DNA of 64,000 nt from NCBI RefSeq assembly GCF_003932495.1, contig NZ_QZMT01000002.1:62001-126000 (forward strand), read 5' to 3'. Positions within the stretch are counted from its first letter, which is position 1; every line of letters starts with the position of its first letter. The DNA comes from Guyparkeria sp. SCN-R1. GTDB taxonomy: Bacteria; Pseudomonadota; Gammaproteobacteria; Halothiobacillales; Halothiobacillaceae. Shown here in pieces: positions 1 to 64,000 of the stretch. A model generated the notes under the pieces. It was not told the origin of the DNA. It was given only the letters and a program-made list of their open reading frames with translations, and made no database searches. The position numbers were made by a program, and so were the translations under genes.

Positions 1-63
1 GGCGGCAAGCTGTACAAGGCGTCCAAGGAAGTCAAGGTAACCATCGGTGGCTGCGGCGGCTAA
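1..63 (+). CDS. soxY: SoxY C-terminus (partial)
   Basis: Only the last 20 codons and the stop lie in the window. The peptide ends in the SoxY swinging-arm signature GGCGG, whose cysteine covalently carries the sulfur substrate during thiosulfate oxidation by the periplasmic Sox complex. soxZ follows 59 bases downstream, as usual for soxYZ. The 5' part is outside the window, so signal peptide and length cannot be judged. Confidence 0.93.
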   Translation, partial: GGKLYKASKEVKVTIGGCGG

Positions 64-122
64 TCAGCCTCTGAACCCGAAGTCATTGATTAAAGACAGA
101 TAACACCCAAGAGGTATAGATT

Positions 123-428
123 ATGTCTACTATCCGCATGCGCATTTCCCCGGCCGGTGACGTCCTGGACGTGAAGGCCCTGATCCGTCACCCAATGGAG
201 TCTGGCCTCCGCGAAGACAAGTCCACCGGCGAGAAGATCCCGGCTGACTACATCCAGAAGCTGGTTGTTGAAGTCAACGGCGAAGAAGTCATGGACGGCA
301 ACCTGTCGGAAGCCGTTTCCAAGAACCCCTACCTGAACATCAAGGTTCCGGGTAAGAAGGGTGACGAGGTCAAGATCTCTTGGTCCTCCAACACTGGTGA
401 CACCGACGAGGCTACCCAGGCTGCCTAA
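123..428 (+). CDS. soxZ: SoxZ, sulfur-carrier partner protein
   Basis: A 101-residue protein of the usual SoxZ length. SoxZ forms a heterodimer with SoxY and presents the SoxY-bound sulfur substrate to SoxAX, SoxB and SoxCD in the periplasm. It has no signal peptide of its own, as expected because SoxZ is co-exported with SoxY. The N-terminus (STIRMRI) and a lysine/glycine-rich IgG-like C-terminal half (around residues 70-90) fit the family. It follows soxY with a short gap and is closed by a strong terminator, so soxYZ ends its transcription unit here. This is the clearest evidence for a sulfur-oxidising host. Confidence 0.95.
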   Translation: MSTIRMRISPAGDVLDVKALIRHPMESGLREDKSTGEKIPADYIQKLVVEVNGEEVMDGNLSEAVSKNPYLNIKVPGKKGDEVKISWSSNTGDTDEATQAA

Positions 429-452
429 GGCAGACTGAACAGCCCGAAGGAC

Positions 453-480
453 AAGGCCCGCCACTCGGCGGGCCTTTTTT
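453..480 (+). terminator. Rho-independent terminator after soxYZ
   Basis: An 8-bp perfect GC stem (GGCCCGCC / GGCGGGCC) with a 4-base loop is followed directly by six T residues on the plus strand. It sits 25 bases after the soxZ stop and separates soxYZ from the oppositely oriented dtd gene. Confidence 0.92.
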
Positions 481-530
481 GTGCCTGACGTTTTTATCTC
501 GGCGGGACACAGCGCCCGCTTCCGGCACGC

Positions 531-983
531 TCAAGCGGACGGCGGCACTTGTAGCCAGAAGGTCACCGGTCCGTCATTAACCAGCTCCACCTGCATGTCG
601 GCACCAAAACGCCCGGTCGCCACCGCCCCGGGGTGCCGGCGGCTCAGCGAGTCGACGAAGACGCCGAACAGCCCTTCCGCCACATCGGGGGCGGCGGCCG
701 GGGTGAAACTGGGTCGATTGCCGCGACGGGTGTCCGCTGCCAGCGTGAATTGCGGCACGGCCAGCACCCCGCCCCCGGCCTGCTGTACGGATAGGTTCAT
801 CCGGCCGGCCTCGTCAGGAAACACGCGGTAGTTGAGCACGCGCTCGGCCAGTCGCTCGGCCTGGGCCGGCCCATCGCCCTGCTCGACCCCCACCAGGCAG
901 ACCAGCCCGACCCCGATTTCGCCGACCACCTCGTCATCCACCCGTACGGCACCCCGCCGCGCACGCTGGATCAGGCCGATCAT
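531..983 (-). CDS. dtd: D-aminoacyl-tRNA deacylase
   Basis: A 150-residue protein of the DTD family, which hydrolyses D-aminoacyl-tRNAs and so keeps D-amino acids out of translation; it acts as a cytoplasmic homodimer. The family's SQFTLxAD-type motif appears as [18 protein letters not shown] around residue 75, and the Gly-cisPro-type motif region as [10 protein letters not shown] near the C-terminus. The start lies inside the 3' end of the upstream pip gene (4-base overlap), indicating translational coupling. Confidence 0.93.
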
Positions 984-1930
984 GAACGCGCCTCGTCGGC
1001 GAACCGGTCGGTGGCACGCACCAGCGAATCGACGATCCCCGCCTCGCTTGCGGCATGACCGGCGTCATCGATCACCTCGAACGTGGCGTTCGGCCAGCGC
1101 TCGTGCAGCGCGAAGGCCTGATCGACGGGACAGACCATGTCGTAGCGCCCGTGGACGATGTGCCCCGGAATATCGGCAAGGCGATCCATGCCATCGAGCA
1201 GCGGCGTCTCGAGGAACGAATCGTTCATGAAATAGTGGTTCTCGATCCGGGCGATCGACAGGGCGTGATGGGCATCGGCGAAGTAGTCCACCACCTCGGA
1301 TTCGGGCCGCAGCGTGGCGCAGCGTCCTTCCCACACCGACCAGGCCTTTGCTGCGTGGTATTGGGCGATCTGGTCATCGCCGTTGAGTCGACGGTGATAG
1401 GCAGCGACCAGGTCATCCCGCTCGTCGACGGGGATCGGCTCGAGGTAATCGCGCCAGTAATCGGGGAACACATGCGAGGCTCCATCCTGGTAGAACCAGC
1501 GGATGTCCTGCCGGCGACAGAGAAACACGCCCCGCAGGATCAACCCGCTCACCCGCTCGGGGTGGGCCTGGGCATAGGCCAGCGCCAGGGTCGAGCCCCA
1601 GGAACCACCGAAGACCAGCCAGCGGTCGATGCCCAGCGTTTCGCGCAGCACTTCCAGATCCGCGATCAGGTGGGCGGTCGTGTTGGCCTCCAGCCCGGCA
1701 TGCGGCGTCGAGCGGCCCGCACCGCGCTGGTCCGGCAGGATGATGCGGTAGCGGTCCGGGTCGAAGAACCGCCGGTGCATCGGGGTGCAACCCGCCCCCG
1801 GCCCGCCATGCAGGAACAGCACCGGCAGGCCGGTCAGTCGGCCGCATTCCTCGACATGCAGGACGTGCCCGTCGCCGACCGGCAAGCTGTGATTGACCAG
1901 GGGTTCGATCGGGGGATAGAGCGCACGCAT
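980..1930 (-). CDS. pip: Proline iminopeptidase
   Basis: A 316-residue alpha/beta-hydrolase of peptidase family S33 that releases N-terminal proline from peptides in the cytoplasm. Visible signatures are the family N-terminus (ALYPPIEP), the oxyanion-hole region LHGGPGAG around residue 40, the nucleophile elbow GGSWGS around residue 110, and a C-terminal aspartate/histidine region ([15 protein letters not shown]). Length matches the family. It is the first gene of a two-gene unit with dtd. The divergent region upstream contains a MITE-like fragment. Confidence 0.93.
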
Positions 1931-1984
1931 GCAGGCGGACCTCGATTGGCTGCGGTGGACGAACGGGCCAGTTGGCCGGAATCA

Positions 1985-2055
1985 GTCTAGGGAAACTCTG
2001 CACGAATGCCATACCGCTCTGCGTGCCTTGAGCCGGGCAGATGCAACGCCTGATC
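1985..2055 (+). repeat. Remnant of foldback MITE arm
   Basis: The stretch CTCTGCACGAATGCCAT through TGAGCCGGGCAG matches, base for base over most of about 60 positions, one arm of the 210-bp foldback element found at 53059-53269. The shared landmark is CTGAGCCGGGCAG / TTGAGCCGGGCAG followed by TGCAA. No second arm is visible nearby, so this is a truncated or decayed copy. It covers the start region of the small gene at 2041. Confidence 0.6.
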
Positions 2056-2283
2056 GAACTCAAGCGCGCCCTGGAAAAGGACATGGGGATCACGGTCGAC
2101 ATGTCTCGCTACGGCGTCGAACAACGCCTGCTGCGCCTCTCCCGGGCGAGCGAGGACCCGGCGGTGCAGGCCCTCGCCGCCTCGCTCGACCAGCCCACGA
2201 CCGCCGCCGAACCCGGCGATGCCGGCGAAGCCGGCCCTCGCATCCGCGGCTACTACCGCGGCCGCCCCATCTACGACGATTAA
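2041..2283 (+). CDS. Small hypothetical protein (80 aa)
   Basis: I do not recognise this protein. It has an N-terminal charged helix-forming stretch (residues 1-50, rich in Leu, Arg, Glu), an Ala/Pro/Glu linker, and a distinctive C-terminus ending RGYYRGRPIYDD. It has no signal peptide or membrane segment. Codon use is GC3-rich like its neighbours, which supports coding. The putative ATG sits within a MITE-like fragment (1985-2055), so promoter or start may derive from that element; a later internal start (Met19 or so) is possible. It lies on the same strand as ttcA, 83 bases upstream. Confidence 0.55.
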   Translation: MQRLIELKRALEKDMGITVDMSRYGVEQRLLRLSRASEDPAVQALAASLDQPTTAAEPGDAGEAGPRIRGYYRGRPIYDD

Positions 2284-2366
2284 CCCCGCGCGACCCGACG
2301 ACGTCGCGGCCAGATCACGACTGGTAAGATGGCCGTCCAACACCAACGACTCCATCGAGCCGTCGC

Positions 2367-3212
2367 ATGCCCGTCACCCTGAAGAACGATCCCGTCGATA
2401 TCGCCGACACGCCCAAGGCGCGCTGGGCAACGCCCGGCCGCGGCCTGCAGAAACAGGTGGCCCGCGCCGTGATGCACTACCAGATGCTGCATCACGGCGA
2501 CCGGGTGCTGCTGGGGCTGTCCGGCGGCAAGGACTCGCTCTCGCTGTTGCACATCCTGCGGCATATCCAGCGGCGCGCGCCGATCGATTTCGAGATCGCC
2601 GCGATCACCGTCGACCCGATGGTGCCCGGTTTCGACCCCGGCCCGATGGGTGAGTACCTGGCATCACTCGGCATACGCCACTACCGGGTGCAGGAAGACA
2701 TCGTATCGCTGGCCGACGAGCACATGAGCGGGGATTCCTACTGTTCGTTCTGCTCACGGCTCAAGCGCGGGCTGATCTATCGGCTCGCCCGCGAGGAAGG
2801 CTTCAATGTGCTGGCGCTGGCCCAGCACCTCGACGATCTTGCCGAGAGCTTCATGATGAGCGCGTTTCACGGCGGCAAGCTCAACACCATGAAGGCGCAC
2901 TACCTCAACGACGCCGGCGACGTGCGCATCATCCGCCCGCTGGTGGATGTGCGCGAATCCGCCCTGGTCGACTTCGCCCGCCGCTTCGAGCTGCCGGTGA
3001 TCAACGACAACTGCCCCGCCTGCTTTGCTATGCCCACCCAGCGCGAGCACTTCAAGCAGCTGCTCGCGACCGAGGAGCGGGACAACGGCCAGCTATTCCA
3101 CTCGCTCCGGTCGGCCATCGCGCCCTTGGTTGCCGATGGCGCCGATCGGGCCATTGCGCACGCTACCACTCACGCGACACCGGCCGCCCCGATTGCGGAC
3201 AACCACGCGTGA
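2367..3212 (+). CDS. ttcA: tRNA 2-thiocytidine(32) synthetase TtcA
   Basis: A 281-residue PP-loop ATPase. TtcA adenylates C32 of certain tRNAs and replaces oxygen with sulfur using an Fe-S cluster. The ATP-binding motif SGGKDS is at residues 52-57. The cluster-binding CxxC (CSFC) is at about 126-129, and the third cysteine lies in NDNCPACF around 215. It overlaps the following acyltransferase gene by four bases, so the two are probably co-translated although functionally unrelated. Length is slightly below the enteric enzyme (about 310). Confidence 0.94.
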   Translation: MPVTLKNDPVDIADTPKARWATPGRGLQKQVARAVMHYQMLHHGDRVLLGLSGGKDSLSLLHILRHIQRRAPIDFEIAAITVDPMVPGFDPGPMGEYLASLGIRHYRVQEDIVSLADEHMSGDSYCSFCSRLKRGLIYRLAREEGFNVLALAQHLDDLAESFMMSAFHGGKLNTMKAHYLNDAGDVRIIRPLVDVRESALVDFARRFELPVINDNCPACFAMPTQREHFKQLLATEERDNGQLFHSLRSAIAPLVADGADRAIAHATTHATPAAPIADNHA

Positions 3213-4147
3213 GCAAGCGACGCGACACCGCCCGGTACCGCTGGCGCGGCCAACTACGATTGGCCGCCGCGCGTACCGTGCTCACCGGCCTGGGTTGGCT
3301 ATCGCTGCCGGCCGCCCAGCGAATGGGCATCTGGATGGGCAAACTTGCGTGGCTCATGCACGGATCGATGCGGCGAACGGTCGAGAGCAATCTTGCCCTG
3401 TGCCTGCCGGAGAAGGACGAGGCGGAACGCGAGGCCCTTGCCAGGCAAACCCTGATCGAAACGGGCAAGGGGCTGTTCGAAACCGGTCCGATCTGGCGCT
3501 GGCCACGCGAGCGCGTCGAGGCGATGATGATCGACATGCCCGGCTTCGAGCGGATCGAGCAGGCCTTGTCCGAGGGGCGTGGTGCAATACTGCTGGGGCC
3601 TCACCTGGGCAACTGGGAGTTCGGCGGACTGATGACCGCCGCACGGGTGCCGACGACCGTCATGTACCGCCCGCCACGCGAACCCACCATGGAGCGATTA
3701 CTGGTAGAGGCACGATCCCGCTTCGGCGCTTCGATGGCCCCGGCCAATCTCGGCGGGGTGCGGCAGGCACTGCGTGCGCTCAAGCGCGGCGAACTGGTCG
3801 CCATCCTGCCCGATCAGGCGCCACGACATGGTGAGGGGGTGACCGCACCGTTCTTCGGTCAGCCGGCACTGACCATGACGCTGATCCGCACGCTGACACA
3901 ACGCACCGGCGCACCCGCCTTCACGGGCTGGGCCGAGCGGCTGCCCGATGCCGGCGGATTTCGCATCCACTACACGCCGGTCACCGAGCCCATCGGCCAC
4001 GAGGACGCCGTCGAGGCCGCCGCGGCCCTCAACCGCGAGGTCGAGCGAGTCGTGCGGATCAAGCCCAGCCAGTACCAGTGGACCTACCGGCGCTTTCGAC
4101 GCCAGGCCAGCGGCCGGGTCCGGCGCGAGCAGCGCCAGAAAGGCTGA
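3209..4147 (+). CDS. Lipid A acyltransferase, LpxL/HtrB family (copy 1)
   Basis: A 312-residue late lipid A acyltransferase that transfers a fatty acyl chain from acyl-ACP to the lipid A precursor at the inner membrane. The catalytic HX4E motif is HLGNWE (His132, Glu137), and the second conserved block PDQAPRHGEGVTAPFFG follows near 200. The start is GTG inside the ttcA stop (overlap of four). A paralogue lies convergently at 4172-5110; which of the two is LpxL-like or LpxM-like cannot be settled from sequence alone. Confidence 0.88.
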   Translation: MSKRRDTARYRWRGQLRLAAARTVLTGLGWLSLPAAQRMGIWMGKLAWLMHGSMRRTVESNLALCLPEKDEAEREALARQTLIETGKGLFETGPIWRWPRERVEAMMIDMPGFERIEQALSEGRGAILLGPHLGNWEFGGLMTAARVPTTVMYRPPREPTMERLLVEARSRFGASMAPANLGGVRQALRALKRGELVAILPDQAPRHGEGVTAPFFGQPALTMTLIRTLTQRTGAPAFTGWAERLPDAGGFRIHYTPVTEPIGHEDAVEAAAALNREVERVVRIKPSQYQWTYRRFRRQASGRVRREQRQKG

Positions 4148-4171
4148 CGACAGGCGTCAGGCGCCAGCCGG

Positions 4172-5110
4172 TCAGTCCCGATATCGATCGTCCTCGCCCG
4201 GCGGCGTGGTCTTGAAGTACTTGAGCGACCACATCAGCTGGGCCGGGTCATCGACCACCAACTCCTCGATCACGCGATTGATCGCCGTGGCCGCCTCGCG
4301 GTCGTTGCCCGCGGGCAAGTCGACCGGCTCGAGGAATCGCAACCGATACCGCCCCGTGACCTCGTCGAGCTGACCGATCACCGGATAGACCGTCCGGCGG
4401 CTGGCCCGCGCCAGCTTGCCCGCAAGCGGCAGGGTCGCCTTTTCCACGCCGAAGAATGGCGCGAAGATGCTGTGCTCGGCGCCCAGATCTTCGTCGGCGA
4501 TATAGAAGAAACTCCGCCCCGACCTCAGGGCGCGCAGGTGCGGCCCCATGCCGCGCGAACGCGGCAACGCCTCGGTGCCGTGCCGGGTGCGCATCCCGCC
4601 GAACCACCAGTCGATCACCGGGTTGTCGGCGAAGGGCTTGTAGATGGTCGAGCCCTCGACCGTCTCGGCCAACATGGCCGCGGCCCACTCCAATCCGACG
4701 CTGTGCACGGTCAGGATCAGGCCGGGCTCGGCACGCAGCCGGTCGAGAACCGCCTGTCCCTCCACCTCGGTCTGACGGGTCAGCTCGCCGCGGCGGGCAC
4801 GACGGATGCGCCCGAGATCCAGCAGCGCAAGCATGTGCCGATCCAGATACTGACGCAGCCATTGTTCGCGGGTCTCAGCCGTCTGATGCGGGAAACACAG
4901 CCGCAGGTTGGTGGCGATGATGCCGACCCGGCGCGGGTTGAGACGGCGGTAAAGCCCGGCAAGCACCCATGCCGCGCCACGGCGCAGCGGGTGCCCGCCA
5001 ACAGCCAGCAGGCGCAGCAGGCCGATCCCCAGCCAGGTGGGCCAATAACGCGGTGCGAGCAGTCGGCGACGAAACACCGGCGGCCCGACGGTGCCACTGC
5101 TCGGGCTCAT
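4172..5110 (-). CDS. Lipid A acyltransferase, LpxL/LpxM family (copy 2)
   Basis: A 312-residue second member of the lysophospholipid/lipid A acyltransferase family. The catalytic motif is HSVGLE (His136, Glu141), followed by the ADEDLGAEHSIFAPFFG block that corresponds to the DxDxG...FxPFF segment of LpxL/LpxM. The true start is the ATG overlapping the trkH stop (ATGA), giving the same length as copy 1; the open frame continues upstream only as an artefact inside trkH. It is the last gene of the def-to-trkH run and converges with copy 1. It diverges more from LpxL than copy 1, so a different acyl position is plausible. Confidence 0.85.
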   Translation of the reverse strand: MSPSSGTVGPPVFRRRLLAPRYWPTWLGIGLLRLLAVGGHPLRRGAAWVLAGLYRRLNPRRVGIIATNLRLCFPHQTAETREQWLRQYLDRHMLALLDLGRIRRARRGELTRQTEVEGQAVLDRLRAEPGLILTVHSVGLEWAAAMLAETVEGSTIYKPFADNPVIDWWFGGMRTRHGTEALPRSRGMGPHLRALRSGRSFFYIADEDLGAEHSIFAPFFGVEKATLPLAGKLARASRRTVYPVIGQLDEVTGRYRLRFLEPVDLPAGNDREAATAINRVIEELVVDDPAQLMWSLKYFKTTPPGEDDRYRD

Positions 5111-6558
5111 CGCCGCCAGAACATCGGCAACAGGATGGCCAGCACGGTGAAGATCTCGAGGCGCCCGAGGATCATCGCCAGCATGCCCAGCCACAGCACC
5201 GTATCCGACTCCGAGGCGAAATTGCTGGCCACCGAGCCGATGCCCGGGCCGAGGTTGGCCAGGGTGGCGAGCACCGCGCCCAGGGCGGACTCGATGTCCA
5301 TGCCGGTGAACAGCATGGCGAAGAAGAAGAACAGGAAGGTGAACATCCACGCGGCAAAGAAGGCCCAGACCGCGCTGATCACACTGGGGTCGAGTGGACG
5401 TCCGCTCAGGCGGATGACGAACACCGCGTGCGGATGGATCAGGCGGCGTATCTCGTGAAAGCCCTGACGGGCCAGCAGCATGACGCGCACCGATTTCATC
5501 CCGCCGGTGGTCGAGCCGGCACAGCCACCAATCACGGTGGTCATCACCAGCAGCAGCATCAGGAACGGCCCGTAGGCGGTGTGATCGGTGGCGGTGTAGC
5601 CGGTGGTCGTGGCGAAGGAAACCAGGTTGAACAGGTTCAGGCGCACCGTGTCGAGCCAGCTGCCCTCCGGCCAGTTGGCCAGGAAGAACGCCACCACCAT
5701 CGCCGCGACCGCGGCCATCCAGCCGAGGAAAAAGCGCACCTCGGCACTGCGCCAGTAGGCACGCAGCGAGCCATGCCGAAGCGCGATGAAGTGCAGCGCC
5801 ATCGGCAGCGCCCCGAGGATCATGAAGACCATGGCCGTGACTTCCATGGTCGGGTTCTGGAAATAGCCGAAACTCGCGTCGTGGGTGGAGAACCCGCCGG
5901 TCGCCACGGTGGTAAAGGAGTGACTGACGGCATCGAACCAGCTCATGCCCTCGATCTTGTAGACCAGCGCACAGAGCACCGTGATGCCGGTATAGACCAG
6001 CCAGAGCACCTTGGCGGTCTCGGATATGCGGCCCGACAGGCGCGAATCCTTGATCGGACCGGTCATCTCGCCCTTGTACAGCTGCATGCCGCCCACACCC
6101 AGCAGCGGCAGAAAGGCCACCACCAGCACGATGATCCCCAACCCGCCAAGCCATTGGAGTTGCTGACGGTAGAACAGTAATGAGCGCGGCAGCTCATCGA
6201 GCCCCGTGATCACCGTCGCGCCGGTGGTGGTGATACCCGAGACCGACTCGAACACCGCCTGCGTAAAGCTCAAGCCCAGGTCCGGCTGCAGGTAGATCGG
6301 TGTCGAACCGATCAGGCCCAGCACGACCCAGAACGACACCACGATCAGCAGCCCGTCACGCAGCTTCATCTCACGGCGGTAGTTGCGCGTCAGCCCCCAG
6401 AGAACGCCACCGAGCGTCACGCTGATGACGAAACTCAGGACAAAGGGCGTGAGGTTGGTATCCCCCATGACCCAGCCCACCAGCCACGGCGGGATGAAGG
6501 TCAGGCCGAAGACCATCAGGAGGATCCCGAGAATACGGATGACGATCAGAAATTGCAT
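5107..6558 (-). CDS. trkH: Trk potassium uptake channel subunit TrkH
   Basis: A 483-residue polytopic inner-membrane protein of the TrkH/TrkG/KtrB superfamily, which forms the K+-conducting pore. Selectivity-loop-like segments with conserved glycines are visible (SGITTTGATVITG near 110, TVATGGFST near 220, TTTGYTATDHT near 320, LANLGPGIGSV near 435), i.e. four pore repeats. It lies downstream of trkA, so both parts of a Trk system are encoded together, which is useful for osmoadaptation. Its stop overlaps the acyltransferase start. Confidence 0.94.
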   Translation of the reverse strand: MQFLIVIRILGILLMVFGLTFIPPWLVGWVMGDTNLTPFVLSFVISVTLGGVLWGLTRNYRREMKLRDGLLIVVSFWVVLGLIGSTPIYLQPDLGLSFTQAVFESVSGITTTGATVITGLDELPRSLLFYRQQLQWLGGLGIIVLVVAFLPLLGVGGMQLYKGEMTGPIKDSRLSGRISETAKVLWLVYTGITVLCALVYKIEGMSWFDAVSHSFTTVATGGFSTHDASFGYFQNPTMEVTAMVFMILGALPMALHFIALRHGSLRAYWRSAEVRFFLGWMAAVAAMVVAFFLANWPEGSWLDTVRLNLFNLVSFATTTGYTATDHTAYGPFLMLLLVMTTVIGGCAGSTTGGMKSVRVMLLARQGFHEIRRLIHPHAVFVIRLSGRPLDPSVISAVWAFFAAWMFTFLFFFFAMLFTGMDIESALGAVLATLANLGPGIGSVASNFASESDTVLWLGMLAMILGRLEIFTVLAILLPMFWRR

Positions 6559-6576
6559 TGGAGCTCGCTGCCGACC

Positions 6577-7953
6577 CTAGAAAAAGCCGAAGCCGACCGA
6601 GAACAACTGCTCGATTTCGCCGATGCGGCGCTTGTCGGTCAGGAACAGCACCACGTGGTCATCCGACCGGATCACGGTGTCGTGGTGGGCAATCAGGACT
6701 TCATCGTCGCGCAGGATTGCCCCGATGGTGGTGCCGCGCGGCAGATTCAGCGCGTCGATGCGCCGGCCGACCACCCGCGAAGTGCTCTCGTCGCCACGGG
6801 CGATGATCTCGATCGCCTCGGCCGCGCCACGGCGCAGGGAATACACGCTGACCACGTCACCACGCCGCAGGTGCGTCAACACCTCGCCGATGGTGATCTG
6901 GTGAGGCGAGAGGGCAATGTCGATGCTGCCCATCTCGATCAAGTCAACGTACTCGGTGCGGTTGACGATGCACATCGCCCGCCGCGCCCCGAGACGCTTG
7001 GCCAGCATGGCGGCGAGGATATTGTCCTCGTCGTCGTTGGTCAGGGCCAGGAAGACGTCCATGTCCTCGATGTTCTCTTCCTCGAGCAGTTCCGTGTCCG
7101 AGGCATTGCCCGAGAGCACGATGCTGCGATCGAGGGAAGCCGACAGTTCACGCGCTCGGCGCAGGTTGTGACTGATCAGCTTGACCTGGTAATCGTCCTC
7201 GAGCTTGCCGGCCAGCGCCCCGCCGATGTTGCCGCCGCCGGCGATCATGATGCGCTTGTAGGGCTTGTCGAGCGGGCGCATCACGCTCATCACGCGGCGG
7301 ATGTCGCTCTTCCTGGCCAGGAAGAACACCTCGTCGCCGGCCAGCAGGCGGGTGTCGCCCTCGGGGGGGACCGAGGTCTCGTGTCGGTAGATCGCCGCCA
7401 CCCGCGCCTCGATGCCCGGCAGCAAATCACGCAAGCGGTGGATGGGCTCGCCCACCATGGGCCCGCCGCGGTCGACCTCCATGCCGATCAGCAACAGCCT
7501 GCCGTCGCCGAATTCGCGCACCTGCAGGGCATCTGGGTACTGGATCAGCCGGGCGATGTAGTCCTTGATCAGCCGCTCGGGGCTGATGATGAAGTCGACC
7601 GGGATCGCCGCGTTGTCGAACAACGCCGGGTGATCCTGGTAGTCGGTGACCCGGATCCGCGCGACCTTGGTGGGCGTGTGGAACAGCGTCCAGGCGATCT
7701 GGCAGGCGAGCATGTTGGTTTCATCCGAATGCGTCACCGCGATCAGGATGTCGGCATCGGCCGCACCCGCCTCCTGGAGCACGCTGGGCTGCGAGCCCAG
7801 GCCGGTCACCGTGCGGATATCGAGCCGTTCCTGAAGCCAGTTGAGCGCCTCGACGTCGGTATCGACCACCGTGACCGAGTTGTCGGTTTCGGTCGCCAGC
7901 GCGGTCGCCACCGAACTGCCGACCTGGCCGGCTCCCAGCACGATCACCTTCAT
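6577..7953 (-). CDS. trkA: Trk system regulatory NAD-binding subunit TrkA
   Basis: A 458-residue cytoplasmic protein with the classical duplicated layout RCK-N, RCK-C, RCK-N, RCK-C. The two Rossmann nucleotide-binding motifs are GAGQVGSSVA near residue 6 and AGGGNIGGALA near 235. TrkA binds NAD(H) or nucleotides and gates TrkH. The start overlaps the 3' end of ntrX by four bases and trkH follows 18 bases after the stop, so the genes are tightly linked. Length matches E. coli TrkA (458). Confidence 0.95.
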   Translation of the reverse strand: MKVIVLGAGQVGSSVATALATETDNSVTVVDTDVEALNWLQERLDIRTVTGLGSQPSVLQEAGAADADILIAVTHSDETNMLACQIAWTLFHTPTKVARIRVTDYQDHPALFDNAAIPVDFIISPERLIKDYIARLIQYPDALQVREFGDGRLLLIGMEVDRGGPMVGEPIHRLRDLLPGIEARVAAIYRHETSVPPEGDTRLLAGDEVFFLARKSDIRRVMSVMRPLDKPYKRIMIAGGGNIGGALAGKLEDDYQVKLISHNLRRARELSASLDRSIVLSGNASDTELLEEENIEDMDVFLALTNDDEDNILAAMLAKRLGARRAMCIVNRTEYVDLIEMGSIDIALSPHQITIGEVLTHLRRGDVVSVYSLRRGAAEAIEIIARGDESTSRVVGRRIDALNLPRGTTIGAILRDDEVLIAHHDTVIRSDDHVVLFLTDKRRIGEIEQLFSVGFGFF

Positions 7954-9350
7954 GCATTCGTCCCCGTGGATCGTTCGCCGCCGGTCTGGATGCCCAGTGA
8001 TTTGAGCTTGCGATAAAGATTGGTGCGCTCCATGCCGGTGCGCCGCGAGAGCTCGGTCATCGAGCCGTCGACGTTCTTCAACTGGGCGAGCAGGTAACGC
8101 CGCTCGAACTCGTCACGTGCCTCGCGCAGGGGCAGGTCGAGGTTGAGCGACACCAGCGCCGGGCTGTTGTCCGCGCCGGCCTCGTCCATCGGCGCAAGCC
8201 CCAGCGCCCGCTGGACTTCCTGCTCGTCGATCACCTCGCCGCTGCCCAGGATCAGCAGGCGCTGGACCAGGTTCTTGAGCTCGCGGACGTTGCCCGACCA
8301 GTGGTGGTAGCGCAGCAGGTTACGCGCGCCGATGGTCAGCTCGCGTCGCGGCAGGCCCTCGACCTTGTGGGCCGTCTCCAGGTAGTGCGACAGCAGCACC
8401 GGGATGTCCTCGGGGTGCTCGCGCAGTGGCTCGATGTGCACCGGCACCACCGACAGGTGGTAGTAGAGGTCCTCGCGGAAGTTGCCGGCGCGCACCTCGG
8501 CCTCGAGGTCCTTGCGAGTCGCGGCAATCACGCGCACGTCCACCCGCACCGGCTCGTTGCCGCCGACGCGGAAGAACGACTGGCTCTCGAGCGCCGAGAT
8601 CAGCTGCATCTGGGTCTGCTCGTCCATGTCGGCCGCTTCGGCGATGAAAAGCGTCCCGCCATTGGCCTGTTCGAGCAGCCCGTAGCGGATGCGCCCGTCC
8701 TCCTCGGCACCGAACAGCTCGACCGCGGCGTTCTGCCGCCCGGAGACCGCGCTGCCGCCGGTGTCGACGAAGGGGAAGTGACGACGGGCCGAATGCCGGT
8801 GGATGAATCGAGCCAGCGCCTGCTTGCCGGTACCCGGCTCGCCGGAAATCAGCACCCAGGCATCGTGGTCGGCGATCTTCTTCGCCTGATCGCGCAACTC
8901 CTGCATGTACTCGGAATCGCCGATCAAATCGAGTGGGTCGACCTCGCCGCGCTTGAGTGCCGCGTTTTCCTGCGCCAGGCGCCGGTTGTCGAGCGCATGC
9001 TCGATCAGCAGCAGCAACTTGTCGAGCGAGATGGGTTTCTCGATGAAGTCGAACGCACCCAAGCGGGTGGCCTCGACGGCCGTCTCGACCGTACCGTGGC
9101 CCGACATCATGATCACCGGCCAGACCAGCTGGTCGCGCTCGTGCCATTCACGCAAGAGACCGATGCCATCCGTGCCGGGCATCCAGATGTCCAGCAGGAT
9201 CAGGTCGGGCCGCCGCACCGCGATCGAGCCGCGTGCCTCGACGGCATCGGCCGCGCTGCTGACCGTGAACCCTTCGTCCTCAAGCACGTCGGCCAGCAGG
9301 TTGCGGATCTCGCTCTCGTCATCGACGACCAGGATGTGTCCGATACTCAT
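7950..9350 (-). CDS. ntrX: NtrX-type response regulator with atypical AAA+ domain
   Basis: A 466-residue three-domain regulator paired with the upstream NtrY-like kinase. The receiver has its phospho-acceptor Asp54 in LILLDIWMP. A central AAA+ domain (about 140-370) and a C-terminal Fis-type helix-turn-helix (about 420-460, TELSRRTGMERTNLYRKL) follow. The AAA+ core is unusual. Walker A is GEPGTGKQ at 170-177. The sigma54-contacting GAFTGA loop expected shortly after ELFG (211-214) is absent. The Walker B Asp-Glu pair reads Ala-Glu (GGTLFIAEA, about 231-239). It may therefore not activate sigma54 in the standard way. The name rests on domain order and on the neighbouring ntrY. Confidence 0.87.
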   Translation of the reverse strand: MSIGHILVVDDESEIRNLLADVLEDEGFTVSSAADAVEARGSIAVRRPDLILLDIWMPGTDGIGLLREWHERDQLVWPVIMMSGHGTVETAVEATRLGAFDFIEKPISLDKLLLLIEHALDNRRLAQENAALKRGEVDPLDLIGDSEYMQELRDQAKKIADHDAWVLISGEPGTGKQALARFIHRHSARRHFPFVDTGGSAVSGRQNAAVELFGAEEDGRIRYGLLEQANGGTLFIAEAADMDEQTQMQLISALESQSFFRVGGNEPVRVDVRVIAATRKDLEAEVRAGNFREDLYYHLSVVPVHIEPLREHPEDIPVLLSHYLETAHKVEGLPRRELTIGARNLLRYHHWSGNVRELKNLVQRLLILGSGEVIDEQEVQRALGLAPMDEAGADNSPALVSLNLDLPLREARDEFERRYLLAQLKNVDGSMTELSRRTGMERTNLYRKLKSLGIQTGGERSTGTNA

Positions 9351-9353
9351 TCG

Positions 9354-11765
9354 TCAGGAAATTCCCGTTTCTCCGTGGGTGCCACCTTGGCGACCCTTTT
9401 CGACGTGGGCGCCACCATGGCGGCCCTTTTCGACTTGGGCGCCCTCGTGGCGACTCTTTTCGACTTCAGCGCCTTCGCGGCGGCGATTGTCCCGTGCCTC
9501 GCAGCGCCCCGATTCCAAGGGTAGGCGAATCGTAACGCGAGCACCGTGATTGGCAAGCCGCCGGCCCGCCTCGGTGTCGTCATTCTCCAGCTGCTCGAAC
9601 GCGTTCCAGGCATGCACGGCCCCGGCGTGCTCCTCGACGATCTTCTTGACGATCGCCAGGCCCAACCCCGATCCCTTGGGCCGGGTGGTCGCGTAGGGCT
9701 CGAACAGGCGGTCGAGTATCTCGGCCGGGAAGCCCGGCCCGTTGTCGGCCACCGTCAACTCGGCAAGGCAATGCCCTTCCTCCCCGACCACCCGCAGGTC
9801 AAGCAACACGATCGGTTCGCCGGCCACCGCGCCGCGCTCCTCGAGCGCCTGGCTGGCGTTGCGAATCAGGTTGTGCAGCAATTGGCGCACACGGTTGCCA
9901 TCGCCCTCGACCCATACCGGTTCGTCGAGCTCCGGCAGGTAGCGCACCTTGACGGCCGTGTTGCCGCGGTAGAGCTCGACCGTCTGGCCGGCCAGGGCCT
10001 GCAGGTTGAGCCGCTCGAAGCTCACCTGCGGGCTGCGCGCGTACTCGGCGAATTCGTTGACCATCTGCTTCATGGCGTCGACCTGGGCGATGATCGTGGC
10101 GGTGGCCCGATCGAGGATCGGCGCATGCTCCTCGTCGAGCTGCGGCAGGATACGCCGGCGCAGCCGCTCGGCCGACAGCCCGATCGGGGTCAGCGGATTC
10201 TTGATCTCGTGGGCCAGACGGCGCGCCACCTCCGACCATGCCGCGTCACGCTGGGCCTGGATCAGCGCAGTGACGTCCTCAAGGACCATCACGTAGCCAC
10301 CGGCGTCACTCTCGCCATCCGGCGGCAGAGCCGCAAGCCGGGCCAGCAATACCTTCCGGCCGCTGCCGTTCATGATGCGCACCTGGGCCTCGACCGTCTC
10401 GCCGGGAGGCGGCCCCGCCGCCCCCAACCGGTCGAGGAACGCCTCGCATAGCGGCAACAGGCTGGCATGCTCGCGACAGACCGCCTGCAGTGTTCCCTCG
10501 AACAACTCCTCCGACGCCACCCCAAGGATCTGCTGCGCGGCGGAGTTGCCGCTGATGATGCGCCCGTCGAAGGACAGCGTCAGCACGCCGGAGGACAGGT
10601 GCTGGATCACCGTGTCCAGATAATCGCGTTCCTTGTCCGCGAGCTCCTGGAGCTCGCGCATCACCTCGTGGGCCCGGCGCACCCGGGCGGTCATGGTGTT
10701 GAACGACTGGACCAGCTGACCGAGGTCGTCACGCCGGTCGACCGGCAGGCGCAGGCTGTAGTCGCCCTCGGCGACCGCCTGGGTGCCGGCGGCCAGCTCG
10801 CGTATCGGGCTCAGCAACCGACGCGCGGCCAGGAAGGCCAGCCAGACGGCCGTCAGCAGGGACAGCAGCAGCGCCAGGGTCAGCGCCAGGGTGAAGGTCT
10901 GCTTGAGCGAGCTGTGCAGGTAGACCAGTTCGCGGTAGTCGTTGAAGGCATCCTGCACGCTCTTGGAAAGCTCGTTGGCGTCGTCGGGCACGTCAAACAG
11001 GGCCTGCAGGACCCGCTTGCCACCCTCGCTGGTCAGCCCGGCCTCCATCGGCACGACCACGCGGATCTGCAGATTGCCGTCGCCGCCGGGATCAAGACCG
11101 ATGAAATCCCGGCCGGAGCGGGCATGCGCCAGCGCGGTATCGTCGGCCCGCGCCGGGACGATGCTAGTGGAATCTTCAGAGGACGAGGCGACGATCAAGT
11201 TGCGCTGGCCGAGAATGGTCATCTCCTCGGCACCGGTAGTGCGCCGCACCTGCGAGAGCTTCAGTGCAATCAATTCCGACCCGCCATCCTGCAGGTCACT
11301 GGCCGCACGACGGGTCTCCTCCAGGGCCTGGCGCATGCGCCCGTCGAAAGACATCTGCGAGAGCGAGAGCGCGTCGGTCATCGCCTGCTCGACCTGGACG
11401 TCGAACCAGGAATCGATGCCGCGCTGCACGAAGGTGAGCGAGAAGTAGAAAACGATCGCCACCGGCACCACCGACAACGCGACGAAGGTCACCACCAGGC
11501 GGGCGGTCAGCCGGGCACCGGGCGTGCCGCGGCGATAATCGCGGATCAGCCGAACGATGTGCCACAGCACCACCATGGCGAGGAACAACAGCCCCACCGC
11601 ACTGATACCCAGGAGCGCCAGGAACAGCCCCTCGGGTTGCTCGACGGCGCGCAGCGAGTCGGAGACCAGGTACAGCAGCACCAGCAGCAGCACGATGACC
11701 GTCGCGCTGATCGGCGGGATGGCACGCCTGACCCAGCGTTGCATGCGGCGGCCCAGACGCGTCAT
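9354..11765 (-). CDS. ntrY: NtrY-type membrane sensor histidine kinase
   Basis: An 803-residue kinase. It has three N-terminal membrane segments (about 22-36, 48-70, 88-110), an extracytoplasmic region, another membrane segment (about 290-312), HAMP (312-365), PAS (about 380-500), HisKA with the phospho-acceptor His519 in LAHEIKNP, and an HATPase domain (N box NLIRNAS, DNGPGF, GSGLGLAIVKKI). The ATG chosen overlaps the DUF4390 stop (ATGA); a GTG 24 bases upstream is also open. Residues 752-803 form an extra hydrophilic tail with a 10-residue tandem repeat (VEKGRHGGAH type) that most kinases of this family should lack. Its likely partner is the NtrX-like regulator four bases downstream. Confidence 0.88.
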   Translation of the reverse strand: MTRLGRRMQRWVRRAIPPISATVIVLLLVLLYLVSDSLRAVEQPEGLFLALLGISAVGLLFLAMVVLWHIVRLIRDYRRGTPGARLTARLVVTFVALSVVPVAIVFYFSLTFVQRGIDSWFDVQVEQAMTDALSLSQMSFDGRMRQALEETRRAASDLQDGGSELIALKLSQVRRTTGAEEMTILGQRNLIVASSSEDSTSIVPARADDTALAHARSGRDFIGLDPGGDGNLQIRVVVPMEAGLTSEGGKRVLQALFDVPDDANELSKSVQDAFNDYRELVYLHSSLKQTFTLALTLALLLSLLTAVWLAFLAARRLLSPIRELAAGTQAVAEGDYSLRLPVDRRDDLGQLVQSFNTMTARVRRAHEVMRELQELADKERDYLDTVIQHLSSGVLTLSFDGRIISGNSAAQQILGVASEELFEGTLQAVCREHASLLPLCEAFLDRLGAAGPPPGETVEAQVRIMNGSGRKVLLARLAALPPDGESDAGGYVMVLEDVTALIQAQRDAAWSEVARRLAHEIKNPLTPIGLSAERLRRRILPQLDEEHAPILDRATATIIAQVDAMKQMVNEFAEYARSPQVSFERLNLQALAGQTVELYRGNTAVKVRYLPELDEPVWVEGDGNRVRQLLHNLIRNASQALEERGAVAGEPIVLLDLRVVGEEGHCLAELTVADNGPGFPAEILDRLFEPYATTRPKGSGLGLAIVKKIVEEHAGAVHAWNAFEQLENDDTEAGRRLANHGARVTIRLPLESGRCEARDNRRREGAEVEKSRHEGAQVEKGRHGGAHVEKGRQGGTHGETGIS
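9375..9494. repeat. 30-bp tandem repeat in ntrY 3' end
   Basis: Three clear 30-base units (9375-9404, 9405-9434, 9435-9464) and a fourth degenerate unit lie end to end. Each contains GTGGGYGCCACC...GGCG...CCTTTTCGAC with a few substitutions. The 30-base period keeps the frame and encodes the repeating decapeptide at the C-terminus of the NtrY-like kinase. Confidence 0.85.
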
Positions 11766-12340
11766 CGCCGCACCTCCGAGAGCCCCCACAGGAACCAGTC
11801 GCTGTCGAGATCCCAGGCGTCCTTGAACAATGCCGGAACGCGCAGCGGCAGCGGCAGCTTGTTGACGTCCAGCGTCACGCGCAGCTTGCCCAGCAGGCGC
11901 GGCTTGTCGGCCAGCGGCGCCCAGGGACCCAGCCGCCAGGCGCGCACGCGCGAGAGCGACTCGACCGCGCCGACCAGCTCGGAGAAGGTGTGCGTCTCGC
12001 GGGCGTGATAGTCGGTGACCACCCAGGTACGGGAAAGCGCGTGGTATTCCAAGCGCAGCCGCCGCCGATCAGACAGCAGGCGCCGATCCCAGAGCCATTC
12101 GCGCGGTTCGGCAATCTCCGCCTCGACGATCAGGTTCACGGCGATCGAGTTGCGCAGCGCCTCGATCACCTCGCTGCCCAGCGACAGCTCGAGGTTGGCA
12201 TCCAGGAACACCGACTCCTCGCGCACCTCGGCATGCACGTCGATCACCCGGGCATCCGCGTGCAGCCCGGCCGAGCCGCCGAGCCCGATCACGAGCATCA
12301 GGAGCAACCAACCCGGACGTGACACGCGGCCCCACCTCAT
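11762..12340 (-). CDS. DUF4390 family exported protein
   Basis: A 192-residue protein with an N-terminal signal segment (hydrophobic stretch about residues 10-26) and a beta-rich DUF4390 body (SLGSEVIEALRNSIAVNL, WVVTDYHARETHTF, LGPWAPLADKP, LRVTLDVNKLPLPLRVPALFKDAWDLDSDWFLW). Its biochemical role is unknown. It sits between rsmB and ntrY and overlaps both genes by four bases, the place where this family is normally found; a periplasmic role linked to the NtrY sensor is a guess from location only. Confidence 0.85.
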   Translation of the reverse strand: MRWGRVSRPGWLLLMLVIGLGGSAGLHADARVIDVHAEVREESVFLDANLELSLGSEVIEALRNSIAVNLIVEAEIAEPREWLWDRRLLSDRRRLRLEYHALSRTWVVTDYHARETHTFSELVGAVESLSRVRAWRLGPWAPLADKPRLLGKLRVTLDVNKLPLPLRVPALFKDAWDLDSDWFLWGLSEVRR

Positions 12341-13749
12341 CCGTCGGCCACCGCTTTTTCCAGCACCGCGTAATAAAAGCCGTCGTGGCCGTCGGCCTGC
12401 GGGAACAGCTGCCGACCGACCACCTGCGGCTCGCCCCAGTCGACATCCAGCGGCACCGCCACCGCGTCCGGGTGATCGCGCAGGAAGGACTCGACCTGCT
12501 TGGCGTTCTCGCGCTTGAGGATCGAGCAGGTTGCGTAGACCAGGCGCCCGCCCGGGCGCAGCAAGGCCCAGAGCCGCTCCAGGATCTCGCGCTGCCGGCG
12601 CACCAGGGTATCCAGGTCTTCGGGGCGGCGCAGGCGCTTGATATCCGGGTGGCGCCGGATCACGCCGGTGGCCGAACAGGGTACGTCGGCCAGGATGCGG
12701 TCGAAGCTCGCCGGCGGCTCGATCGACTGCGACGTCAGGTCGGCGCAGACCAGCTCGGCGTAACGCCCGGAGCGTTCGAGATTGTCCTGCACGCGCGCCA
12801 GGCGCGTGACGTCGATATCCACCGCCGTCATCTGCACGGCTGGCTCGGAATCGAGCATCGCCAGCGTCTTGCCACCGGGGGCGCAGCAGGCATCCAGCAC
12901 GCGCAGCCCCGGCGACAGGTCCATCAGGTCGACCACCAGCTGGGCCGCCTCGTCCTGCACCGACACCTCGCCCTGGTGAAAACCCGGCAGCCGCTCGACA
13001 TCCAGCGGCGTGGCAAGCGCCACCCCGTGGGGGGCGTGGCGCGTGGCGCTGGCCTCAACCGACTGCTCGGCAAGGCGCTCGATATAGGCCGACACGCTCT
13101 GTTCGGCGGCATTCACCCGCAGGGTCATGGGCGGGTGGGTAGCCAGCTGCTCGCCCAGCTCGATGGTGCGTTCCTCGCCCCAGTCGTTCGCCAGCATGCC
13201 GAACAGCCAGTCCGGGAGACGGGCACGTACCGCGGGCGGGGCGTTGTCGAACGGCGTTTCGCCGGCCTCGATCTGACGCACCGCACGCCGCAGCACGGCG
13301 TTGACCAGCCCGGTCGCCCAGTTGTGATTGAGCTCGCGGGCGGCATGCACCGCGGCATTGACCACGCGCGAGGGTTCGCGCTTGGAGCCGGTCAGGCGCT
13401 CGAGGCCGACCAGCAGCAGCATGCCGACCTCGGCGGCGCGCGGATTGAGCGGACGGTCGAGCAGCTGGTCGCGCCACCAGGCCAGCGGCTCGTAGTGACG
13501 CAACACCTCGTAGCTCATCGCCTGAACCACGCTGCGGTGGGCGGTCTGCGCGCGCGCGGTCAGCTCGGGCAGCACGCTATCGAGGGAACGGCCGTGATCG
13601 ACGACCTGCAGCAACCCCTCGGCGACCAGGGCCTCGGGCGAGCGCGGCGCCCCGCCGTGATCGGCGCCACCGGGACGGCGACGCGGGCGCCCCCGTTGGC
13701 CGTCGGGGCGGCGCCTGGACTGGCGATCGGCCTGTGGGTTATCCGCCAA
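12337..13749 (-). CDS. rsmB: 16S rRNA (cytosine-967-C5) methyltransferase
   Basis: A 470-residue enzyme that methylates C967 of 16S rRNA. An N-terminal NusB-like domain (about 45-180) is followed by a Rossmann SAM-binding domain with CCAPGGKTLAMLD (about 290), the ADVPCSATGVIRRHPDIK block carrying the TPCS-type cysteine, and the catalytic ATCSILKRENAKQV near 420. The first 40 residues are Arg/Gly/Asp-rich and lie outside the conserved domains. The proposed start is TTG, overlapping the fmt stop by 11 bases, with GGGGGT upstream as a Shine-Dalgarno; the exact start is uncertain. Confidence 0.92.
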   Translation of the reverse strand: MADNPQADRQSRRRPDGQRGRPRRRPGGADHGGAPRSPEALVAEGLLQVVDHGRSLDSVLPELTARAQTAHRSVVQAMSYEVLRHYEPLAWWRDQLLDRPLNPRAAEVGMLLLVGLERLTGSKREPSRVVNAAVHAARELNHNWATGLVNAVLRRAVRQIEAGETPFDNAPPAVRARLPDWLFGMLANDWGEERTIELGEQLATHPPMTLRVNAAEQSVSAYIERLAEQSVEASATRHAPHGVALATPLDVERLPGFHQGEVSVQDEAAQLVVDLMDLSPGLRVLDACCAPGGKTLAMLDSEPAVQMTAVDIDVTRLARVQDNLERSGRYAELVCADLTSQSIEPPASFDRILADVPCSATGVIRRHPDIKRLRRPEDLDTLVRRQREILERLWALLRPGGRLVYATCSILKRENAKQVESFLRDHPDAVAVPLDVDWGEPQVVGRQLFPQADGHDGFYYAVLEKAVADG

Positions 13750-14692
13750 GCCGCACCCCCAGCAGATCTCGGCCGCGGGCGAAGTCGGCGGCCGCTATCG
13801 GCCGGCCGCCGGCGCGCTGCACGCGGGTCAATTCCAGACCACCACTCCCCGTGTGCACCACGAGGCCATCAGTGCTCAGCTCGATCACCTCGCCGGGTGT
13901 CGCCCCCGCGCGGCCATCGACGACGCGCGCGCCCCACAGGCGCAACGGCTCGCCGTCCAGCGTGGTCTGCGCGACGGGCCAGGGGTTGAAGGCGCGCACG
14001 CGGCGCTCGATCAGCTCCGCCGGCTCGCGCCAGTCGACCTTTGCCTCGGGCTTGGCGAGCTTGGCGGCATAGCAGGCCTGCGCATCGTCCTGCAGTTCGG
14101 GCGCACCCTCGCCCCGAATGATGGCCGGCAGCGCCTCGATCAGCGCCTGCGCACCGAGTGGCGCGAGCCGATCGTGGAGAGTGGCAGCGGTATCATCGGG
14201 ATGGATCGGCTCGATCCGCTTGAACCACATCGGCCCGGTGTCCAACCCGGCCTCCATCTGCATGATGGTGATGCCGGTTTCGGTATCGCCCGCCTCGATG
14301 GCGCGATTGATCGGCGCCGCCCCGCGCCAGCGCGGCAACAGGGAGGCGTGGATATTGATCGCGCCGAGACGTGGCATCTCGAGCACGGCCGGCGGCAGGA
14401 TCAGTCCGTAGGCGGCGACGACCAGCAGGTCGGGCCGATACTCGGCCAGCCGCGCCTGGGCGGCCTCGTCGCGCAGCGAGAGCGGCTGTTCGACCGGCAA
14501 ACCCAGCTCGAGCGCGGCCTGCTTGACCGGCGAGGCGGTGAGTTTCTTGCCCCGCCCGGCCGGGCGGTCGGGCTGGGTGTAGGCAGCGACCAGTTCGACC
14601 TTCTCGCCGCCGATCTCGTTGAGGCGCGCCAGCGCCTCGAGTGCCCGCACGGCGAAATCGGGCGTGCCGCAGTAGACCATGCGCAGGGTCAT
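13739..14692 (-). CDS. fmt: Methionyl-tRNA formyltransferase
   Basis: A 317-residue enzyme that formylates Met-tRNAfMet with 10-formyl-tetrahydrofolate to make the initiator tRNA. The N-terminus MRMVYCGTPDFA type and the catalytic region NIHASLLPRWRGAAPINRAI (Asn, His) are canonical, with the HPDDTAATLHDRL and C-terminal tRNA-binding beta-barrel following. The ATG overlaps the def stop (ATGA), which sets the start; the open frame further upstream is not gene. It pairs with def, which later removes the formyl group. Confidence 0.95.
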   Translation of the reverse strand: MTLRMVYCGTPDFAVRALEALARLNEIGGEKVELVAAYTQPDRPAGRGKKLTASPVKQAALELGLPVEQPLSLRDEAAQARLAEYRPDLLVVAAYGLILPPAVLEMPRLGAINIHASLLPRWRGAAPINRAIEAGDTETGITIMQMEAGLDTGPMWFKRIEPIHPDDTAATLHDRLAPLGAQALIEALPAIIRGEGAPELQDDAQACYAAKLAKPEAKVDWREPAELIERRVRAFNPWPVAQTTLDGEPLRLWGARVVDGRAGATPGEVIELSTDGLVVHTGSGGLELTRVQRAGGRPIAAADFARGRDLLGVRLGG

Positions 14693-15195
14693 ACACGCTC
14701 CCGGCGCGCGGCCTTTTCCATCTTCTTGCGGATGCGCTGCTGCTTGAGTGGCGAGAGGTAGTCGATGAACAGGCGACCGTCGAGGTGGTCGAGTTCGTGC
14801 TGGACGCAGATGGCGAGCAGCCCGTCGAGATCCTGCTCGATGGCCTTGCCCTTCTCGTCGTGGGCACGCACGCGAATGCGTTCGGCGCGCGGGATGGTCT
14901 CGTTGATCCCCGGGATCGACAGGCAACCCTCTTCGGATTCGACTTCCCCGGCGCGGGCCACGATCTCGGGATTGACGAACGCCATCGCCCCGCTGCGATC
15001 CTCGCTGACGTCGGCCACGAACAGCCGCCGATGCTCGTCGATCTGGGTGGCGGCCAGCCCGATACCGCGCTCCTGGTACATGGTCTCGAACATGTCGGCC
15101 ACCAGTTCGGCCAGCGCGGGCTCGAAGGAATCAACCGGGCGGGCAATCTCGCGCAGGCGGTCGTCGGGATAGATGAGGATGTCTCGCAGGCTCAT
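14689..15195 (-). CDS. def: Peptide deformylase
   Basis: A 168-residue metal-dependent deformylase acting on nascent chains at the ribosome. All three family motifs are present: GIGLAATQ at 44-51, EGCLS at 89-93 (metal-binding Cys) and HELDH at 133-137 (metal-binding His pair and catalytic Glu). I chose the Met at MSLRDILIYPDDRL because the family begins there; the open frame extends 16 codons upstream without homology. It is the first gene of the def-fmt-rsmB run and is divergent from the LysM lipoprotein gene. Confidence 0.95.
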   Translation of the reverse strand: MSLRDILIYPDDRLREIARPVDSFEPALAELVADMFETMYQERGIGLAATQIDEHRRLFVADVSEDRSGAMAFVNPEIVARAGEVESEEGCLSIPGINETIPRAERIRVRAHDEKGKAIEQDLDGLLAICVQHELDHLDGRLFIDYLSPLKQQRIRKKMEKAARRERV

Positions 15196-15290
15196 ACGTC
15201 GGTCACTGGTTTCAATTATTCGCCACGGTGGGGTCACTGGCACGGCGATTCATTCGCCCGCTGACCGACTGGACGGTAAGGGCGAAATCT

Positions 15291-15320
15291 TTTACAACAA
15301 GCCGTATTTGGGGATACATT
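15291..15320 (+). promoter_or_regulatory. Sigma70-like promoter for the LysM-dprA run
   Basis: TTTACA (15291-15296) and TACATT (15315-15320) are separated by 18 bases in an AT-richer stretch of the def/LysM divergent region. They lie about 100 bases upstream of the LysM protein start. Prediction from sequence only. Confidence 0.5.
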
Positions 15321-15420
15321 GTACGCCAGCACTCGGCAGAACCCAGATGAATGTCGACAATCACGGGGGAACAGTTCGCACGCGGGCTGCTCTCGGCCGG
15401 ACACCAAGGACGTTGTAACG

Positions 15421-16614
15421 ATGAGATCGACCAAAGGACTCCCCCTGGCACTCGCCCCGGCACTCGCGCTCGTGGGCCTGATGCCGCTGACCGCCAGCCT
15501 CACCGGCTGCGCACTGACCGAAGACGACGTGGTCAACCCACGCGAACCGATGTCCGCCGATGCCCTGCCGCTGGGCGCCGAGCGTGGCCCGGTCAAGCGG
15601 ACCCTCTCCGCCGAGGAAACCCGCGACCAGTTCCGTGACCTGTCCGCCGAGGACTACGTGGTCAAGAAGGGCGACACCCTCTGGTCGATCGCCAACCACT
15701 TCCTCAAGGATCCCTATTACTGGCCCGAGATCTGGTACGCCAACTCGGAAATCGCCAACCCGCACCGCATCTATCCGGGCGACCGAATACAGATCGTCTT
15801 CGTCGGCGATCGCCCGCGGCTGTCCGTCGGTCTGCGCCCGCACATCCGCTACGAATCGCTGCCGCCGGCGGTCACCGCCGTGCCGCTCGACCTGGTGCGC
15901 CCGTTCCTGACCCACGACCAGGTGATGAACGAGGACGAGTTTGAGGCCGCCCCCTACATCCTCGCCAACCGCGAAGGCTCGATTCACGCCAGCAGCGGCG
16001 ACACCGCCTACGTCCGCCCGCCGCTCGACGGCTCGCAGCAGCGCTTTGCCGTCGTCGAACAAGGCGAGGCCCTGGTCGACGGCCGCACCGACGAGCACCT
16101 CGGCTACCGCGCCATCTTCAAGGGCGAGGCCAACGTGGTCGAAACCGGCGACCCGACCACCGTCAAGCTCGAAGACACCGTGCGCGAGGTCAATGAAGGC
16201 GACCGCCTGGTCGAGATGACCGAAGAGGCCTTCGATCGCGACGTCACGCCGCAGATCCCGGCCTTCCCGATCGACGCGACCATCATCCTGCTGCCGGATG
16301 CCATCACCCAGGTGGGCAGCCAGCAGGTGGTCGTGATCGACCGGGGCAGCGAATCGGGCGTCACCGCCGGCGACCTGCTGCAGATCAGCAAGCGCGGCCG
16401 CGTGGTCGAGGACCGCTTCGCCGAGCGCGACACCGGCGAGGATGGCCGCGAGGCCACCCACGGTCCGGCCGTGCTGCTCCCGGATCACCCGATCGGCACC
16501 GCCATGGTCTTCCGTGCCTACGACCGCGTCAGCTACGCGCTGGTGATCAAGGCCACCCAGCCGGTCCACGAGGGCGATCTCGCCCAGACCCCGGTTCAGG
16601 GAAGTCGCCTCTAA
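15421..16614 (+). CDS. LysM-domain lipoprotein
   Basis: A 397-residue protein with a lipoprotein signal ending at lipobox LTGC (Cys30). One LysM peptidoglycan-binding domain follows at about 79-126 (VVKKGDTLWSIANHFLKDPYYWPEIW...IYPGDRI). The remaining 270 residues are a conserved but uncharacterised beta-rich region (GSQQVVVIDRGSESGVTAGDLLQI) known from proteins encoded beside dprA. It is probably anchored to a membrane facing the periplasm and touches the cell wall. The start at 15421 is preferred because the signal peptide begins there; upstream in-frame codons are non-homologous. Confidence 0.86.
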   Translation: MRSTKGLPLALAPALALVGLMPLTASLTGCALTEDDVVNPREPMSADALPLGAERGPVKRTLSAEETRDQFRDLSAEDYVVKKGDTLWSIANHFLKDPYYWPEIWYANSEIANPHRIYPGDRIQIVFVGDRPRLSVGLRPHIRYESLPPAVTAVPLDLVRPFLTHDQVMNEDEFEAAPYILANREGSIHASSGDTAYVRPPLDGSQQRFAVVEQGEALVDGRTDEHLGYRAIFKGEANVVETGDPTTVKLEDTVREVNEGDRLVEMTEEAFDRDVTPQIPAFPIDATIILLPDAITQVGSQQVVVIDRGSESGVTAGDLLQISKRGRVVEDRFAERDTGEDGREATHGPAVLLPDHPIGTAMVFRAYDRVSYALVIKATQPVHEGDLAQTPVQGSRL

Positions 16615-16617
16615 GCG

Positions 16618-17802
16618 GTGCCTCCCGCACCGACCTCCTCGCCGAACGCCCGGGCGATCGCCCCGGGTAACGGCGACGAAACCACCGCACTGATCGAGTT
16701 GCTTGCGACCCACGGCATGGGTCCCAAGCGGCTCGGTCTGTTGCTGGCGCATTTCGGCACGCCCAAGGCTGCCCTCGACAGCCCACGCGGCGAATGGCGC
16801 CACGCCGGGCTTCCCGAGGGCGTTATCCAGGCCCGCCCGGATGCCGAGAAGGTCAGGGCAATCGCCGACTGGCTGGCCGCCGACGAGACCCACCACCTGA
16901 TCGCCCGCGGCGACCCGCACTTCCCCGCCGCCCTCGAGGATCTCCCCGACGCCCCGGCTGCGCTCTTTGCCCGCGGTCGCATCGCCGCGCTCAGCGAGCC
17001 GCAGGTCGCGATGGTCGGCTCGCGCACGCCCACCACCGGCGGACGCCAGAACGCCCGCGCCTTCGCCCGCCATCTGGCCGCCCAGGGGCTGGTGATCACC
17101 AGCGGGCTGGCCCTGGGCGTGGACGGCGAGGCCCATCGGGGCACGCTGGATGCCGACGGGATCACCATCGCCGTGCTCGGCTCGGGCCTCGACCACATCT
17201 ATCCGCCCGAACACTCCTCGCTGGCCGACGAGATCGTTGCCGGCGGCGGGGTGATCCTGTCCGAATGGCTGCCGGGCACCGAACCGCGCCGCGGACACTT
17301 CCCGCGTCGCAACCGGCTGATCAGCGGGCTGGCCAGCGGCGTGCTGGTGGTCGAGGCCTCGGTCAAGAGCGGCTCGCTGATCACCGCCCGCCTGGCCGGC
17401 GAGCAGGGTCGTGATGTCTTCGCCATTCCCGGCTCGATCCACAACCCGCTGGCCCGCGGTTGCCACCGACTGATCCGCGAGGGGGCAAAACTGGTCGAGA
17501 CCGGTCAGGACGTGCTCGAGGAACTCGCCCCCACCCTGCGCCGTCAACTGGAAGCGACCGCCGCCGCACTGAGCCGGGCCGCCGATACCGCGACCGATTC
17601 GGCGACCGAGGGGCCCGCCCCGGTGCGCGATCCGGACCAGCAGCGCATCCTCGACCTGCTCGGCCATGACCCGCAACCGGCCGACACCCTGATCGAGGCG
17701 AGCGGATTGACCGCCGGTGAGGTTTCCTCCATCCTCCTCATGCTTGAACTGGCGGGAGAAGTGTCCACCCTGCCCGGTGGACTGTACGTCCGCACGAGCT
17801 AG
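16618..17802 (+). CDS. dprA: DNA processing protein DprA
   Basis: A 394-residue protein of the DprA/Smf family, which binds incoming single-stranded DNA and loads RecA during natural transformation. An N-terminal SAM-like region is followed by the Rossmann-like core with VGSRTPT, GLVITSGLALGVDGEAHRG and the conserved basic segment FPRRNRLISGL (about 225). A C-terminal winged-helix (about 335-390) is typical of proteobacterial DprA. It starts at GTG three bases after the lysM stop. With comF at 23.8 kb it suggests transformation capacity, though other competence genes are not in the window. Confidence 0.93.
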   Translation: MPPAPTSSPNARAIAPGNGDETTALIELLATHGMGPKRLGLLLAHFGTPKAALDSPRGEWRHAGLPEGVIQARPDAEKVRAIADWLAADETHHLIARGDPHFPAALEDLPDAPAALFARGRIAALSEPQVAMVGSRTPTTGGRQNARAFARHLAAQGLVITSGLALGVDGEAHRGTLDADGITIAVLGSGLDHIYPPEHSSLADEIVAGGGVILSEWLPGTEPRRGHFPRRNRLISGLASGVLVVEASVKSGSLITARLAGEQGRDVFAIPGSIHNPLARGCHRLIREGAKLVETGQDVLEELAPTLRRQLEATAAALSRAADTATDSATEGPAPVRDPDQQRILDLLGHDPQPADTLIEASGLTAGEVSSILLMLELAGEVSTLPGGLYVRTS

Positions 17803-17888
17803 AGCAACCTGCCGACCGCGCCTGCCGCCGCTCCCATGATATTCCCGCCCGCGCGCGCAGACTCAAGCCATCTTGTCCCGGTGAGCCG

Positions 17889-18362
17889 ATGAAAGAGACC
17901 GTTCTCGACCTGTTGATGTTCCTCTTCGAGAATTACATGGAAGACGAAGACCGCTTCCCCCCGCAAAACGAGCGTGCCGGCCTGCAGATGAAGCTGCTGG
18001 AAGCAGGCTTCGACCACGACGAGATCGAACATGCCTTCGCCTGGCTCGAAGGCGTGCTGGAACAGGGCAGCGAGTCCGGCCCCGAACGCGACCAGGCCTT
18101 CAGGGTCTACAGTGACGACGAGCAGATGATGCTCGACGTCGATGCCCGCGGCTTTCTGATGCAACTCGAACAGATCGGCGTGCTCTCCCCATCCGCCCGC
18201 GAGACGGTGATCGAGCGCGCCATGGCCCTCGGCGAGGACGAAATCGACGTCGAGCGTCTCAAGTGGATCGTCCTGCTGGTCCTGTTCGCCAAACCCGGCG
18301 AGGAACAGGCCTTTGCCTGGATGGAAGACCTCGTCTTCGAAGACGCCGCCATACTGCACTGA
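17889..18362 (+). CDS. smg: Smg family protein (DUF494)
   Basis: A 157-residue protein of the Smg/DUF494 family, highly acidic, beginning MKETVLDLLMFLFENYME as in the family. Its function is unknown; in gammaproteobacteria it is encoded between dprA and topA, as here. It is predicted to be soluble and cytoplasmic. The short gap to topA (22 bases) suggests co-transcription. Confidence 0.92.
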   Translation: MKETVLDLLMFLFENYMEDEDRFPPQNERAGLQMKLLEAGFDHDEIEHAFAWLEGVLEQGSESGPERDQAFRVYSDDEQMMLDVDARGFLMQLEQIGVLSPSARETVIERAMALGEDEIDVERLKWIVLLVLFAKPGEEQAFAWMEDLVFEDAAILH

Positions 18363-18384
18363 CGTCACAAGCGAAAGACATTCT

Positions 18385-20847
18385 ATGAGCGAAAACCTGG
18401 TCATCGTCGAGTCGCCTGCCAAGGCCAAGACGATCAAGAAATACCTCGGCCCCGGCTACGAAGTGCTGGCTTCCTACGGCCACGTGCGGGATCTCGTGCC
18501 CAAGAACGGCGCGGTCGACCCCGACAACGACTTCGCGATGAACTACACGGTCATCGACAAGAACAAGAAGCACGTCGATGCCATCAAGAAGGCGCTCAAG
18601 AAGGCCGACACCCTGCTGCTGGCCACTGACCCCGACCGCGAAGGCGAGGCCATCTCCTGGCACCTCCACGAGCTGCTCAAGGAGGCCGGCCTGCTCGAAG
18701 GACGCGAGGCCAAGCGCGTGGTGTTCTACGAGATCACCAAGCGCGCCGTGCAGGAGGCCATCGCCCACCCGCGCGGGCTGTCCGAGGACCTGATCGACGC
18801 CCAGCAGGCGCGCCGGGCGCTCGACTACCTGGTGGGCTTCAACCTCTCGCCGCTGCTGTGGAAGAAGATCAACCCGGGCCTGTCGGCCGGCCGCGTGCAG
18901 AGCCCGGCCCTGCGGATGATCGTCGAGCGCGAGCAGGAGATCGAGGCGTTCAACCCGCGTGAATACTGGTCGATCGCCGCCGACTGCCGCACCGACGACC
19001 AGCCGTTCAGCGCCCGCCTCTACCAGCTCGACGGCAAGAAGGTCGCGCAGTTCACCCTCGAGGACGAGACCAGCGCCACCGCGGCACGGGAACGCTTGGA
19101 GGCGGCCGCCGCCGGCAAGCTCACCGTCGCCAAGGTCGACCGCCGCGAGCGCAAGCGCCACGCCGCCCCGCCGTTCACCACCTCCACCATGCAGCAGGAG
19201 GGGGTGCGCAAGCTCGGGCTGACCGCCTCGCGCGCCATGCGCACCGCCCAGGAGCTCTACGAGGGCGTCGACATCGGCCAGGGCACCGTGGGTCTGATCA
19301 CCTACATGCGTACCGACTCGGTCAACCTGTCGAACGACGCGATCGGCGAGATCCGCCACCACATCGGCCAGAGCTACGGCGCCGACTACGTGCCGGAAAC
19401 CCCCAACCAGTACCGCACCAAGTCGAAGAACGCGCAGGAGGCCCACGAGGCGATCCGCCCGACCTCGATCGCCAACACGCCGGACAAGGTGCGCGCCTTC
19501 CTCAACCGCGACCAGTTCCGCCTCTACGAGATGATCTTCAAGCGGACGCTGGCCTCGCAGATGAACCCGGCGATCTTCGACCAGGTCTCCGTGGATCTCG
19601 CCGCCGGTGACGAGCACAGCTTCCGCGCGACCGGCTCGACCCTGAAGTTCCCCGGTTTTATCGCGGCCTACCGCGAGGACGAGGACGACCAGGCATCGGA
19701 CAAGGACGACGATCGTCGCCTGCCGCCGCTGGAGGAAGGCCAGCAGATCGAGTTGGCCGCGATCAACGCCACCCAGCATTTCACCGAGCCACCGCCGCGC
19801 TTCACCGAGGCGAGCCTGGTCAAGACGCTCGAGCAATACGGCATCGGCCGCCCGTCGACCTACGCCAGCATCATCTCCACGCTGCGCTCACGTGAATACG
19901 TCGAGCTCGAGCAGCGCCGCTTCAAGCCCACCGACATGGGCCGCGTGGTCAACGGCTTTTTGACCGAATACTTTCGCGACGTGGTCGACTACGAGTTCAC
20001 CGCCAAGCTCGAGGACGAGCTCGATGCCGTCTCTCGCGGCGAGATGGACTGGGTGCCGCTGCTGCGCGAATTCTGGGAGCCGTTTTCCAAGCGCATCGAG
20101 CACACCCAGCAGAACGTCTCCCGCCAGGAGGCCGCCCAGGGTCGCGAGCTCGGCGTCGATCCCAAGAGCGGCAAGCCGGTAGTCGCCCGCCTGGGCCGCT
20201 TCGGGCCGTTCGTGCAGATCGGCACCAAGGACGACGAGGAAAAGCCCAAGTTCGCCTCGCTGCGCCCGCACCAGAGCATCGCGACGATCACGCTCGACGA
20301 GGCCATGGAGCTGTTCAAGCTGCCGCGCAAGCTCGGCGAGACGCCCGAGGGCGAGCCGGTCGAGGCCAACATCGGCCGCTTCGGCCCCTACGTGAAGTTC
20401 GGCAACAAGTTCGCCTCGCTGGGCAAGGACGACGATCCCTACACCGTCGAACTGCCGCGCGCGCTGGAGATCATCGAGGTCAAGAAGCTCGCCGAGAAGA
20501 ACCGCATCATCAACGAGTTCGACGACGGCATCCAGGTGCTCAACGGTCGCTACGGCCCCTACGTGACCGACGGCAAAAAGAACGCCAAGATCCCCAAGGA
20601 CGACGACCCCAAGGCGATCACCCACGAGCAGGCAATCGAGATGATCGCCAAGGCCCCGGAACGCAAGGGCCGTGGTCGCAAGGCCGCCGCCAAGAAGGCG
20701 ACGACCACCAAGACCGCAGCCAAGGCCACCACGAAGGCGACGGCCAAGAAGACGGCGAGCAAGACCACAACCAAGAAGGCCCCGGCGAAAAAGACCGCCG
20801 CCAAGAAGAGCACGCCGAAAAGCGCCTCCGGGGACAAGGCCGAATGA
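18385..20847 (+). CDS. topA: DNA topoisomerase I, zinc-free type with lysine-rich tail
   Basis: An 820-residue type IA topoisomerase that relaxes negative supercoils. The Toprim domain has the Glu and acidic triad (VIVESPAKAKTI near 5, ATDPDREGEA near 85), and the catalytic Tyr lies in GLITYMRTDS (about 310). Instead of the C-terminal zinc ribbons of enteric TopA there are three glycine-rich repeats (GRFGPFVQIG, GRFGPYVKFG, GRYGPYVTDG) and no CxxC pairs. A roughly 65-residue Lys/Ala/Thr-rich histone-H1-like tail closes the protein. The start is the ATG with family N-terminus MSENLVIVE. Confidence 0.95.
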   Translation: MSENLVIVESPAKAKTIKKYLGPGYEVLASYGHVRDLVPKNGAVDPDNDFAMNYTVIDKNKKHVDAIKKALKKADTLLLATDPDREGEAISWHLHELLKEAGLLEGREAKRVVFYEITKRAVQEAIAHPRGLSEDLIDAQQARRALDYLVGFNLSPLLWKKINPGLSAGRVQSPALRMIVEREQEIEAFNPREYWSIAADCRTDDQPFSARLYQLDGKKVAQFTLEDETSATAARERLEAAAAGKLTVAKVDRRERKRHAAPPFTTSTMQQEGVRKLGLTASRAMRTAQELYEGVDIGQGTVGLITYMRTDSVNLSNDAIGEIRHHIGQSYGADYVPETPNQYRTKSKNAQEAHEAIRPTSIANTPDKVRAFLNRDQFRLYEMIFKRTLASQMNPAIFDQVSVDLAAGDEHSFRATGSTLKFPGFIAAYREDEDDQASDKDDDRRLPPLEEGQQIELAAINATQHFTEPPPRFTEASLVKTLEQYGIGRPSTYASIISTLRSREYVELEQRRFKPTDMGRVVNGFLTEYFRDVVDYEFTAKLEDELDAVSRGEMDWVPLLREFWEPFSKRIEHTQQNVSRQEAAQGRELGVDPKSGKPVVARLGRFGPFVQIGTKDDEEKPKFASLRPHQSIATITLDEAMELFKLPRKLGETPEGEPVEANIGRFGPYVKFGNKFASLGKDDDPYTVELPRALEIIEVKKLAEKNRIINEFDDGIQVLNGRYGPYVTDGKKNAKIPKDDDPKAITHEQAIEMIAKAPERKGRGRKAAAKKATTTKTAAKATTKATAKKTASKTTTKKAPAKKTAAKKSTPKSASGDKAE

Positions 20848-21404
20848 GCATCCCGTCGCCGTTCCACCTGCGCGAGATCGCCCGCCACCTCGATGACGGC
20901 GGGCTGATCGCCTACCCGACCGAGGCGGTCTTCGGCTTGGGCTGCGCGCCGCTCGACCCGTTCGCGGTCATGCGCCTGCTCGCCCTCAAGCAGCGCGAGG
21001 TCGGCAAGGGGCTGATCCTGATCGCCGACACGCCGGAGATGCTCCAGCCCTTCGCCGCGGTGACTGCCGAGGAGTGGGACCGCATCGCGGCCGACTGGCC
21101 GGCGGCGCGCACCGTGATCGTGCCGGCGGCGGACGGCGTGCCGCCCTGGCTGACCGGCGGGCGCAAGGAGATCGCCCTGCGGGTCCCGGCGCACGAGACC
21201 GCGCGCGCGATCAGTCGCGCCTTCGGTGGGCCGATCGTCTCCACCAGCGCGAACGTCAGCGGCCGGCCGGCGGCCCGTGACGCGCTGACGGCACGGCGCC
21301 TGTTCGCCCGCGCCGCCGTCCAGATCATCCCGGGCAGCGTCGACCGGCGCGCCCGCCCCTCCCAGATCATCCACTGGCCCACCGGGCGGACCATCAGGAG
21401 CTGA
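20844..21404 (+). CDS. tsaC: L-threonylcarbamoyladenylate synthase TsaC/YrdC
   Basis: A 186-residue YrdC-fold enzyme making threonylcarbamoyl-AMP from threonine, bicarbonate and ATP, the first step of tRNA t6A37 formation. Signatures are [16 protein letters not shown] (residues 14-30), [13 protein letters not shown], and the C-terminal [11 protein letters not shown] with [12 protein letters not shown]. Its ATG overlaps the topA stop (ATGA), giving close coupling. Length matches short TsaC rather than the longer Sua5. Confidence 0.94.
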
Positions 21405-21405
21405 C

Positions 21406-22362
21406 ATGGCGGATAACCAGGCCGAAACACAGGCCGACCTCCAGGCCATTCGTGACTACCTCATCGACCTGCAAGACCGGATCGTCGCCGGCCTCGAAGG
21501 CCAGGAAGACGGCACGCGCTTTCTGCACGACGACTGGAAACGTCCGCCGGGCGATCACCTCAACGGCGAGGGCCGTGGCCGCATCCTCGAGGACGGCTCC
21601 ACCTTCGAGCGTGCCGGGATCAACTTCTCGCATGTGACCGGCAACAAGCTGCCGCCCTCGGCCACGGCCCACCGACCGGATCTGGCCGGCGGCTCGTTCG
21701 AGGCGATGGGCGTCTCGCTGGTCATCCATCCCCGTAATCCCTACGTGCCCACCTCGCACGCCAACGTGCGCTTTTTCCAGGCACAGAAGGAAGGGGTCGA
21801 GCCGGTGTGGTGGTTCGGCGGTGGGTTTGATCTCACGCCCTACTACGGCTTCACCGAGGATGCGGTGCACTGGCACGAACAGGCCGAGGCAGCCTGCCGG
21901 CCCTTCGGTGACGACCACTACCCGCGCTTCAAGCAGTGGTGCGACGAGTACTTCTGGCTCAAGCATAGAGCCGAGCCGCGCGGCGTTGGCGGCCTGTTCT
22001 TCGACGACTACGGCGCCGACGGCCAGATCGACTTCGACACCGCCTTCGGCTTCATGCGCTCGGTGGGCGATCACTACCTGCCGGCCTACCTGCCGGTCGT
22101 GGAAAAGCGCAAGGACACGCCCTATGGCGAGCGCGAGCGCGCATTCCAGGCCTACCGCCGCGGGCGCTACGTGGAATTCAACCTGGTCTATGACCGCGGC
22201 ACGCTGTTCGGGCTGCAGTCGGGTGGGCGCACCGAGTCGATCCTGATGTCGATGCCGCCGCGCGCCGACTGGCGCTACGACTACCACCCGGAGCCCGGCA
22301 GCGAGGAGGCACGTCTCTACGACGAGTTCCTGCGCCCGCGCGACTGGCTGGCCGAGCGCTGA
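21406..22362 (+). CDS. hemF: Oxygen-dependent coproporphyrinogen III oxidase
   Basis: A 318-residue enzyme that oxidatively decarboxylates coproporphyrinogen III to protoporphyrinogen IX using O2. Conserved blocks are visible: GISFSHVTG-type near 68, [29 protein letters not shown] around 145, [12 protein letters not shown]-type near 200, and [32 protein letters not shown], too long to quote fully but continuous. It needs oxygen, consistent with an aerobic thiobacillus. It ends the lysM-to-hemF run and is followed by a bidirectional terminator. Confidence 0.96.
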
Positions 22363-22382
22363 GCCGATTGCCGCACTCCGAC

Positions 22383-22422
22383 GAAAAAGGGCGAACCCGG
22401 TTAGGTTCGCCCTTTTTTCCTT
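22383..22422. terminator. Bidirectional terminator hemF / nuclease gene
   Basis: A long stem AAAAAGGGCGAACC / GGTTCGCCCTTTTTT with a six-base loop gives a T tract on both strands. It lies between the convergent hemF and nuclease genes and can serve both. Confidence 0.93.
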
Positions 22423-22437
22423 CCGCTTGCCCGCTCG

Positions 22438-23241
22438 TCAGTCGAGACGTTCGAGCGCGTGCAATGAGTCCACCGGGATGAACCAGTCCTGGTAGCGGTT
22501 GCTGTGATGCACGATCCAGCCGCGCGCCCGCAGCTCCTCGCCTTCCAGTGCCTCGAAATCCCAGCCGGGGAAACGCTCGAGATCCGCCTTGTCGATGCGC
22601 ACGGCCACCCGGCCCTCCAGGTTGAGCCAGATATTGCGCCGGCTTTCACCCACCGACTCCACGCGGCCACGGACGATCGCCGCACCCTGCACGTGCTCGG
22701 GAATGCCCCGGGCCGACGGCAGGCCCGGCTCGTAGGCGGGCAGCGACCAGATGCCGCGCTCGTCCTGCCGCGCGCGTTGCTCGCGGGCCACGAGGCAGTC
22801 GGCCAGTTCCAGGTTCGGGGCGACGAACACCGCCATCGCCATGCCCTGTTCGAGCAACCGCGCCTGCACCGAGCGCCCGTCCGGCAGGTAGAGGTAGGAC
22901 AGCCGACGGCCGTAGCGGTCCTCGCCCTCGGTGGCATCGACCACGGTCACGCGATTGCGCGACTCGGCCAGCAGCGCGCGCAGCGCCTGCTGCGCCTCGC
23001 GGGCCATCGGTTCGTCGTCCGCGCCGTCACGCCCCAGCTCGGGGGTATCGATGCCGACCAGGCGCACCCGGTCGCCGTTGGCAAGACGGACGGTATCGCC
23101 GTCGTTGACGTAGCTGACCGTGGCCGACTCGATCGACAGGTCGGGCGGCGGGGCACAGTCACCCGTGGGCGGCTGCGGCGGCTCCTCGGCCACGCAGCCG
23201 CTGGAGACGACCAGCGCGGCGAGCAGCCAGGTCAGCCCCAT
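22438..23241 (-). CDS. Staphylococcal-nuclease-like lipoprotein
   Basis: A 267-residue protein with a lipoprotein signal (VVSSGC, Cys16) and a thermonuclease (SNase) domain at about 40-170. Active-site-type elements are visible: VNDGDTVRL (Asp), VGIDTPELG, and EDRYGRRLSYLYL (Glu and Arg). A C-terminal OB-like region (about 185-265) follows. It is predicted to be an exported, membrane-anchored Ca2+-type nuclease. The start at 23241 is chosen because the only earlier in-frame ATGs place the rpmE terminator hairpin inside the coding region. Confidence 0.85.
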   Translation of the reverse strand: MGLTWLLAALVVSSGCVAEEPPQPPTGDCAPPPDLSIESATVSYVNDGDTVRLANGDRVRLVGIDTPELGRDGADDEPMAREAQQALRALLAESRNRVTVVDATEGEDRYGRRLSYLYLPDGRSVQARLLEQGMAMAVFVAPNLELADCLVAREQRARQDERGIWSLPAYEPGLPSARGIPEHVQGAAIVRGRVESVGESRRNIWLNLEGRVAVRIDKADLERFPGWDFEALEGEELRARGWIVHHSNRYQDWFIPVDSLHALERLD

Positions 23242-23249
23242 CGAGCGCG

Positions 23250-23290
23250 CACGAAAAAGGGCACCGGGAAAGCCCGCGGTGCCCTTTTGC
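23250..23290 (-). terminator. Terminator after rpmE
   Basis: On the minus strand GGGCACCGCGGG...CCCGGTGCCC forms a strong hairpin followed by TTTTT. It lies 41 bases after the L31 gene and just before the nuclease start, so the nuclease is probably transcribed separately. Confidence 0.88.
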
Positions 23291-23330
23291 TGCGTCCGGC
23301 CGGTTGGCGGGAGCGCGACCATGGTTGGTC

Positions 23331-23579
23331 TTACTTCTTCTTGCCGTAGCGGTTGCGGAACTTGTCCACCTGCTTGGCCATGCTGCCCTCGGAGCGCTTG
23401 CCCGTGAAGAACGGGTGGCTCGCGGAGGATACGTCGATCTTGACCAGCGGGTACTCGTTACCGTCTTCCCACTTGATGGTCTCCTTCGACTTCATGGTCG
23501 AACGGGTCAGGATGGCGAAATCCGCCGCGACGTCCTGGAATACCACCGCCTGGTAGTTCGGGTGAATGCCTTCTTTCAT
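23331..23579 (-). CDS. rpmE2: Ribosomal protein bL31, type B (zinc-free)
   Basis: An 82-residue bL31 of the long B type (YkgM/RpmE2 class). It begins [16 protein letters not shown] and contains [10 protein letters not shown] and the C-terminal [12 protein letters not shown]. It has no cysteine, so it lacks the zinc-binding CxxC pair of type A bL31. In many bacteria this form is made under zinc limitation; whether a type A copy exists elsewhere cannot be seen here. The open frame upstream of Met is not conserved and is taken as leader. Confidence 0.94.
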
Positions 23580-23800
23580 CTCGATTCTGCCCCTGGTAAA
23601 GGTTCGAAAGTTGGGTCGGATGCCGCCGGGGCCGCATCTCAGGTTGATCGTCTTCGGGTTCGCCCCTGGCGGGGCCGCCATCCCGACGCTCGCCCCGGGG
23701 TTAGCAACCACCACGGGCGTACGCGGCCGGGACGGCCAAGGCGCGAGATTCTACCCAAACTCCCGGCACGGCACAAGCCACATCTGCGCGTGCTTGGGGC

Positions 23801-23834
23801 AGGAGTCTGGTCGGCTTCTGCCGCCCAGACTCCT
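23801..23834 (-). other. Hairpin at comF 3' end
   Basis: A perfect 10-base inverted repeat (AGGAGTCTGG / CCAGACTCCT) with a 14-base loop overlaps the comF stop. No T tract follows on the minus strand, so it may be a weak or Rho-assisted terminator or an mRNA-stabilising hairpin. Confidence 0.4.
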
Positions 23835-24540
23835 AGGGCGTGCGCGCCAGCGCCCAGACGGACACGGCACTCGCGCCACCGCGCTGCAAGGCCGCGGCCA
23901 GCGCCTCGGCACTCGCGCCGGTGGTCAACACGTCATCGACGATCGCGACCCGTTCGGGGATCGGCCCGTCGGCGACAAAGGCCCCACGCAGGGCGCCACG
24001 ACGGGCACGGGCCGAAAGCTCGGTCAACGAGCCAGTATCCCGCACCCGCCGCACCCCGCGACGCAGCAACGGCACGCCGGTCGCGCGGGCCAGCCCGTCG
24101 GCCAGCAGCCAGGCCTGGTTGAAACCGCGTCGACGGCGCTGCCTCGGGTGCAGGGGCATGGGCACCAGCGCATCGATTCTCGCCGCCTCCTCCTGCCCGG
24201 CGACGGCCTCGATCAGCGTGGCTTGCAACAGCGGCACGACGCTGAAATCCTGACGATACTTGAGCCGGTGGATCAGCGCGCGCACCGCCGGATCGAGATC
24301 GACCGCCGCGACCACGCGTTCGAACGGCGATCGCCGACCGACACAGACCGCGCAGGCCTCGTCCCCCGCCCCGGCGGCCAGGTCGCCAGCAAGGATCAAC
24401 CCGCAGGTTCGGCAACGCGCTTGGCCCAGCGCGGCGCGCCATTCGCGGCGGCAGTCCGGGCACAGGCCATCGGCATCGACGGTATCGAGGCGGCAGAGAT
24501 GACAGGGCGCGTCGAACCAGCGCCGCCGTCGCGAGGGCAT
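23833..24540 (-). CDS. comF: ComF family phosphoribosyltransferase-like protein
   Basis: A 235-residue ComF/GntX-type protein. The N-terminal zinc-ribbon has four CxxC pairs (CHLC, CPDC, CRTC, CAVC) within the first 75 residues. A PRTase fold follows with the basic RRRRGFNQAWLLA segment and the PRPP-binding loop VAIVDDVLTTGAS near 205. ComF is needed for DNA uptake in naturally transformable bacteria. The Met at MPSRRRR is used; in-frame ATGs 9 and 21 bases upstream (24549, 24561) are possible. It is divergent from the membrane-protein/bioB pair. Confidence 0.9.
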   Translation of the reverse strand: MPSRRRRWFDAPCHLCRLDTVDADGLCPDCRREWRAALGQARCRTCGLILAGDLAAGAGDEACAVCVGRRSPFERVVAAVDLDPAVRALIHRLKYRQDFSVVPLLQATLIEAVAGQEEAARIDALVPMPLHPRQRRRRGFNQAWLLADGLARATGVPLLRRGVRRVRDTGSLTELSARARRGALRGAFVADGPIPERVAIVDDVLTTGASAEALAAALQRGGASAVSVWALARTP

Positions 24541-24591
24541 CCATTCCATGCTAATCTGCATCCCATACGCATATTTAGAGGTCGTTTCATC

Positions 24592-25023
24592 ATGAACCAC
24601 GATGCATCCGCCGAAACGTTCGACACAAACGACGAGCACACCCCGACTCGCATCTCCGGCAAGTCGGCCCGGCGGGCCGCCACCTGGTTCAACTGGGGCA
24701 ACATCGTCGCGATGATCGTGCCGCTGCCGCTGGCGATCTTCTGGACCGGTCTGTCCATGCTGGTCTACGCCCTGAACAAGCACCACCCCAACCCCAAGGT
24801 GGGCTACTACACCCAATGGGCCGCCTATCGCTTCTACGGCGTGGCCGGCACCGCGATGGTGGTCGCCGTGTTCGCCCCGCCGAGCCTGACCTTCTACCTG
24901 GTCCTCTGGGTGATCGCCGCGGTGATCCTGATCCCCTGGTCGCTTTACGACCTCTACCGGATCAAGCAAGATACCTGGGAAGATTCCTTCACCGAACCGC
25001 CCGAATCGTTCGAGGATAACTGA
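24592..25023 (+). CDS. Small membrane protein upstream of bioB
   Basis: A 143-residue protein I do not recognise. A hydrophilic N-terminus (about 40 residues) is followed by a hydrophobic stretch at about 43-63 ([18 protein letters not shown]) and two closely spaced hydrophobic stretches at about 84-120, then an acidic C-terminus. It has an AGAGGT Shine-Dalgarno about 10 bases before the ATG and ends five bases before bioB, so the two are almost certainly co-transcribed. No biotin-related function can be read from it; a membrane accessory or mere hitch-hiker are both possible. Confidence 0.8.
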
Positions 25024-25028
25024 TTCCC

Positions 25029-26027
25029 ATGACCCGCCCGCGCTGGAGCAAACAACAAGCGCTCGACCTGTTCGCCAAGCCCTTCAACGACCTGCTTTTC
25101 CAGGCCCAGACGGTGCATCGCGAGCACTTCGACCCCAACGCGGTCCAGGTCAGCACCCTGCTGTCGATCAAGACCGGCGCCTGCCCGGAAGACTGCAAGT
25201 ACTGCTCGCAGAGCGCCCGCTACGACACCGGTCTCGAGCGCGAGCGTCTGCTGCCGCTCGACGAGGTGCGCACCGCCGCCCGCCGGGCGCGCGAGAAGGG
25301 CGCGTCACGATTCTGCATGGGGGCGGCCTGGCGCAACCCCACCGATACCCAGCTCGAGCGGGTCATCGACATGGTGCGCGTGGTCAAGGAGACCGGCATG
25401 GAGGCTTGCGTCACGCTCGGCATGCTCAAGCCCGAGCAGGCCGGCCGCCTCAAGGAAGCCGGGCTCGACTACTACAACCACAACATCGACACCTCGGCCG
25501 AGTTCTACGACCAGGTGATCACCACCCGCTCGATCGACGACCGCCTCGAGACGCTCGACCACGTCCGCGAAGCGGGCATCAACGTCTGTTCCGGCGGCAT
25601 CCTCGGCATGGGCGAATCGCGCGAGGATCGCGCCTCGTTTTTGACCACGCTGGCCAACCTCGAGCGCGCGCCGGAATCCGTGCCGCTGAACATGCTGGTG
25701 CGCATCCCCGGCACGCCGATGGCCGACGTCCCGGCGCTCGACCCGATCGAGTTCATCCGCACCATCGCCGTGGCCCGCATCCTGATGCCGAGCTCGCACG
25801 TGCGCCTGTCCGCCGGCCGCGAAGGCCTGAGCGAGGCAATCCAGGCCTGGTGCTTCTTCGCCGGTGCGAACAGCATCTTCTACGGCGAGAAACTGCTGAC
25901 CACCGAGAACGCCGACGCGGCGGCCGACGAGGCCATGTTCGAGAAGCTCGGCCTGACCCCGCTGATCCCCGACGGCTGCCAGCTCGACGAGCCGGCCGAC
26001 AGCCAGCAGGCCTCCGTCTCGGCCTGA
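25029..26027 (+). CDS. bioB: Biotin synthase
   Basis: A 332-residue radical SAM enzyme converting dethiobiotin to biotin. The 4Fe-4S radical SAM motif is CPEDCKYC (near residue 52). Other conserved blocks are YYNHNIDTS near 145, TICSGGI-type ([12 protein letters not shown]) near 190 and the second-cluster Arg in [11 protein letters not shown] near 260. The gene is separated from other bio genes in this window; only a small membrane protein precedes it. Confidence 0.95.
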
Positions 26028-26139
26028 TCGGCAACGACACCACGGCCATCACGGGCCGCGACTGACCACCCGGTCGCTCGCGGCCTGTTTCGTTTGGCGC
26101 GCCGAGCAATAGAATCTCCCACAGGTCGCGGCGGGCGCC

Positions 26140-26207
26140 GTAGGACCGGCTTTAGCCGCGATGAGCCGGGGAAGACGTTCTCCCATCGCGCCTGAAGGCG
26201 CTCTTAC
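26140..26207. repeat. REPIN-type inverted REP pair (variant)
   Basis: GTAGGACCGGCTTTAGCCGCGAT and, 22 bases on, the inverse of GTAAGAGCGCCTTCAGGCGCGAT face each other. Each unit forms its own short hairpin (GCGGC/GCCGC-like and GCGCC/GGCGC). The second unit differs at paired positions from the family at 41371 and 44721, keeping base pairing. It lies between the convergent bioB and DUF255 genes. Confidence 0.8.
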
Positions 26208-26257
26208 TGTACGAGCGGGCGGGGGCCTACGGCTACCCTCGCGCGCTATTCACCGCA

Positions 26258-28567
26258 CTACTCGACCTCGACCTCCACCTCGTCCGGCGCGAGGCACACC
26301 TCGTCATCGCAGGCCTGCAGATCGAGGCGCAGGCGCGTCGGCATCTCGCCGGTCACGGGCACCCGCAGCTCGAGCACCCCCTCAAAGACATCGATCGCCG
26401 AGCGGGCGAACTCGGCGCGAAATGGCTTGCCCGGCGGGTAGTCGATCGGCCCGATCTCGCCATCCAGGGCAGTGACCCGGGTCGGCACCAGGAAGTCCTC
26501 GCTGGCCGGGTTGGCATTGATGTGAAAGCCCTCGTCGATGGCGAGGCGCACCACGATGGCCGCACCGCCCTCGATCAGGCGCGCCTCGACCTCGACGTGA
26601 TCGCGCGTCTCGCCCGGCCCGCCGGTGGTCTCGGTCGCCTCGGCCAGTCGCGCCGCCTCGCGCGTCACCACCTCGGCACGTGACGGCCGGGCCAACGCCC
26701 CGACCAGGAAACCCCAGTCGGCCGGCGCGGCATCGACCTCGGCCGCGAACCCCGCCAGCGCGCGCACGGCCCGCTCCTGGCGCGCCGCATCCTCGAGCAC
26801 GGTCCCCAGATCCAGCAGGAACACCACCGCCTGCGAATGCCCCGATGGTGCGGCGTCGTCACCCACCAGCGGCGGGCTAAGCGGCAACCCGCCGCCCGAT
26901 TCCGGCGGGCGCTCATGCAGCCGCCCCGACTCGTCGAGGTAATCGCGTTCGATCGTCGCGGCGATTCGCTGGGCGCGGAACAGCCAACGGATATCGTGGC
27001 TCGATCCGTACAGCGCCAGCATCAGGCGACCGGCAGCCGCGTGATCGGAAAGAAATGCCTCGCCGGAGACATCGCCTTCGTAGACCTGTCGGTACAGGTG
27101 CTGCTCATCGGCATCCCAGAGCCTCGCCCAGAGCCAGTCACCCACCGCCTGCGCCCGCTCTTGCCAGTCACCTCGGTCGAGCGGCTGCGCCGCCGCCAGC
27201 AGCCCCAGCCCGGTCAGGGCGTTGAACTCGGCGACCTGCTTGCGGTCGCGCTTGGGCAGACCGCGCTCCTGGCGAGCCTCGAGCAGGGCCGCGTACTCCG
27301 CCTCGAATCCGGCGATCGACTCGGCCAGCTTCCCCTGCTCGAAGGCATCGTACGCCCGGCCCACCGCCAGGTTCACCGCCCCGCCGTCGGGCAGTTCGTG
27401 ATCGATCCGGCTTTCCGGCAGGTCGGCCAGCTGGTGCCAGTCGAGGAAGGCCTCGGCATCCTCGCCCAGCACCGCGCGGATCTCCTCGGCGGTAAAGACG
27501 TAGCTCTTGCCCTCGATGCCGTCGAGCTCGGCGTTTTCCGCGGTGAAATAGCCACCCTCGTCCGCCCACAGCCGACGGTCGAGATAATCGACGCTGCGCG
27601 CGGCGACGTCATCGAACCAGCCCTCGTCCAGCCGCTGCCCGGCCCGCGCGTAGTGACCGACCAGCTGGGCGTTGTCGACCAGCATCTTCTCGAAGTGCGG
27701 AATCGCCCACTCGGGGTCGACGGTGTAGCGGTGGAACCCGCCGCCGACGTGATCGAACAGCGCGCCGATGCTCATCGCTGCCAGGGTCTGGCGCAGCATC
27801 GGCTCCGCCCTTGCGGCCTGCTCGTCGTCATCGACCGCCGAGAGCAGCAACGCCAGCCGCGGTGACTGCGGAAAGCGGCTCGACTGCCCCGGCGGGGCGA
27901 AGCCGCCCACCAGCGAATCGAACTGCCCTTCCAGCGCCTCGATGGCCCGCGCCTGCCAGTCGGCCGGGTCGATGCGCTCGGGCGCCAGACTGGCATCCGC
28001 ACCCTCCCGCAGCGCCTCGGCCGTCGTTTCGGCCCGCTCGAGCAGCGGCTCGCGGTTCGACTGCCACTGGCCGGAAAGACGCTCCAGGATCTGCGGGAAG
28101 CTCTCGCGACCGGGCAACGGCTCGGGCGGGAAATAGCTGCCGGCGAAGAACGGCTCGAGCTCTGGGGTGAGAAAGACGTTGTTGGGCCAGCCACCGCCCT
28201 CGCCCAGCGCCCGCGTGGCCGCCATCAGCACGCGATCGAGATCGGGGCGCTGCTCGCGGTCGACCTTGATGTTGATGAAGCCCTCGTTCATCGCCGCGGC
28301 GATCTCGGGGTCCTCATAGAGCTCGCGCTTGGCGACGTGGCACCAGTAGCAGGTGGAATAGCCCACCGAGACAAAGATCGGCTTGTCCTGCTCGCGGGCC
28401 AGCGAGAGGGCCTCTTCACCCCAGGGATACCAGTCGACCGGATTATCGGCGTGATCGCGCAGGTAATCCGAGGCGGTATCCGCCAGGCGGTTCTCGGCGG
28501 TCGCGACACCGCCGGCCATCCACCCCAGCAGGGCCAGCGACAGCAAGAGCGGGGGCAATCGACTCAT
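26258..28567 (-). CDS. DUF255 thioredoxin-like protein fused to DsbD-alpha-like domain
   Basis: A 769-residue exported protein. The signal peptide (about 1-24) is followed by a thioredoxin-like DUF255 domain with a CxxC at Cys73-Cys76 ([10 protein letters not shown]), then a long alpha-toroid region typical of YyaL/SSP411 proteins (about 200-620). The last 115 residues resemble the periplasmic alpha domain of DsbD ([43 protein letters not shown]) and carry a CxxxxC pair. The combination suggests a periplasmic thiol-redox enzyme that both presents and receives electrons, an inference. The start is placed at the Met before the signal peptide; the frame runs further upstream without similarity. 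Confidence 0.82.
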
Positions 28568-28688
28568 GGGAGCAGCTCGTTCCAGAGTAGAGTTCGAGAA
28601 TGGCACAGCCAGGCGGGTAATGCGGGGTCGGGCAGGCGACGGCCACAATGCTAGGCTTGCCTCTCTTCCTCCTCATGCTGGACACCAC

Positions 28689-30194
28689 ATGTTCGAAGCC
28701 GCCGAACTGGGCCGCCGCCTCTCCAAGGCCGATTTCAAGGACGCCGTGCCGTCCTTGCGCCTGCAGCTGCTCGATGCCCAGCGACGGGCGCGGGCCGCCA
28801 ACCTGCCGGTGCTGCTGCTGATCAACGGCGTGGCCGGTGCCGGCAAGGGCGAGCTGGTCAATCACCTGCTCGAATGGCTGGATTCGCGCGGCGTGCAGAC
28901 ACACGTGTTCTGGGACGAGACCGACGAGGAGAAGCAGCGCCCGCGCTGGTGGCGTTATTGGCGGACGATGCCGGCGCGCGGCGAGATCGGCGTACTGTTT
29001 GGCGGCTGGTATCAGCGCCTGATCGAGGATGCCCGCCACGGCCGCCTGGAGGAAGACGGTGTCAGCGGCGAGCTCGAACGCATCCGCGAGACCGAGCACA
29101 TGCTGATCAACGGCGGCGCGCTGCTGGTCAAGTTCTGGTTCCACCTGCCAGCGCGTGAACAGGCCCGCCGGGTCAAGGAACGCCGCAAGGACCCCACCAG
29201 CCACTGGCACATGGCCCCGGAAACGGCCAAGGAGGCCAATCACTACGACCAGTTCATCGAGATCGCCACCCGCGTGGTGCGCGAGACGGATACCGGCGAG
29301 GCACCGTGGTTCTTGATCGAGGCCACCGATCCGCACTTCCGCGACCTGACCGCCGGCAAGACCCTGCTGCGCGCCATCGAAACCCGCCTGGCAAACGGAG
29401 CCCACGAGAGCTCCGTCAAGGTCTCGCACTCGCCGGCCCTGCCCGAGGCCGACAGCGCCCGGCGCACCATCGTCGACCACGTTCCCGACGATCTCGTGCT
29501 GGACAAGGCCGACTACAAGCATCGAAAGCGGTCGCTCGACGCCCAGCTCAACCGCCTCGGCTGGCAGGGCTTCGAGGCGCGCCGGCCGGTCGTCGCCCTG
29601 TTCGAGGGCTGGGATGCCGCCGGCAAGGGCGGGGCCATCCGTCGGCTCACCGAGGCGCTCGACGCCCGGCTCTACCGCGTGATCCCCATCGCCGCGCCCA
29701 CCGACGAGGAGGCCGACCACCACTACCTGTGGCGCTTCTGGCGACACGTGCCGCGCGACGGCTACTGGACCATCTTCGACCGCTCCTGGTACGGCCGGGT
29801 CCTGGTCGAACGGGTCGAGGACTACGCCGCCCAGCCCGACTGGGCGCGCGCCTACCACGAGATCAACACCTTCGAGGAGCAGCTCGCCGAGCACGGCATC
29901 ACCCTGCTCAAGTTCTGGCTCAACATCACGCCCGAGGAGCAGCTCAAGCGCTTCGAGGCCCGCCAGCAGACGCCCTACAAGCAGCACAAGATCACGCCCG
30001 AGGACTGGCGCAATCGCGACAAGTGGGACGACTACAAGGCCGCGGTCAACGAGATGGTGATCCGCACCTCCACCGAGTACGCGCCGTGGCACATCATCCC
30101 GGCGAACGACAAGCGCTACGCCCGGATCGAGGTGATGCGCATCGCCGCTGAGGCGGTGGAGCAACCCTCAAAAAGAAAGCAGGGGAATAAGTAA
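28689..30194 (+). CDS. pap: Polyphosphate:AMP phosphotransferase (tandem PPK2)
   Basis: A 501-residue protein with two PPK2 domains in tandem, the class II arrangement that phosphorylates AMP to ADP with polyphosphate. Domain 1 (about 10-250) has a modified Walker A (INGVAGAGKGELVNHL). Domain 2 (about 275-490) has the canonical FEGWDAAGKGGAIRRL with the Walker B-like FDRSWYGRVLVERVE. As in characterised PAPs the C-terminal domain looks catalytic. The start at 28689 gives the family length; the divergent DUF255 gene starts 121 bases upstream. Confidence 0.92.
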   Translation: MFEAAELGRRLSKADFKDAVPSLRLQLLDAQRRARAANLPVLLLINGVAGAGKGELVNHLLEWLDSRGVQTHVFWDETDEEKQRPRWWRYWRTMPARGEIGVLFGGWYQRLIEDARHGRLEEDGVSGELERIRETEHMLINGGALLVKFWFHLPAREQARRVKERRKDPTSHWHMAPETAKEANHYDQFIEIATRVVRETDTGEAPWFLIEATDPHFRDLTAGKTLLRAIETRLANGAHESSVKVSHSPALPEADSARRTIVDHVPDDLVLDKADYKHRKRSLDAQLNRLGWQGFEARRPVVALFEGWDAAGKGGAIRRLTEALDARLYRVIPIAAPTDEEADHHYLWRFWRHVPRDGYWTIFDRSWYGRVLVERVEDYAAQPDWARAYHEINTFEEQLAEHGITLLKFWLNITPEEQLKRFEARQQTPYKQHKITPEDWRNRDKWDDYKAAVNEMVIRTSTEYAPWHIIPANDKRYARIEVMRIAAEAVEQPSKRKQGNK

Positions 30195-30231
30195 CCCCAC
30201 CGCAAGGCCACGAGGCAGGCAATGCGTTCGC

Positions 30232-30789
30232 TCACTTCATCGCCTCTTCGATCTTGCGCTCCATTTCGGGCGTCACCTCGGTGGAACGAGGTGGAAGGCT
30301 GGCACCGCCCCGCTCCCCGTTTTCATCGATATCGTCCAAGAGCCGCTTCATCAACTCGATCTCGCGGACCTGCGCGGCGATGATCTCGTCGGCCAGTTCG
30401 CGTACGCGTGGATCGCTGATATCTGCCTTGCGCGCGTTGTTTATCGCGATCGAGTGATGGGGAATCATCGACTTCATGAAGTCGTCATCGTCGATCAGCA
30501 TCTGCCCCCTGTTCACGGCCAGCAACAACACGCCCACCAGGGCCGCCACGACGACGACCGAGATCTTGGTCTTCAGCCCCTTGTACATCGGCCACATGAA
30601 ACCGAGCATCACCACGGCCATCACGCACCCCATCAGCAGGGAGGCCGTCAGGCGGTTCAGGCTGAACGTAGCGTGGTCCATCGAGAAGACCAGCTGGTAC
30701 ATCAAGAAGAACATGATGAAGGTCGACGTCGCGATCATCGCCGCAAAGCGCCCCCAACTCATGCCGGACATCTGCGTTTTCTGACTCAT
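30232..30789 (-). CDS. Membrane-anchored DUF305 protein
   Basis: A 185-residue protein with three N-terminal membrane segments (about 12-36, 46-68, 76-92). A short DUF305-type segment follows ([34 protein letters not shown]), including the His-His pair typical of the family. DUF305 proteins often occur near metal-resistance genes, but no such neighbour is seen here. It marks the left edge of the accessory block; its upstream region faces the first structured repeat. Confidence 0.82.
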
Positions 30790-31046
30790 TACGGGTCCTC
30801 CCTCGCATATGACATGTGTCTTGGCTCTAGACAGCGACAAGCACTCAAAGTGCCGAGAACCACACAGACATGGCGCGCGCCATGCACCATCACCCAGAGC
30901 GTAGACCGCGCCTTTCGCATCGACCGAGATGGGTGGGCGTTTGGGTGCGGGGCACCAGGATTCGTGTCGGGGAAGTCGGTGGGCGCGGGTCTTGTTCGCG
31001 AAGGCCGAGTTTGTGGCTTGGGGAACACGTGTTTGTGCCGCTGGCT
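30790..31046. other. Intergenic stretch without recognised gene
   Basis: About 260 bases upstream of the DUF305 gene, presumably holding its promoter. I see no convincing coding frame or RNA gene. The open frames that cross it run on into the structured repeat and are not believable proteins. Confidence 0.5.
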
Positions 31047-31325
31047 GATATTTCGCGCGCCGGTTGCGCGAGTAGGTATGAAATAGGCGCCGTGCCCGGC
31101 GCACGAGGGTATTTTCTTGCTTGTCCAAGAAAACACCCGAAAAGAAGGACACCCCGGCGCCTTGGCCCTTCGGGCCTGATCGCCGCGGATGAGATCCGCG
31201 TCGATCAGCCTCGCAAACGAGCGATTGCGGACGGGTCGGTTCGACGCGACGTCGTGTCGCGGCGAACCTCGGGCTCGCGTCCATGCGAGCCCGACCCTGC
31301 AATCCCTCGTTCGCGAGGCAAGGCA
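31047..31325 (+). repeat. Structured intergenic repeat, copy A
   Basis: The most complete copy in plus orientation. After a leading segment (CGCGCGCCGGTTGCGCGAG) and GCCGTGCCCGGCGC come hairpin H1 (31107-31138, loop GCTTGTCC), a constant 17-mer GAAAAGAAGGACACCCC (31139-31155), H2 (31164-31176), H3 (31176-31208), H4 (31238-31268) and H5 (31271-31292). H4 and H5 are enclosed by a long-range stem pairing 31208-31229 with 31298-31319. Copy C matches it over almost its full length, apart from paired changes in stems. It lies between the DUF305 gene and the TolA-C-like gene. Confidence 0.88.
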
Positions 31326-31538
31326 CAAGGGGGACCAGCGCTTCGTTTCACCTCACGACAATTGTCGAAAATGACACACTCTTTGCAGAAGAGTGCACGA
31401 GATCACGAGTGCCAGGCAATCGACAAAAGAACGACAAAACGGCGGAAAGAGGGTTAATAACGAGATAAAATGTTAAGCACCCTCCTGCCCCATTAAGCAA
31501 ATGTTTTCGCAACAAAAAGCCACGGAAGAGCTTCCACT

Positions 31539-32189
31539 ATGCACCTCAGATTACTCACCGCTTACATCACCGTCGCGCTCGTAACCGTAATCAACAATCC
31601 AGCCCTGGCGACAGAGGCTATGGATACGCGAAATGCAATTAAGGCCTGCAAACAACTCGAGAAGTTCGCATCCCGCACGGCGAACGACCGATTCGTAAAG
31701 GAAATCCCACTATCGGATGCTTTGCTCGAAGTAGCGGGCGATCCGACGCGCGAGGCAATCGTGCTTGAGGCGTACACGAAAGGCCCCAGGGAAATCGGCA
31801 ATGGGGGACGAGGCTTTGGCGAACATGTATTCCGTCGATGCTACGCCGGCGCCAACTCACCAGACGACGGTCGAACAACACAGGAGATCCTTGCTGAAAA
31901 CAAGAAGATGAAACACCAAGCCCTTTCCCACTGGGCCATGGCCGTGCAGAAAAAACTACGCGACAACTGGAAACGTCCCGATGACGCCTCCGTCGGCTGG
32001 ACATGCACTGCGACGATATGGATGAAGGAGTCCGGTGAAGTCAAAACAATCAAGATCGAACGGTGCGATGGAACGAGCTCCTTCAAGGATTCAGTCCGTT
32101 CCGCTATCGAGTCCTCGTCTCCACTCCCCCGCCCTGCAATTAGCTCCATCTGGCAGGAAAAGATCCGCCTCAACTTTAAACCGGAATAG
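31539..32189 (+). CDS. Periplasmic TolA/TonB C-terminal-domain protein
   Basis: A 216-residue protein with a cleavable signal peptide (about 1-24, ending PALA). Its last 85 residues resemble domain III of TolA or the TonB C-terminal domain: a helix (AMAVQKKLRDNWKRP), paired cysteines around WTCTATIWM and IERCDGT, the ASPLP-type motif SSPLPRP and the terminal LNFKPE. The membrane anchor and long helical arm of TolA are missing. GC content and codon use are clearly lower than in core genes, suggesting recent acquisition. It sits between repeat copies A and E. Role unknown; an envelope or bacteriocin/phage-related partner of Tol is a guess. Confidence 0.75.
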   Translation: MHLRLLTAYITVALVTVINNPALATEAMDTRNAIKACKQLEKFASRTANDRFVKEIPLSDALLEVAGDPTREAIVLEAYTKGPREIGNGGRGFGEHVFRRCYAGANSPDDGRTTQEILAENKKMKHQALSHWAMAVQKKLRDNWKRPDDASVGWTCTATIWMKESGEVKTIKIERCDGTSSFKDSVRSAIESSSPLPRPAISSIWQEKIRLNFKPE

Positions 32190-32278
32190 GTGGCAAGCCA
32201 GCCATACGGTGTCCCACTTGAATTGAGAGCGACAGCACTTCGTACTTGCCGGGAGACGTATCGGAGAAACCCCATTGC

Positions 32279-32350
32279 ATCCTGTCTCGGGGCCGGTGGA
32301 TGGCTCAGGGCCGGGGCGACATGGACGGCGCTCCGAGGCGCGCCTGGCAT
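32279..32350 (-). repeat. Structured intergenic repeat, fragment E
   Basis: Read on the minus strand, GCCTCGGAGCG-CGTCCATG-CGC followed by CCGGCC and GAGACA matches the H5-to-3'-end part of copy B (35262-35320) with several substitutions. The rest of the element is missing. Confidence 0.65.
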
Positions 32351-32419
32351 GGCGTCACCCCGCAAACCACCGAGCGACAACGGCGTGCGAAACCAAAAAC
32401 CACGCCTGACGAGAGACGA

Positions 32420-33487
32420 CTACGACACTCGTCGTAAATAAGCCGTCACCTCATCCCGATCGTGATACAGCTGCCGGATATCCAACTCGAACGGCACCTC
32501 GGCTGCAACCAACCGATCCTCGATTAACTCCCGACACTCCATCACCGCCTGCTGGCGCTTCTTCATCGGCAGCTTGAGATTGAAGATCGCCCGGCGGCAA
32601 TCGCCCCGCGCCATCCACTCGGCTATCAGCGCCGCCACGCGGATCGGTTTTTCCACCATGTCGCAGACCAGCCACTCCACCGGCCGCTCGGGGCGGAAGG
32701 TGAAGCCGTCCTCGCGACGGTGCTCGACCTGGTGGGAGGCGGCCAGCTCTTCCGCCATCGGGCCGTTGTCGACGGCCGTGACCATCAGCCCGTCGCGCAC
32801 CAGCTGCCAGGTCCAGCCACCGGGCGCGGCACCCAGATCGACCGCCTCAAGGCCAGATCGCAACAACTCTTGGCGCTCGTCGGGCGAGAGGAAGGTGATC
32901 AGCGCCTCCTCGAGCTTGAGCGCCGAACGACTGGGCGCGTGTTTGGGGAGCTTGAGGCGCGGGATGCCCATCGGTCGCGGTGCCGCCTGCCCCGGGTGCG
33001 ACCAGCCGGGGATCACCGTGGTGGTGTCAGTAAAAGTGAGATGCAGTCGCGGCAGCTCCCGGTTGCCCGGTTCAAGCAGCCCGCGCTTGCGCATCGACTG
33101 CTCCAGCGGCTTGGTGAACTGGCGGGCCAGTCGCATCAACGGCCGGGTCGCCTCGGCGTCCGGCGTCTCGACGTATGTGCCACCGAACGCCTGCCCGTCG
33201 AGCGCGGCCAGGGTCGGACCGAGCCGATTGTCCGGCGGCAGATCGGCCAGCGACTCGCCGGCCAGACACATCTGCCGGGCGAAGATCAGGTCATTGAGGG
33301 AAAGCGTCTCGAACCAGTCGGCCAACGCCTCGGCGTCGTGGGCGATGAAGGTGAGGTAACCGGTGTCGGCCTTGGCCTTGCAGAAGCCGTGCACGCCGGC
33401 CTCGGCGGCGACGGTCTGCACCTGGGCGGCGCAGTCGCCCTCGTAGCCGGCGCGGGTGAGAAGGAGCAATTGGGTTTCGTCTGACAT
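32420..33487 (-). CDS. rlmM: 23S rRNA 2'-O-ribose methyltransferase RlmM (C2498)
   Basis: A 355-residue protein matching RlmM (YgdE). It has an N-terminal THUMP region and a C-terminal Rossmann methyltransferase domain with SAM-binding AVDLGAAPGGWTWQLV (about 228), VDNGPM, WLVCDMVEKP (Asp) and NLKLPMKKR (catalytic Lys), and ends with LYHDRDEVTAYLRR. The start is set at MSDETQLLLL, equivalent to the E. coli N-terminus; an in-frame ATG lies 12 bases upstream. It is a core gene inside the accessory block, so the island is interrupted or built around it. Confidence 0.94.
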   Translation of the reverse strand: MSDETQLLLLTRAGYEGDCAAQVQTVAAEAGVHGFCKAKADTGYLTFIAHDAEALADWFETLSLNDLIFARQMCLAGESLADLPPDNRLGPTLAALDGQAFGGTYVETPDAEATRPLMRLARQFTKPLEQSMRKRGLLEPGNRELPRLHLTFTDTTTVIPGWSHPGQAAPRPMGIPRLKLPKHAPSRSALKLEEALITFLSPDERQELLRSGLEAVDLGAAPGGWTWQLVRDGLMVTAVDNGPMAEELAASHQVEHRREDGFTFRPERPVEWLVCDMVEKPIRVAALIAEWMARGDCRRAIFNLKLPMKKRQQAVMECRELIEDRLVAAEVPFELDIRQLYHDRDEVTAYLRRVS

Positions 33488-33551
33488 GACGCGAAGCATG
33501 CCAGAGCCCGGCGGGGATTCCAGCCCATGCGGACCGGACACACCGATCGGC

Positions 33552-33851
33552 TCAGTGAGCCGCCTCGTCGAACGTCAGCGGCTCGATACCGGCCAGGTCA
33601 ATCTGCGACCGGGCGACGGCCAGATCGTGCATGTCCTGCATGGCAAGCCAGCTCTCCGGCGAACGCCCCAGCGCGCGCGAAAGCCGCAACGCCATCTCCG
33701 GACTGACAGCGCTCTGTCCACGCAGCAACCGCGCCACCGTCGACGGCGCAACCTGCATGCGAGCCGCCAGATGGCGTGCACTCATCCCGAACGGCTCGAG
33801 ATAGACGTCGCGGATGAACTCGCCTGGGTGAGGGGGGTTGTGCATGGTCAT
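33552..33851 (-). CDS. higA: HigA-type antitoxin
   Basis: A 99-residue XRE-family helix-turn-helix protein of the HigA group. It begins with HPGEFIRDVYLEPFGMS, followed by the HTH (ARHLAARMQVAPSTVARLLRG) and PEMALRLSRALGRSPESWL. It would bind and neutralise HigB and repress the operon. Its ATG overlaps the higB stop by one base (TGATG), so translation is coupled. Confidence 0.92.
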   Translation of the reverse strand: MTMHNPPHPGEFIRDVYLEPFGMSARHLAARMQVAPSTVARLLRGQSAVSPEMALRLSRALGRSPESWLAMQDMHDLAVARSQIDLAGIEPLTFDEAAH

Positions 33852-34129
33852 CAGTGATAATCCTCGTAGTCGAGAACGTGCGCATCGCCGTCGCGGAATT
33901 CAAACGTCAGCCGCCAGTTGCCACTGACCCGGATCGACCAGCGATTGGCCTGTTCCCCGCGCAATGCATGCAGACGAAAGCCCGGCACGTCCATGTCGTC
34001 GATCGTCGTGGCGGTCTCCAGTGCGGCAAGCTGCATCCTCAAGCGCCCGGCATGCGCCGGTTGAATCCCGGCGACACTGCCCGACGTGTGGAACCGCCGG
34101 AGTCCCTTGTGGCGGAATGATCGAATCAT
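33851..34129 (-). CDS. higB: HigB-type toxin, RelE superfamily
   Basis: A 92-residue RelE/ParE-fold protein of the HigB family, a ribosome-dependent mRNA endonuclease. Typical features are the start MIRSFRHKGLRRF, the segment PGFRLHALRG, NRWSIRVSGNWRLTFEF and the end DYEDYH. The toxin gene precedes the antitoxin gene, the characteristic reversed order of hig loci. Both genes keep full length, so the module looks intact. Confidence 0.92.
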   Translation of the reverse strand: MIRSFRHKGLRRFHTSGSVAGIQPAHAGRLRMQLAALETATTIDDMDVPGFRLHALRGEQANRWSIRVSGNWRLTFEFRDGDAHVLDYEDYH

Positions 34130-34303
34130 CGGACGATCGTAGCGTGTTGCGCATCACGCATCAATAGGCTCGAGGCCGAACGCCTCCAACAGCACCAACA
34201 CCCCCGAACAGCAGGCGCGACTTATGCGCTCAATCGACTACGCTTGGCTTGGTCCCGTTTCGACTTGCTCTCGTCATCGCGCGTGGCGCACCACCCGGAT
34301 CAG

Positions 34304-34311
34304 AAAAGGAG
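34304..34311 (+). promoter_or_regulatory. Shine-Dalgarno deciding the start of the GGDEF-like gene
   Basis: AAAAGGAG lies 6-7 bases before the GTG at 34318. No comparable site precedes the earlier in-frame ATG at 34249, so the GTG is preferred. Confidence 0.7.
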
Positions 34312-34317
34312 TCACCC

Positions 34318-34956
34318 GTGAGTCAGCCCCCTTCCAGCACCCCGTCCGCGCACTGGCTGGCGGATATCGACTCGCTTGATCGCGAAGACTTGATCGAGCG
34401 CCTGCGCTCCATGGCCGCCCAACTCGACCGGGCGGAGGGGCGCGAACGCGCACGGGTCGGGCAGCAGGTACTGATCGACGAGCTGACCGGCCTGGGCAAC
34501 CGCCGCGACTTCGTGCGCCAACTGGACACCCTGTTCAGCCAGCATCGGCGCAACGACCTGCCGGTGAGCCTGATCCTGCTCGACATCGTCCAGTACCTGA
34601 ACCACCACGGCCCGTCGGCCGAGGATCGTGTCCTGCGTGCCTTCGGCGATTGCCTGCGCGAGACGCTGCGCGGCATGGACATGTCGTTTCGCATCGCCGA
34701 CCACGAGTTCGCCGTCATCCTGCCCGACACCCCGGTGGCCGGCGCCTCGGCGGTCGCGGACAAGCTGCGCCTGGCGGCGGCCTACTTCCTGGTCGAAGAT
34801 GTCGAGGCCACGACGACATACGACGTCAGCGTGGGCGTAGATGCCTTCCGGGTCGAGGATGAGAGTGCCGATGCCGTGGTCCAGCGCGCGTACGAGGCGC
34901 TCGACGAGAGTCGGGCGGCGCAGGCGGATTGGGGAGAAACGGCGCCCGAGAAATAG
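34318..34956 (+). CDS. Degenerate GGDEF-domain protein
   Basis: A 212-residue protein. A short coiled N-terminus (1-50) is followed by a GGDEF-fold domain (about 52-205) that begins with the family motif DELTGLGNRRDF. The signature loop reads ADHEF (127-131) instead of GGDEF, and the DxDxFKxxND stretch reads LDIVQYLNHHGPS, so metal and GTP binding are probably lost. Diguanylate cyclase activity is therefore unlikely; a GTP-sensing or protein-binding role is possible. No sensor or membrane segment is present. Repeat copy B follows. Confidence 0.8.
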   Translation: MSQPPSSTPSAHWLADIDSLDREDLIERLRSMAAQLDRAEGRERARVGQQVLIDELTGLGNRRDFVRQLDTLFSQHRRNDLPVSLILLDIVQYLNHHGPSAEDRVLRAFGDCLRETLRGMDMSFRIADHEFAVILPDTPVAGASAVADKLRLAAAYFLVEDVEATTTYDVSVGVDAFRVEDESADAVVQRAYEALDESRAAQADWGETAPEK

Positions 34957-34973
34957 ACCGCCCCCGCCCTCCT

Positions 34974-34996
34974 GTAGGTCGGACTTCAGTCCGACG
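34974..34996 (+). repeat. Single REP-like hairpin
   Basis: GTAGGTCGGACTTCAGTCCGACG carries the GTAGG head and a palindromic stem (TCGGAC/GTCCGA) like the REP units elsewhere in the window, but with a different stem sequence and no inverted partner nearby. Confidence 0.6.
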
Positions 34997-35046
34997 TCGG
35001 CCACCGGCCGACTACTCCGAACAATCGAATCCACGCTGGAGGATCG

Positions 35047-35320
35047 TTTCGCACGCCTGTTTGCGCGGGGCGGCCATTAATTAACGCCCTGCCTGGCGCG
35101 CGAGCCCCTTTTCTTGCTTGTCCAAGAAAAGGGGCGAAAAGAAGGACACCCCACGGCTCGGCCCTTCGGGCCTTCGAGGCCGGACGTTTGTCCGACCTCG
35201 AAGCCTCACGACCACCGGCTGTCTCGGGGCCGGCTCGACGCGACGTCGTGTCGCGGCGAGCCTCGGAGCGACATCCATGTCGCTCCGACCCCGGCCACCC
35301 GCCGGCCGTGAGACAAGCCG
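35047..35320 (+). repeat. Structured intergenic repeat, copy B
   Basis: Plus orientation, directly after the GGDEF-like gene. H1 at 35104-35135 has a perfect GCCCC/GGGGC lower stem under the constant TTTTCTT/AAGAAAA upper stem. The constant 17-mer is at 35136-35152, H2 at 35160-35172, H3 at 35172-35203, H4 at 35232-35262 and H5 at 35265-35286. H3, H5 and the lower stems differ strongly in sequence from copies A and C yet still pair. The closing long-range stem (CTCACG...CGTGAG) is present but weaker. Confidence 0.88.
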
Positions 35321-35323
35321 TCA

Positions 35324-35333
35324 GGGGGGGGGG
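35324..35333. repeat. G10 homopolymer tract
   Basis: Ten consecutive G residues directly follow repeat copy B in intergenic DNA. It could be prone to slippage during replication. It lies outside any recognised gene. Confidence 0.7.
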
Positions 35334-35442
35334 CGACTTTCGTTAAGCGCCGTGCCGGTTGCAGAGCGTTCATCCCACCGGAAACCGAAGGCATGTCCGC
35401 CGCTGAAGTCCGTGAATTATGTGGATCGAAGGGTGAAGCCCC

Positions 35443-35706
35443 TTACGCCTTGCCTCGCGAGCGGGGAATCGCAGGGTCGGGCTTGCATGGACGCAAGCCC
35501 GAGGTTCGCCGCGACACGACGTCGCGTCGAACCGACCCGCCCGCGATTGCCCGTTCGCGAGGCTGATCGCGCAGCGATCAGGCCCGCAGGGCCAAGGCGT
35601 CGGGGTGTCCTTCTTTTCGTCGGTTTTCTTGGACAAGCAAGAAAACCGACTCGCGCGCCGGGCACGGCAGCATGATCGTGCAAGCTCGCTCAACCGGCGC
35701 GTGAAA
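35443..35706 (-). repeat. Structured intergenic repeat, copy C
   Basis: Minus orientation, facing copy B about 120 bases away. Near-identical to copy A across the whole element. H1 is at 35619-35650 with a GTCGG/CCGAC lower stem, the 17-mer complement at 35602-35618, H2 at 35581-35593, a shortened H3 at 35563-35581, H4 at 35503-35533 and H5 at 35479-35500 (GGGCTTGC/GCAAGCCC). The long-range stem pairs 35452-35473 with 35543-35563. Copies B and C together make a roughly 660-bp imperfect inverted arrangement. Confidence 0.88.
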
Positions 35707-35954
35707 CCGTTCCACCGCGGCCCAAGCACAGATAAATCCGGATAAGGGATGGGATCTGCCCGAATTCGCCTGACACAAAAAAGTCGCAGAAACCTCCCGG
35801 TCCAACTGCGACTTGTTCTTGCGACTAGGGCGAACCGATGACTGCTATTTGTGACAGGGCCATAAAGCCCTTCCCCCATAACTCGCGGCTCCCCCAGGAT
35901 TCGCTATCAGACTGGAACTAAGAGGGTTCACCCTCCACTTCCTGAAACTACTAT
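35707..35954. other. AT-richer intergenic stretch
   Basis: Contains the terminator at 35774-35815 for the minus-strand peptide gene. No other gene could be supported; the open frames here run into repeat copy C. Confidence 0.5.
35774..35815 (-). terminator. Rho-independent terminator after the His/Cys peptide gene
   Basis: On the minus strand AAGTCGCAG and CTGCGACTT pair around a 16-base loop and are followed by TTTT. It lies about 140 bases after the 40-residue peptide gene and supports that gene being transcribed. Confidence 0.8.
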
Positions 35955-36077
35955 TTAATGGCAGTGATAAGGCTTAGAGCCGCCATGACAACCATTTGCG
36001 TCAGTCCCGCCAGAATGAGCATGAGCCACGCCAGCAATCATCATCGAAGCAAACAGGAAAGCAACTAGCTTTTTCAT
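35955..36077 (-). CDS. Secreted 40-residue His/Cys (YHYH-like) peptide
   Basis: An intact 41-codon frame encodes a 20-residue signal peptide (MKKLVAFLFASMMIAG, ending AHA) and a 20-residue mature peptide, HSGGTDANGCHGGSKPYHCH. The HSGGxxxxGCH...YHCH pattern resembles the short metal-ligand-rich YHYH-type tails found on some exported proteins. Six residues (four His, two Cys) could bind a metal; the two Cys could also form a disulfide. An AAAAAGGG Shine-Dalgarno precedes the ATG and a terminator follows. The AT-richer composition fits the surrounding island. Function unknown; metal scavenging or sensing is a guess. Confidence 0.78.
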   Translation of the reverse strand: MKKLVAFLFASMMIAGVAHAHSGGTDANGCHGGSKPYHCH

Positions 36078-36257
36078 AAAACACCCTTTTTATTGGTTAC
36101 AACTCATCCGTGATGCATTCCTTTGCAACGAAGCACCCACAAACCTTGTGAGTGTCAAAGCATGTGGCTACTCGACCACGCCCTCAACGTATCACGCCCG
36201 CCAGATATAGACAAAGAGCGCGATTTTTATTTGTCCGAACGAAAACCCTACTCTTCT
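36078..36257. other. Intergenic stretch upstream of the peptide gene
   Basis: AT-richer sequence that should hold the promoter of the minus-strand peptide gene at 35955-36077. I could not single out a convincing -35/-10 pair. No coding frame is supported. Confidence 0.4.
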
Positions 36258-36426
36258 TCGCGTCCGGGGAATTACAGGGTCTGGCTCGCATGGAGGCGAA
36301 CCGACCCGTTCGCGAGGCTGACTTCGCAGCGATCAGGCCCGCAGGGTCAACAGGCAGTCGGGAGTCCTTCTTCCCGTCGGGCACGGCGGCGAGTCGGTAG
36401 CCGCTCCCGCAACTGGCGCGTGAAAC
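36258..36426 (-). repeat. Structured intergenic repeat, decayed copy D
   Basis: Minus orientation. The leading segment (TTTCACGCGCCAGTTGCGGGAG), GCCGTGCCCG, part of the 17-mer region (GAAGAAGGACTCCC), H2, a damaged H3 and TCGGTTCG are still recognisable. Compared with copy C, the H1 hairpin (about 37 bases) and the interval from the H4 interior to the H5 loop are precisely missing. These look like hairpin deletions. Confidence 0.78.
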
Positions 36427-36518
36427 AAATCGGTGCCCTTCAGGACGGGGCACGTGCTCTTTATGCGGAAAACTTTTAACAGCTCAAGAGCCTGTCACAC
36501 CGCAAGAACTGGCAAGCT

Positions 36519-37241
36519 TTAACGCTCCGCCAGATAAGACTCACACAGAGAACTTATTCGCCCAGCCTGGGCCTGAATGTCTCCCACGGGGTCAAAATGA
36601 TGCTTGTGGGCCTTTAACTGCTGGGCAATGTCATCACGACTCTGCTTAAAAAGATCTCGGGCAAAATCGGGGACAAAGGAGTTGCTCATGCAACTTTCAA
36701 TATAGTTCATCTTGTCTACATGACTCTGAGTTGGGATGTTCTGACCCAACTCCACAGCGATCTTATCGATTTCCACCATAAAATCCGTCGAAAACTCCAA
36801 ACACAAAGTAAGGACGTCATCCTTAGGAGCTTCAATAGAAATGAGTCGCCCACGGTTATCAAATCTCTCCACATCACTTGCAACAAAGTATCGGCCGTCT
36901 GCCCAACCATCGATGATTTGCATGCCGTCATGGGTGACCGCATTTCGGCATTCCTTAAAAAAATGGAAGTGCCTAACATCGGCAAAGCGTGACCAAACGA
37001 GGGGCTCACCAGTTGCCGTTGCCAGAGAGTCTTTCAGAGATTGAAATGTATTAACGAGAGCATTGAATATGAAATTAACATCTTCCTGTCCACTGTTTGC
37101 TGGGCAAACCCCAGACAGAAAATTCTTGTGCGTCAAGGTGCATATATCCGCAACCTTCTGCAGAAAATACTCATACTCCTGCAACTTATTCTTAATAAAG
37201 CTGCCGACAACCATTTTATGGTGGGTCTTCTGCTCATCCAT
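36519..37241 (-). CDS. HEPN-like hypothetical protein
   Basis: A 240-residue, low-GC, predominantly helical cytoplasmic protein that I cannot place in a named family. It contains FKECRNAVTHDG, in which Arg99-Asn100...His104 fits the Rx4H motif (with a polar residue after Arg) of HEPN-domain ribonucleases. HEPN proteins serve in toxin-antitoxin, abortive-infection and RNA-processing systems, but no nucleotidyltransferase (MNT) partner is adjacent. The ATG at 37241 has a strong AAGGAG eight bases upstream; the earlier TTG start is unlikely. It lies immediately downstream of trpE on the same strand, with codon use unlike its neighbours, suggesting transfer. Confidence 0.72.
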   Translation of the reverse strand: MDEQKTHHKMVVGSFIKNKLQEYEYFLQKVADICTLTHKNFLSGVCPANSGQEDVNFIFNALVNTFQSLKDSLATATGEPLVWSRFADVRHFHFFKECRNAVTHDGMQIIDGWADGRYFVASDVERFDNRGRLISIEAPKDDVLTLCLEFSTDFMVEIDKIAVELGQNIPTQSHVDKMNYIESCMSNSFVPDFARDLFKQSRDDIAQQLKAHKHHFDPVGDIQAQAGRISSLCESYLAER

Positions 37242-37319
37242 GAAGCAGGCTCCTTCCAATAAGTCAGACTACGCCGAGGGAACACTGGGCACGAGCCTCC
37301 AGAGAAGGCATCAAGAAAG

Positions 37320-38828
37320 TCACTCGCCGTCCAACCCCCGACTCGCCATATTCGCCGCCCGAAACAACGCCCGCCGCTTGTTCAACGTCTCTTCCCACTC
37401 GGTCGCAGGAATCGAGTCGGCCACAATCCCGCCCCCAGCCTGCACATGCAACTGCCCGTCCTTGATCACCCCGGTACGGATGGCAATCGCCGTATCCATA
37501 TTGCCGTTCCACGCCCAGTAACCCACCGCCCCGGCGTAAACGCCACGCTTTACGGGCTCGAGCTCCTGGATGATCTCCAGCGCGCGGATCTTCGGTGCAC
37601 CCGAGACGGTGCCGGCGGGGAAGGTCGCGCGCAGGACGTCCATGGCGTTGAGATCGTCGTCGAGCTGGCCGGTGACCTGCGAGACGATATGCATGACGTG
37701 CGAGTAGCGCTCGATGATCATGCGCTCCTCGAGCTTGACGCTGCCCACCCGGGCCACGCGGCCGGTGTCGTTGCGTCCCAGGTCGATCAGCATGACGTGC
37801 TCGGCGATCTCCTTGGGATCGCTCAACAGATCCTGCTCGAGGGCCTTGTCCTCGGCCTCGGTGGCCCCGCGCGGACGGGTGCCGGCGATGGGGCGGACGG
37901 TGACGGTGCCGTCCTCGAGGCGCGCGAGGATTTCGGGACTCGAACCCACCACGGTGAACTCGCCGGCATCGATGAAGTACATGTACGGCGAGGGGTTGAT
38001 GCTGCGCAGCGCGCGGTAGAGGTCAATCGGCGCGGCGCCGAACTCGATGCTCATCCGCTGGCTGGGCACCACCTGCATGACATCCCCCGCCGCGATGTAC
38101 TCGCGGATGGTGCGCACGGCGCTCTCGTAGCCTTCGCGGGTGAAGGTGGCGGTGAAGTCGTTCTCGTCGATCGGCTTGCCCGGGGCGGAGGAGCCGTAGT
38201 TGGCCACCGGCTCGCGCAGGCGGGCGGCCAGCCGGTCGAGGCGCACGTTGGCCAGATCGATCGCGCCGGCCTCGGCCGGGTCGATCAGGGTGACCAGCAG
38301 CAGTTCGCTGGAGAGGTTGTCGACCACGACCACCTCTTCGCTGGCCATCAGCAGGATGTCGGGCACGCCCAGCGGGTCGTCGGCGTCGAAATTGGCCAGG
38401 CGCGGCTCGATGTAGCCGATGGTCTCGAAGCCGAAGTAGCCCACCAGGCCGCCGTGAAAGCGCGGCATATCGAGGGGCTCGAAGACGCGGTAGCGGGCCT
38501 TGAAGGTCTCGATCCAGGCGAGCGGATCGTCGACGGTTTCGTCCTCGACGATCTCGCCATTTTGTTTGACCACCACGCGGTGGCCGTGGACGGTCAGGAC
38601 GGTGGAGGACGGCAGGCCGATGATCGAGTAGCGACCCCAGCGCTCGCCGCCGGTGACCGACTCGAACAGGTAGCCGAACGGCCCCTCGACCAGCTTGCGG
38701 TAGACGGACAATGGCGTGTCGTAGTCGCCCAGCACGCGGCGGGTGACGGGGACGCGGTTGTATCCCTGGCCGGCGAGTCGTTCGAGGTCGTGGCGGGTGG
38801 GCTGGTAGGGCTGGAAACGGTTGGGCAT
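37320..38828 (-). CDS. trpE: Anthranilate synthase component I
   Basis: A 502-residue chorismate-utilising enzyme that makes anthranilate, the first committed step of tryptophan synthesis. The N-terminal feedback-binding region (LLES-type, here [15 protein letters not shown] near 60) and the C-terminal catalytic blocks [26 protein letters not shown] and [15 protein letters not shown] are all present. It follows rpe-gph on the same strand. The glutaminase subunit gene trpG, often next in this order, is absent; an AT-rich HEPN-like gene and repeats occupy that position. Confidence 0.95.
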
Positions 38829-38873
38829 GACGGGCTCCGGAAGGGAAAACGAGGGTCGGGGACGAGTGCGCGT

Positions 38874-38933
38874 TCAGCTACGCCATCGTCTCCGCCATCG
38901 CGTCGTTCCCGTAGTCATCGTCGCCGCAGCCAT
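38874..38933 (-). CDS. Possible trp leader peptide
   Basis: A 19-codon frame between gph and trpE encodes MAAATMTTGTTRWRRRWRS, with two Trp codons four apart, just as an attenuation leader might. AGGGAAG is only three bases before the ATG. I could not find a convincing terminator/antiterminator pair between its stop and trpE, so this may be chance. Confidence 0.25.
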   Translation of the reverse strand: MAAATMTTGTTRWRRRWRS

Positions 38934-38956
38934 CTTCCCTGGGCCCGTCATGGTGC

Positions 38957-39631
38957 CTACCTGCCGACGAGACCGGCGAGCTCGGTCATGGAATCAATCA
39001 CGGCATCCGGGTCGAAATCCCGGATGTCCTTGCCGTGGTTGTAGCCGTAGCTCATGCAGACGATCGAGAAGCCCGCGGCACGCGCGGCCTTCACGTCGGA
39101 GATCGAGTCGCCGATCATCAGCGCCTCGGAGGGGTGAACGTGGAACCAGCCCGCCGAGTAGATCAGCGGGGCCGGGTCCGGTTTCTTCAGCGGCAGGGTG
39201 TCGCCGCTGATGACCACCTCGAAGTGATCGCGCAGGCCGGTCTGCTCGAGCAGCGGCAGGGTGAACGCCTCGGCCTTGTTGGTCACGCAACCCATCGGCA
39301 GGCCCAGCGACTTGACGAACTCCAGCCCCTGCAGCACGCCGTCGAAGACCTGCGAGTGCTGGCCGTTGTTCTCGGCGTAGTGACGCTTGAACACCGGCAG
39401 GGCCTGGTCGAGCTCGGCCGGATCGGGCGTGCCGTCGAGGTCGTTGGTCAGCGCGCGCTCGACCAGTCGCTCGACGCCATTGCCCACCCAGTTGCGGACG
39501 TCCTCTTCGGCGCGCTCGGGGTTGCCCAGCTCACGCTGCATGGCGTTGACCGAGACCAGCAGGTCGGGCACCGAGTCGACCAGGGTGCCGTCCAGGTCGA
39601 ACAGCACCATGCGTGGCGTGAAGCGTGGCAT
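38957..39631 (-). CDS. gph: Phosphoglycolate phosphatase
   Basis: A 224-residue HAD-superfamily phosphatase that removes 2-phosphoglycolate, made by the Rubisco oxygenase reaction or DNA repair. Motif I is VLFDLDGTLVDS, the middle has GCVTNKAEAFT (motif II Thr) and KKPDPAPL (Lys), and the end has MIGDSISDVKAARAAG (motif IV). Its ATG overlaps the rpe stop by one base; a GTG one codon earlier is possible. The link to rpe and, in this window, fbp fits a carbon-fixing metabolism but is also common in heterotrophs. Confidence 0.92.
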   Translation of the reverse strand: MPRFTPRMVLFDLDGTLVDSVPDLLVSVNAMQRELGNPERAEEDVRNWVGNGVERLVERALTNDLDGTPDPAELDQALPVFKRHYAENNGQHSQVFDGVLQGLEFVKSLGLPMGCVTNKAEAFTLPLLEQTGLRDHFEVVISGDTLPLKKPDPAPLIYSAGWFHVHPSEALMIGDSISDVKAARAAGFSIVCMSYGYNHGKDIRDFDPDAVIDSMTELAGLVGR

Positions 39632-40320
39632 CACTTGACCTTGGCCAGCTCGGCGCGCATCTCCTTGATGACGCTGTCGTAGCCGTTGGGGTCGGAATCC
39701 TGGCCCTTGCCGAACAGCGCGGAGCCGGAGACGAAGGTATCCACGCCGGCGGCGGCAATCTCGGCGATGTTGGCGCTGGAAACGCCACCGTCGATCTCGA
39801 GGCGGATATCACGGCCGGAGCGGTCGATGATCTCGCGCGCCTGGCGGGCCTTCTCGAGGGTCGCCGGGATGAACTTCTGGCCGCCGAAGCCCGGGTTGAC
39901 GGACATCAGCAGGACGATGTCGACCTTGTCGATCACCCATTCCAGCACGTCCAGCGGGGTGCCCGGGTTGAACACCAGGCCGGACTGGCAGCCCTCGTCA
40001 CGGACCAGCTGCAGGCTGCGGTCGACGTGCTCGGTGGCCTCCGGGTGGAAGGTGATCGAGGTGGCACCGGCCTTGGCGAAGTCCGGGATGATGCGATCGA
40101 CCGGCTTGACCATCAGGTGGACGTCGATCGGCGCGGTGACGCCGTGCTTGCGCAGCGCGTCGCAGACCAGCGGGCCGATGGTCAGGTTCGGCACGTAGTG
40201 GTTGTCCATCACGTCGAAGTGCACCCAGTCGGCGCCGGACTTCAGGACGTTGTCCACTTCCTCGCCCAGGCGGGCAAAGTCGGCCGACAGGATACTGGGG
40301 GCAATGATGTAGTCGCTCAT
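39631..40320 (-). CDS. rpe: Ribulose-phosphate 3-epimerase
   Basis: A 229-residue TIM-barrel enzyme interconverting ribulose-5-P and xylulose-5-P in the pentose phosphate and Calvin cycles. Typical blocks are [32 protein letters not shown] (metal-binding His/Asp), [21 protein letters not shown] and [11 protein letters not shown]. The start at 40320 gives the family length; upstream sequence in frame is not homologous. First gene of the rpe-gph-trpE run. Confidence 0.95.
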
Positions 40321-40615
40321 CTCGCGGTCCTCGGATACTTGCAAAATGCGGGGGAAATTCGGGCGCGCGGCCCTGGGCCCGGCCATCGAAACGGAGTCGG
40401 GCAATTGAACGCACGCGCGGAAACTGGCGGTCAATGTACCGGATTTGGCGCGATTTTTTAAGAACGGCATCGGTGGACCACCGACCGGGAACCGCGTTAC
40501 GACCCTCCGGCATACGCCGCGCTCGGTATCGCCTTCCGTGCCCTGGCAGCGGCGGTTACGCAAATCGGCTAGACTCCCCCGACATTTTCCAGCCGAACCA
40601 CGATTCAACACCACT

Positions 40616-41278
40616 ATGTTCCAGACCGAACTGCTGCTGCGCGAATTCGTCACCCATGACGTACAGCGATACATCCTGGCCAAGCCGGATGGCTACACCT
40701 TCACGCCGGGCCAGGCGCTCGAGCTGGCCATCGACGAGCCCCAGTGGCGCGACCAGGGCCGCCCGTTCACGCTGACCAACCGGGTCGGTGATCGCGTGCT
40801 GGAACTGATGATCAAGAGCTACGGCAGCCACGACGGCGTCACCCAGCATCTGGCCCAGGCCCAGCCCGGTCAGAAGCTGCTGATCTCCGAGCCCTTCGAC
40901 AGCTTCAACTACGAGGGGCCGGGCTGGTTCATCGCCGCGGGCGCCGGCATCACGCCGTTTCTCGCCATCATTCGCGACCTCGCCGACCGCGGCCAGCTCG
41001 ACGGGCAGAAGCTGATCTATTCGAACAAGACCGCCGGCGACATCATCCAGCAGCGCGAACTGGAGGCCGCCTTCGGCGAGAACGCGCATTTCGTCTGCAC
41101 CCGCGAGCACTCGCCGCTGTGCACCCACAGCGGCCACGTCGACGACGGCTTTATCCGCGAGCACGTGCGCGACCTGTCCGACGAGTTCTACGTCTGCGGC
41201 CCACCGGCCTTCACCGAGCAGGTCAAAAAGACCCTCGGCGACCTAGGCGGCAACACCCAGAGCATGGAATTCGGCTAA
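40616..41278 (+). CDS. Ferredoxin/flavodoxin-NADP+ reductase-like flavoprotein
   Basis: A 220-residue FNR-type oxidoreductase. An FAD-binding barrel (about 1-95, with RPFTLTNR as the RxYS/T-type flavin motif) is followed by an NAD(P)-binding Rossmann domain with [16 protein letters not shown] near 105, IYSNKT and the YVCGPPAF C-terminal motif near 190. It moves electrons between NAD(P)H and ferredoxin, flavodoxin or another acceptor; the partner is unknown. It is alone in its transcription unit, divergent from rpe and closed by a terminator. Confidence 0.87.
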
Positions 41279-41300
41279 GCCGAGCCGATCACCGGACGAA

Positions 41301-41340
41301 GAAAAGCCGCGCCACGGATCATTCCGGGCGCGGCTTTTTC
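41301..41340 (+). terminator. Terminator after the FNR-like gene
   Basis: AAAAGCCGCGCC pairs with GGCGCGGCTTTTT around a 13-base loop and ends in TTTTT on the plus strand. Confidence 0.93.
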
Positions 41341-41370
41341 ATGTTCGCCTCTTACACGGGGATGCCGGCC

Positions 41371-41439
41371 GTAGGAGCGGCTTTAGCCGCGAAGAAAACC
41401 GAAGGCACCTGATCCTTTCGCGGCTAAAGCCGCTCCTAC
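41371..41439. repeat. REPIN-type inverted REP pair
   Basis: GTAGGAGCGGCTTTAGCCGC and its exact inverse (GCGGCTAAAGCCGCTCCTAC) flank a short spacer. Each unit is itself palindromic (GCGGC/GCCGC). It lies between the convergent FNR-like and ubiC genes. It shares its unit with 44721-44788. Confidence 0.92.
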
Positions 41440-41460
41440 ACAAGGCCGGGCCGTTCGGTA

Positions 41461-41952
41461 TCAACAGGCGTCGATATCGAACCACTCGGTGACGCGCACC
41501 CGGGCGAGGAGGATGCGGTAGACGGTCTCGCGGCTGATCCGGCCACCCTGGAGACTGACGCGGAAACTCAGCCGGCGACAGAGCGGTTGCCGGGCGAGCA
41601 CTTCCATCAGCGGGGTGTCGGCCAGGCCGGTGATCGCACGATGCAGACGCGGGGTGAGCGGGCCGACCACCTCGGTCAAGGCATCGACCCGGGCATCGCC
41701 GCTCTCCAGCCGGACGCGACGCTCCCAGACGCGCGTGACCCTTGGGGTCGGCCAGCGACCGGCGACGTGCCCGCGCCACCCCTCGGCAAGGCGCCTGACC
41801 ACCACCGGTCGACCGGTGTGCCGCCGCAAGGCCTGCGTGAACGAGCCGGTCGTGATCGCCAGGCGACGCTGCGCGGCCGGCACGCTGAAGAGCGTCTCGT
41901 CACCCGCCGGCCGGGCCGTGGTGCGGAAGCAACCCAGGGCAAACCGGCTCAT
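41461..41952 (-). CDS. ubiC: Chorismate lyase-like protein
   Basis: A 163-residue protein resembling UbiC, which splits chorismate into 4-hydroxybenzoate and pyruvate for ubiquinone synthesis. Alignable features are SFTQALRRHTGRPVVV, the Trp-x-Arg segment WERRVRL (active-site Arg), the TPLMEVL region and the C-terminal RVTEWF with the conserved Glu. Similarity is visible but low, so a divergent chorismate lyase is the best call. Its ATG overlaps the ggt stop (ATGA). Confidence 0.7.
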   Translation of the reverse strand: MSRFALGCFRTTARPAGDETLFSVPAAQRRLAITTGSFTQALRRHTGRPVVVRRLAEGWRGHVAGRWPTPRVTRVWERRVRLESGDARVDALTEVVGPLTPRLHRAITGLADTPLMEVLARQPLCRRLSFRVSLQGGRISRETVYRILLARVRVTEWFDIDAC

Positions 41953-43643
41953 GGCGCCTCCGCGGCGAACACCACCGCCTCGCCCTCGCCGCGCGGGTCG
42001 CTGGCCGCCTCGAGCCGGCCGTCGTCACGCCACCAGGCGACCGCCTGCATGTTGCCAAAGCCATCATTGACCTCGATGCGATGCCCCATCAGCTCGAGTT
42101 CGGCGCGCTGCTCGTCGGTGAGCAAGTCTGGCTCGACCTCGATGCGATCCGGCAGGTACTGGTGATGGATGCGCGGGCCGGTCACCCAGTCGTCGACCGG
42201 CTCGCCGCGGGTCGCCGCCAGCACACCGCCGAGCACCATGGTGATGATGCGTGATCCGCCGGGCGTGCCGAGCACGCCGACCAGGTCCTCGCTGCGCACG
42301 AAGGTGGGCGACATCGAGGACAGCGGCCGCTTGCCCGGAGCGATGGCATTGGCCTCGGCACCGACCAGCCCGTAGACATTGGGCACGCCCGGTTTTTGCG
42401 AGAAGTCGTCCATCTCGTCGTTCAGGAGCACGCCGGTTCCCGGCACGGTCACCGCGGCGCCGAACGGGTAGTTGATCGAGAGGGTCGCAGCGACGTAGTT
42501 GCCTTCGCCGTCCATCACGGAAAAGTGCGTGGTGTGCGGGCCTTCCGGCTCGGTGACCACCGGGGCGAGCGCGGACGAGGGCGTGGCGTCGGTCGGCGAG
42601 ATGCCCACCGCCAGCCCGGCGGCATAGTCGTCGCCGGTGAGCCGTTCGATCGGCATGTCGACGTAGTCCGGGTCGCCCAGGTACTCGGCACGGTCGCGGT
42701 AGGCGCGGCGCATCGCCTCGACCCGGTAGTGCAGGCCCAGCACGGACAGGTCGTCCAGCTCGCCCGCACGACGCTCGAGTGCGCCATAGGTGTTCAGTAC
42801 CTGCGCGATCGCCACGCCGCCGGAGGACGGCGGGGCCGCGGAGACCACCTCGAAGCCCCGGAAGTGGCTGACCACCGGCTCGCGTTCGACCACGCGGTAG
42901 CCGGCCAGGTCCGAGCGACACCAGATGCCGCCGGCCTTGCGCACCCCGTCGACCAGTCGCCCGGCCAGTTCGCCCTGGTAGAAGCCGTCGCGGCCCTCGA
43001 CGGCGATACGCTCGAGCGTCTCGGCAAGGTCCGGTTGGCGAATGACATGCCCCAGCGCCGGCAGCTTGCCGTGGTCGAGGAAGATCGACCGGCTGCCCGG
43101 ATCGTTCGCCAGCAGTTCCTCGCGGAAACCCGCCAGCCGACGATACATCTCGGTGACCGCAAAGCCGTCACGGGCGGCGTGGATGGCCGGATCGAGCGTC
43201 GTGCTGAGAGGCAGTGCGCCGTAATCGGCGGCCAGGTGATCGAGGGCGGCAGGGATGCCGGGGATGCCGGCGGCCAACGGCCCGTCGACGGACAGATCGG
43301 GTTGGGGGTTGCCCTCGTCGTCGAGATACATGTCGCGGCTGGCCTGGCCCGGGGCACGCTCGCGGGCATCGAGCATCACGTCGCGCCCGCTTGCCGCGTC
43401 ATGGAGCAGATAGAAGCCACCGCCACCCAGCCCGGAGCTGTAGGGCTCGACCACCGCGAGTGCGGCCGTGATCGCCACCGCGGCATCGAAGGCATTGCCG
43501 CCGGCCTCCAGCACCTCACGCCCGGCGGCCGTGGCCATCGGGTGGGCGGTGGCAATCGCGGCCTGGCCCGGCGAAGCCGAGGCCGACAGCCAGCCCAGCG
43601 ATAGTGCGAGCGCAAGCGCCAGCCGAGGCAGTAGCCCGGTCAT
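41949..43643 (-). CDS. ggt: Gamma-glutamyltranspeptidase
   Basis: A 564-residue Ntn-hydrolase precursor, exported by an N-terminal signal peptide (about 1-29), that hydrolyses or transfers the gamma-glutamyl group of glutathione in the periplasm. The small-subunit nucleophile Thr is in HTTHFSVMDGEGNYVAATLS (about 388). Other conserved blocks are SGLGGGGFYLLHD, LNDEMDDFSQKPG, ANAIAPGKRPLSSMSPT and LGTPGGSRIITMV. The Met at MTGLLPRL starts the signal peptide and lies two bases after the thiS stop, so thiS-ggt-ubiC form one unit. Confidence 0.94.
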   Translation of the reverse strand: MTGLLPRLALALALSLGWLSASASPGQAAIATAHPMATAAGREVLEAGGNAFDAAVAITAALAVVEPYSSGLGGGGFYLLHDAASGRDVMLDARERAPGQASRDMYLDDEGNPQPDLSVDGPLAAGIPGIPAALDHLAADYGALPLSTTLDPAIHAARDGFAVTEMYRRLAGFREELLANDPGSRSIFLDHGKLPALGHVIRQPDLAETLERIAVEGRDGFYQGELAGRLVDGVRKAGGIWCRSDLAGYRVVEREPVVSHFRGFEVVSAAPPSSGGVAIAQVLNTYGALERRAGELDDLSVLGLHYRVEAMRRAYRDRAEYLGDPDYVDMPIERLTGDDYAAGLAVGISPTDATPSSALAPVVTEPEGPHTTHFSVMDGEGNYVAATLSINYPFGAAVTVPGTGVLLNDEMDDFSQKPGVPNVYGLVGAEANAIAPGKRPLSSMSPTFVRSEDLVGVLGTPGGSRIITMVLGGVLAATRGEPVDDWVTGPRIHHQYLPDRIEVEPDLLTDEQRAELELMGHRIEVNDGFGNMQAVAWWRDDGRLEAASDPRGEGEAVVFAAEAP

Positions 43644-43645
43644 GC

Positions 43646-43861
43646 TCAGCCCCCGCCGATCGCCTGGACGATCTCGACCCGATCGCTGTCGGCGACCACG
43701 GCGCTGGCGTGCTCGGCACGCGGGCAGATCTCGCCGTTGACCTCGACCGCGTAACGCTTGCCGCTCGTCCCGGCCAGCGTGACCAGCGCCTCGATCGTGG
43801 TGCCCTCGGGCACGTCGCGCGGCTCGCCGTTGAGCTCGATGCAGACGGTGGATTCGGCCAT
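43646..43861 (-). CDS. thiS: Sulfur carrier protein ThiS
   Basis: A 71-residue ubiquitin-like protein ending in the diglycine tail (IVQAIGGG), the site that is adenylated and thiocarboxylated for thiazole synthesis. The middle motif PEGTTIEALV fits ThiS. thiG, its usual neighbour, is not here; ggt follows instead. MoaD-type or other sulfur-carrier use therefore cannot be ruled out. Confidence 0.85.
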   Translation of the reverse strand: MAESTVCIELNGEPRDVPEGTTIEALVTLAGTSGKRYAVEVNGEICPRAEHASAVVADSDRVEIVQAIGGG

Positions 43862-43983
43862 CGTGTGTCTCCTGTGCCATCGGCCCGCCGGACCGAGTGG
43901 AAAGTTGCTACTGGTAGAATGGCGCACTGGCCGCCTGGGGGAAACTCTAGCGGCCAGTCCACCCATTTGTTCAGGCCGCCTCC

Positions 43984-44691
43984 ATGAGCGACACGCCCGC
44001 CCATCCAGCCCTGCCGTGGCAGGACATCGACACCGTGCTGCTCGACATGGACGGCACGCTGCTCGATCTCGACTTCGACGCCCGCTTCTGGAAGGAACAC
44101 TTCCCGCAGCGCTACGTCGAGCTGAGCGGGCTTGCCGAGCCCGAGGCGATGGCGCGGCTCAACGCCCGTTTCGAGGGCCTGCGCGGCCAGCTGGCCTGGT
44201 ACTGCCTCGATGACTGGCACCGTGCGCTGGCGCCAGACTGCCGCAACGAGCTCGACCTGATCGCCCTCAAGCGCGAGCTGGCCCACCACATCCGCTACCG
44301 CCACGGCGTGCCCGAATTCCTCGAGCGCCTGGGCGGGGCGGGCAAGCAGCGCGTGCTGGTGACCAATGCCCACCCGGCCAGCGTCGATCTCAAGTTCGAA
44401 CGGGTCGACCTCTACACGCGGCTCGACCGCCTGTTCAACGCCCACGAAATCGGCGCGGCCAAGGAGTCGCCCCGCTTCTGGGATCGGCTGGCCGAGCAAT
44501 TGCACTTCGACCCCGACCGAACCCTGCTGGTCGACGACAACCTGGTCGCCCTGGCGGCCGCCGAGGACTTCGGCATCCGACACCTGCGGGCGATCACCCT
44601 GCCCAACAGCCGCGGCGAGCCCATGGATACCGCGCCCTTCGAGCCGCTGGATGATTTCCTGGCCGCCACGGCGGTTCTGGCGACCCGGTAG
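43984..44691 (+). CDS. yrfG: HAD-family GMP/IMP nucleotidase YrfG
   Basis: A 235-residue HAD phosphatase of the YrfG group that dephosphorylates purine mononucleotides such as GMP and IMP. Motif I is VLLDMDGTLLDLDFD near 20, the conserved substrate segment is FWKEHFPQRY, motif II is LVTNAHP, and motif IV is LLVDDNLVAL. Divergent from thiS with a 122-base shared promoter region. Confidence 0.87.
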   Translation: MSDTPAHPALPWQDIDTVLLDMDGTLLDLDFDARFWKEHFPQRYVELSGLAEPEAMARLNARFEGLRGQLAWYCLDDWHRALAPDCRNELDLIALKRELAHHIRYRHGVPEFLERLGGAGKQRVLVTNAHPASVDLKFERVDLYTRLDRLFNAHEIGAAKESPRFWDRLAEQLHFDPDRTLLVDDNLVALAAAEDFGIRHLRAITLPNSRGEPMDTAPFEPLDDFLAATAVLATR

Positions 44692-44720
44692 CGACGGCCA
44701 AAGCCACGCCCCAAGGTTAC

Positions 44721-44788
44721 GTAGGAGCGGCTTTAGCCGCGAAAGGCCGCGGCAGACACCCGGCATTCGCGGCTAAAGCCGCTCCTAC
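44721..44788. repeat. REPIN-type inverted REP pair
   Basis: Same unit as at 41371: GTAGGAGCGGCTTTAGCCGC and its inverse around a different spacer of about 28 bases. It lies between the convergent yrfG and yggX genes. Confidence 0.92.
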
Positions 44789-44809
44789 AAGGGGCGTCGC
44801 GCGCTCCTC

Positions 44810-45091
44810 TTACTCGCCCTCGCTCGGCGGGACGTAGCCTTCCGGCTTGTCCTCGTTGCCCTCAAACAGGAATTTCTCCATCTCGCGGACCAGGAATTCG
44901 CGCGCCTTGGGATCGATCGGCGTCAGGCGATACTCGTTGATCAGCATGGTCTGGTGCGCCAGCCATTGCTGCCAGGCGGCCTTGGAGATGTTGTTGTAGA
45001 TGCGCTCACCCATCTCGCCCGGATAGGGCGGCTTGGGCAGGGCCTCGGCCTCGCACTGTAGGCGCTGGCAGAAAACGGTGCGGTCAGTCAT
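44810..45091 (-). CDS. yggX: Iron-trafficking / oxidative protection protein YggX
   Basis: A 93-residue protein of the YggX family, linked to protection of Fe-S clusters and Fe2+ handling. It begins with the conserved [20 protein letters not shown]-like segment carrying the single important Cys, followed by [23 protein letters not shown]. Downstream of mutY on the same strand, the standard arrangement. Confidence 0.94.
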
Positions 45092-45262
45092 GAAAACCTC
45101 GTTCGCGACTCGATGCGGAATGTGTCCGGAATGATAACAGTGCCGGCAGGGACCACCGGCCAGTCAGTGCGCGGGATTCACCCTCACCGGATCGCCTTGG
45201 CGGCAAAATCGCCGGACCGACGCCCTACCGAAATGCCGTGATGCTCGAGAGACGGCCGGGAT

Positions 45263-46318
45263 TCACGATTGACCCAGTGCCGCCCCGCCGCGTTCGCGGA
45301 TCAGCCGCTGGATCGGGGCGGGCAGCCCCACCGGCGGCTCGTGGACCAGCTGGTCGACCGCATGCCATTCGCCATGGCGCTCGGCCACGGCAGCGGGCGC
45401 GACCTGCATGCCCCACACCTCGGCGGCCAGCTCGAAGTGACTGAAGACATGCCGCAGTTGCCCCAGCGCCTGCCAGTCATCGGCCGGCTTGAAACCAAGC
45501 TCGGCCAGCCGTTGATCGACCGCCTCGGGCGTCTCGCTCACCGGCAGGCAGGCCAGACCTCCCCAGATGCCGCTCGGCGGGCGTTTTTCCAGGAAAACAT
45601 GGCCGTCACCATCCTCCAGCCACAGCAACACCCGCTCGCGCACCGGCTTGGGCTTGCGCCGCCGGCGGACGGGCAACTCCTGCTCGCGTCCCTGCCGGCG
45701 TGCCCGACAGTCATCACGGACCGGGCAGACATCACAGCGGGGCGTGCCCCGCCGACAGACGGTCGCGCCCAGGTCCATGATTGCCTGGGTGTAGTCGGCC
45801 GCACGATCACCCGGGGTACGCTCATCGGCCAGCGCCCAGAGAACGCGCTGGGTCGCCGCCGCTTCCTGCGGGGTGTCGACGGCGGCATGACGGGCGAGCA
45901 CGCGCTTGACGTTGCCATCCAGGATCACCGCTCGGCAGTCGAAGGCCTGGGCGACGATCGCTGCGGCGGTGGACGGCCCCACACCCGGCAGGTCGCCCCA
46001 GCCCTCGACCGTTTCCGGCACGCCCGTTTGCGCCATTGTTCGAGCGGCGGCATGCAGGTTGCGGGCACGGGCGTAGTAACCGAGCCCCGACCAAAGCGAG
46101 AGCACGTAGTCCGCCTCGGCGGCCGCGAGCGCATCGATATTGGGGAATCGCGCCATGAATCGCTCGAAATACGGGACGACCGTGGCAACCTGGGTCTGCT
46201 GGAGCATGATCTCCGAGACCCACACCCGGTAGGGCGAACGCGGGTGCTGCCACGGCAGGTCATGCCGACCGTGGTCGTCAAACCAGGCCAGCAGCCGTTC
46301 GGCGAACGGCGCCGTCAC
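45263..46318 (-). CDS. mutY: A/G-specific adenine glycosylase
   Basis: A 351-residue DNA repair enzyme removing adenine mispaired with 8-oxoguanine. The catalytic Glu lies in SEIMLQQTQV, the helix-hairpin-helix is LPGVGPSTAAAIV, and the catalytic Asp is in VILDGNVKRVLARH. The 4Fe-4S ligands follow the classical Cx6Cx2Cx5C spacing (CRRGTPRCDVCPVRDDC). A NUDIX-like C-terminal domain (about 225-340) recognises 8-oxoG. Sits between asmA and yggX. Confidence 0.95.
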   Translation of the reverse strand: MTAPFAERLLAWFDDHGRHDLPWQHPRSPYRVWVSEIMLQQTQVATVVPYFERFMARFPNIDALAAAEADYVLSLWSGLGYYARARNLHAAARTMAQTGVPETVEGWGDLPGVGPSTAAAIVAQAFDCRAVILDGNVKRVLARHAAVDTPQEAAATQRVLWALADERTPGDRAADYTQAIMDLGATVCRRGTPRCDVCPVRDDCRARRQGREQELPVRRRRKPKPVRERVLLWLEDGDGHVFLEKRPPSGIWGGLACLPVSETPEAVDQRLAELGFKPADDWQALGQLRHVFSHFELAAEVWGMQVAPAAVAERHGEWHAVDQLVHEPPVGLPAPIQRLIRERGGAALGQS

Positions 46319-46370
46319 GGCCCGCGACGGGGGCGATCGGCTGATCGCATGACGGCTGCACCGGACCGAC

Positions 46371-48773
46371 TCACAGGCCGAAACCCTTGAGCAACTCCTT
46401 GACCGCGTCGCCGCCCTTCTCGTCCAGACGCTTGTCGATCTCTTCCTCGACGCGCGTTTTCACCTCGCCCTTCGCCGCTTCCCTGGCCAGCGATTCGAGG
46501 TCGAGCGAGATCGACGGGTCGCTGAATGCGCCCTTGATGCGGATCGGCACCGGCACCTGCTTGAGGCGCTCGAGATCCTTGCCGCCCTGGCCGGTGGCGG
46601 TATTCACCACGGTGACGGTCAGGCCGTAGTCGATCTGCTCTCGCGGCAGGTCGACCTCGCCCTTGCCGGCGACCCGTAGCAGCGGGGAGGAGCCGGCAAG
46701 ATCGTCATTGCGCACCACGCCGTTGCGGATGACGGCCGTGCCGGTGATGGCCGTGAAGTCGGTGGACAGCTCTTCGGGCTCCGGCTCGGTCTTGCCCTCG
46801 AGGCGCGCCTGGGCTCGGCGCAGCAGGTAGCCGATGTCGAAGCCCCTGATCTTGCCATCGCGCAAGGAGAAATCGGCATTGCCGTCGAGCCCCGACTTGA
46901 GCTGATCGACCCGTTTGCCTTGGGTGGTGACGTCGAAGGAGATGTCACCCTTGCCGAGCAGCCGATCCTCGTCCATTACCGCGATGAGCAACGGTTGCAG
47001 CGAGACGCCCTGCACGTGCCCCTTGCCGGCGTAGCTCGGCACCTCGCCACGCACGTCCAGCGCACCGCTGGCGTCGATCGCCCCGTCGAAGGCATTGGCG
47101 GTCAACTCAGCCAGTTGCAGCTGGCCACCGGCCGCCGTCAGGTGCACCACCGGGCTGCTCAGGCGGTAGTCCTCGTAGCGAAGGCTTTCCAGCTGCAGCC
47201 GGGCATCGAGGTTGAGCCCGCGCAGGGTCTCGACCGGCAAGTCGATCTCGGCGTTCTTGGTGGCGGCCTTGCTCTGCGCACTGCCGCCATTGCCCGAACC
47301 GGACGATTCGCTGGCGTCCTTGTCGCCTTCGGTCTTGGGCGCGAGGTACGGGTTGGCGTCGAAATCACCGCCCTGCAGCCGGGCCAGAAGGCGCCCGGAT
47401 TCGAGGTTGTCGATACCGGCACGGCCGGTCAGCTCCTGACCGTCGAGCGTGACGCGCAGATCGTTGAGCATCGCCCGCGACGGGGTCACGTCGATCTGCC
47501 CCGTCATCGCGAATTGGCGCAGCGCATCGTCCGAGCGCATCTCGGGCACGATCATGCCCAGCCGATCGGCCAGCTCGCGCGGATCGAAGGCGGCAATCTC
47601 GATCGGACCGGAGGAGACCAGCTCGCCCGTGTTCAGACCGCTGACATCGATCTGCCCCGAGCCCCTGACCGGATCGGAGGCGAACACAAGATCGCTGATC
47701 GAAGCGGTACCGGCGGCCAGATCGGCGTCAACTACCGCGCTGGCAGAAACGCTCACCGTGCCGTCAACCTCGGGAAGCCCCTTGAGATCGGCGCTCAGGG
47801 AGAGGCGCGGCAGCTGGTAGCGCCCGGCGGCCCAGTCGGCCTCCAGCACCGTCTCCAGCCGACTCTCGAGGTAGGTCAATGGGCCGACGCCCTTGCCGTT
47901 CAGGTCGAGCACCACGCCATCGAGCCGCGCCTGTGACTTGCCGGCACGCACGTCGGCCTTCTCGACCTGCAGCATCGCCTCGATGCGCTCGGGCAGGCCG
48001 GCCTCGGCTCCGTCGTCGTGGCTGGCCACCAGGTTGAGCTCGAGATCCTCGAACAGCATGTCCTGACGGTCTAGCCACAACTGGGCCTTCGTGGTCAGAT
48101 CGACGCTGCCGTTCAGGACTGGCATGTCGGGCATCGCCAGGCGAAAGCCCGAGACCAGTTCGATGTCGGTCGGCGTGCCGTCGGCCAGTTCGCCGGTCGT
48201 GAGAGCCAGCCCGTCGATGGTCAACTGCTGATCGGCCTGCTCGTCCCGCCAGTGCAGGGTGGCATTGCGGATGTCGACACCGCCGACAGTGAGCACGAGC
48301 GACGGCCCGCCGCCATCCTGCGGCTCGACCCTCTCCGGCTCGGAACCTGATGCCTCGGCCGACTCGGCGGAGCGCTCGAGCAAGTCGTCCCAATTGTTGC
48401 GCCCGTCCTCGAGGCGGGTCAGGTGAATCTGCGCGTCTTCGAGCAGTAGGGTGCCGATCTCGAACTCGCCACGCAGCAGCGGCAGGAGCGCGGCCTGTGC
48501 CTCGAGCCGCTTGACCTCGATCATCGACTCGGGCTCGAAGCCCTCGGCATTGGCCAGCACCACGTCCTCGGTGGCCGCCCCCAGCCAGGGGAAGATCGTT
48601 ACCGACAGGTCACCGTTGAACTGGATGCTGCGCCCGGTTTCTTTTTCGACCTGGGCGGCGATCTGCGGCTTGTAGTCGTTGGGATCGAAGGTCAGGGCGA
48701 AGGCGACGATCGCCAGGATGGCGACCAACACGATCGCGACGAAAAGCAGGCCAATGCGCTTGATCCATTTCAT
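46371..48773 (-). CDS. asmA: AsmA family envelope protein
   Basis: An 800-residue protein with one N-terminal membrane anchor (about residues 5-28, KWIKRIGLLFVAIVLVAILA) and a large periplasmic AsmA repeat domain. The segment FDPNDYKPQIAAQVEKETGR and the C-terminal GLDGNADFSLRDGKIRGFDIGYL are typical. AsmA-like proteins are thought to affect outer membrane assembly and lipid transport across the periplasm. The start is the Met before the anchor; the frame runs on upstream with no homology. Upstream of mutY on the same strand. Confidence 0.9.
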   Translation of the reverse strand: MKWIKRIGLLFVAIVLVAILAIVAFALTFDPNDYKPQIAAQVEKETGRSIQFNGDLSVTIFPWLGAATEDVVLANAEGFEPESMIEVKRLEAQAALLPLLRGEFEIGTLLLEDAQIHLTRLEDGRNNWDDLLERSAESAEASGSEPERVEPQDGGGPSLVLTVGGVDIRNATLHWRDEQADQQLTIDGLALTTGELADGTPTDIELVSGFRLAMPDMPVLNGSVDLTTKAQLWLDRQDMLFEDLELNLVASHDDGAEAGLPERIEAMLQVEKADVRAGKSQARLDGVVLDLNGKGVGPLTYLESRLETVLEADWAAGRYQLPRLSLSADLKGLPEVDGTVSVSASAVVDADLAAGTASISDLVFASDPVRGSGQIDVSGLNTGELVSSGPIEIAAFDPRELADRLGMIVPEMRSDDALRQFAMTGQIDVTPSRAMLNDLRVTLDGQELTGRAGIDNLESGRLLARLQGGDFDANPYLAPKTEGDKDASESSGSGNGGSAQSKAATKNAEIDLPVETLRGLNLDARLQLESLRYEDYRLSSPVVHLTAAGGQLQLAELTANAFDGAIDASGALDVRGEVPSYAGKGHVQGVSLQPLLIAVMDEDRLLGKGDISFDVTTQGKRVDQLKSGLDGNADFSLRDGKIRGFDIGYLLRRAQARLEGKTEPEPEELSTDFTAITGTAVIRNGVVRNDDLAGSSPLLRVAGKGEVDLPREQIDYGLTVTVVNTATGQGGKDLERLKQVPVPIRIKGAFSDPSISLDLESLAREAAKGEVKTRVEEEIDKRLDEKGGDAVKELLKGFGL

Positions 48774-48974
48774 GCAGGGTCGTCCTCGAATGTCGATGGC
48801 CGGGCAAGTGTGCCCGGTTGGTCCGATCGGCCCGGTCGATTCGCGTGGTTCGGGCGCAATCCGGACTAGGATTGGTTCAGACTTTAGCAGACAATAGGCG
48901 TTGCCAGACCGGGCGTTCGCAGGTGTCGAAACGTCCGGCAACGCGTACATACACTGTCAGCGAAACGACCGACC

Positions 48975-49202
48975 ATGAGCATCACCGTCCGCCTGTTTGC
49001 CAGCCTGCGCGAGCGCATTGGCTTCGACGAGACCCGGCTCGACCAGACCCCCGCCACCGTGGCCGAGGCTTGGCAGCGGGTCACCGACATCGAGCGCCCC
49101 AGCAACACCCTGGCGGCCGTCAATCACGAATATGTCGACCTGGACCATCCGCTCTCGGATGGCGACGAGGTCGCGTTCTTCCCACCGGTGACCGGAGGCT
49201 GA
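48975..49202 (+). CDS. MoaD/ThiS-like sulfur carrier protein
   Basis: A 75-residue ubiquitin-fold protein resembling MoaD, the small subunit of molybdopterin synthase (MSITVRLFASLRERIG... PLSDGDEVAFFPPVTGG). The Gly-Gly C-terminus that carries thiocarboxylate is present. No moaE, moaA or moaC gene is nearby; a small membrane protein gene follows three bases after the stop. It may serve Moco synthesis with moa genes elsewhere or another sulfur-transfer pathway. Confidence 0.85.
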   Translation: MSITVRLFASLRERIGFDETRLDQTPATVAEAWQRVTDIERPSNTLAAVNHEYVDLDHPLSDGDEVAFFPPVTGG

Positions 49203-49205
49203 GCC

Positions 49206-49562
49206 ATGGCCAAGAAGCTGCCCGCCAACGAAATGCACCGGGAGATGCGCCAGATCATTTCCCGCCGACGCCGGCTGATTCGCATCTGGCCGGCGATCGC
49301 CTTGCTGCTGGGTGCGGTGACCATCGGCTTCTACGTCTGGGCCTTCTTCCAGCGTCCCATCCTGGTCAATCCGCTGCACGTGCTCGAACTGATGCAGACC
49401 GGCAACCTCGACTCGGCCACCCAGGCCCTGCTGGCCGTGACCGCGCCGATGCTGTTCCTGGCCGTGGGGTTGCTGGTGCTCCTGCTGCTGGCCTTCGTCA
49501 CCGCCGGGCTGGTCAGCGAGGGCCGGCTGATGCGCGTGCTCGAGAAGAACCTGTCGCGCTGA
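49206..49562 (+). CDS. Small two-helix membrane protein
   Basis: A 118-residue protein I do not recognise. A basic N-terminus (about 25 residues, ISRRRRLIRI) precedes two hydrophobic segments at about 27-48 and 76-103, with a basic C-terminus. This predicts a hairpin inner-membrane protein with both ends inside. It follows the MoaD-like gene by three bases and is presumably co-transcribed. Confidence 0.78.
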   Translation: MAKKLPANEMHREMRQIISRRRRLIRIWPAIALLLGAVTIGFYVWAFFQRPILVNPLHVLELMQTGNLDSATQALLAVTAPMLFLAVGLLVLLLLAFVTAGLVSEGRLMRVLEKNLSR

Positions 49563-49631
49563 CCCCGACCGTCTCCGAGCCAAGCACCCTCCGCGTCACA
49601 CAAGCGTCAAGATCGTCGCGTAAACAATCAC

Positions 49632-49660
49632 TTGACTGGATTGCCCGTTCGCCCGACATT
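49632..49660 (+). promoter_or_regulatory. Sigma70-like promoter upstream of CBM48 gene
   Basis: TTGACT (49632-49637) and GACATT (49655-49660) are 17 bases apart. The downstream leader contains two perfect inverted repeats, ACATTGC-TTAG-GCAATGT and CCGAC...GTCGG, before the Shine-Dalgarno GAGGGAA. Confidence 0.5.
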
Positions 49661-49721
49661 GCTTAGGCAATGTAAGGCGACCGACGCCCGGTCGGCTTTG
49701 TGTGTCAATGGAGGGAAGGCC

Positions 49722-50027
49722 ATGTCGATCACGAAAAAACCGCTCAAGGTACGTCCCGAGTGTCGCGTCACCTTCAGTTACCGCCCGAACGACGGCGAGA
49801 AACATCGCGTCGAAGTGCGCGGCGATTTTAACGGCTGGGGTGATGAAACGTTACCGCTCAAACGCCAGCGCGACGGCAGCTACCGGACCTCGGTCAGCCT
49901 GCCACAGGGCAGCGAGTACGCCTTCCGCTACCTGATCGACGAGGAACGGTGGGACAACGACGAGGCGGCCGACGACTACGTGCCCAACCCGTACGGCACC
50001 GGCGACAACGGCGTGCTGCGCACCTGA
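49722..50027 (+). CDS. Stand-alone CBM48 / isoamylase-N-like protein
   Basis: A 101-residue protein consisting of a single early-set carbohydrate-binding module of the CBM48/AMPK-beta glycogen-binding type. The signature VEVRGDFNGWGDETLPLKRQ and YAFRYLIDEERWDND are visible. No catalytic domain is attached. It may bind glycogen or other glucans, or act as a regulatory module. The start has a GAGGGAA Shine-Dalgarno; earlier in-frame ATG codons are rejected. Confidence 0.85.
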   Translation: MSITKKPLKVRPECRVTFSYRPNDGEKHRVEVRGDFNGWGDETLPLKRQRDGSYRTSVSLPQGSEYAFRYLIDEERWDNDEAADDYVPNPYGTGDNGVLRT

Positions 50028-50102
50028 GCGCCGTCCTGCCGAGACGCGGGGGCGACCGGGAAATTTTTCGGGACCAATTCGAGGGTGTCCCGCCCGGGAA
50101 CC

Positions 50103-50861
50103 TCAGCCGCGCGTCAGGCGCAGGCGTTGCAGGCGCATGACCTCGCGGTCGATCAGCTGGCTGTCGCGCGGGGGAAGCGCGGCGAATTCCAGGCCGTAGA
50201 CCACGCTCTTGCCCACGCCCGGGCGGCGGTTGCGGACAATGAACTCCAGGCGCACGTCGATGCCCTCGCCGACCTTCAGGCGCGCGGCGCTGACCTCGTC
50301 GCCGGGCTTGAGCCCCGGGTCCTTGTCTCCGACCACGCTCACGGCACAACCGGTGGCCGAAAGGTTGACCACGTCGCCGGACGTGACGCCTCGCGGCGGC
50401 GACGGGCAGAAGGCCAGCGTGCCGGGCACATCCGGGGGAAGGTCGATGCGAAAGGCCGCCCGGCGCTGGAGACGCTGCATCACCTCGGGATAGCCGACAC
50501 TCAGGTAGCAATCGCCACCCTCTTCACGGGTCGCGAGATCGGCGGAATAGAACCAGTTCAGCAGACCGTCGACGACCGCCTGCAAACGCACCCGCCCGGC
50601 GTTGAGCACGTGACGCAGCACCACGGGGTCCGGGCAGTCGAGCACCAGCCGCCGGGCCTCGGATTCGTTGCCCACCACCTGTACCTGGCCCTGGAAATCC
50701 GGGTCGTCATCGGGGATCAGCCAGACATGTCCGCGGGCCTCGTACAGTCGCTCGAGCGAGCGCTCGATGGCGCGAGGAGAGCGGACGGTTTTGATGTCCT
50801 GATCGTCCAAGACCGATGACTCCGGATCCGTGGGTTCGGCCGGGCGGCGGACGCCGCCCAA
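50103..50861 (-). CDS. YcgR-like PilZ domain protein
   Basis: A 252-residue protein with an N-terminal YcgR-like region (about 30-125) and a C-terminal PilZ domain (about 130-235). The c-di-GMP-binding motifs are [10 protein letters not shown] (RxxxR) and NLSATGCAV (N/DxSxxG). It is probably a c-di-GMP effector for motility or surface functions. The only workable start in this frame is TTG at 50861 or a later non-ATG codon, so the N-terminus is uncertain. Confidence 0.82.
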
Positions 50862-50944
50862 GCATGAGCGTCGACAAGCATACCCATTTTGGCCTTACCC
50901 TGCAGCCGCCCGGAAACCGCATGCCAGCGCCGCTCGTCGGCCGT

Positions 50945-50973
50945 GGTTCGGTTGCTGCCGGCGATCGGTTACT
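50945..50973 (+). promoter_or_regulatory. Possible fbp promoter
   Basis: TTCGGT and TACTAT are separated by 17 bases about 120 bases before the fbp start. The -35 match is poor. Confidence 0.35.
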
Positions 50974-51093
50974 ATAGGCGCCGATTTTTGTAGCAGGGCG
51001 GCTCTGAATGCTCGGGACGTTCTTCCTAACCATTCAAAGACTTCCTGTCTCCAAGATCCGTTTAACCATTCGACTGACACAGAGGACTTTTCC

Positions 51094-52098
51094 ATGTCTG
51101 AAGCCAAGCGACTTTCGCAGTACCTGGCCGAGCACCAGCGCCAGGGCCGCGTCGACGCCGATTTCGTCGGCCTGATCAGCGACGTGGCTGCCGGCTGCAA
51201 GCTGATCGCCGACCAGGTCGGCCGCGGCAACCTCATCGGCCTGCTGGGCTCCGCCGAGACCGAGAACGTCCAGGGCGAGACCCAGAAGAAGCTCGATATC
51301 ATCTCCAATGACGAGTTCACCGACATCCTCACCGAGGGTGGCCACGTCGCGGGTCTCGCCTCCGAGGAAATGGACGAGGTCTACGACCTGCCGGCGGGCA
51401 AGCACCGCGGCCCGTACCTGTGCACCTACGACCCGCTGGACGGCTCGTCGAACATCGACGTCAACGTCACCGTCGGCACCATCTTCTCCGTGCTCAAGGC
51501 CCCCACCGGCAAGGAGAACCCGACCGAGGAAGACTTCATGCAGCCGGGCACCGAGCAGGTCGCCGCCGGCTACGTGACCTACGGCCCGTCCACCATCCTG
51601 GTCCTGACCATCGGTGACGGCGTCGACGGCTTCACGCTCGACCGTTCGGTCGGCGAGTTCAAGCTGACGCACCCGAACATGACCATCCCGGAAGACACCG
51701 CCGAGTTCGCCATCAACATGTCGAACCAGCGTTTCTGGGATGCGCCGGTCAAGCGCTACGTCGACGAGTGCCTCGCCGGCACCGAAGGCGAGCGTGACAA
51801 GGACTTCAACATGCGCTGGGTCGCCTCGATGGTCGCCGAAGTGCACCGCATCCTGGTGCGTGGCGGCGTGTTCATGTACCCGATCGACAGCAAGCACCGC
51901 GAGCGCGGCGGCAAGCTGCGCCTGATGTACGAGGCGAACCCGATGTCCATGATCGTCGAGCAGGCCGGCGGCCTGTCGATCACCGGCCCGGACCGGATCA
52001 TGACCATCGAGCCGGAAAAGCTGCACCAGCGCGTGCCGGTCATCCTGGGCTCCAAGAACGAAGTCCAGCGCCTCTGGGATTACCACAAGGAAGGCTAA
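51094..52098 (+). CDS. fbp: Fructose-1,6-bisphosphatase class 1
   Basis: A 334-residue enzyme hydrolysing fructose-1,6-bisphosphate, needed for gluconeogenesis and the Calvin cycle. Conserved metal and substrate blocks are LASEEMDEV (Glu), [19 protein letters not shown] (Asp, Asp-Gly-Ser), MYPID (near 265), [21 protein letters not shown] and the C-terminal [12 protein letters not shown]. Single gene with its own promoter region and a strong terminator. In a sulfur-oxidising autotroph it would serve CO2 fixation. Confidence 0.95.
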
Positions 52099-52124
52099 GG
52101 CCTTCCGGACAACCCGGATGCAAG

Positions 52125-52163
52125 AAAGCCCCGCGGGTCATCGACTCGCGGGGCTTTTTCTTT
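52125..52163 (+). terminator. Terminator after fbp
   Basis: AAAGCCCCGCG pairs with CGCGGGGCTTT around an 11-base loop and runs into TTTTTCTTTT. Confidence 0.94.
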
Positions 52164-52191
52164 TCAGGGCTGGATGCTGAAAGCGTGAAGC

Positions 52192-53007
52192 TTAGCCGTA
52201 CCGCCCGGTGATGTAGTCCTCGGTCTGCTGCTTTTCCGGGGTGGAGAACATGGTCGCGGTGTCGTTGTACTCGATCACCTTGCCCAGGTGAAAGAACGCG
52301 GTGTAATCGGCGACCCGTGCGGCCTGCTGCATGTTGTGGGTGACGACGACAATGGTGAAGTCACGCTTGAGCTCGTGCATCAACTCCTCGATCGTGGCCG
52401 TGGAGATCGGATCGAGCGCGGAGGTGGGCTCGTCCATCAGGATCACGCTCGGCTGCACGGCGATCGTCCGGGCGATGCACAAGCGCTGCTGCTGGCCACC
52501 GGAGAGCGACGTCCCCGGCTTGTCCAGCTGATCCTTGACCTCGTCCCACAGGCCGGCGGCGCGCAGCGACTGCTCGACCAGCTCGTCCTGCTCACTGCCC
52601 TTGCTGACGATGTCGTGCATGCGCGGCGCGTAGGCGATGTTCTCGTAGATGCTTTTGGGGAACGGGTTGGGCTTCTGGAACACCATGCCCACCTTCTTGC
52701 GCAGGGCGACCTCGTCGACCTGCTTGGAGAGCACGTTCCGGCCTTCCATCACGACCTCGCCCTCGGCACGCACCGACGGGATCAGGTCGTTCATGCGGTT
52801 CAGGCAGCGCAGGAAGGTGGACTTACCGCAACCCGACGGCCCGATCAGCGCGGTGATGTTGTTCTGGTAGATATCCAGATCGATGCCGTGAAGCGCCTGC
52901 TTGTCCCCGTACCAGAGCTTGAGATCGCGCACGGTCAGCTCGAGGTCGTGGGTGGTCTCCTGGTTGAAGGTGACCGGGGCACCGGGGGATGCGAGTTTGG
53001 TTGTCAT
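52192..53007 (-). CDS. pstB: Phosphate ABC transporter ATPase
   Basis: A 271-residue ATPase energising high-affinity phosphate import at the inner membrane. Walker A is GPSGCGKST, the Q-loop [15 protein letters not shown], the signature [13 protein letters not shown] and Walker [14 protein letters not shown]. It is the last gene of pstSCAB here and is separated from pstA by 262 bases that include a foldback MITE, unlike the usual tight junction. phoU is not downstream in this window. Confidence 0.96.
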
Positions 53008-53058
53008 GCTCGCCGTACCTGTCGTTGGTTGACGTGTGGGAAAAAGTGGTTAGGCCGC

Positions 53059-53269
53059 TGGAGCCTCTGTGCGAGTCCGATGACGTTCTGCGCGCCCTGA
53101 GCCGGGCAGCTGCAAGGCGACCGCCCGCCGCGGAAGGGTTGTTCCCTTTCCAAGGGCGGCAACGCAGCAGATGCTCGGCTCAGGGTGTGCCCGCAGGGGG
53201 CTGGCCGCCGGCTCGCCTGATAACCGTTTCGCCAGCCCAGAGCGACATCGGACTTGTGCAGAGGCTCCA
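53059..53269. mobile_element. Foldback MITE between pstA and pstB
   Basis: About 210 bases bounded by imperfect terminal inverted repeats: TGGAGCCTCTGTGCGAGTCC at one end and, inverted, TGGAGCCTCTGCACAAGTCC at the other, continuing CGATG. A second pair (CCCTGAGCCGGGCAGCTGC and the inverse of GCAGATGCTCGGCTCAGGG) and a central GGAAGGG...CCCTTTCC make the element largely self-complementary. It encodes no transposase. It ends immediately beside the pstA stop. No clear target duplication is seen. The ends look like those of IS elements of the IS5 type, an impression only. Confidence 0.85.
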
Positions 53270-54436
53270 TTACCAGCGGTGTTCGAACTTCTTGCGCAGA
53301 TAGACCGCGGTGGCATTGAGCGTGATCAGCACCGACAGCAATACCAGGATGCCCGCGGCGGTCCGCTCGACGTAGGCCGACTCCGGCATGCCCGCCCAGG
53401 TGAAGATCTGCGCCGGCAGTACGGTGGCCGCCTGGGTAAAGCTGCCCGGTGCATCCGGGATGTAGGCGATCATGCCGATGATGATCAGCGGCGCGGTCTC
53501 GCCCAGCGCCTGGGCCAGGCCGATGATCGAGCCGGTAAGAATCCCGGGCATCGATAGCGGCAAGACGTGGTCACGCACGGTCTGCCAGCGGGTCGCACCG
53601 ACGCCGTAGGCCGCCTGACGGATCGAGTCGGGCACGGCGCGCAACGCGGCGCGCGAGGTAATGATGATGATCGGCAGGGTCATCAGGCCCAGCGTCAGAC
53701 CGCCGGCCAGCGCCGAGGAACGCGGCGCGCCGAAGAAGTTGATGAAGATCGCCAGCCCCAGCAGACCGAACAGGATCGAGGGGATCGCGGCGAGGTTGTT
53801 GATGTTGATCTCGAGAAAGCGCGTGAAGCGGTTGTCCGGCGCGAATTCCTCGAGATAGACCGCCGTCATCACCCCCACCGGGAAGGCAAACGCCAGGGTC
53901 ACGATCAGTACCAGCACCGAGCCGATCGCCGCCGAGGCGAGACCCGCCATCTCGGGCAACTTGGAATCACCGTTGGTGAAAAACCCGGTGTTGAAACGCA
54001 ACTCGGCGCGCCCTTCCTCGACCATCCGCTCGACCACCGCGACCTGCTTGTCCTTGAGCCGGGACTTCCTGCCCTTGAGGTGCTGGTCGACCGCGTCGTC
54101 GGCAAGCACCCATTCGGTCTGCTTGGTGCCCATCAGCGAGTCGTCCTCGGCCATGCGTCCGGGGATCAGTCGAAGGTACCCGCGGCTGACCAGTTCCCGG
54201 TAGTCCGCTTCGACGGCGGCCAGCGGCAGTTCGGCGGCCCGTTCGCTGTAGTCGATCTCGATCTCGATGTAGGCCTGCTGGAACGCCGGCAGCCCCTTGA
54301 TCAGCATATCGGCAAGGAAGAACAGCAGGAACGCGCCGGCCGCGATCAGCGCCGACATCGACAACCACTTCATCCGGGCGGACTTGCGGTGGCGCTTTTT
54401 CAGCTGGCGGGAGATGTCGTCGAGGGACTGTGCCAT
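53270..54436 (-). CDS. pstA: Phosphate ABC transporter permease PstA
   Basis: A 388-residue permease, longer than the enteric protein (about 296) because of an N-terminal anchor and a roughly 110-residue extracytoplasmic insertion (about 50-165), the DUF3333-type extension. Six membrane segments follow with the permease EAA-type loop GATRWQTVRDHVLPLSMPGILTGSIIGLAQALGETAPL in several parts. It forms the channel with PstC. The stop codon touches the MITE end. Confidence 0.93.
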   Translation of the reverse strand: MAQSLDDISRQLKKRHRKSARMKWLSMSALIAAGAFLLFFLADMLIKGLPAFQQAYIEIEIDYSERAAELPLAAVEADYRELVSRGYLRLIPGRMAEDDSLMGTKQTEWVLADDAVDQHLKGRKSRLKDKQVAVVERMVEEGRAELRFNTGFFTNGDSKLPEMAGLASAAIGSVLVLIVTLAFAFPVGVMTAVYLEEFAPDNRFTRFLEININNLAAIPSILFGLLGLAIFINFFGAPRSSALAGGLTLGLMTLPIIIITSRAALRAVPDSIRQAAYGVGATRWQTVRDHVLPLSMPGILTGSIIGLAQALGETAPLIIIGMIAYIPDAPGSFTQAATVLPAQIFTWAGMPESAYVERTAAGILVLLSVLITLNATAVYLRKKFEHRW

Positions 54437-54460
54437 GACGGGAGCTTTCCGGTTGATCGA

Positions 54461-55720
54461 TTACAGGTTGTTGACCGCGTACTTCTCGCGGAAGCGGCGG
54501 ATCATCACCACCGAGACGAAGTTCAGCGCCAGCGTGACCACGAACAGCATCAGGCCGAGGGCGAAGGCCGACAGGGTCGCGGCCGACTCGAACTCGTTGT
54601 CGCCGGTCAGTGCCGAGACAATGCTCACCGTCACGGTGGTCATGTCCTCGAGCGGATTGGCGGTGAGGTTCGGGCGCATGCCCGCGGCCATCACCACGAT
54701 CATGGTCTCGCCCAGCGCCCGCGAGACGCCCAGCAACGTCGCCGAGACGATGCCCGGCAAGGCGGCGGGCAGCACCACGTGGCGAATGGTCTCGTTGCGG
54801 GTGGTGCCCAGCGCCAGCGACCCCTGCCGCATGGCCGTGGGCACCGAGCTGATGACGTCGTCGGACAGCGAGGAGATGAACGGGATGATCATGATGCCCA
54901 TGACGATCCCGGGCGCCAGCGCGTTGTTGAACGAGGCCTCCAGGCCGACCGAATCGGCGGCCGAGACGATCAGCGGGGCGACGGTGATCGCGGCGAAAAA
55001 GCCGTAGACGACGGTCGGGATGCCGGCGAGCACCTCGAGCACCGGCTTGGCCACGTCACGCACCTTGGGTGGTGCGTACTCGGCCATGTAGATCGCCGCC
55101 GAGACGCCGATGGGCACGGCCACTAGCATGGCGATGGCGGTGATCATGAAGGTGCCGGCGAACAGCGGTAGGGCACCGAAGTTGCCGCTGGATCCTTCAC
55201 CGGCCTCGGCGCGCCCGGCCGACTCGAGGAAGGAATCTCCCGGGGCCCAGTTGGTGCCGGTGATGAAGTACCAGAAGCTCTCCATCTGGAAGAAGCGGAT
55301 CGCCTCGAACAGGATGGAGAACAGGATGCCGAAGGTCGCGAAGATCGAAATCGAGGCCGCGCCGATCAACACCCACTTGACCGCCCGTTCGAGCGAGTCG
55401 CGGGCACGCAGCTCCGGCCGAACGCGCCTCAGGCCGACGAACAAGCCGAACGCCCCGAGCCCCAGCGCGCCGGCCACTGCCAGCCAGCCGGGGAAGGCCG
55501 TTTCGGACAGGCCCAGCACGATGGCCGCGATCATGGCGACGACCACCGCCGGGCCGGCGGCACTCAGGACGGTGAACCAGGCGTACTGATCCGGCTGGGA
55601 ATGCATGTGCGCCCCACCAGCACGGACCCGTGCAGCCTTGGAGCGGCCGAGGAAGAACCCCAGCACCCCGAGGAGCAGCACCCCGGCAAAGAACGTCATC
55701 AGTATCTGGTCGGTCTGCAT
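54461..55720 (-). CDS. pstC: Phosphate ABC transporter permease PstC
   Basis: A 419-residue permease, longer than enteric PstC (about 319). Two or three additional N-terminal membrane segments (about 5-25, 50-75, 80-95) precede the ABC permease domain (about 195-410), which has the EAA-type loop LGTTRNETIRHVVLPAALPGIVSA and GVSRALGETMIVVMA. It lies 24 bases upstream of pstA. A hairpin between pstS and pstC may lower its expression relative to pstS. Confidence 0.93.
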   Translation of the reverse strand: MQTDQILMTFFAGVLLLGVLGFFLGRSKAARVRAGGAHMHSQPDQYAWFTVLSAAGPAVVVAMIAAIVLGLSETAFPGWLAVAGALGLGAFGLFVGLRRVRPELRARDSLERAVKWVLIGAASISIFATFGILFSILFEAIRFFQMESFWYFITGTNWAPGDSFLESAGRAEAGEGSSGNFGALPLFAGTFMITAIAMLVAVPIGVSAAIYMAEYAPPKVRDVAKPVLEVLAGIPTVVYGFFAAITVAPLIVSAADSVGLEASFNNALAPGIVMGIMIIPFISSLSDDVISSVPTAMRQGSLALGTTRNETIRHVVLPAALPGIVSATLLGVSRALGETMIVVMAAGMRPNLTANPLEDMTTVTVSIVSALTGDNEFESAATLSAFALGLMLFVVTLALNFVSVVMIRRFREKYAVNNL

Positions 55721-55861
55721 TTCAGCGCTTTCCGTCTCGTTTCGTGCATCGCCACGGCATTGCCGAGCGAGTCCGGGTTGGGTAATCCAAAGCGGCCATT
55801 ATTGAGAAGCTGGCTCCTGTTGCAAGCATTCGGTGATCGAGACACCAAACACTTGCGACAA

Positions 55862-55892
55862 GAGAAAGCCGGCGGATGACCCACCGGCTTTC
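55862..55892 (-). terminator. Attenuating hairpin between pstS and pstC
   Basis: On the minus strand AAAGCCGG and CCGGCTTT pair around an 11-base loop followed by CTCTTG. The T tract is interrupted, fitting partial termination that makes pstS mRNA exceed that of the permease genes. Confidence 0.65.
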
Positions 55893-55944
55893 CCCGTCCC
55901 TGGGAGGGCGTCCGTCCCCATCGCTGGGGAAACGGCCCCTGCGC

Positions 55945-56961
55945 TTACTTGAGGTCGGACAGCTGGAGCGTCTTGCGCTCGGCGACTGCCGATTGCAGCT
56001 CCTCGAGTTCCGCCTGCGGCAACGGGATCATGCCGATGCCCTTGAGGTAGCCCAAATCGCTGATCATCTTGTCGCTCATGAACAGGTCGACGTAGTCGTT
56101 CATGGCCGGGACGTCATCCGCGTGGCTGTTCTTGATGTAGAAGAACAGGGAACGGGAGACCGGGTACTCGCCCGAACCGATCGCGTCCGGCTCCGGCGCC
56201 ACGCCGTCAATGTTCGAGCCGATCAGCTTGTTGCTGTTCTCCTCGAGGAAGCTGTAACCGAAGATGCCGAAGGCGTCGGTGTCGTTCTCGAGCTTCTGCA
56301 CGATCAGGTTATCGTTCTCGCCGGCGTCGATGTAGGCACCATCCTTGCGCAGGTTGGCGTAGCCTTCGTTGCCGTAGGCTTCCATCTCCTCGGTCACGGC
56401 CTCGAGCACCAGCTCCTCGAAGGCGTCACGGGTGCCGGAGGTGGACGGCGGGCCGTAGACGCGGATCTCGCGATCCGGCAGCGAGGAGTCGATGTCGCTC
56501 CACTTCTTGTACGGGTTGTCGACCAGCTCACCATCGACCGGCACCTGCTCGAGCAGCGCCATGGCAATCTGCTCGCGGGTGAACTCGGCGCTGTCGTTCT
56601 TGTTGCTCTGGGCGAAGGCGATGCCGTCGTAGCCGATCATGGCCTCGGTGATGTCGGTGACACCGTTTTCCTGGCAGCGCTCGAACTCGGAGGGCTTCAT
56701 CCGACGCGAGGCGTTGGTGATGTCCGGGGTATTCAGGCCGTTGCCTTCGCAGAACAGCTTCATGCCGCCGCCGGAACCGGTCGACTCGATGACCGGGGTC
56801 GGCCACTTGGTGGTCGCGCCCAGTTCTTCGGCCACGTAGCTGGCGAACGGGAACACGGTCGAGGAGCCAACGATGCGGATCTGGTCCCGGGCGTGGGCCG
56901 TGCTGATGGAGGCGGCCATGACGACGGCCAGGCCAATGCTGGTTACGGCAAACGGTTTCAT
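55945..56961 (-). CDS. pstS: Phosphate-binding protein PstS
   Basis: A 338-residue periplasmic binding protein with a cleavable signal peptide (about 1-24, ending AHA). The phosphate-binding segments are GSSTVFPFASYVAEEL near 30, ESTGSGGGMKLFCEG (Ser/Gly) and GPPSTSGTRDAFEEL near 170. First gene of pstSCAB. The upstream region has TGTCAC repeats resembling Pho boxes, so induction by PhoB under phosphate limitation is likely. Confidence 0.94.
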   Translation of the reverse strand: MKPFAVTSIGLAVVMAASISTAHARDQIRIVGSSTVFPFASYVAEELGATTKWPTPVIESTGSGGGMKLFCEGNGLNTPDITNASRRMKPSEFERCQENGVTDITEAMIGYDGIAFAQSNKNDSAEFTREQIAMALLEQVPVDGELVDNPYKKWSDIDSSLPDREIRVYGPPSTSGTRDAFEELVLEAVTEEMEAYGNEGYANLRKDGAYIDAGENDNLIVQKLENDTDAFGIFGYSFLEENSNKLIGSNIDGVAPEPDAIGSGEYPVSRSLFFYIKNSHADDVPAMNDYVDLFMSDKMISDLGYLKGIGMIPLPQAELEELQSAVAERKTLQLSDLK

Positions 56962-57026
56962 ACAGGTGATACCTCAGGTGAAATGCAACACAACGCTAGT
57001 ACAGGAGTGGAGTCTGAGGATCGTTT

Positions 57027-57066
57027 GTGACAGCAAGATGAATGTGTGACAACGGTTCGGTGACAA
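57027..57066 (-). promoter_or_regulatory. Pho-box-like repeats upstream of pstS
   Basis: On the minus strand there are three TGTCAC motifs (complements start at 57027, 57046 and 57060). CATTCATCTTGCTGTCAC (57027-57044) resembles the 18-base Pho box of two 7-base repeats 11 bases apart. It lies 66-105 bases upstream of the pstS ATG. Confidence 0.6.
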
Positions 57067-57148
57067 GCGAAGAAACAAGAGACCAGAAGTGAGAAGACAG
57101 CAAGCCAAGGCGGCCACTTCTGATATCTGAACACCGATCTCTGACCCC

Positions 57149-57184
57149 GCCGCCGCAGACGGACCTTATGCCGTCTGCGGCGGC
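57149..57184 (-). other. Strong hairpin at the 3' end of the RND permease gene
   Basis: A 14-base perfect inverted repeat (GCCGCCGCAGACGG / CCGTCTGCGGCGGC) with an eight-base loop spans the last codons and stop. No T tract follows, so it may stabilise or end the message with help from Rho. Confidence 0.55.
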
Positions 57185-60100
57185 CTGACCCGGAACCACA
57201 CCGCGTACATCGCGGGCAGGAACACGATGGTCAACACCGTGCCGACGGCGATCCCGCCAATCAGGGTGACCGCCAGCGGCCCCCAGAAGGTGCTGGCCGT
57301 CAGCGGCACGAAGGCGAGCACCGCCGCCAGCGCCGTGAGCACCACCGGCCGGGCTCGACGGATGGTCGCCTCGATCACCGCCGTGTGACGGTCGTCGCCG
57401 GCGCGGCGGTTCTCGTCGATCTGCCCCACCAGGATCAGGGTGTTGCGCATGAGTATCCCCGCCAGCCCGATGAGTCCCAGCAACGCGACGAAACCGAACG
57501 GCTGGTTGAACAGCGCCAGGGCACCGGCCGCGCCGATCAGGCCCAAGGGCGCGGTCAACAGCACCATGAACAGCCCCGGGAACGAGCGCATGTTGAGCAT
57601 CAACAGGGTGAGCATCAGCACCACCATCAGCGGCATCACCACCTTGATCGAATCCTGCGCCCGGCCCGATTGCTCGACGGTGCCGCCGATCTCGATCCGG
57701 TAACCGGCCGGCAGCTCGGCGCGCAACTCGGCCAGGTCGTCCCAGCTGGCGAAGGTGGCATCCGGCGGCTGCGCGCCGCGGATCTCGGCATTCACGTTGA
57801 GATACGGGGTCTGGTTGCGTCGCTTGAACACCGGCAGCTCGGTCTCCACACGGATCTCGCCGAGCTGGGCGAGCGGCACGCTGCTGCCGTCGGCCAGGCG
57901 AATGGGTAGGGTCTCGAGCCGGGCGGGGTCGCGCGCCACGGCCGGGTCACCGCGCACCAGCACCTCGATACCACGGATGCCCTCGCGCAACTCGGTGGCA
58001 ACCTGGCCATTGATCAGGCCGGCGGTCTGGCGCTGCACCTCGACCGGTGTCAGGCCGAAGGCCGCCAACCGCACCGGATCGAGCGACAGCGACAGCGCTG
58101 GCACCTGCCGCCCCCACTCCAGATGCGGGTCGACCAGATGCGGATTCTCGGCCATGACGCGACGCACCCGCTCACCGATCGCGACCAGCTGGTCGATCTC
58201 CGGGCCCATCACCCGGAACTGCACCGGCCAGACCACCGGCGGGCCGTAGAGCAGCGGGTGCGGACGCACGCGAGCCTCGGGGAAGGCACCATCGGCGATC
58301 ATGGCCTCCAGGCGTTCACGCAGGGCCTCGCGCGCCTCGGCATCGTGGGTGACGGCGATAATCTTGGCGAAGGCGGGGTCGGGCAGCTCGGGGTTGAGCG
58401 CGAGGAAGAAGCGCGGCGCGCCACGGCCGATGTAGGTCGACAGCGATTCCAGCGCCGGGTCGTCCTCGATCGCCGCGGCCAGCCGTTCGGCCACCTCGCG
58501 CGTGGCCGTTGTCGAGCTGCCCTCGGGCAGCTGGATGTCGATCAGCAACTCGGGCCGGTCGGAGCTGGGGAAGAACTGCTGGGCCACGCCCTTGCCCATC
58601 AGCACCGCCGAGGCGACAAATAAAATCAACGTGCCGCCGAGCACCCACCAGCGATGCGCGACGCAAGCGGTAATCAGCCAGCGCAGCGCCCGGTAGACCC
58701 GCCCGCTATACATCTCGCCTGGCGACGGCTCGATGCGCGGCAACAGCTTGACGCCGAGATACGGCGTGAACACCACCGCGACGAACCACGAGGCGATCAG
58801 GGAGATGCCCAGAATCCAGAAGATATTGCCGGCGTACTCGCCGACGTTCGACTGGGCAAAACCGATCGGCACGAAGCCGACCACGGTGACTAGGGTACCC
58901 ACCAGCATCGGCATGGCAGTGACCGTCCAGGCATGACCCGCCGCCGCGATGCGATCGGCGCCCTCCTCGAGCTTCACCAGCATCATCTCGATGGCGATGA
59001 TGGCATCGTCCACCAACAGGCCGAGCGAGAGGATCAGCGCCCCGAGGGTGATGCGATCGAGGTTCTTGCCGGTGATCTGCATCACCACGAAGGTCACGGC
59101 CAGCGTCAGCGGCACGGCCATCGCCACCACCAACCCGGCGCGCAACCCCAGGGCAAGGAACCCCACCAGCATCACCACACCCAGGGCGAGCAGGAACTTG
59201 ATCTGGAAGGTGTCGACCGCCAGCCGGATCGCATCGGCCTGGTTGGTGACCTTTTCCAGTTGCACCCCGGCAGGCAAACCGGTAGCGACACGCTCCTCGA
59301 AGGCCGCCAACCGCTTGCCGAGCCTCAGGCCGTTGACGTTTTCCTCCATGATCACGCCCACCATCAGGGCGCGCTCGCCGTTGTTCTCCACCACGAAGGC
59401 CGGCGGGTCGGCCAGTCGGCGCGAGACCTCGGCCACGTCCGAGACCCGCAGCACCCGCCCGTCGATGGTCAGCGGGGTGGCCGCGATGCGCTCGATGGTC
59501 TCGGGGCCCTCGGCATCGAGCCCCGGCCCGACCCGAAGATACAACCGTGGCCCGTCAGTCTCGATCAGGCCGCGGCCGGTCAGGCGGTTCTGGCCGTCGA
59601 TGGCCTCGGCGACCGCCTCGACCGACAGGCCCATCGACTGGATGCGCGCCGGATCGAGACGGATCTCGACCCGGTCGTCCTGCTCGCCGATCAGGTGGGC
59701 CTTGCCCACGCCCTCGACCCGCAGCGCCTCACGCCGCAGCGTCTCGGCGGCATCCACCAGCGTGCGCTGATCCACCCCCGGCGCGGTCAGGGCGTAGAGC
59801 GTGAAATAGACATCCGAGAAGTCGTCGTTGAAGAACGGCCCGGCGACCCCCGGCGGCAGCTGTGGGCCGGCATCGGAGAGGTGCTTGCGCACCTGGTAAA
59901 AGATGTCATTGACCGCCTCGGGCGGCGTCGATTCCTCGAAGTTGATGCGCAGATACACCGAGCCGGGCCGGGCGATGGTCTCGACGAAGTCGAAATACGG
60001 TACGTTGTCGAGCGCGCGCTCCAGCGGCTCGCCCACCTGCTCCTGCATCTCGCGCGCACTTGCGCCGTCCCAGTGCGCCTCGGCAAGCATCACCTTGAGG

Positions 60101-60246
60101 GTGAAGGCCGGGTCCTCGGCACGCCCCAGCGAGACGAAGGCATACAGCCCGGCGAAGGCGACCAGCAAGATCAGATAGAGGGTGATCGACCGCTCGCGGA
60201 CGGCCAGCGCGGAGAGATTGAAACGGCTGACCACCGACTGGCTCAA
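57166..60246 (-). CDS. RND efflux transporter permease
   Basis: A 1026-residue inner-membrane RND pump with 12 membrane segments and two large periplasmic loops. The proton-relay acidic pair lies in the fourth segment, LGLLVDDAIIAIEMM (about 410). FSRP-type and C-terminal RARPVVLTALAAVLAFVPL blocks fit the drug-efflux (HAE-1-like) group rather than metal CusA. Substrate cannot be told. It overlaps the adaptor gene by four bases. No outer-membrane TolC-type gene is adjacent. Confidence 0.9.
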   Translation of the reverse strand: MSQSVVSRFNLSALAVRERSITLYLILLVAFAGLYAFVSLGRAEDPAFTLKVMLAEAHWDGASAREMQEQVGEPLERALDNVPYFDFVETIARPGSVYLRINFEESTPPEAVNDIFYQVRKHLSDAGPQLPPGVAGPFFNDDFSDVYFTLYALTAPGVDQRTLVDAAETLRREALRVEGVGKAHLIGEQDDRVEIRLDPARIQSMGLSVEAVAEAIDGQNRLTGRGLIETDGPRLYLRVGPGLDAEGPETIERIAATPLTIDGRVLRVSDVAEVSRRLADPPAFVVENNGERALMVGVIMEENVNGLRLGKRLAAFEERVATGLPAGVQLEKVTNQADAIRLAVDTFQIKFLLALGVVMLVGFLALGLRAGLVVAMAVPLTLAVTFVVMQITGKNLDRITLGALILSLGLLVDDAIIAIEMMLVKLEEGADRIAAAGHAWTVTAMPMLVGTLVTVVGFVPIGFAQSNVGEYAGNIFWILGISLIASWFVAVVFTPYLGVKLLPRIEPSPGEMYSGRVYRALRWLITACVAHRWWVLGGTLILFVASAVLMGKGVAQQFFPSSDRPELLIDIQLPEGSSTTATREVAERLAAAIEDDPALESLSTYIGRGAPRFFLALNPELPDPAFAKIIAVTHDAEAREALRERLEAMIADGAFPEARVRPHPLLYGPPVVWPVQFRVMGPEIDQLVAIGERVRRVMAENPHLVDPHLEWGRQVPALSLSLDPVRLAAFGLTPVEVQRQTAGLINGQVATELREGIRGIEVLVRGDPAVARDPARLETLPIRLADGSSVPLAQLGEIRVETELPVFKRRNQTPYLNVNAEIRGAQPPDATFASWDDLAELRAELPAGYRIEIGGTVEQSGRAQDSIKVVMPLMVVLMLTLLMLNMRSFPGLFMVLLTAPLGLIGAAGALALFNQPFGFVALLGLIGLAGILMRNTLILVGQIDENRRAGDDRHTAVIEATIRRARPVVLTALAAVLAFVPLTASTFWGPLAVTLIGGIAVGTVLTIVFLPAMYAVWFRVRPPQTA

Positions 60247-61373
60247 GGCGAGGTCTCCTCGACCTCGTCCCCCGCACCGGCCGCGACCTCGTCGCCGCGG
60301 CGCGGCGTGACCGCCTGACCGTCGTGGAGGCGATTGACCCCGGCAATCACCACCAGCGCACCGGCCGGCAGGTCGGACTCGATCACGGCATGGCCGGCCT
60401 CGAGGCGCAGCACGCGTACGGGGACCGCCTCGACCCGCCCATCGACCACCCGGAAGACCCGTGGATCATCGTCACGGGCGAAGACGGCACCGATTGGCAC
60501 GCGCTGATGCGGTGTCGGCTGGTTGAACTCCAGCATGGCAGTCTGGCCCAGCGACCAGGGTCGCCCGTCGGCCGCGGGGAGGCGATACCGGGCGGCAAAC
60601 GTCCGGCTGACCGGATCGGCCGCGCCGCTCACCGAATCGAGCGTGGCTTCGAGCTCGGCGTCATCGCTTTCCAGGCGCGCCATACCCGTTTCGGGCAGAC
60701 CGGACACGCGCCGCTCGGGCACGTCCACCTCGATCAGCCGGCCGTCATCGGCCGCCAGCCGCACCACCGGCTGGCCGGCGGCCACCACGTCGCCGACATC
60801 GGCGACCAGCTCGATCACCACGCCCGCGAAGGGCGCCGCCAGCGTGGCGTAGTCGAGCGCATTGCGCGCCTCGGCCAGCCGCGCGCGGATGCTGGCCACG
60901 CGGGCGCGGGTCGCCTGTTCGCGCGAGATCGCCTGGTCGAGGGCCTGCTGGCTGGCCACCTGCCGCTGGCGCAGCTCGCGGGCACGTGCAAGCTCCTGCC
61001 CGGCCAGCCGCGCCTCGGACTCGGCCTGAGCGAGCTCGGCCTCGACCGAGTCGACCCGTGCGGTGAGATCACGGCTATCGAGGTGGGCCAGGGGTTCACC
61101 GGCGGTGACGCGCTGGCCCCGCCGCACCGGGCGCTCGTCGATGCGCCCGGCGGCCTGAAAGCCGACCGATGCGGTGGTCTCGGCGGTCACCTCGCCGACC
61201 AGCGGCGCCTGTTCCACCACGCCGGTCGCTACCGGGGCGACCAGCACCACGGGGGCCTCAGAGTCGGCCGACTCGGACTCGGCCAATGCCTCACCGATGG
61301 GCAGGCCCTGCGTCAGCATCAGACCGCCGAGCAGGCCCAGCAGGGGCAGAAAAAAACCAGGGCGCTTTGCCAT
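60243..61373 (-). CDS. RND efflux periplasmic adaptor (MFP)
   Basis: A 376-residue membrane-fusion protein linking the RND pump to an outer membrane channel. An N-terminal signal/anchor (about 7-31) is followed by a lipoyl-like half (GFQAAGRIDERPVRRGQRVTAGEPLAHLD), an alpha-helical hairpin (about 105-175), the second lipoyl half (LAAPFAGVVIELVADVGDVV) and a beta-barrel. The start at MAKRPGFFL is preferred since it precedes the signal; the frame continues upstream into the photolyase 5' region. Confidence 0.9.
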   Translation of the reverse strand: MAKRPGFFLPLLGLLGGLMLTQGLPIGEALAESESADSEAPVVLVAPVATGVVEQAPLVGEVTAETTASVGFQAAGRIDERPVRRGQRVTAGEPLAHLDSRDLTARVDSVEAELAQAESEARLAGQELARARELRQRQVASQQALDQAISREQATRARVASIRARLAEARNALDYATLAAPFAGVVIELVADVGDVVAAGQPVVRLAADDGRLIEVDVPERRVSGLPETGMARLESDDAELEATLDSVSGAADPVSRTFAARYRLPAADGRPWSLGQTAMLEFNQPTPHQRVPIGAVFARDDDPRVFRVVDGRVEAVPVRVLRLEAGHAVIESDLPAGALVVIAGVNRLHDGQAVTPRRGDEVAAGAGDEVEETSP

Positions 61374-61415
61374 ACTCACCGGCCATTCCTCCCTGCAGCC
61401 ATTAGCCAACCGTCC

Positions 61416-62867
61416 ATGTCCACATCGTCCACCCTCGTCTGGTTCCGCCAGGATCTGCGCCTTGCCGACAATCCGGCGCTCGACGCCGCACTGGCATCCG
61501 AGCACATCATACCTGTCTACATCGTACCCCCGGAGACCTCAGACGAGGGGCAAGACGGCTTTCTCCGGGGCGGTGCCAGCCGCTGGTGGCTGCATCACAG
61601 CCTGACGGCGCTCGACCGCGACCTGCGGGCACGGGGCAGCCGATTGATCATCCGCCGCGGCGAGCCGGGCGAGGTGCTGGCCCGACTCGCCACCGAGAAC
61701 GGCGCGACGGCCGTGCACTGGAACCGTCGACTGGAACCGGCCGGCATCGCCAGCGACCGGGCGGTCAAGCAGTCGCTGCGCGAGCAGGGGCTGACCGCGC
61801 AATCGTTTGCCGGCAACTACCTGCACGAGCCCTGGAACGTACTCAACAAACAGGGCGCGCCCTACAAGGTGTTCACCCCGTACTGGAAGGCACTGCTCGC
61901 CGAGGGCATCGACCTGCCGCTCCTGCCCGCGCCCGAGCGCCTACCCCCCGTGGAGGAGGCTATCGCCGGCGAGACGATCGACTCGCTCGGGCTCCTGCCT
62001 CAACTCGGCTGGGCCGACGGCTTTGCCGACTGGTGGGTACCGGGCGAGGCGGGTGCCTGGGATCGGTTCGAGTCATTCCTCGACGACATTTCCCACTACC
62101 ACGAGACCCGCAACCGGCTCGACCTGGATGGCACCTCGCGGCTCTCGCCGCACCTGCACTTCGGCGAGATCTCCCCGCGCCAGGTCGTCGCTCGAGTGCG
62201 CAGCGAATACCCGGACGCCCTCGACGACAAGGGGCCGGAGCACTTCCTACGTGAGGTCGGCTGGCGCGAGTTCGGCGCCAATCTGCTCTACCACTTCCCG
62301 CAGACCGAAACCGACAACCTCGACGCGCGCTTCGACCACCTGCCCTGGCGCAACGCCCCCGATCACATCGCCGCCTGGCAACGTGGCCAGACCGGCATCC
62401 CGGTGGTCGACGCGGCCATGCGCGCCCTGTGGGCGACCGGCTGGATGCACAACCGGGCGCGGATGATCGTCGCCTCGTTTCTGACCAAGAACTGCCTGGT
62501 CGATTGGCGCATCGGCGCGGACTGGTTCATGGACACACTGGTCGACGCCGATCTGCCCAGCAACACCGCCGGCTGGCAGTGGGTGGCCGGCACCGGTGCG
62601 GACGCCGCCCCCTACTTCCGCATCTTCAATCCTGTGCTGCAGGGCGGGAAGTTCGACCCGGAGGGTGCGTTCATCCGCCGCTGGGTGCCGGAACTGGCCG
62701 CGCTGCCCGACAAGGCGCTGTTCGCCCCCTGGGAGGCCGACCCCGGCACCCTGAACCGCGCCGGCGTGACGCTCGGCGAGACCTACCCCTACCCGATCAT
62801 CGATCTCAAGACCTCCCGCGAGACGGCCCTGGAGGCGTTCGCGCAGATCAAGGATTACGAGAGGTGA
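61416..62867 (+). CDS. phrB: Deoxyribodipyrimidine photolyase
   Basis: A 483-residue light-driven repair enzyme reversing UV-induced pyrimidine dimers. The N-terminal photolyase domain (about 1-130, STLVWFRQDLRLADNPAL) holds the antenna chromophore. The C-terminal FAD domain (about 200-475) has SRLSPHLHFGEISPRQV, GWREFGANLLYHFP, WMHNRARMIVASFLTKN and DADLPSNTAGWQW. Divergent from the RND adaptor. A class I CPD photolyase is most likely. Confidence 0.94.
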   Translation: MSTSSTLVWFRQDLRLADNPALDAALASEHIIPVYIVPPETSDEGQDGFLRGGASRWWLHHSLTALDRDLRARGSRLIIRRGEPGEVLARLATENGATAVHWNRRLEPAGIASDRAVKQSLREQGLTAQSFAGNYLHEPWNVLNKQGAPYKVFTPYWKALLAEGIDLPLLPAPERLPPVEEAIAGETIDSLGLLPQLGWADGFADWWVPGEAGAWDRFESFLDDISHYHETRNRLDLDGTSRLSPHLHFGEISPRQVVARVRSEYPDALDDKGPEHFLREVGWREFGANLLYHFPQTETDNLDARFDHLPWRNAPDHIAAWQRGQTGIPVVDAAMRALWATGWMHNRARMIVASFLTKNCLVDWRIGADWFMDTLVDADLPSNTAGWQWVAGTGADAAPYFRIFNPVLQGGKFDPEGAFIRRWVPELAALPDKALFAPWEADPGTLNRAGVTLGETYPYPIIDLKTSRETALEAFAQIKDYER

Positions 62868-62923
62868 CGATCGATGCGGGTAAGATCGGCCACCTGTTTA
62901 CCCCGTTGTTCCGCACCCCATGT

Positions 62924-62947
62924 CGATATATAGTGAAAAACATAACG
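62924..62947. promoter_or_regulatory. ModE-box-like site upstream of modE
   Basis: CGATATATA GTGAAAA ACATAACG is an imperfect palindrome of the type CGnTATATA-N7-TATAnCG recognised by ModE. It ends two bases before the chosen modE ATG, suggesting autoregulation. A second CGATATATA is found before modA. Confidence 0.55.
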
Positions 62948-62949
62948 CG

Positions 62950-63723
62950 ATGTTCACCGGCTCGCTCGGCCTAAAACTGGGCGCAGGCGAGGTATCCGAT
63001 CGCCGCCTGCGGCTGCTGGCCGCCCTCGAACGGACCGGCTCGATCAGCGGTGCGGCGCGGGCGATCGGCATGACCTACAAGGCGGCCTGGGACGCAGTCG
63101 ACGCGATCAACAACCTCGCCGACAAGCCGCTGGTCACCACCCGTCACGGCGGGACGAAGGGCGGCGGAGCGTTGCTTACCGAGGAAGGGCGGCGCCTGCT
63201 GGCCGCGTGGAAGCGGCTCAACGGCATGCAGCAGGAACTGCTGGCCCTGTTCGAACGCAACGAGCTGACCGACGACCTCGATCTGCTTCGGAGGATTCAC
63301 ATGAAGACCAGCGCGAGGAACGCCCTGGCCGGCCGGGTGAAGGCGATCACCCACGGCCCGGTCAGTAGCGAGGTGGTCGTCGCACTGGCCGGTGGCGACG
63401 AGTTGGTCGCCGTGATCACGCGCCGCAGCGCCGAGGACATGGCGCTGGCCGAGGGGCGTGCCGTGCACGCCCTGATCAAGGCAAGCTTCGTGATCCTGAG
63501 TGATGCCGGCTCGCGCACCTCGGCACGCAACCAGCTCTGCGGCACGGTCGAGCGCCTCGAGACCGGCGCGGTCAACAGCGAAGTGGTGGTCGCCCTGCCC
63601 GGCGGCGCGCGCCTGACGGCGGTGGTGACCAACACCAGCATCGACACGCTGGGCCTTGCCGAGGGGGCGGCGACCTGCGCGCTGGTCAAGGCCAGCCACG
63701 TGATCCTGGGCGTGGACGAGTAG
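62950..63723 (+). CDS. modE: Molybdate-dependent transcriptional regulator ModE
   Basis: A 257-residue regulator with an N-terminal winged helix-turn-helix (about 15-115, TGSISGAARAIGMTYKAAWDAVDAINN) and two C-terminal Mop/TOBE domains that bind molybdate (about 125-190 and 198-257; TSARNALAGRVKAI and TSARNQLCGTVERL). The start at 62950 matches the E. coli N-terminus (short LKL segment before the HTH). An ATG 30 bases upstream is in frame but would put the ModE-box-like site inside the gene. With molybdate bound it would repress modA, which follows. Confidence 0.92.
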   Translation: MFTGSLGLKLGAGEVSDRRLRLLAALERTGSISGAARAIGMTYKAAWDAVDAINNLADKPLVTTRHGGTKGGGALLTEEGRRLLAAWKRLNGMQQELLALFERNELTDDLDLLRRIHMKTSARNALAGRVKAITHGPVSSEVVVALAGGDELVAVITRRSAEDMALAEGRAVHALIKASFVILSDAGSRTSARNQLCGTVERLETGAVNSEVVVALPGGARLTAVVTNTSIDTLGLAEGAATCALVKASHVILGVDE

Positions 63724-63760
63724 CCGCGCGGGCGTTCACTCGGCGTCTCGCCTTGCACAT

Positions 63761-63784
63761 CGATATATACCCGACAACCAATCG
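63761..63784. promoter_or_regulatory. ModE-box-like site upstream of modA
   Basis: CGATATATA followed 11 bases later by ATCG gives a partial palindrome sharing its left half exactly with the site at 62924. It lies 24-47 bases before the modA ATG, in the expected operator position. Confidence 0.55.
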
Positions 63785-63807
63785 AAAGACGAAACAGGGA
63801 GTCCGAG

Positions 63808-64000
63808 ATGTGGAAAAAGACCCTGATGGCCGCCCTGCTTGCCAGCGGTTGGCTGACCGCGGCGGCCGCCCAGGCCGAGACCATCACCGTGGCGGTGGCC
63901 GCAAACTTCACCAAGGCGGCCGAGGAGATCGGCGCGGCCTGGGAAGAGTCCTCCGGCCACGAGGTGCGATTCTCCTTCGGCCCATCGGGCAAGCTCCTGG
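63808..64000 (+). CDS. modA: Molybdate-binding protein ModA (partial)
   Basis: The first 64 codons are in the window. A signal peptide (about 1-23, MWKKTLMAALLASGWLTAA, ending AQA) is followed by the ModA start ITVAVAANFTKAAEEI and FSFGPSGKLL, which carries oxyanion-binding serines. It is the periplasmic substrate-binding subunit of the molybdate ABC transporter; the rest is cut off by the window end. It directly follows modE on the same strand with an intervening ModE-box-like site. Confidence 0.93.
   Translation, partial: MWKKTLMAALLASGWLTAAAAQAETITVAVAANFTKAAEEIGAAWEESSGHEVRFSFGPSGKLL

Follow-up and report, generated by a model that had tools for sequence, protein, structure and literature searches.

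The window, by which we mean the whole 64-kb stretch of DNA that was analysed, carries three copies of a structured repeat, here called A, B and C, and the decayed remains of a fourth, D. Copy A (31051..31339, RNA on the minus strand) is a complete half of the type that we call T1, with all five helices in its fold and a match of 280 bits to the nhmmer T1 profile; comparison within the window places it in inverted orientation relative to 35439-35706. Copy B (35047..35328, minus strand; nhmmer 283 bits; RF01731 54.9 bits at 35225-35293) is a T2 half and copy C (35428..35706, plus strand; nhmmer 294 bits; RF01731 55.8 bits at 35450-35565) a T1 half, and the two together form one intact head-to-head element, their facing 5' ends separated by a spacer at 35329..35427, as delimited by the positions of the half-type profiles. 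Fragment D (36254..36426, plus strand) derives from a T1 half, with an nhmmer match of 54 bits at 36254-36379 and the end repeat at 36375-36426. The Rfam matches in the window are exactly three, all to RF01731, and correspond to A, B and C.

Directly downstream of rlmM, a T2 remnant lies at 32268..32357 (plus strand; nhmmer 39 bits), and a relative (L056, 7095-7752) carries an intact T1/T2 pair at the orthologous rlmM site. On these two grounds, we take A to be the surviving T1 half of an older rlmM element, with its lost partner now some 930 bp away and a TonB C-terminal-like gene (31539..32189, plus strand; Pfam TonB_2) in between; this gene is absent from the relatives' element and is probably a later insertion. 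Other features nearby include a HigB-like toxin and HTH antitoxin pair recognised by Pfam (33552-34129, minus strand), a GTAGGTCGGACTTCAGTCCGAC palindrome at 34973-34999, which is a GTAG-tagged REP-like unit between a GGDEF gene and copy B, and a 246-aa protein with zero Pfam matches (36519-37259) adjoining fragment D.

Structure of the repeat

The core of copy A (31201..31326, minus strand) is a three-way junction that scores 59.3 bits in cmscan, against a gathering cut-off of 43, as a member of the Rfam family RF01731, TwoAYGGAY. In sequence and fold, its long-range stem pairs a 5' arm at 31298..31319 with a 3' arm at 31208..31229, as counted along the minus-strand RNA, and encloses two hairpins on the same strand, H1 (31271..31292) and H2 (31238..31268). 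The first-pass annotation had proposed this very stem around two hairpins, named H5 and H4 there, and all of it is present in the sequence; the fold reaches further than the annotation had it, however, covering 31051-31339. Beyond the core, the half-element fold adds two extra hairpins (GAUCG..CGAUC and GGCCC..GGGCC) at 31164..31208, followed by a tail hairpin with a conserved UUGGACAAGCAA apex at 31107..31138 and a terminal hairpin with the element end (TTTCGCRCGCCGG / CCGGCGYGCGAAA) at 31051..31104, the last two read from fold together with sequence or sequence comparison and all on the minus strand. H1 presents the hexaloop AUGGAC (31279-31284), an ANGGAN loop of the type bound by CsrA, and H2 the loop ACGAC, a GGA-less form of the family's AGGAN loop. 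The annotation wrote the former as TCCAT; the loop is there, but as the RNA strand of both A and B is the minus strand, it properly reads AUGGAC or AUGGAU.

It had also suggested folding each copy separately, and considered that minimum-energy and consensus folds lacking a common junction would speak against the proposal. When folded, A and B on the minus strand reach minimum energies of -83.9 and -86.1 kcal/mol (z -8.4 and -5.1) and C on the plus strand -87.1 kcal/mol (z -8.5), zero shuffles being equally stable in each case, and the same three-way junction is common to all three; the RNAalifold consensus of 39 copies, drawn from nine genomes of the genus, recovers it as well. Copy C thus repeats the stem (35452-35473 with 35543-35563) and hairpins of A, and B, described earlier as a weaker version, indeed has the same arrangement, though it is the other half type with a long stem of its own. 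The remark that simple interspersed repeats seldom have such a junction stands: the repeats are interspersed but structured, and they sit within a larger composite element.

The evolution of the stems is that of a selected RNA structure. In the alignment of the 39 copies, standard pairs fill 98.2% of the 1599 pair cells, against 85.1% in shuffles, and compensatory, double-sided changes occur at 23 of the 41 pairs; they number 208, compared with 54 +/- 7 in shuffles, and the covariation score is 0.398 as opposed to 0.138 +/- 0.008. When the partner is shifted by one to three columns, pairing drops to 34-45%. Both the paired changes in H2 and the replacement of whole stems in H1, noticed by the first-pass annotation in the three window copies, are real, and covariation and the consensus fold support selection on the structure; the H1 stem is exchanged as a unit, with double-sided changes at seven of its nine pairs and not a single helix cell broken. 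A palindrome arising by chance or from coding constraint in GC-rich DNA could be imagined from the overlapping open frames on both strands, and yet stems that swap as units between copies are unlike coding constraint, the folding z-scores and the Rfam match point the same way, and the covariation across the 39 copies is so far beyond that of shuffles that the probability left to this explanation is negligible.

The structure is furthermore specific to one strand, minus for A and B and plus for C. In 67 of 69 half-elements, the strand carrying the motif folds into the more stable structure of the two, and after correction by dinucleotide shuffling this strand is favoured in 44 of 44 copies, by a mean of -11.2 kcal/mol; shared ancestry keeps the copies from counting as independent trials, yet the direction is the same throughout. 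On the motif strand, the stem cells hold 54 G-U against four A-C combinations, and the uniform preference together with the G-U excess points to selection on RNA.

Family membership and distribution

By score, the core is a member of a known family, as A, C and B all exceed the RF01731 gathering cut-off of 43 bits (59.3, 55.8 and 54.9 bits), and the family's criterion of two adjacent hairpins within a longer stem describes all three. AYGGAY-like loops are found in H1 of each; the ACGAC of their second loop, shared by the three, is unlike the family's GGA-type loops, and within our wider set GGA is kept in H2 of 42 of 68 copies and lacking in 26. In 2010, Weinberg et al. listed TwoAYGGAY as a probable RNA that is probably not cis-regulatory (PMC2864571), and a role in CsrA binding has already been proposed for it on the basis of motif matches (PMC4333381).

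In the genome, RF01731 matches 16 times, and a BLAST search with copy A gives 27 matches. Among 57 relatives, the family occurs in 19, with 2-44 copies each, and is missing from most of genus g4; across the class, it was found in 23 of 370 genomes and 21 of 273 genera. A member of another family (G035) has 28 copies, in which the modules follow in the same order but the stems differ; in some of these, such as L175 and L169, the composite is longer, as a second TTTTTGTCAACAGCAACAAAAA hairpin follows and the end is GTAACTACTCAGC. In other bacterial families, too, the junction is retained, and most copies have GGA in both of their loops; this loop conservation is biased by the covariance model with which those copies were found.

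An element of two unlike halves

TwoAYGGAY is catalogued as a stand-alone motif (clan CL00106). The element core has the same junction, two hairpins, GGA-type loops and strand but is one module of a half of approximately 280 nt, in which the three-way junction is joined by two further hairpins, by the tail hairpin with its UUGGACAAGCAA apex, and by a hairpin at the end that closes on TTTCGCRCGCC. Most halves are arranged head-to-head in pairs about 660 bp long, with a spacer of mostly 80-200 bp and inverted repeats at both ends (TTTCGCRCGCC / GGCGYGCGAAA). Types could be assigned, by inspection, to roughly two dozen pairs, and in these the halves are unlike: T1 stands with T2, T3 with T4, and in one case a T3-like half with T2. 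Halves of this kind also occur in genus g3, but joined tail-to-tail (e.g., L202 and L176 of G012); several contigs of that genome end inside an element, and its true copy number is therefore probably higher. The placement of the TwoAYGGAY core as a module of a five-helix half within a two-half interspersed element is new here: our literature search, which was incomplete in its coverage, returned no account of the family in a two-half element, of its orientation changes or of the extra modules, and an earlier description may exist.

One could suppose that the difference between the halves serves to let each of them fold by itself. We rejected this idea, as the minimum-energy folds of whole elements pair partly across the halves: in one transcript spanning both, 74-217 pairs form between them. 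Separate folding of the halves would thus take place at best during transcription, and pairing in a joint transcript could bury the loops. A further candidate part of the element, an insert of 260-270 bp seen in three T2 halves, turned out to be an unrelated repeat nested there; about 262 bp long and bounded by long inverted ends (AGGGAATCTCTGCACGAATCGATGGTGCCTCTG), it occupies the same point of a T2 half in three species (G000 C1 at ~312.7-313.0 kb, G002 C3 at ~257.9-258.1 kb and G009 C1 at ~607.0-607.3 kb).

Genomic sites and orientation

Neighbouring genes were called with a simple codon-usage gene finder, and the calls are rough; at the 21 sites where both neighbours were called, 17 elements lie between co-directional genes and two between convergent ones, a distribution that led us to reject a terminator of convergent genes. 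The closest stop codon is often 12-108 bp from the element. Such positions, and the great stability of the folds, would suit a 3'-UTR structure with a role in protecting or terminating transcripts, be it a stabiliser, an RNase III site or a terminator-like barrier, with GGA loops that serve some other protein or none. In the window sequence, however, no U-run follows the hairpins, and a role of this kind leaves unexplained both the invariant A.GGA with its free loop positions 2 and 6 and the three-way junction kept across families; we consider it quite improbable.

Two sites could be followed across species. Upstream of dapD, the pair is found at the same place in eight of the ten species of the genus checked, the T2 half being proximal to dapD in six and the order reversed in two (G001 and G005); of the others, G004 has no element and G007 retains only both its ends. 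Downstream of rlmM, the orientations are divided four to three among species, and the sites of G005, G007 and G008 are without an element. On a tree built from dapD and rlmM, in which some branches are weakly supported, these patterns require at least two orientation changes per site, although the differences may possibly come from independent insertions in opposite orientation rather than from the turning of one element. Between species at dapD, the halves are 85-86% identical, compared with 55% for the spacer and 45% for the 5' flank, and T1 copies group with those of the same locus in other genomes rather than with others of their own genome. The latter made us discard concerted evolution as the source of similarity among copies, and the conserved halves between drifting sequences, taken with the clustering, argue for upkeep by selection and not mainly by gene conversion.

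The same observations bear on the view that the element is a mobile repeat at the DNA level that resembles MITEs or REP/BIME sequences and has no host function, its hairpins and inverted ends acting only in its own transposition or inversion. Many dispersed copies with inverted TTTCGCRCGCC ends, a dapD site free of the element in one species and reduced to its ends in another, both orientations at the same loci, and the 28 similar copies in G035 are all as such a repeat would have them, and an original spread by transposition may well lie behind them. ERIC/RU, Correia and other bacterial MITEs are likewise intergenic, palindromic, present in multiple copies, structured if transcribed and bounded by inverted ends; the present element differs from them in its two unlike halves, each with a multi-branch fold on one strand, in its strong compensatory evolution and in having no known transposase. 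REP/BIME/REPIN sequences with RAYT resemble it in their inverted pairs of intergenic hairpin units, but those units are 20-40 bp long against approximately 280 nt here, and the element is unlinked to the REP-type transposases of the genome. Against mobility as the whole explanation, a comparison with the element-free dapD and rlmM sites revealed no recognisable target-site duplication, no transposase was seen in any copy, and the strand-specific G-U enrichment and the long conservation at one locus, beside a drifting spacer, point to selection on RNA. All considered, we hold a purely mobile nature to be rather unlikely, while still giving it real weight.

More specific routes of spread were rejected. 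The genome has three places with Y1_Tnp, the REP-type transposase, and none carries the element; they adjoin another repeat (AAAGGGGTCAGAAC), which disposes of a RAYT/REP origin. Zero matches in the plasmid or phage collection speak against recent spread by such vehicles. In G000, a Y1 (REP-type) transposase gene (L044, C2:7970-8649) has an internal exact direct duplication of 300 bp and is flanked by inverted AAAGGGGTCAGAACTATTTTCTGA repeats.

A proposed role as CsrA decoy

In the H1 loop, GGA is present in 68 of 69 copies and ANGGA in 67, and in the 39-copy alignment the closing C-G pair and the loop A, G, G and A are invariant while loop positions 2 and 6 vary. Just such ANGGAN hexaloops with variable N are high-affinity ligands of RsmE/CsrA, the repeat of CsrB is CAGGA(U/A/C)G, and CsrA dimers bridge sites 10-63 nt apart (PMC7652899). 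The distance between the H1 and H2 sites is 28 nt in 30 copies, the second site of the window copies being without GGA. The genome has one csrA; a search with the CsrB model gave no match, and the RsmZ (PrrB_RsmZ) model reached at best 18 bits against a cut-off of 44. With the invariant loop, the spacing, the earlier proposal and a csrA lacking a clear CsrB or RsmZ partner, we take CsrA binding as the most likely function, and we lean, by a little, towards a transcribed half that binds CsrA (RsmA), its copies titrating the protein or bringing it to a neighbouring mRNA.

Each half folds on a single strand into the three-way junction with its two GGA-type hairpins, a tail and an end hairpin, and with unlike halves placed head-to-head, one of them would be read in sense in either direction of transcription through the site. 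Under this proposal, the ANGGAN hexaloop of H1 and the CAGGANG loop of an intact H2, at their distance of 28 nt, would suffice for one CsrA dimer, and the dispersed copies in 3' UTRs and intergenic regions could act as decoys that titrate CsrA or as recruiters of CsrA to adjacent mRNA. Several observations weigh against a decoy. With ACGAC as their H2 loop, A, B and C each offer a single GGA loop; SELEX favours short stems (PMC7652899), and the H1 stem, at 8-9 bp, exceeds them in stability; the pairing predicted between the halves of a joint transcript counts against it as well; and as copies are missing from most g4 relatives, which belong to the same family, a Csr circuit can do without the element. 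Known decoys of the CsrB/RsmZ and McaS type likewise carry GGA in their hairpin loops (ANGGAN, CAGGAYG), spaced so that they can be bridged, but they are single sRNA genes, whereas the element is repeated at dispersed places near gene ends and each core has one or two sites. A bolder version, which we hold to be rather unlikely, would see in it a mobile and orientation-indifferent RNA element whose unlike halves ensure one CsrA-binding RNA downstream of the host gene, so that a dispersed, repeat-built CsrA sponge replaces the CsrB-type sRNA.

TwoAYGGAY has been a catalogue entry since 2010 without a proven function, and its placement in the element provides both an anatomy and a direct test. 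The element is conserved at orthologous loci, lies there in either orientation, and retains its CsrA-type loops while the stems are freely replaced. If the proposed role is true, an interspersed repeat would supply the decoys of a global regulator, which bears on why such repeats persist.
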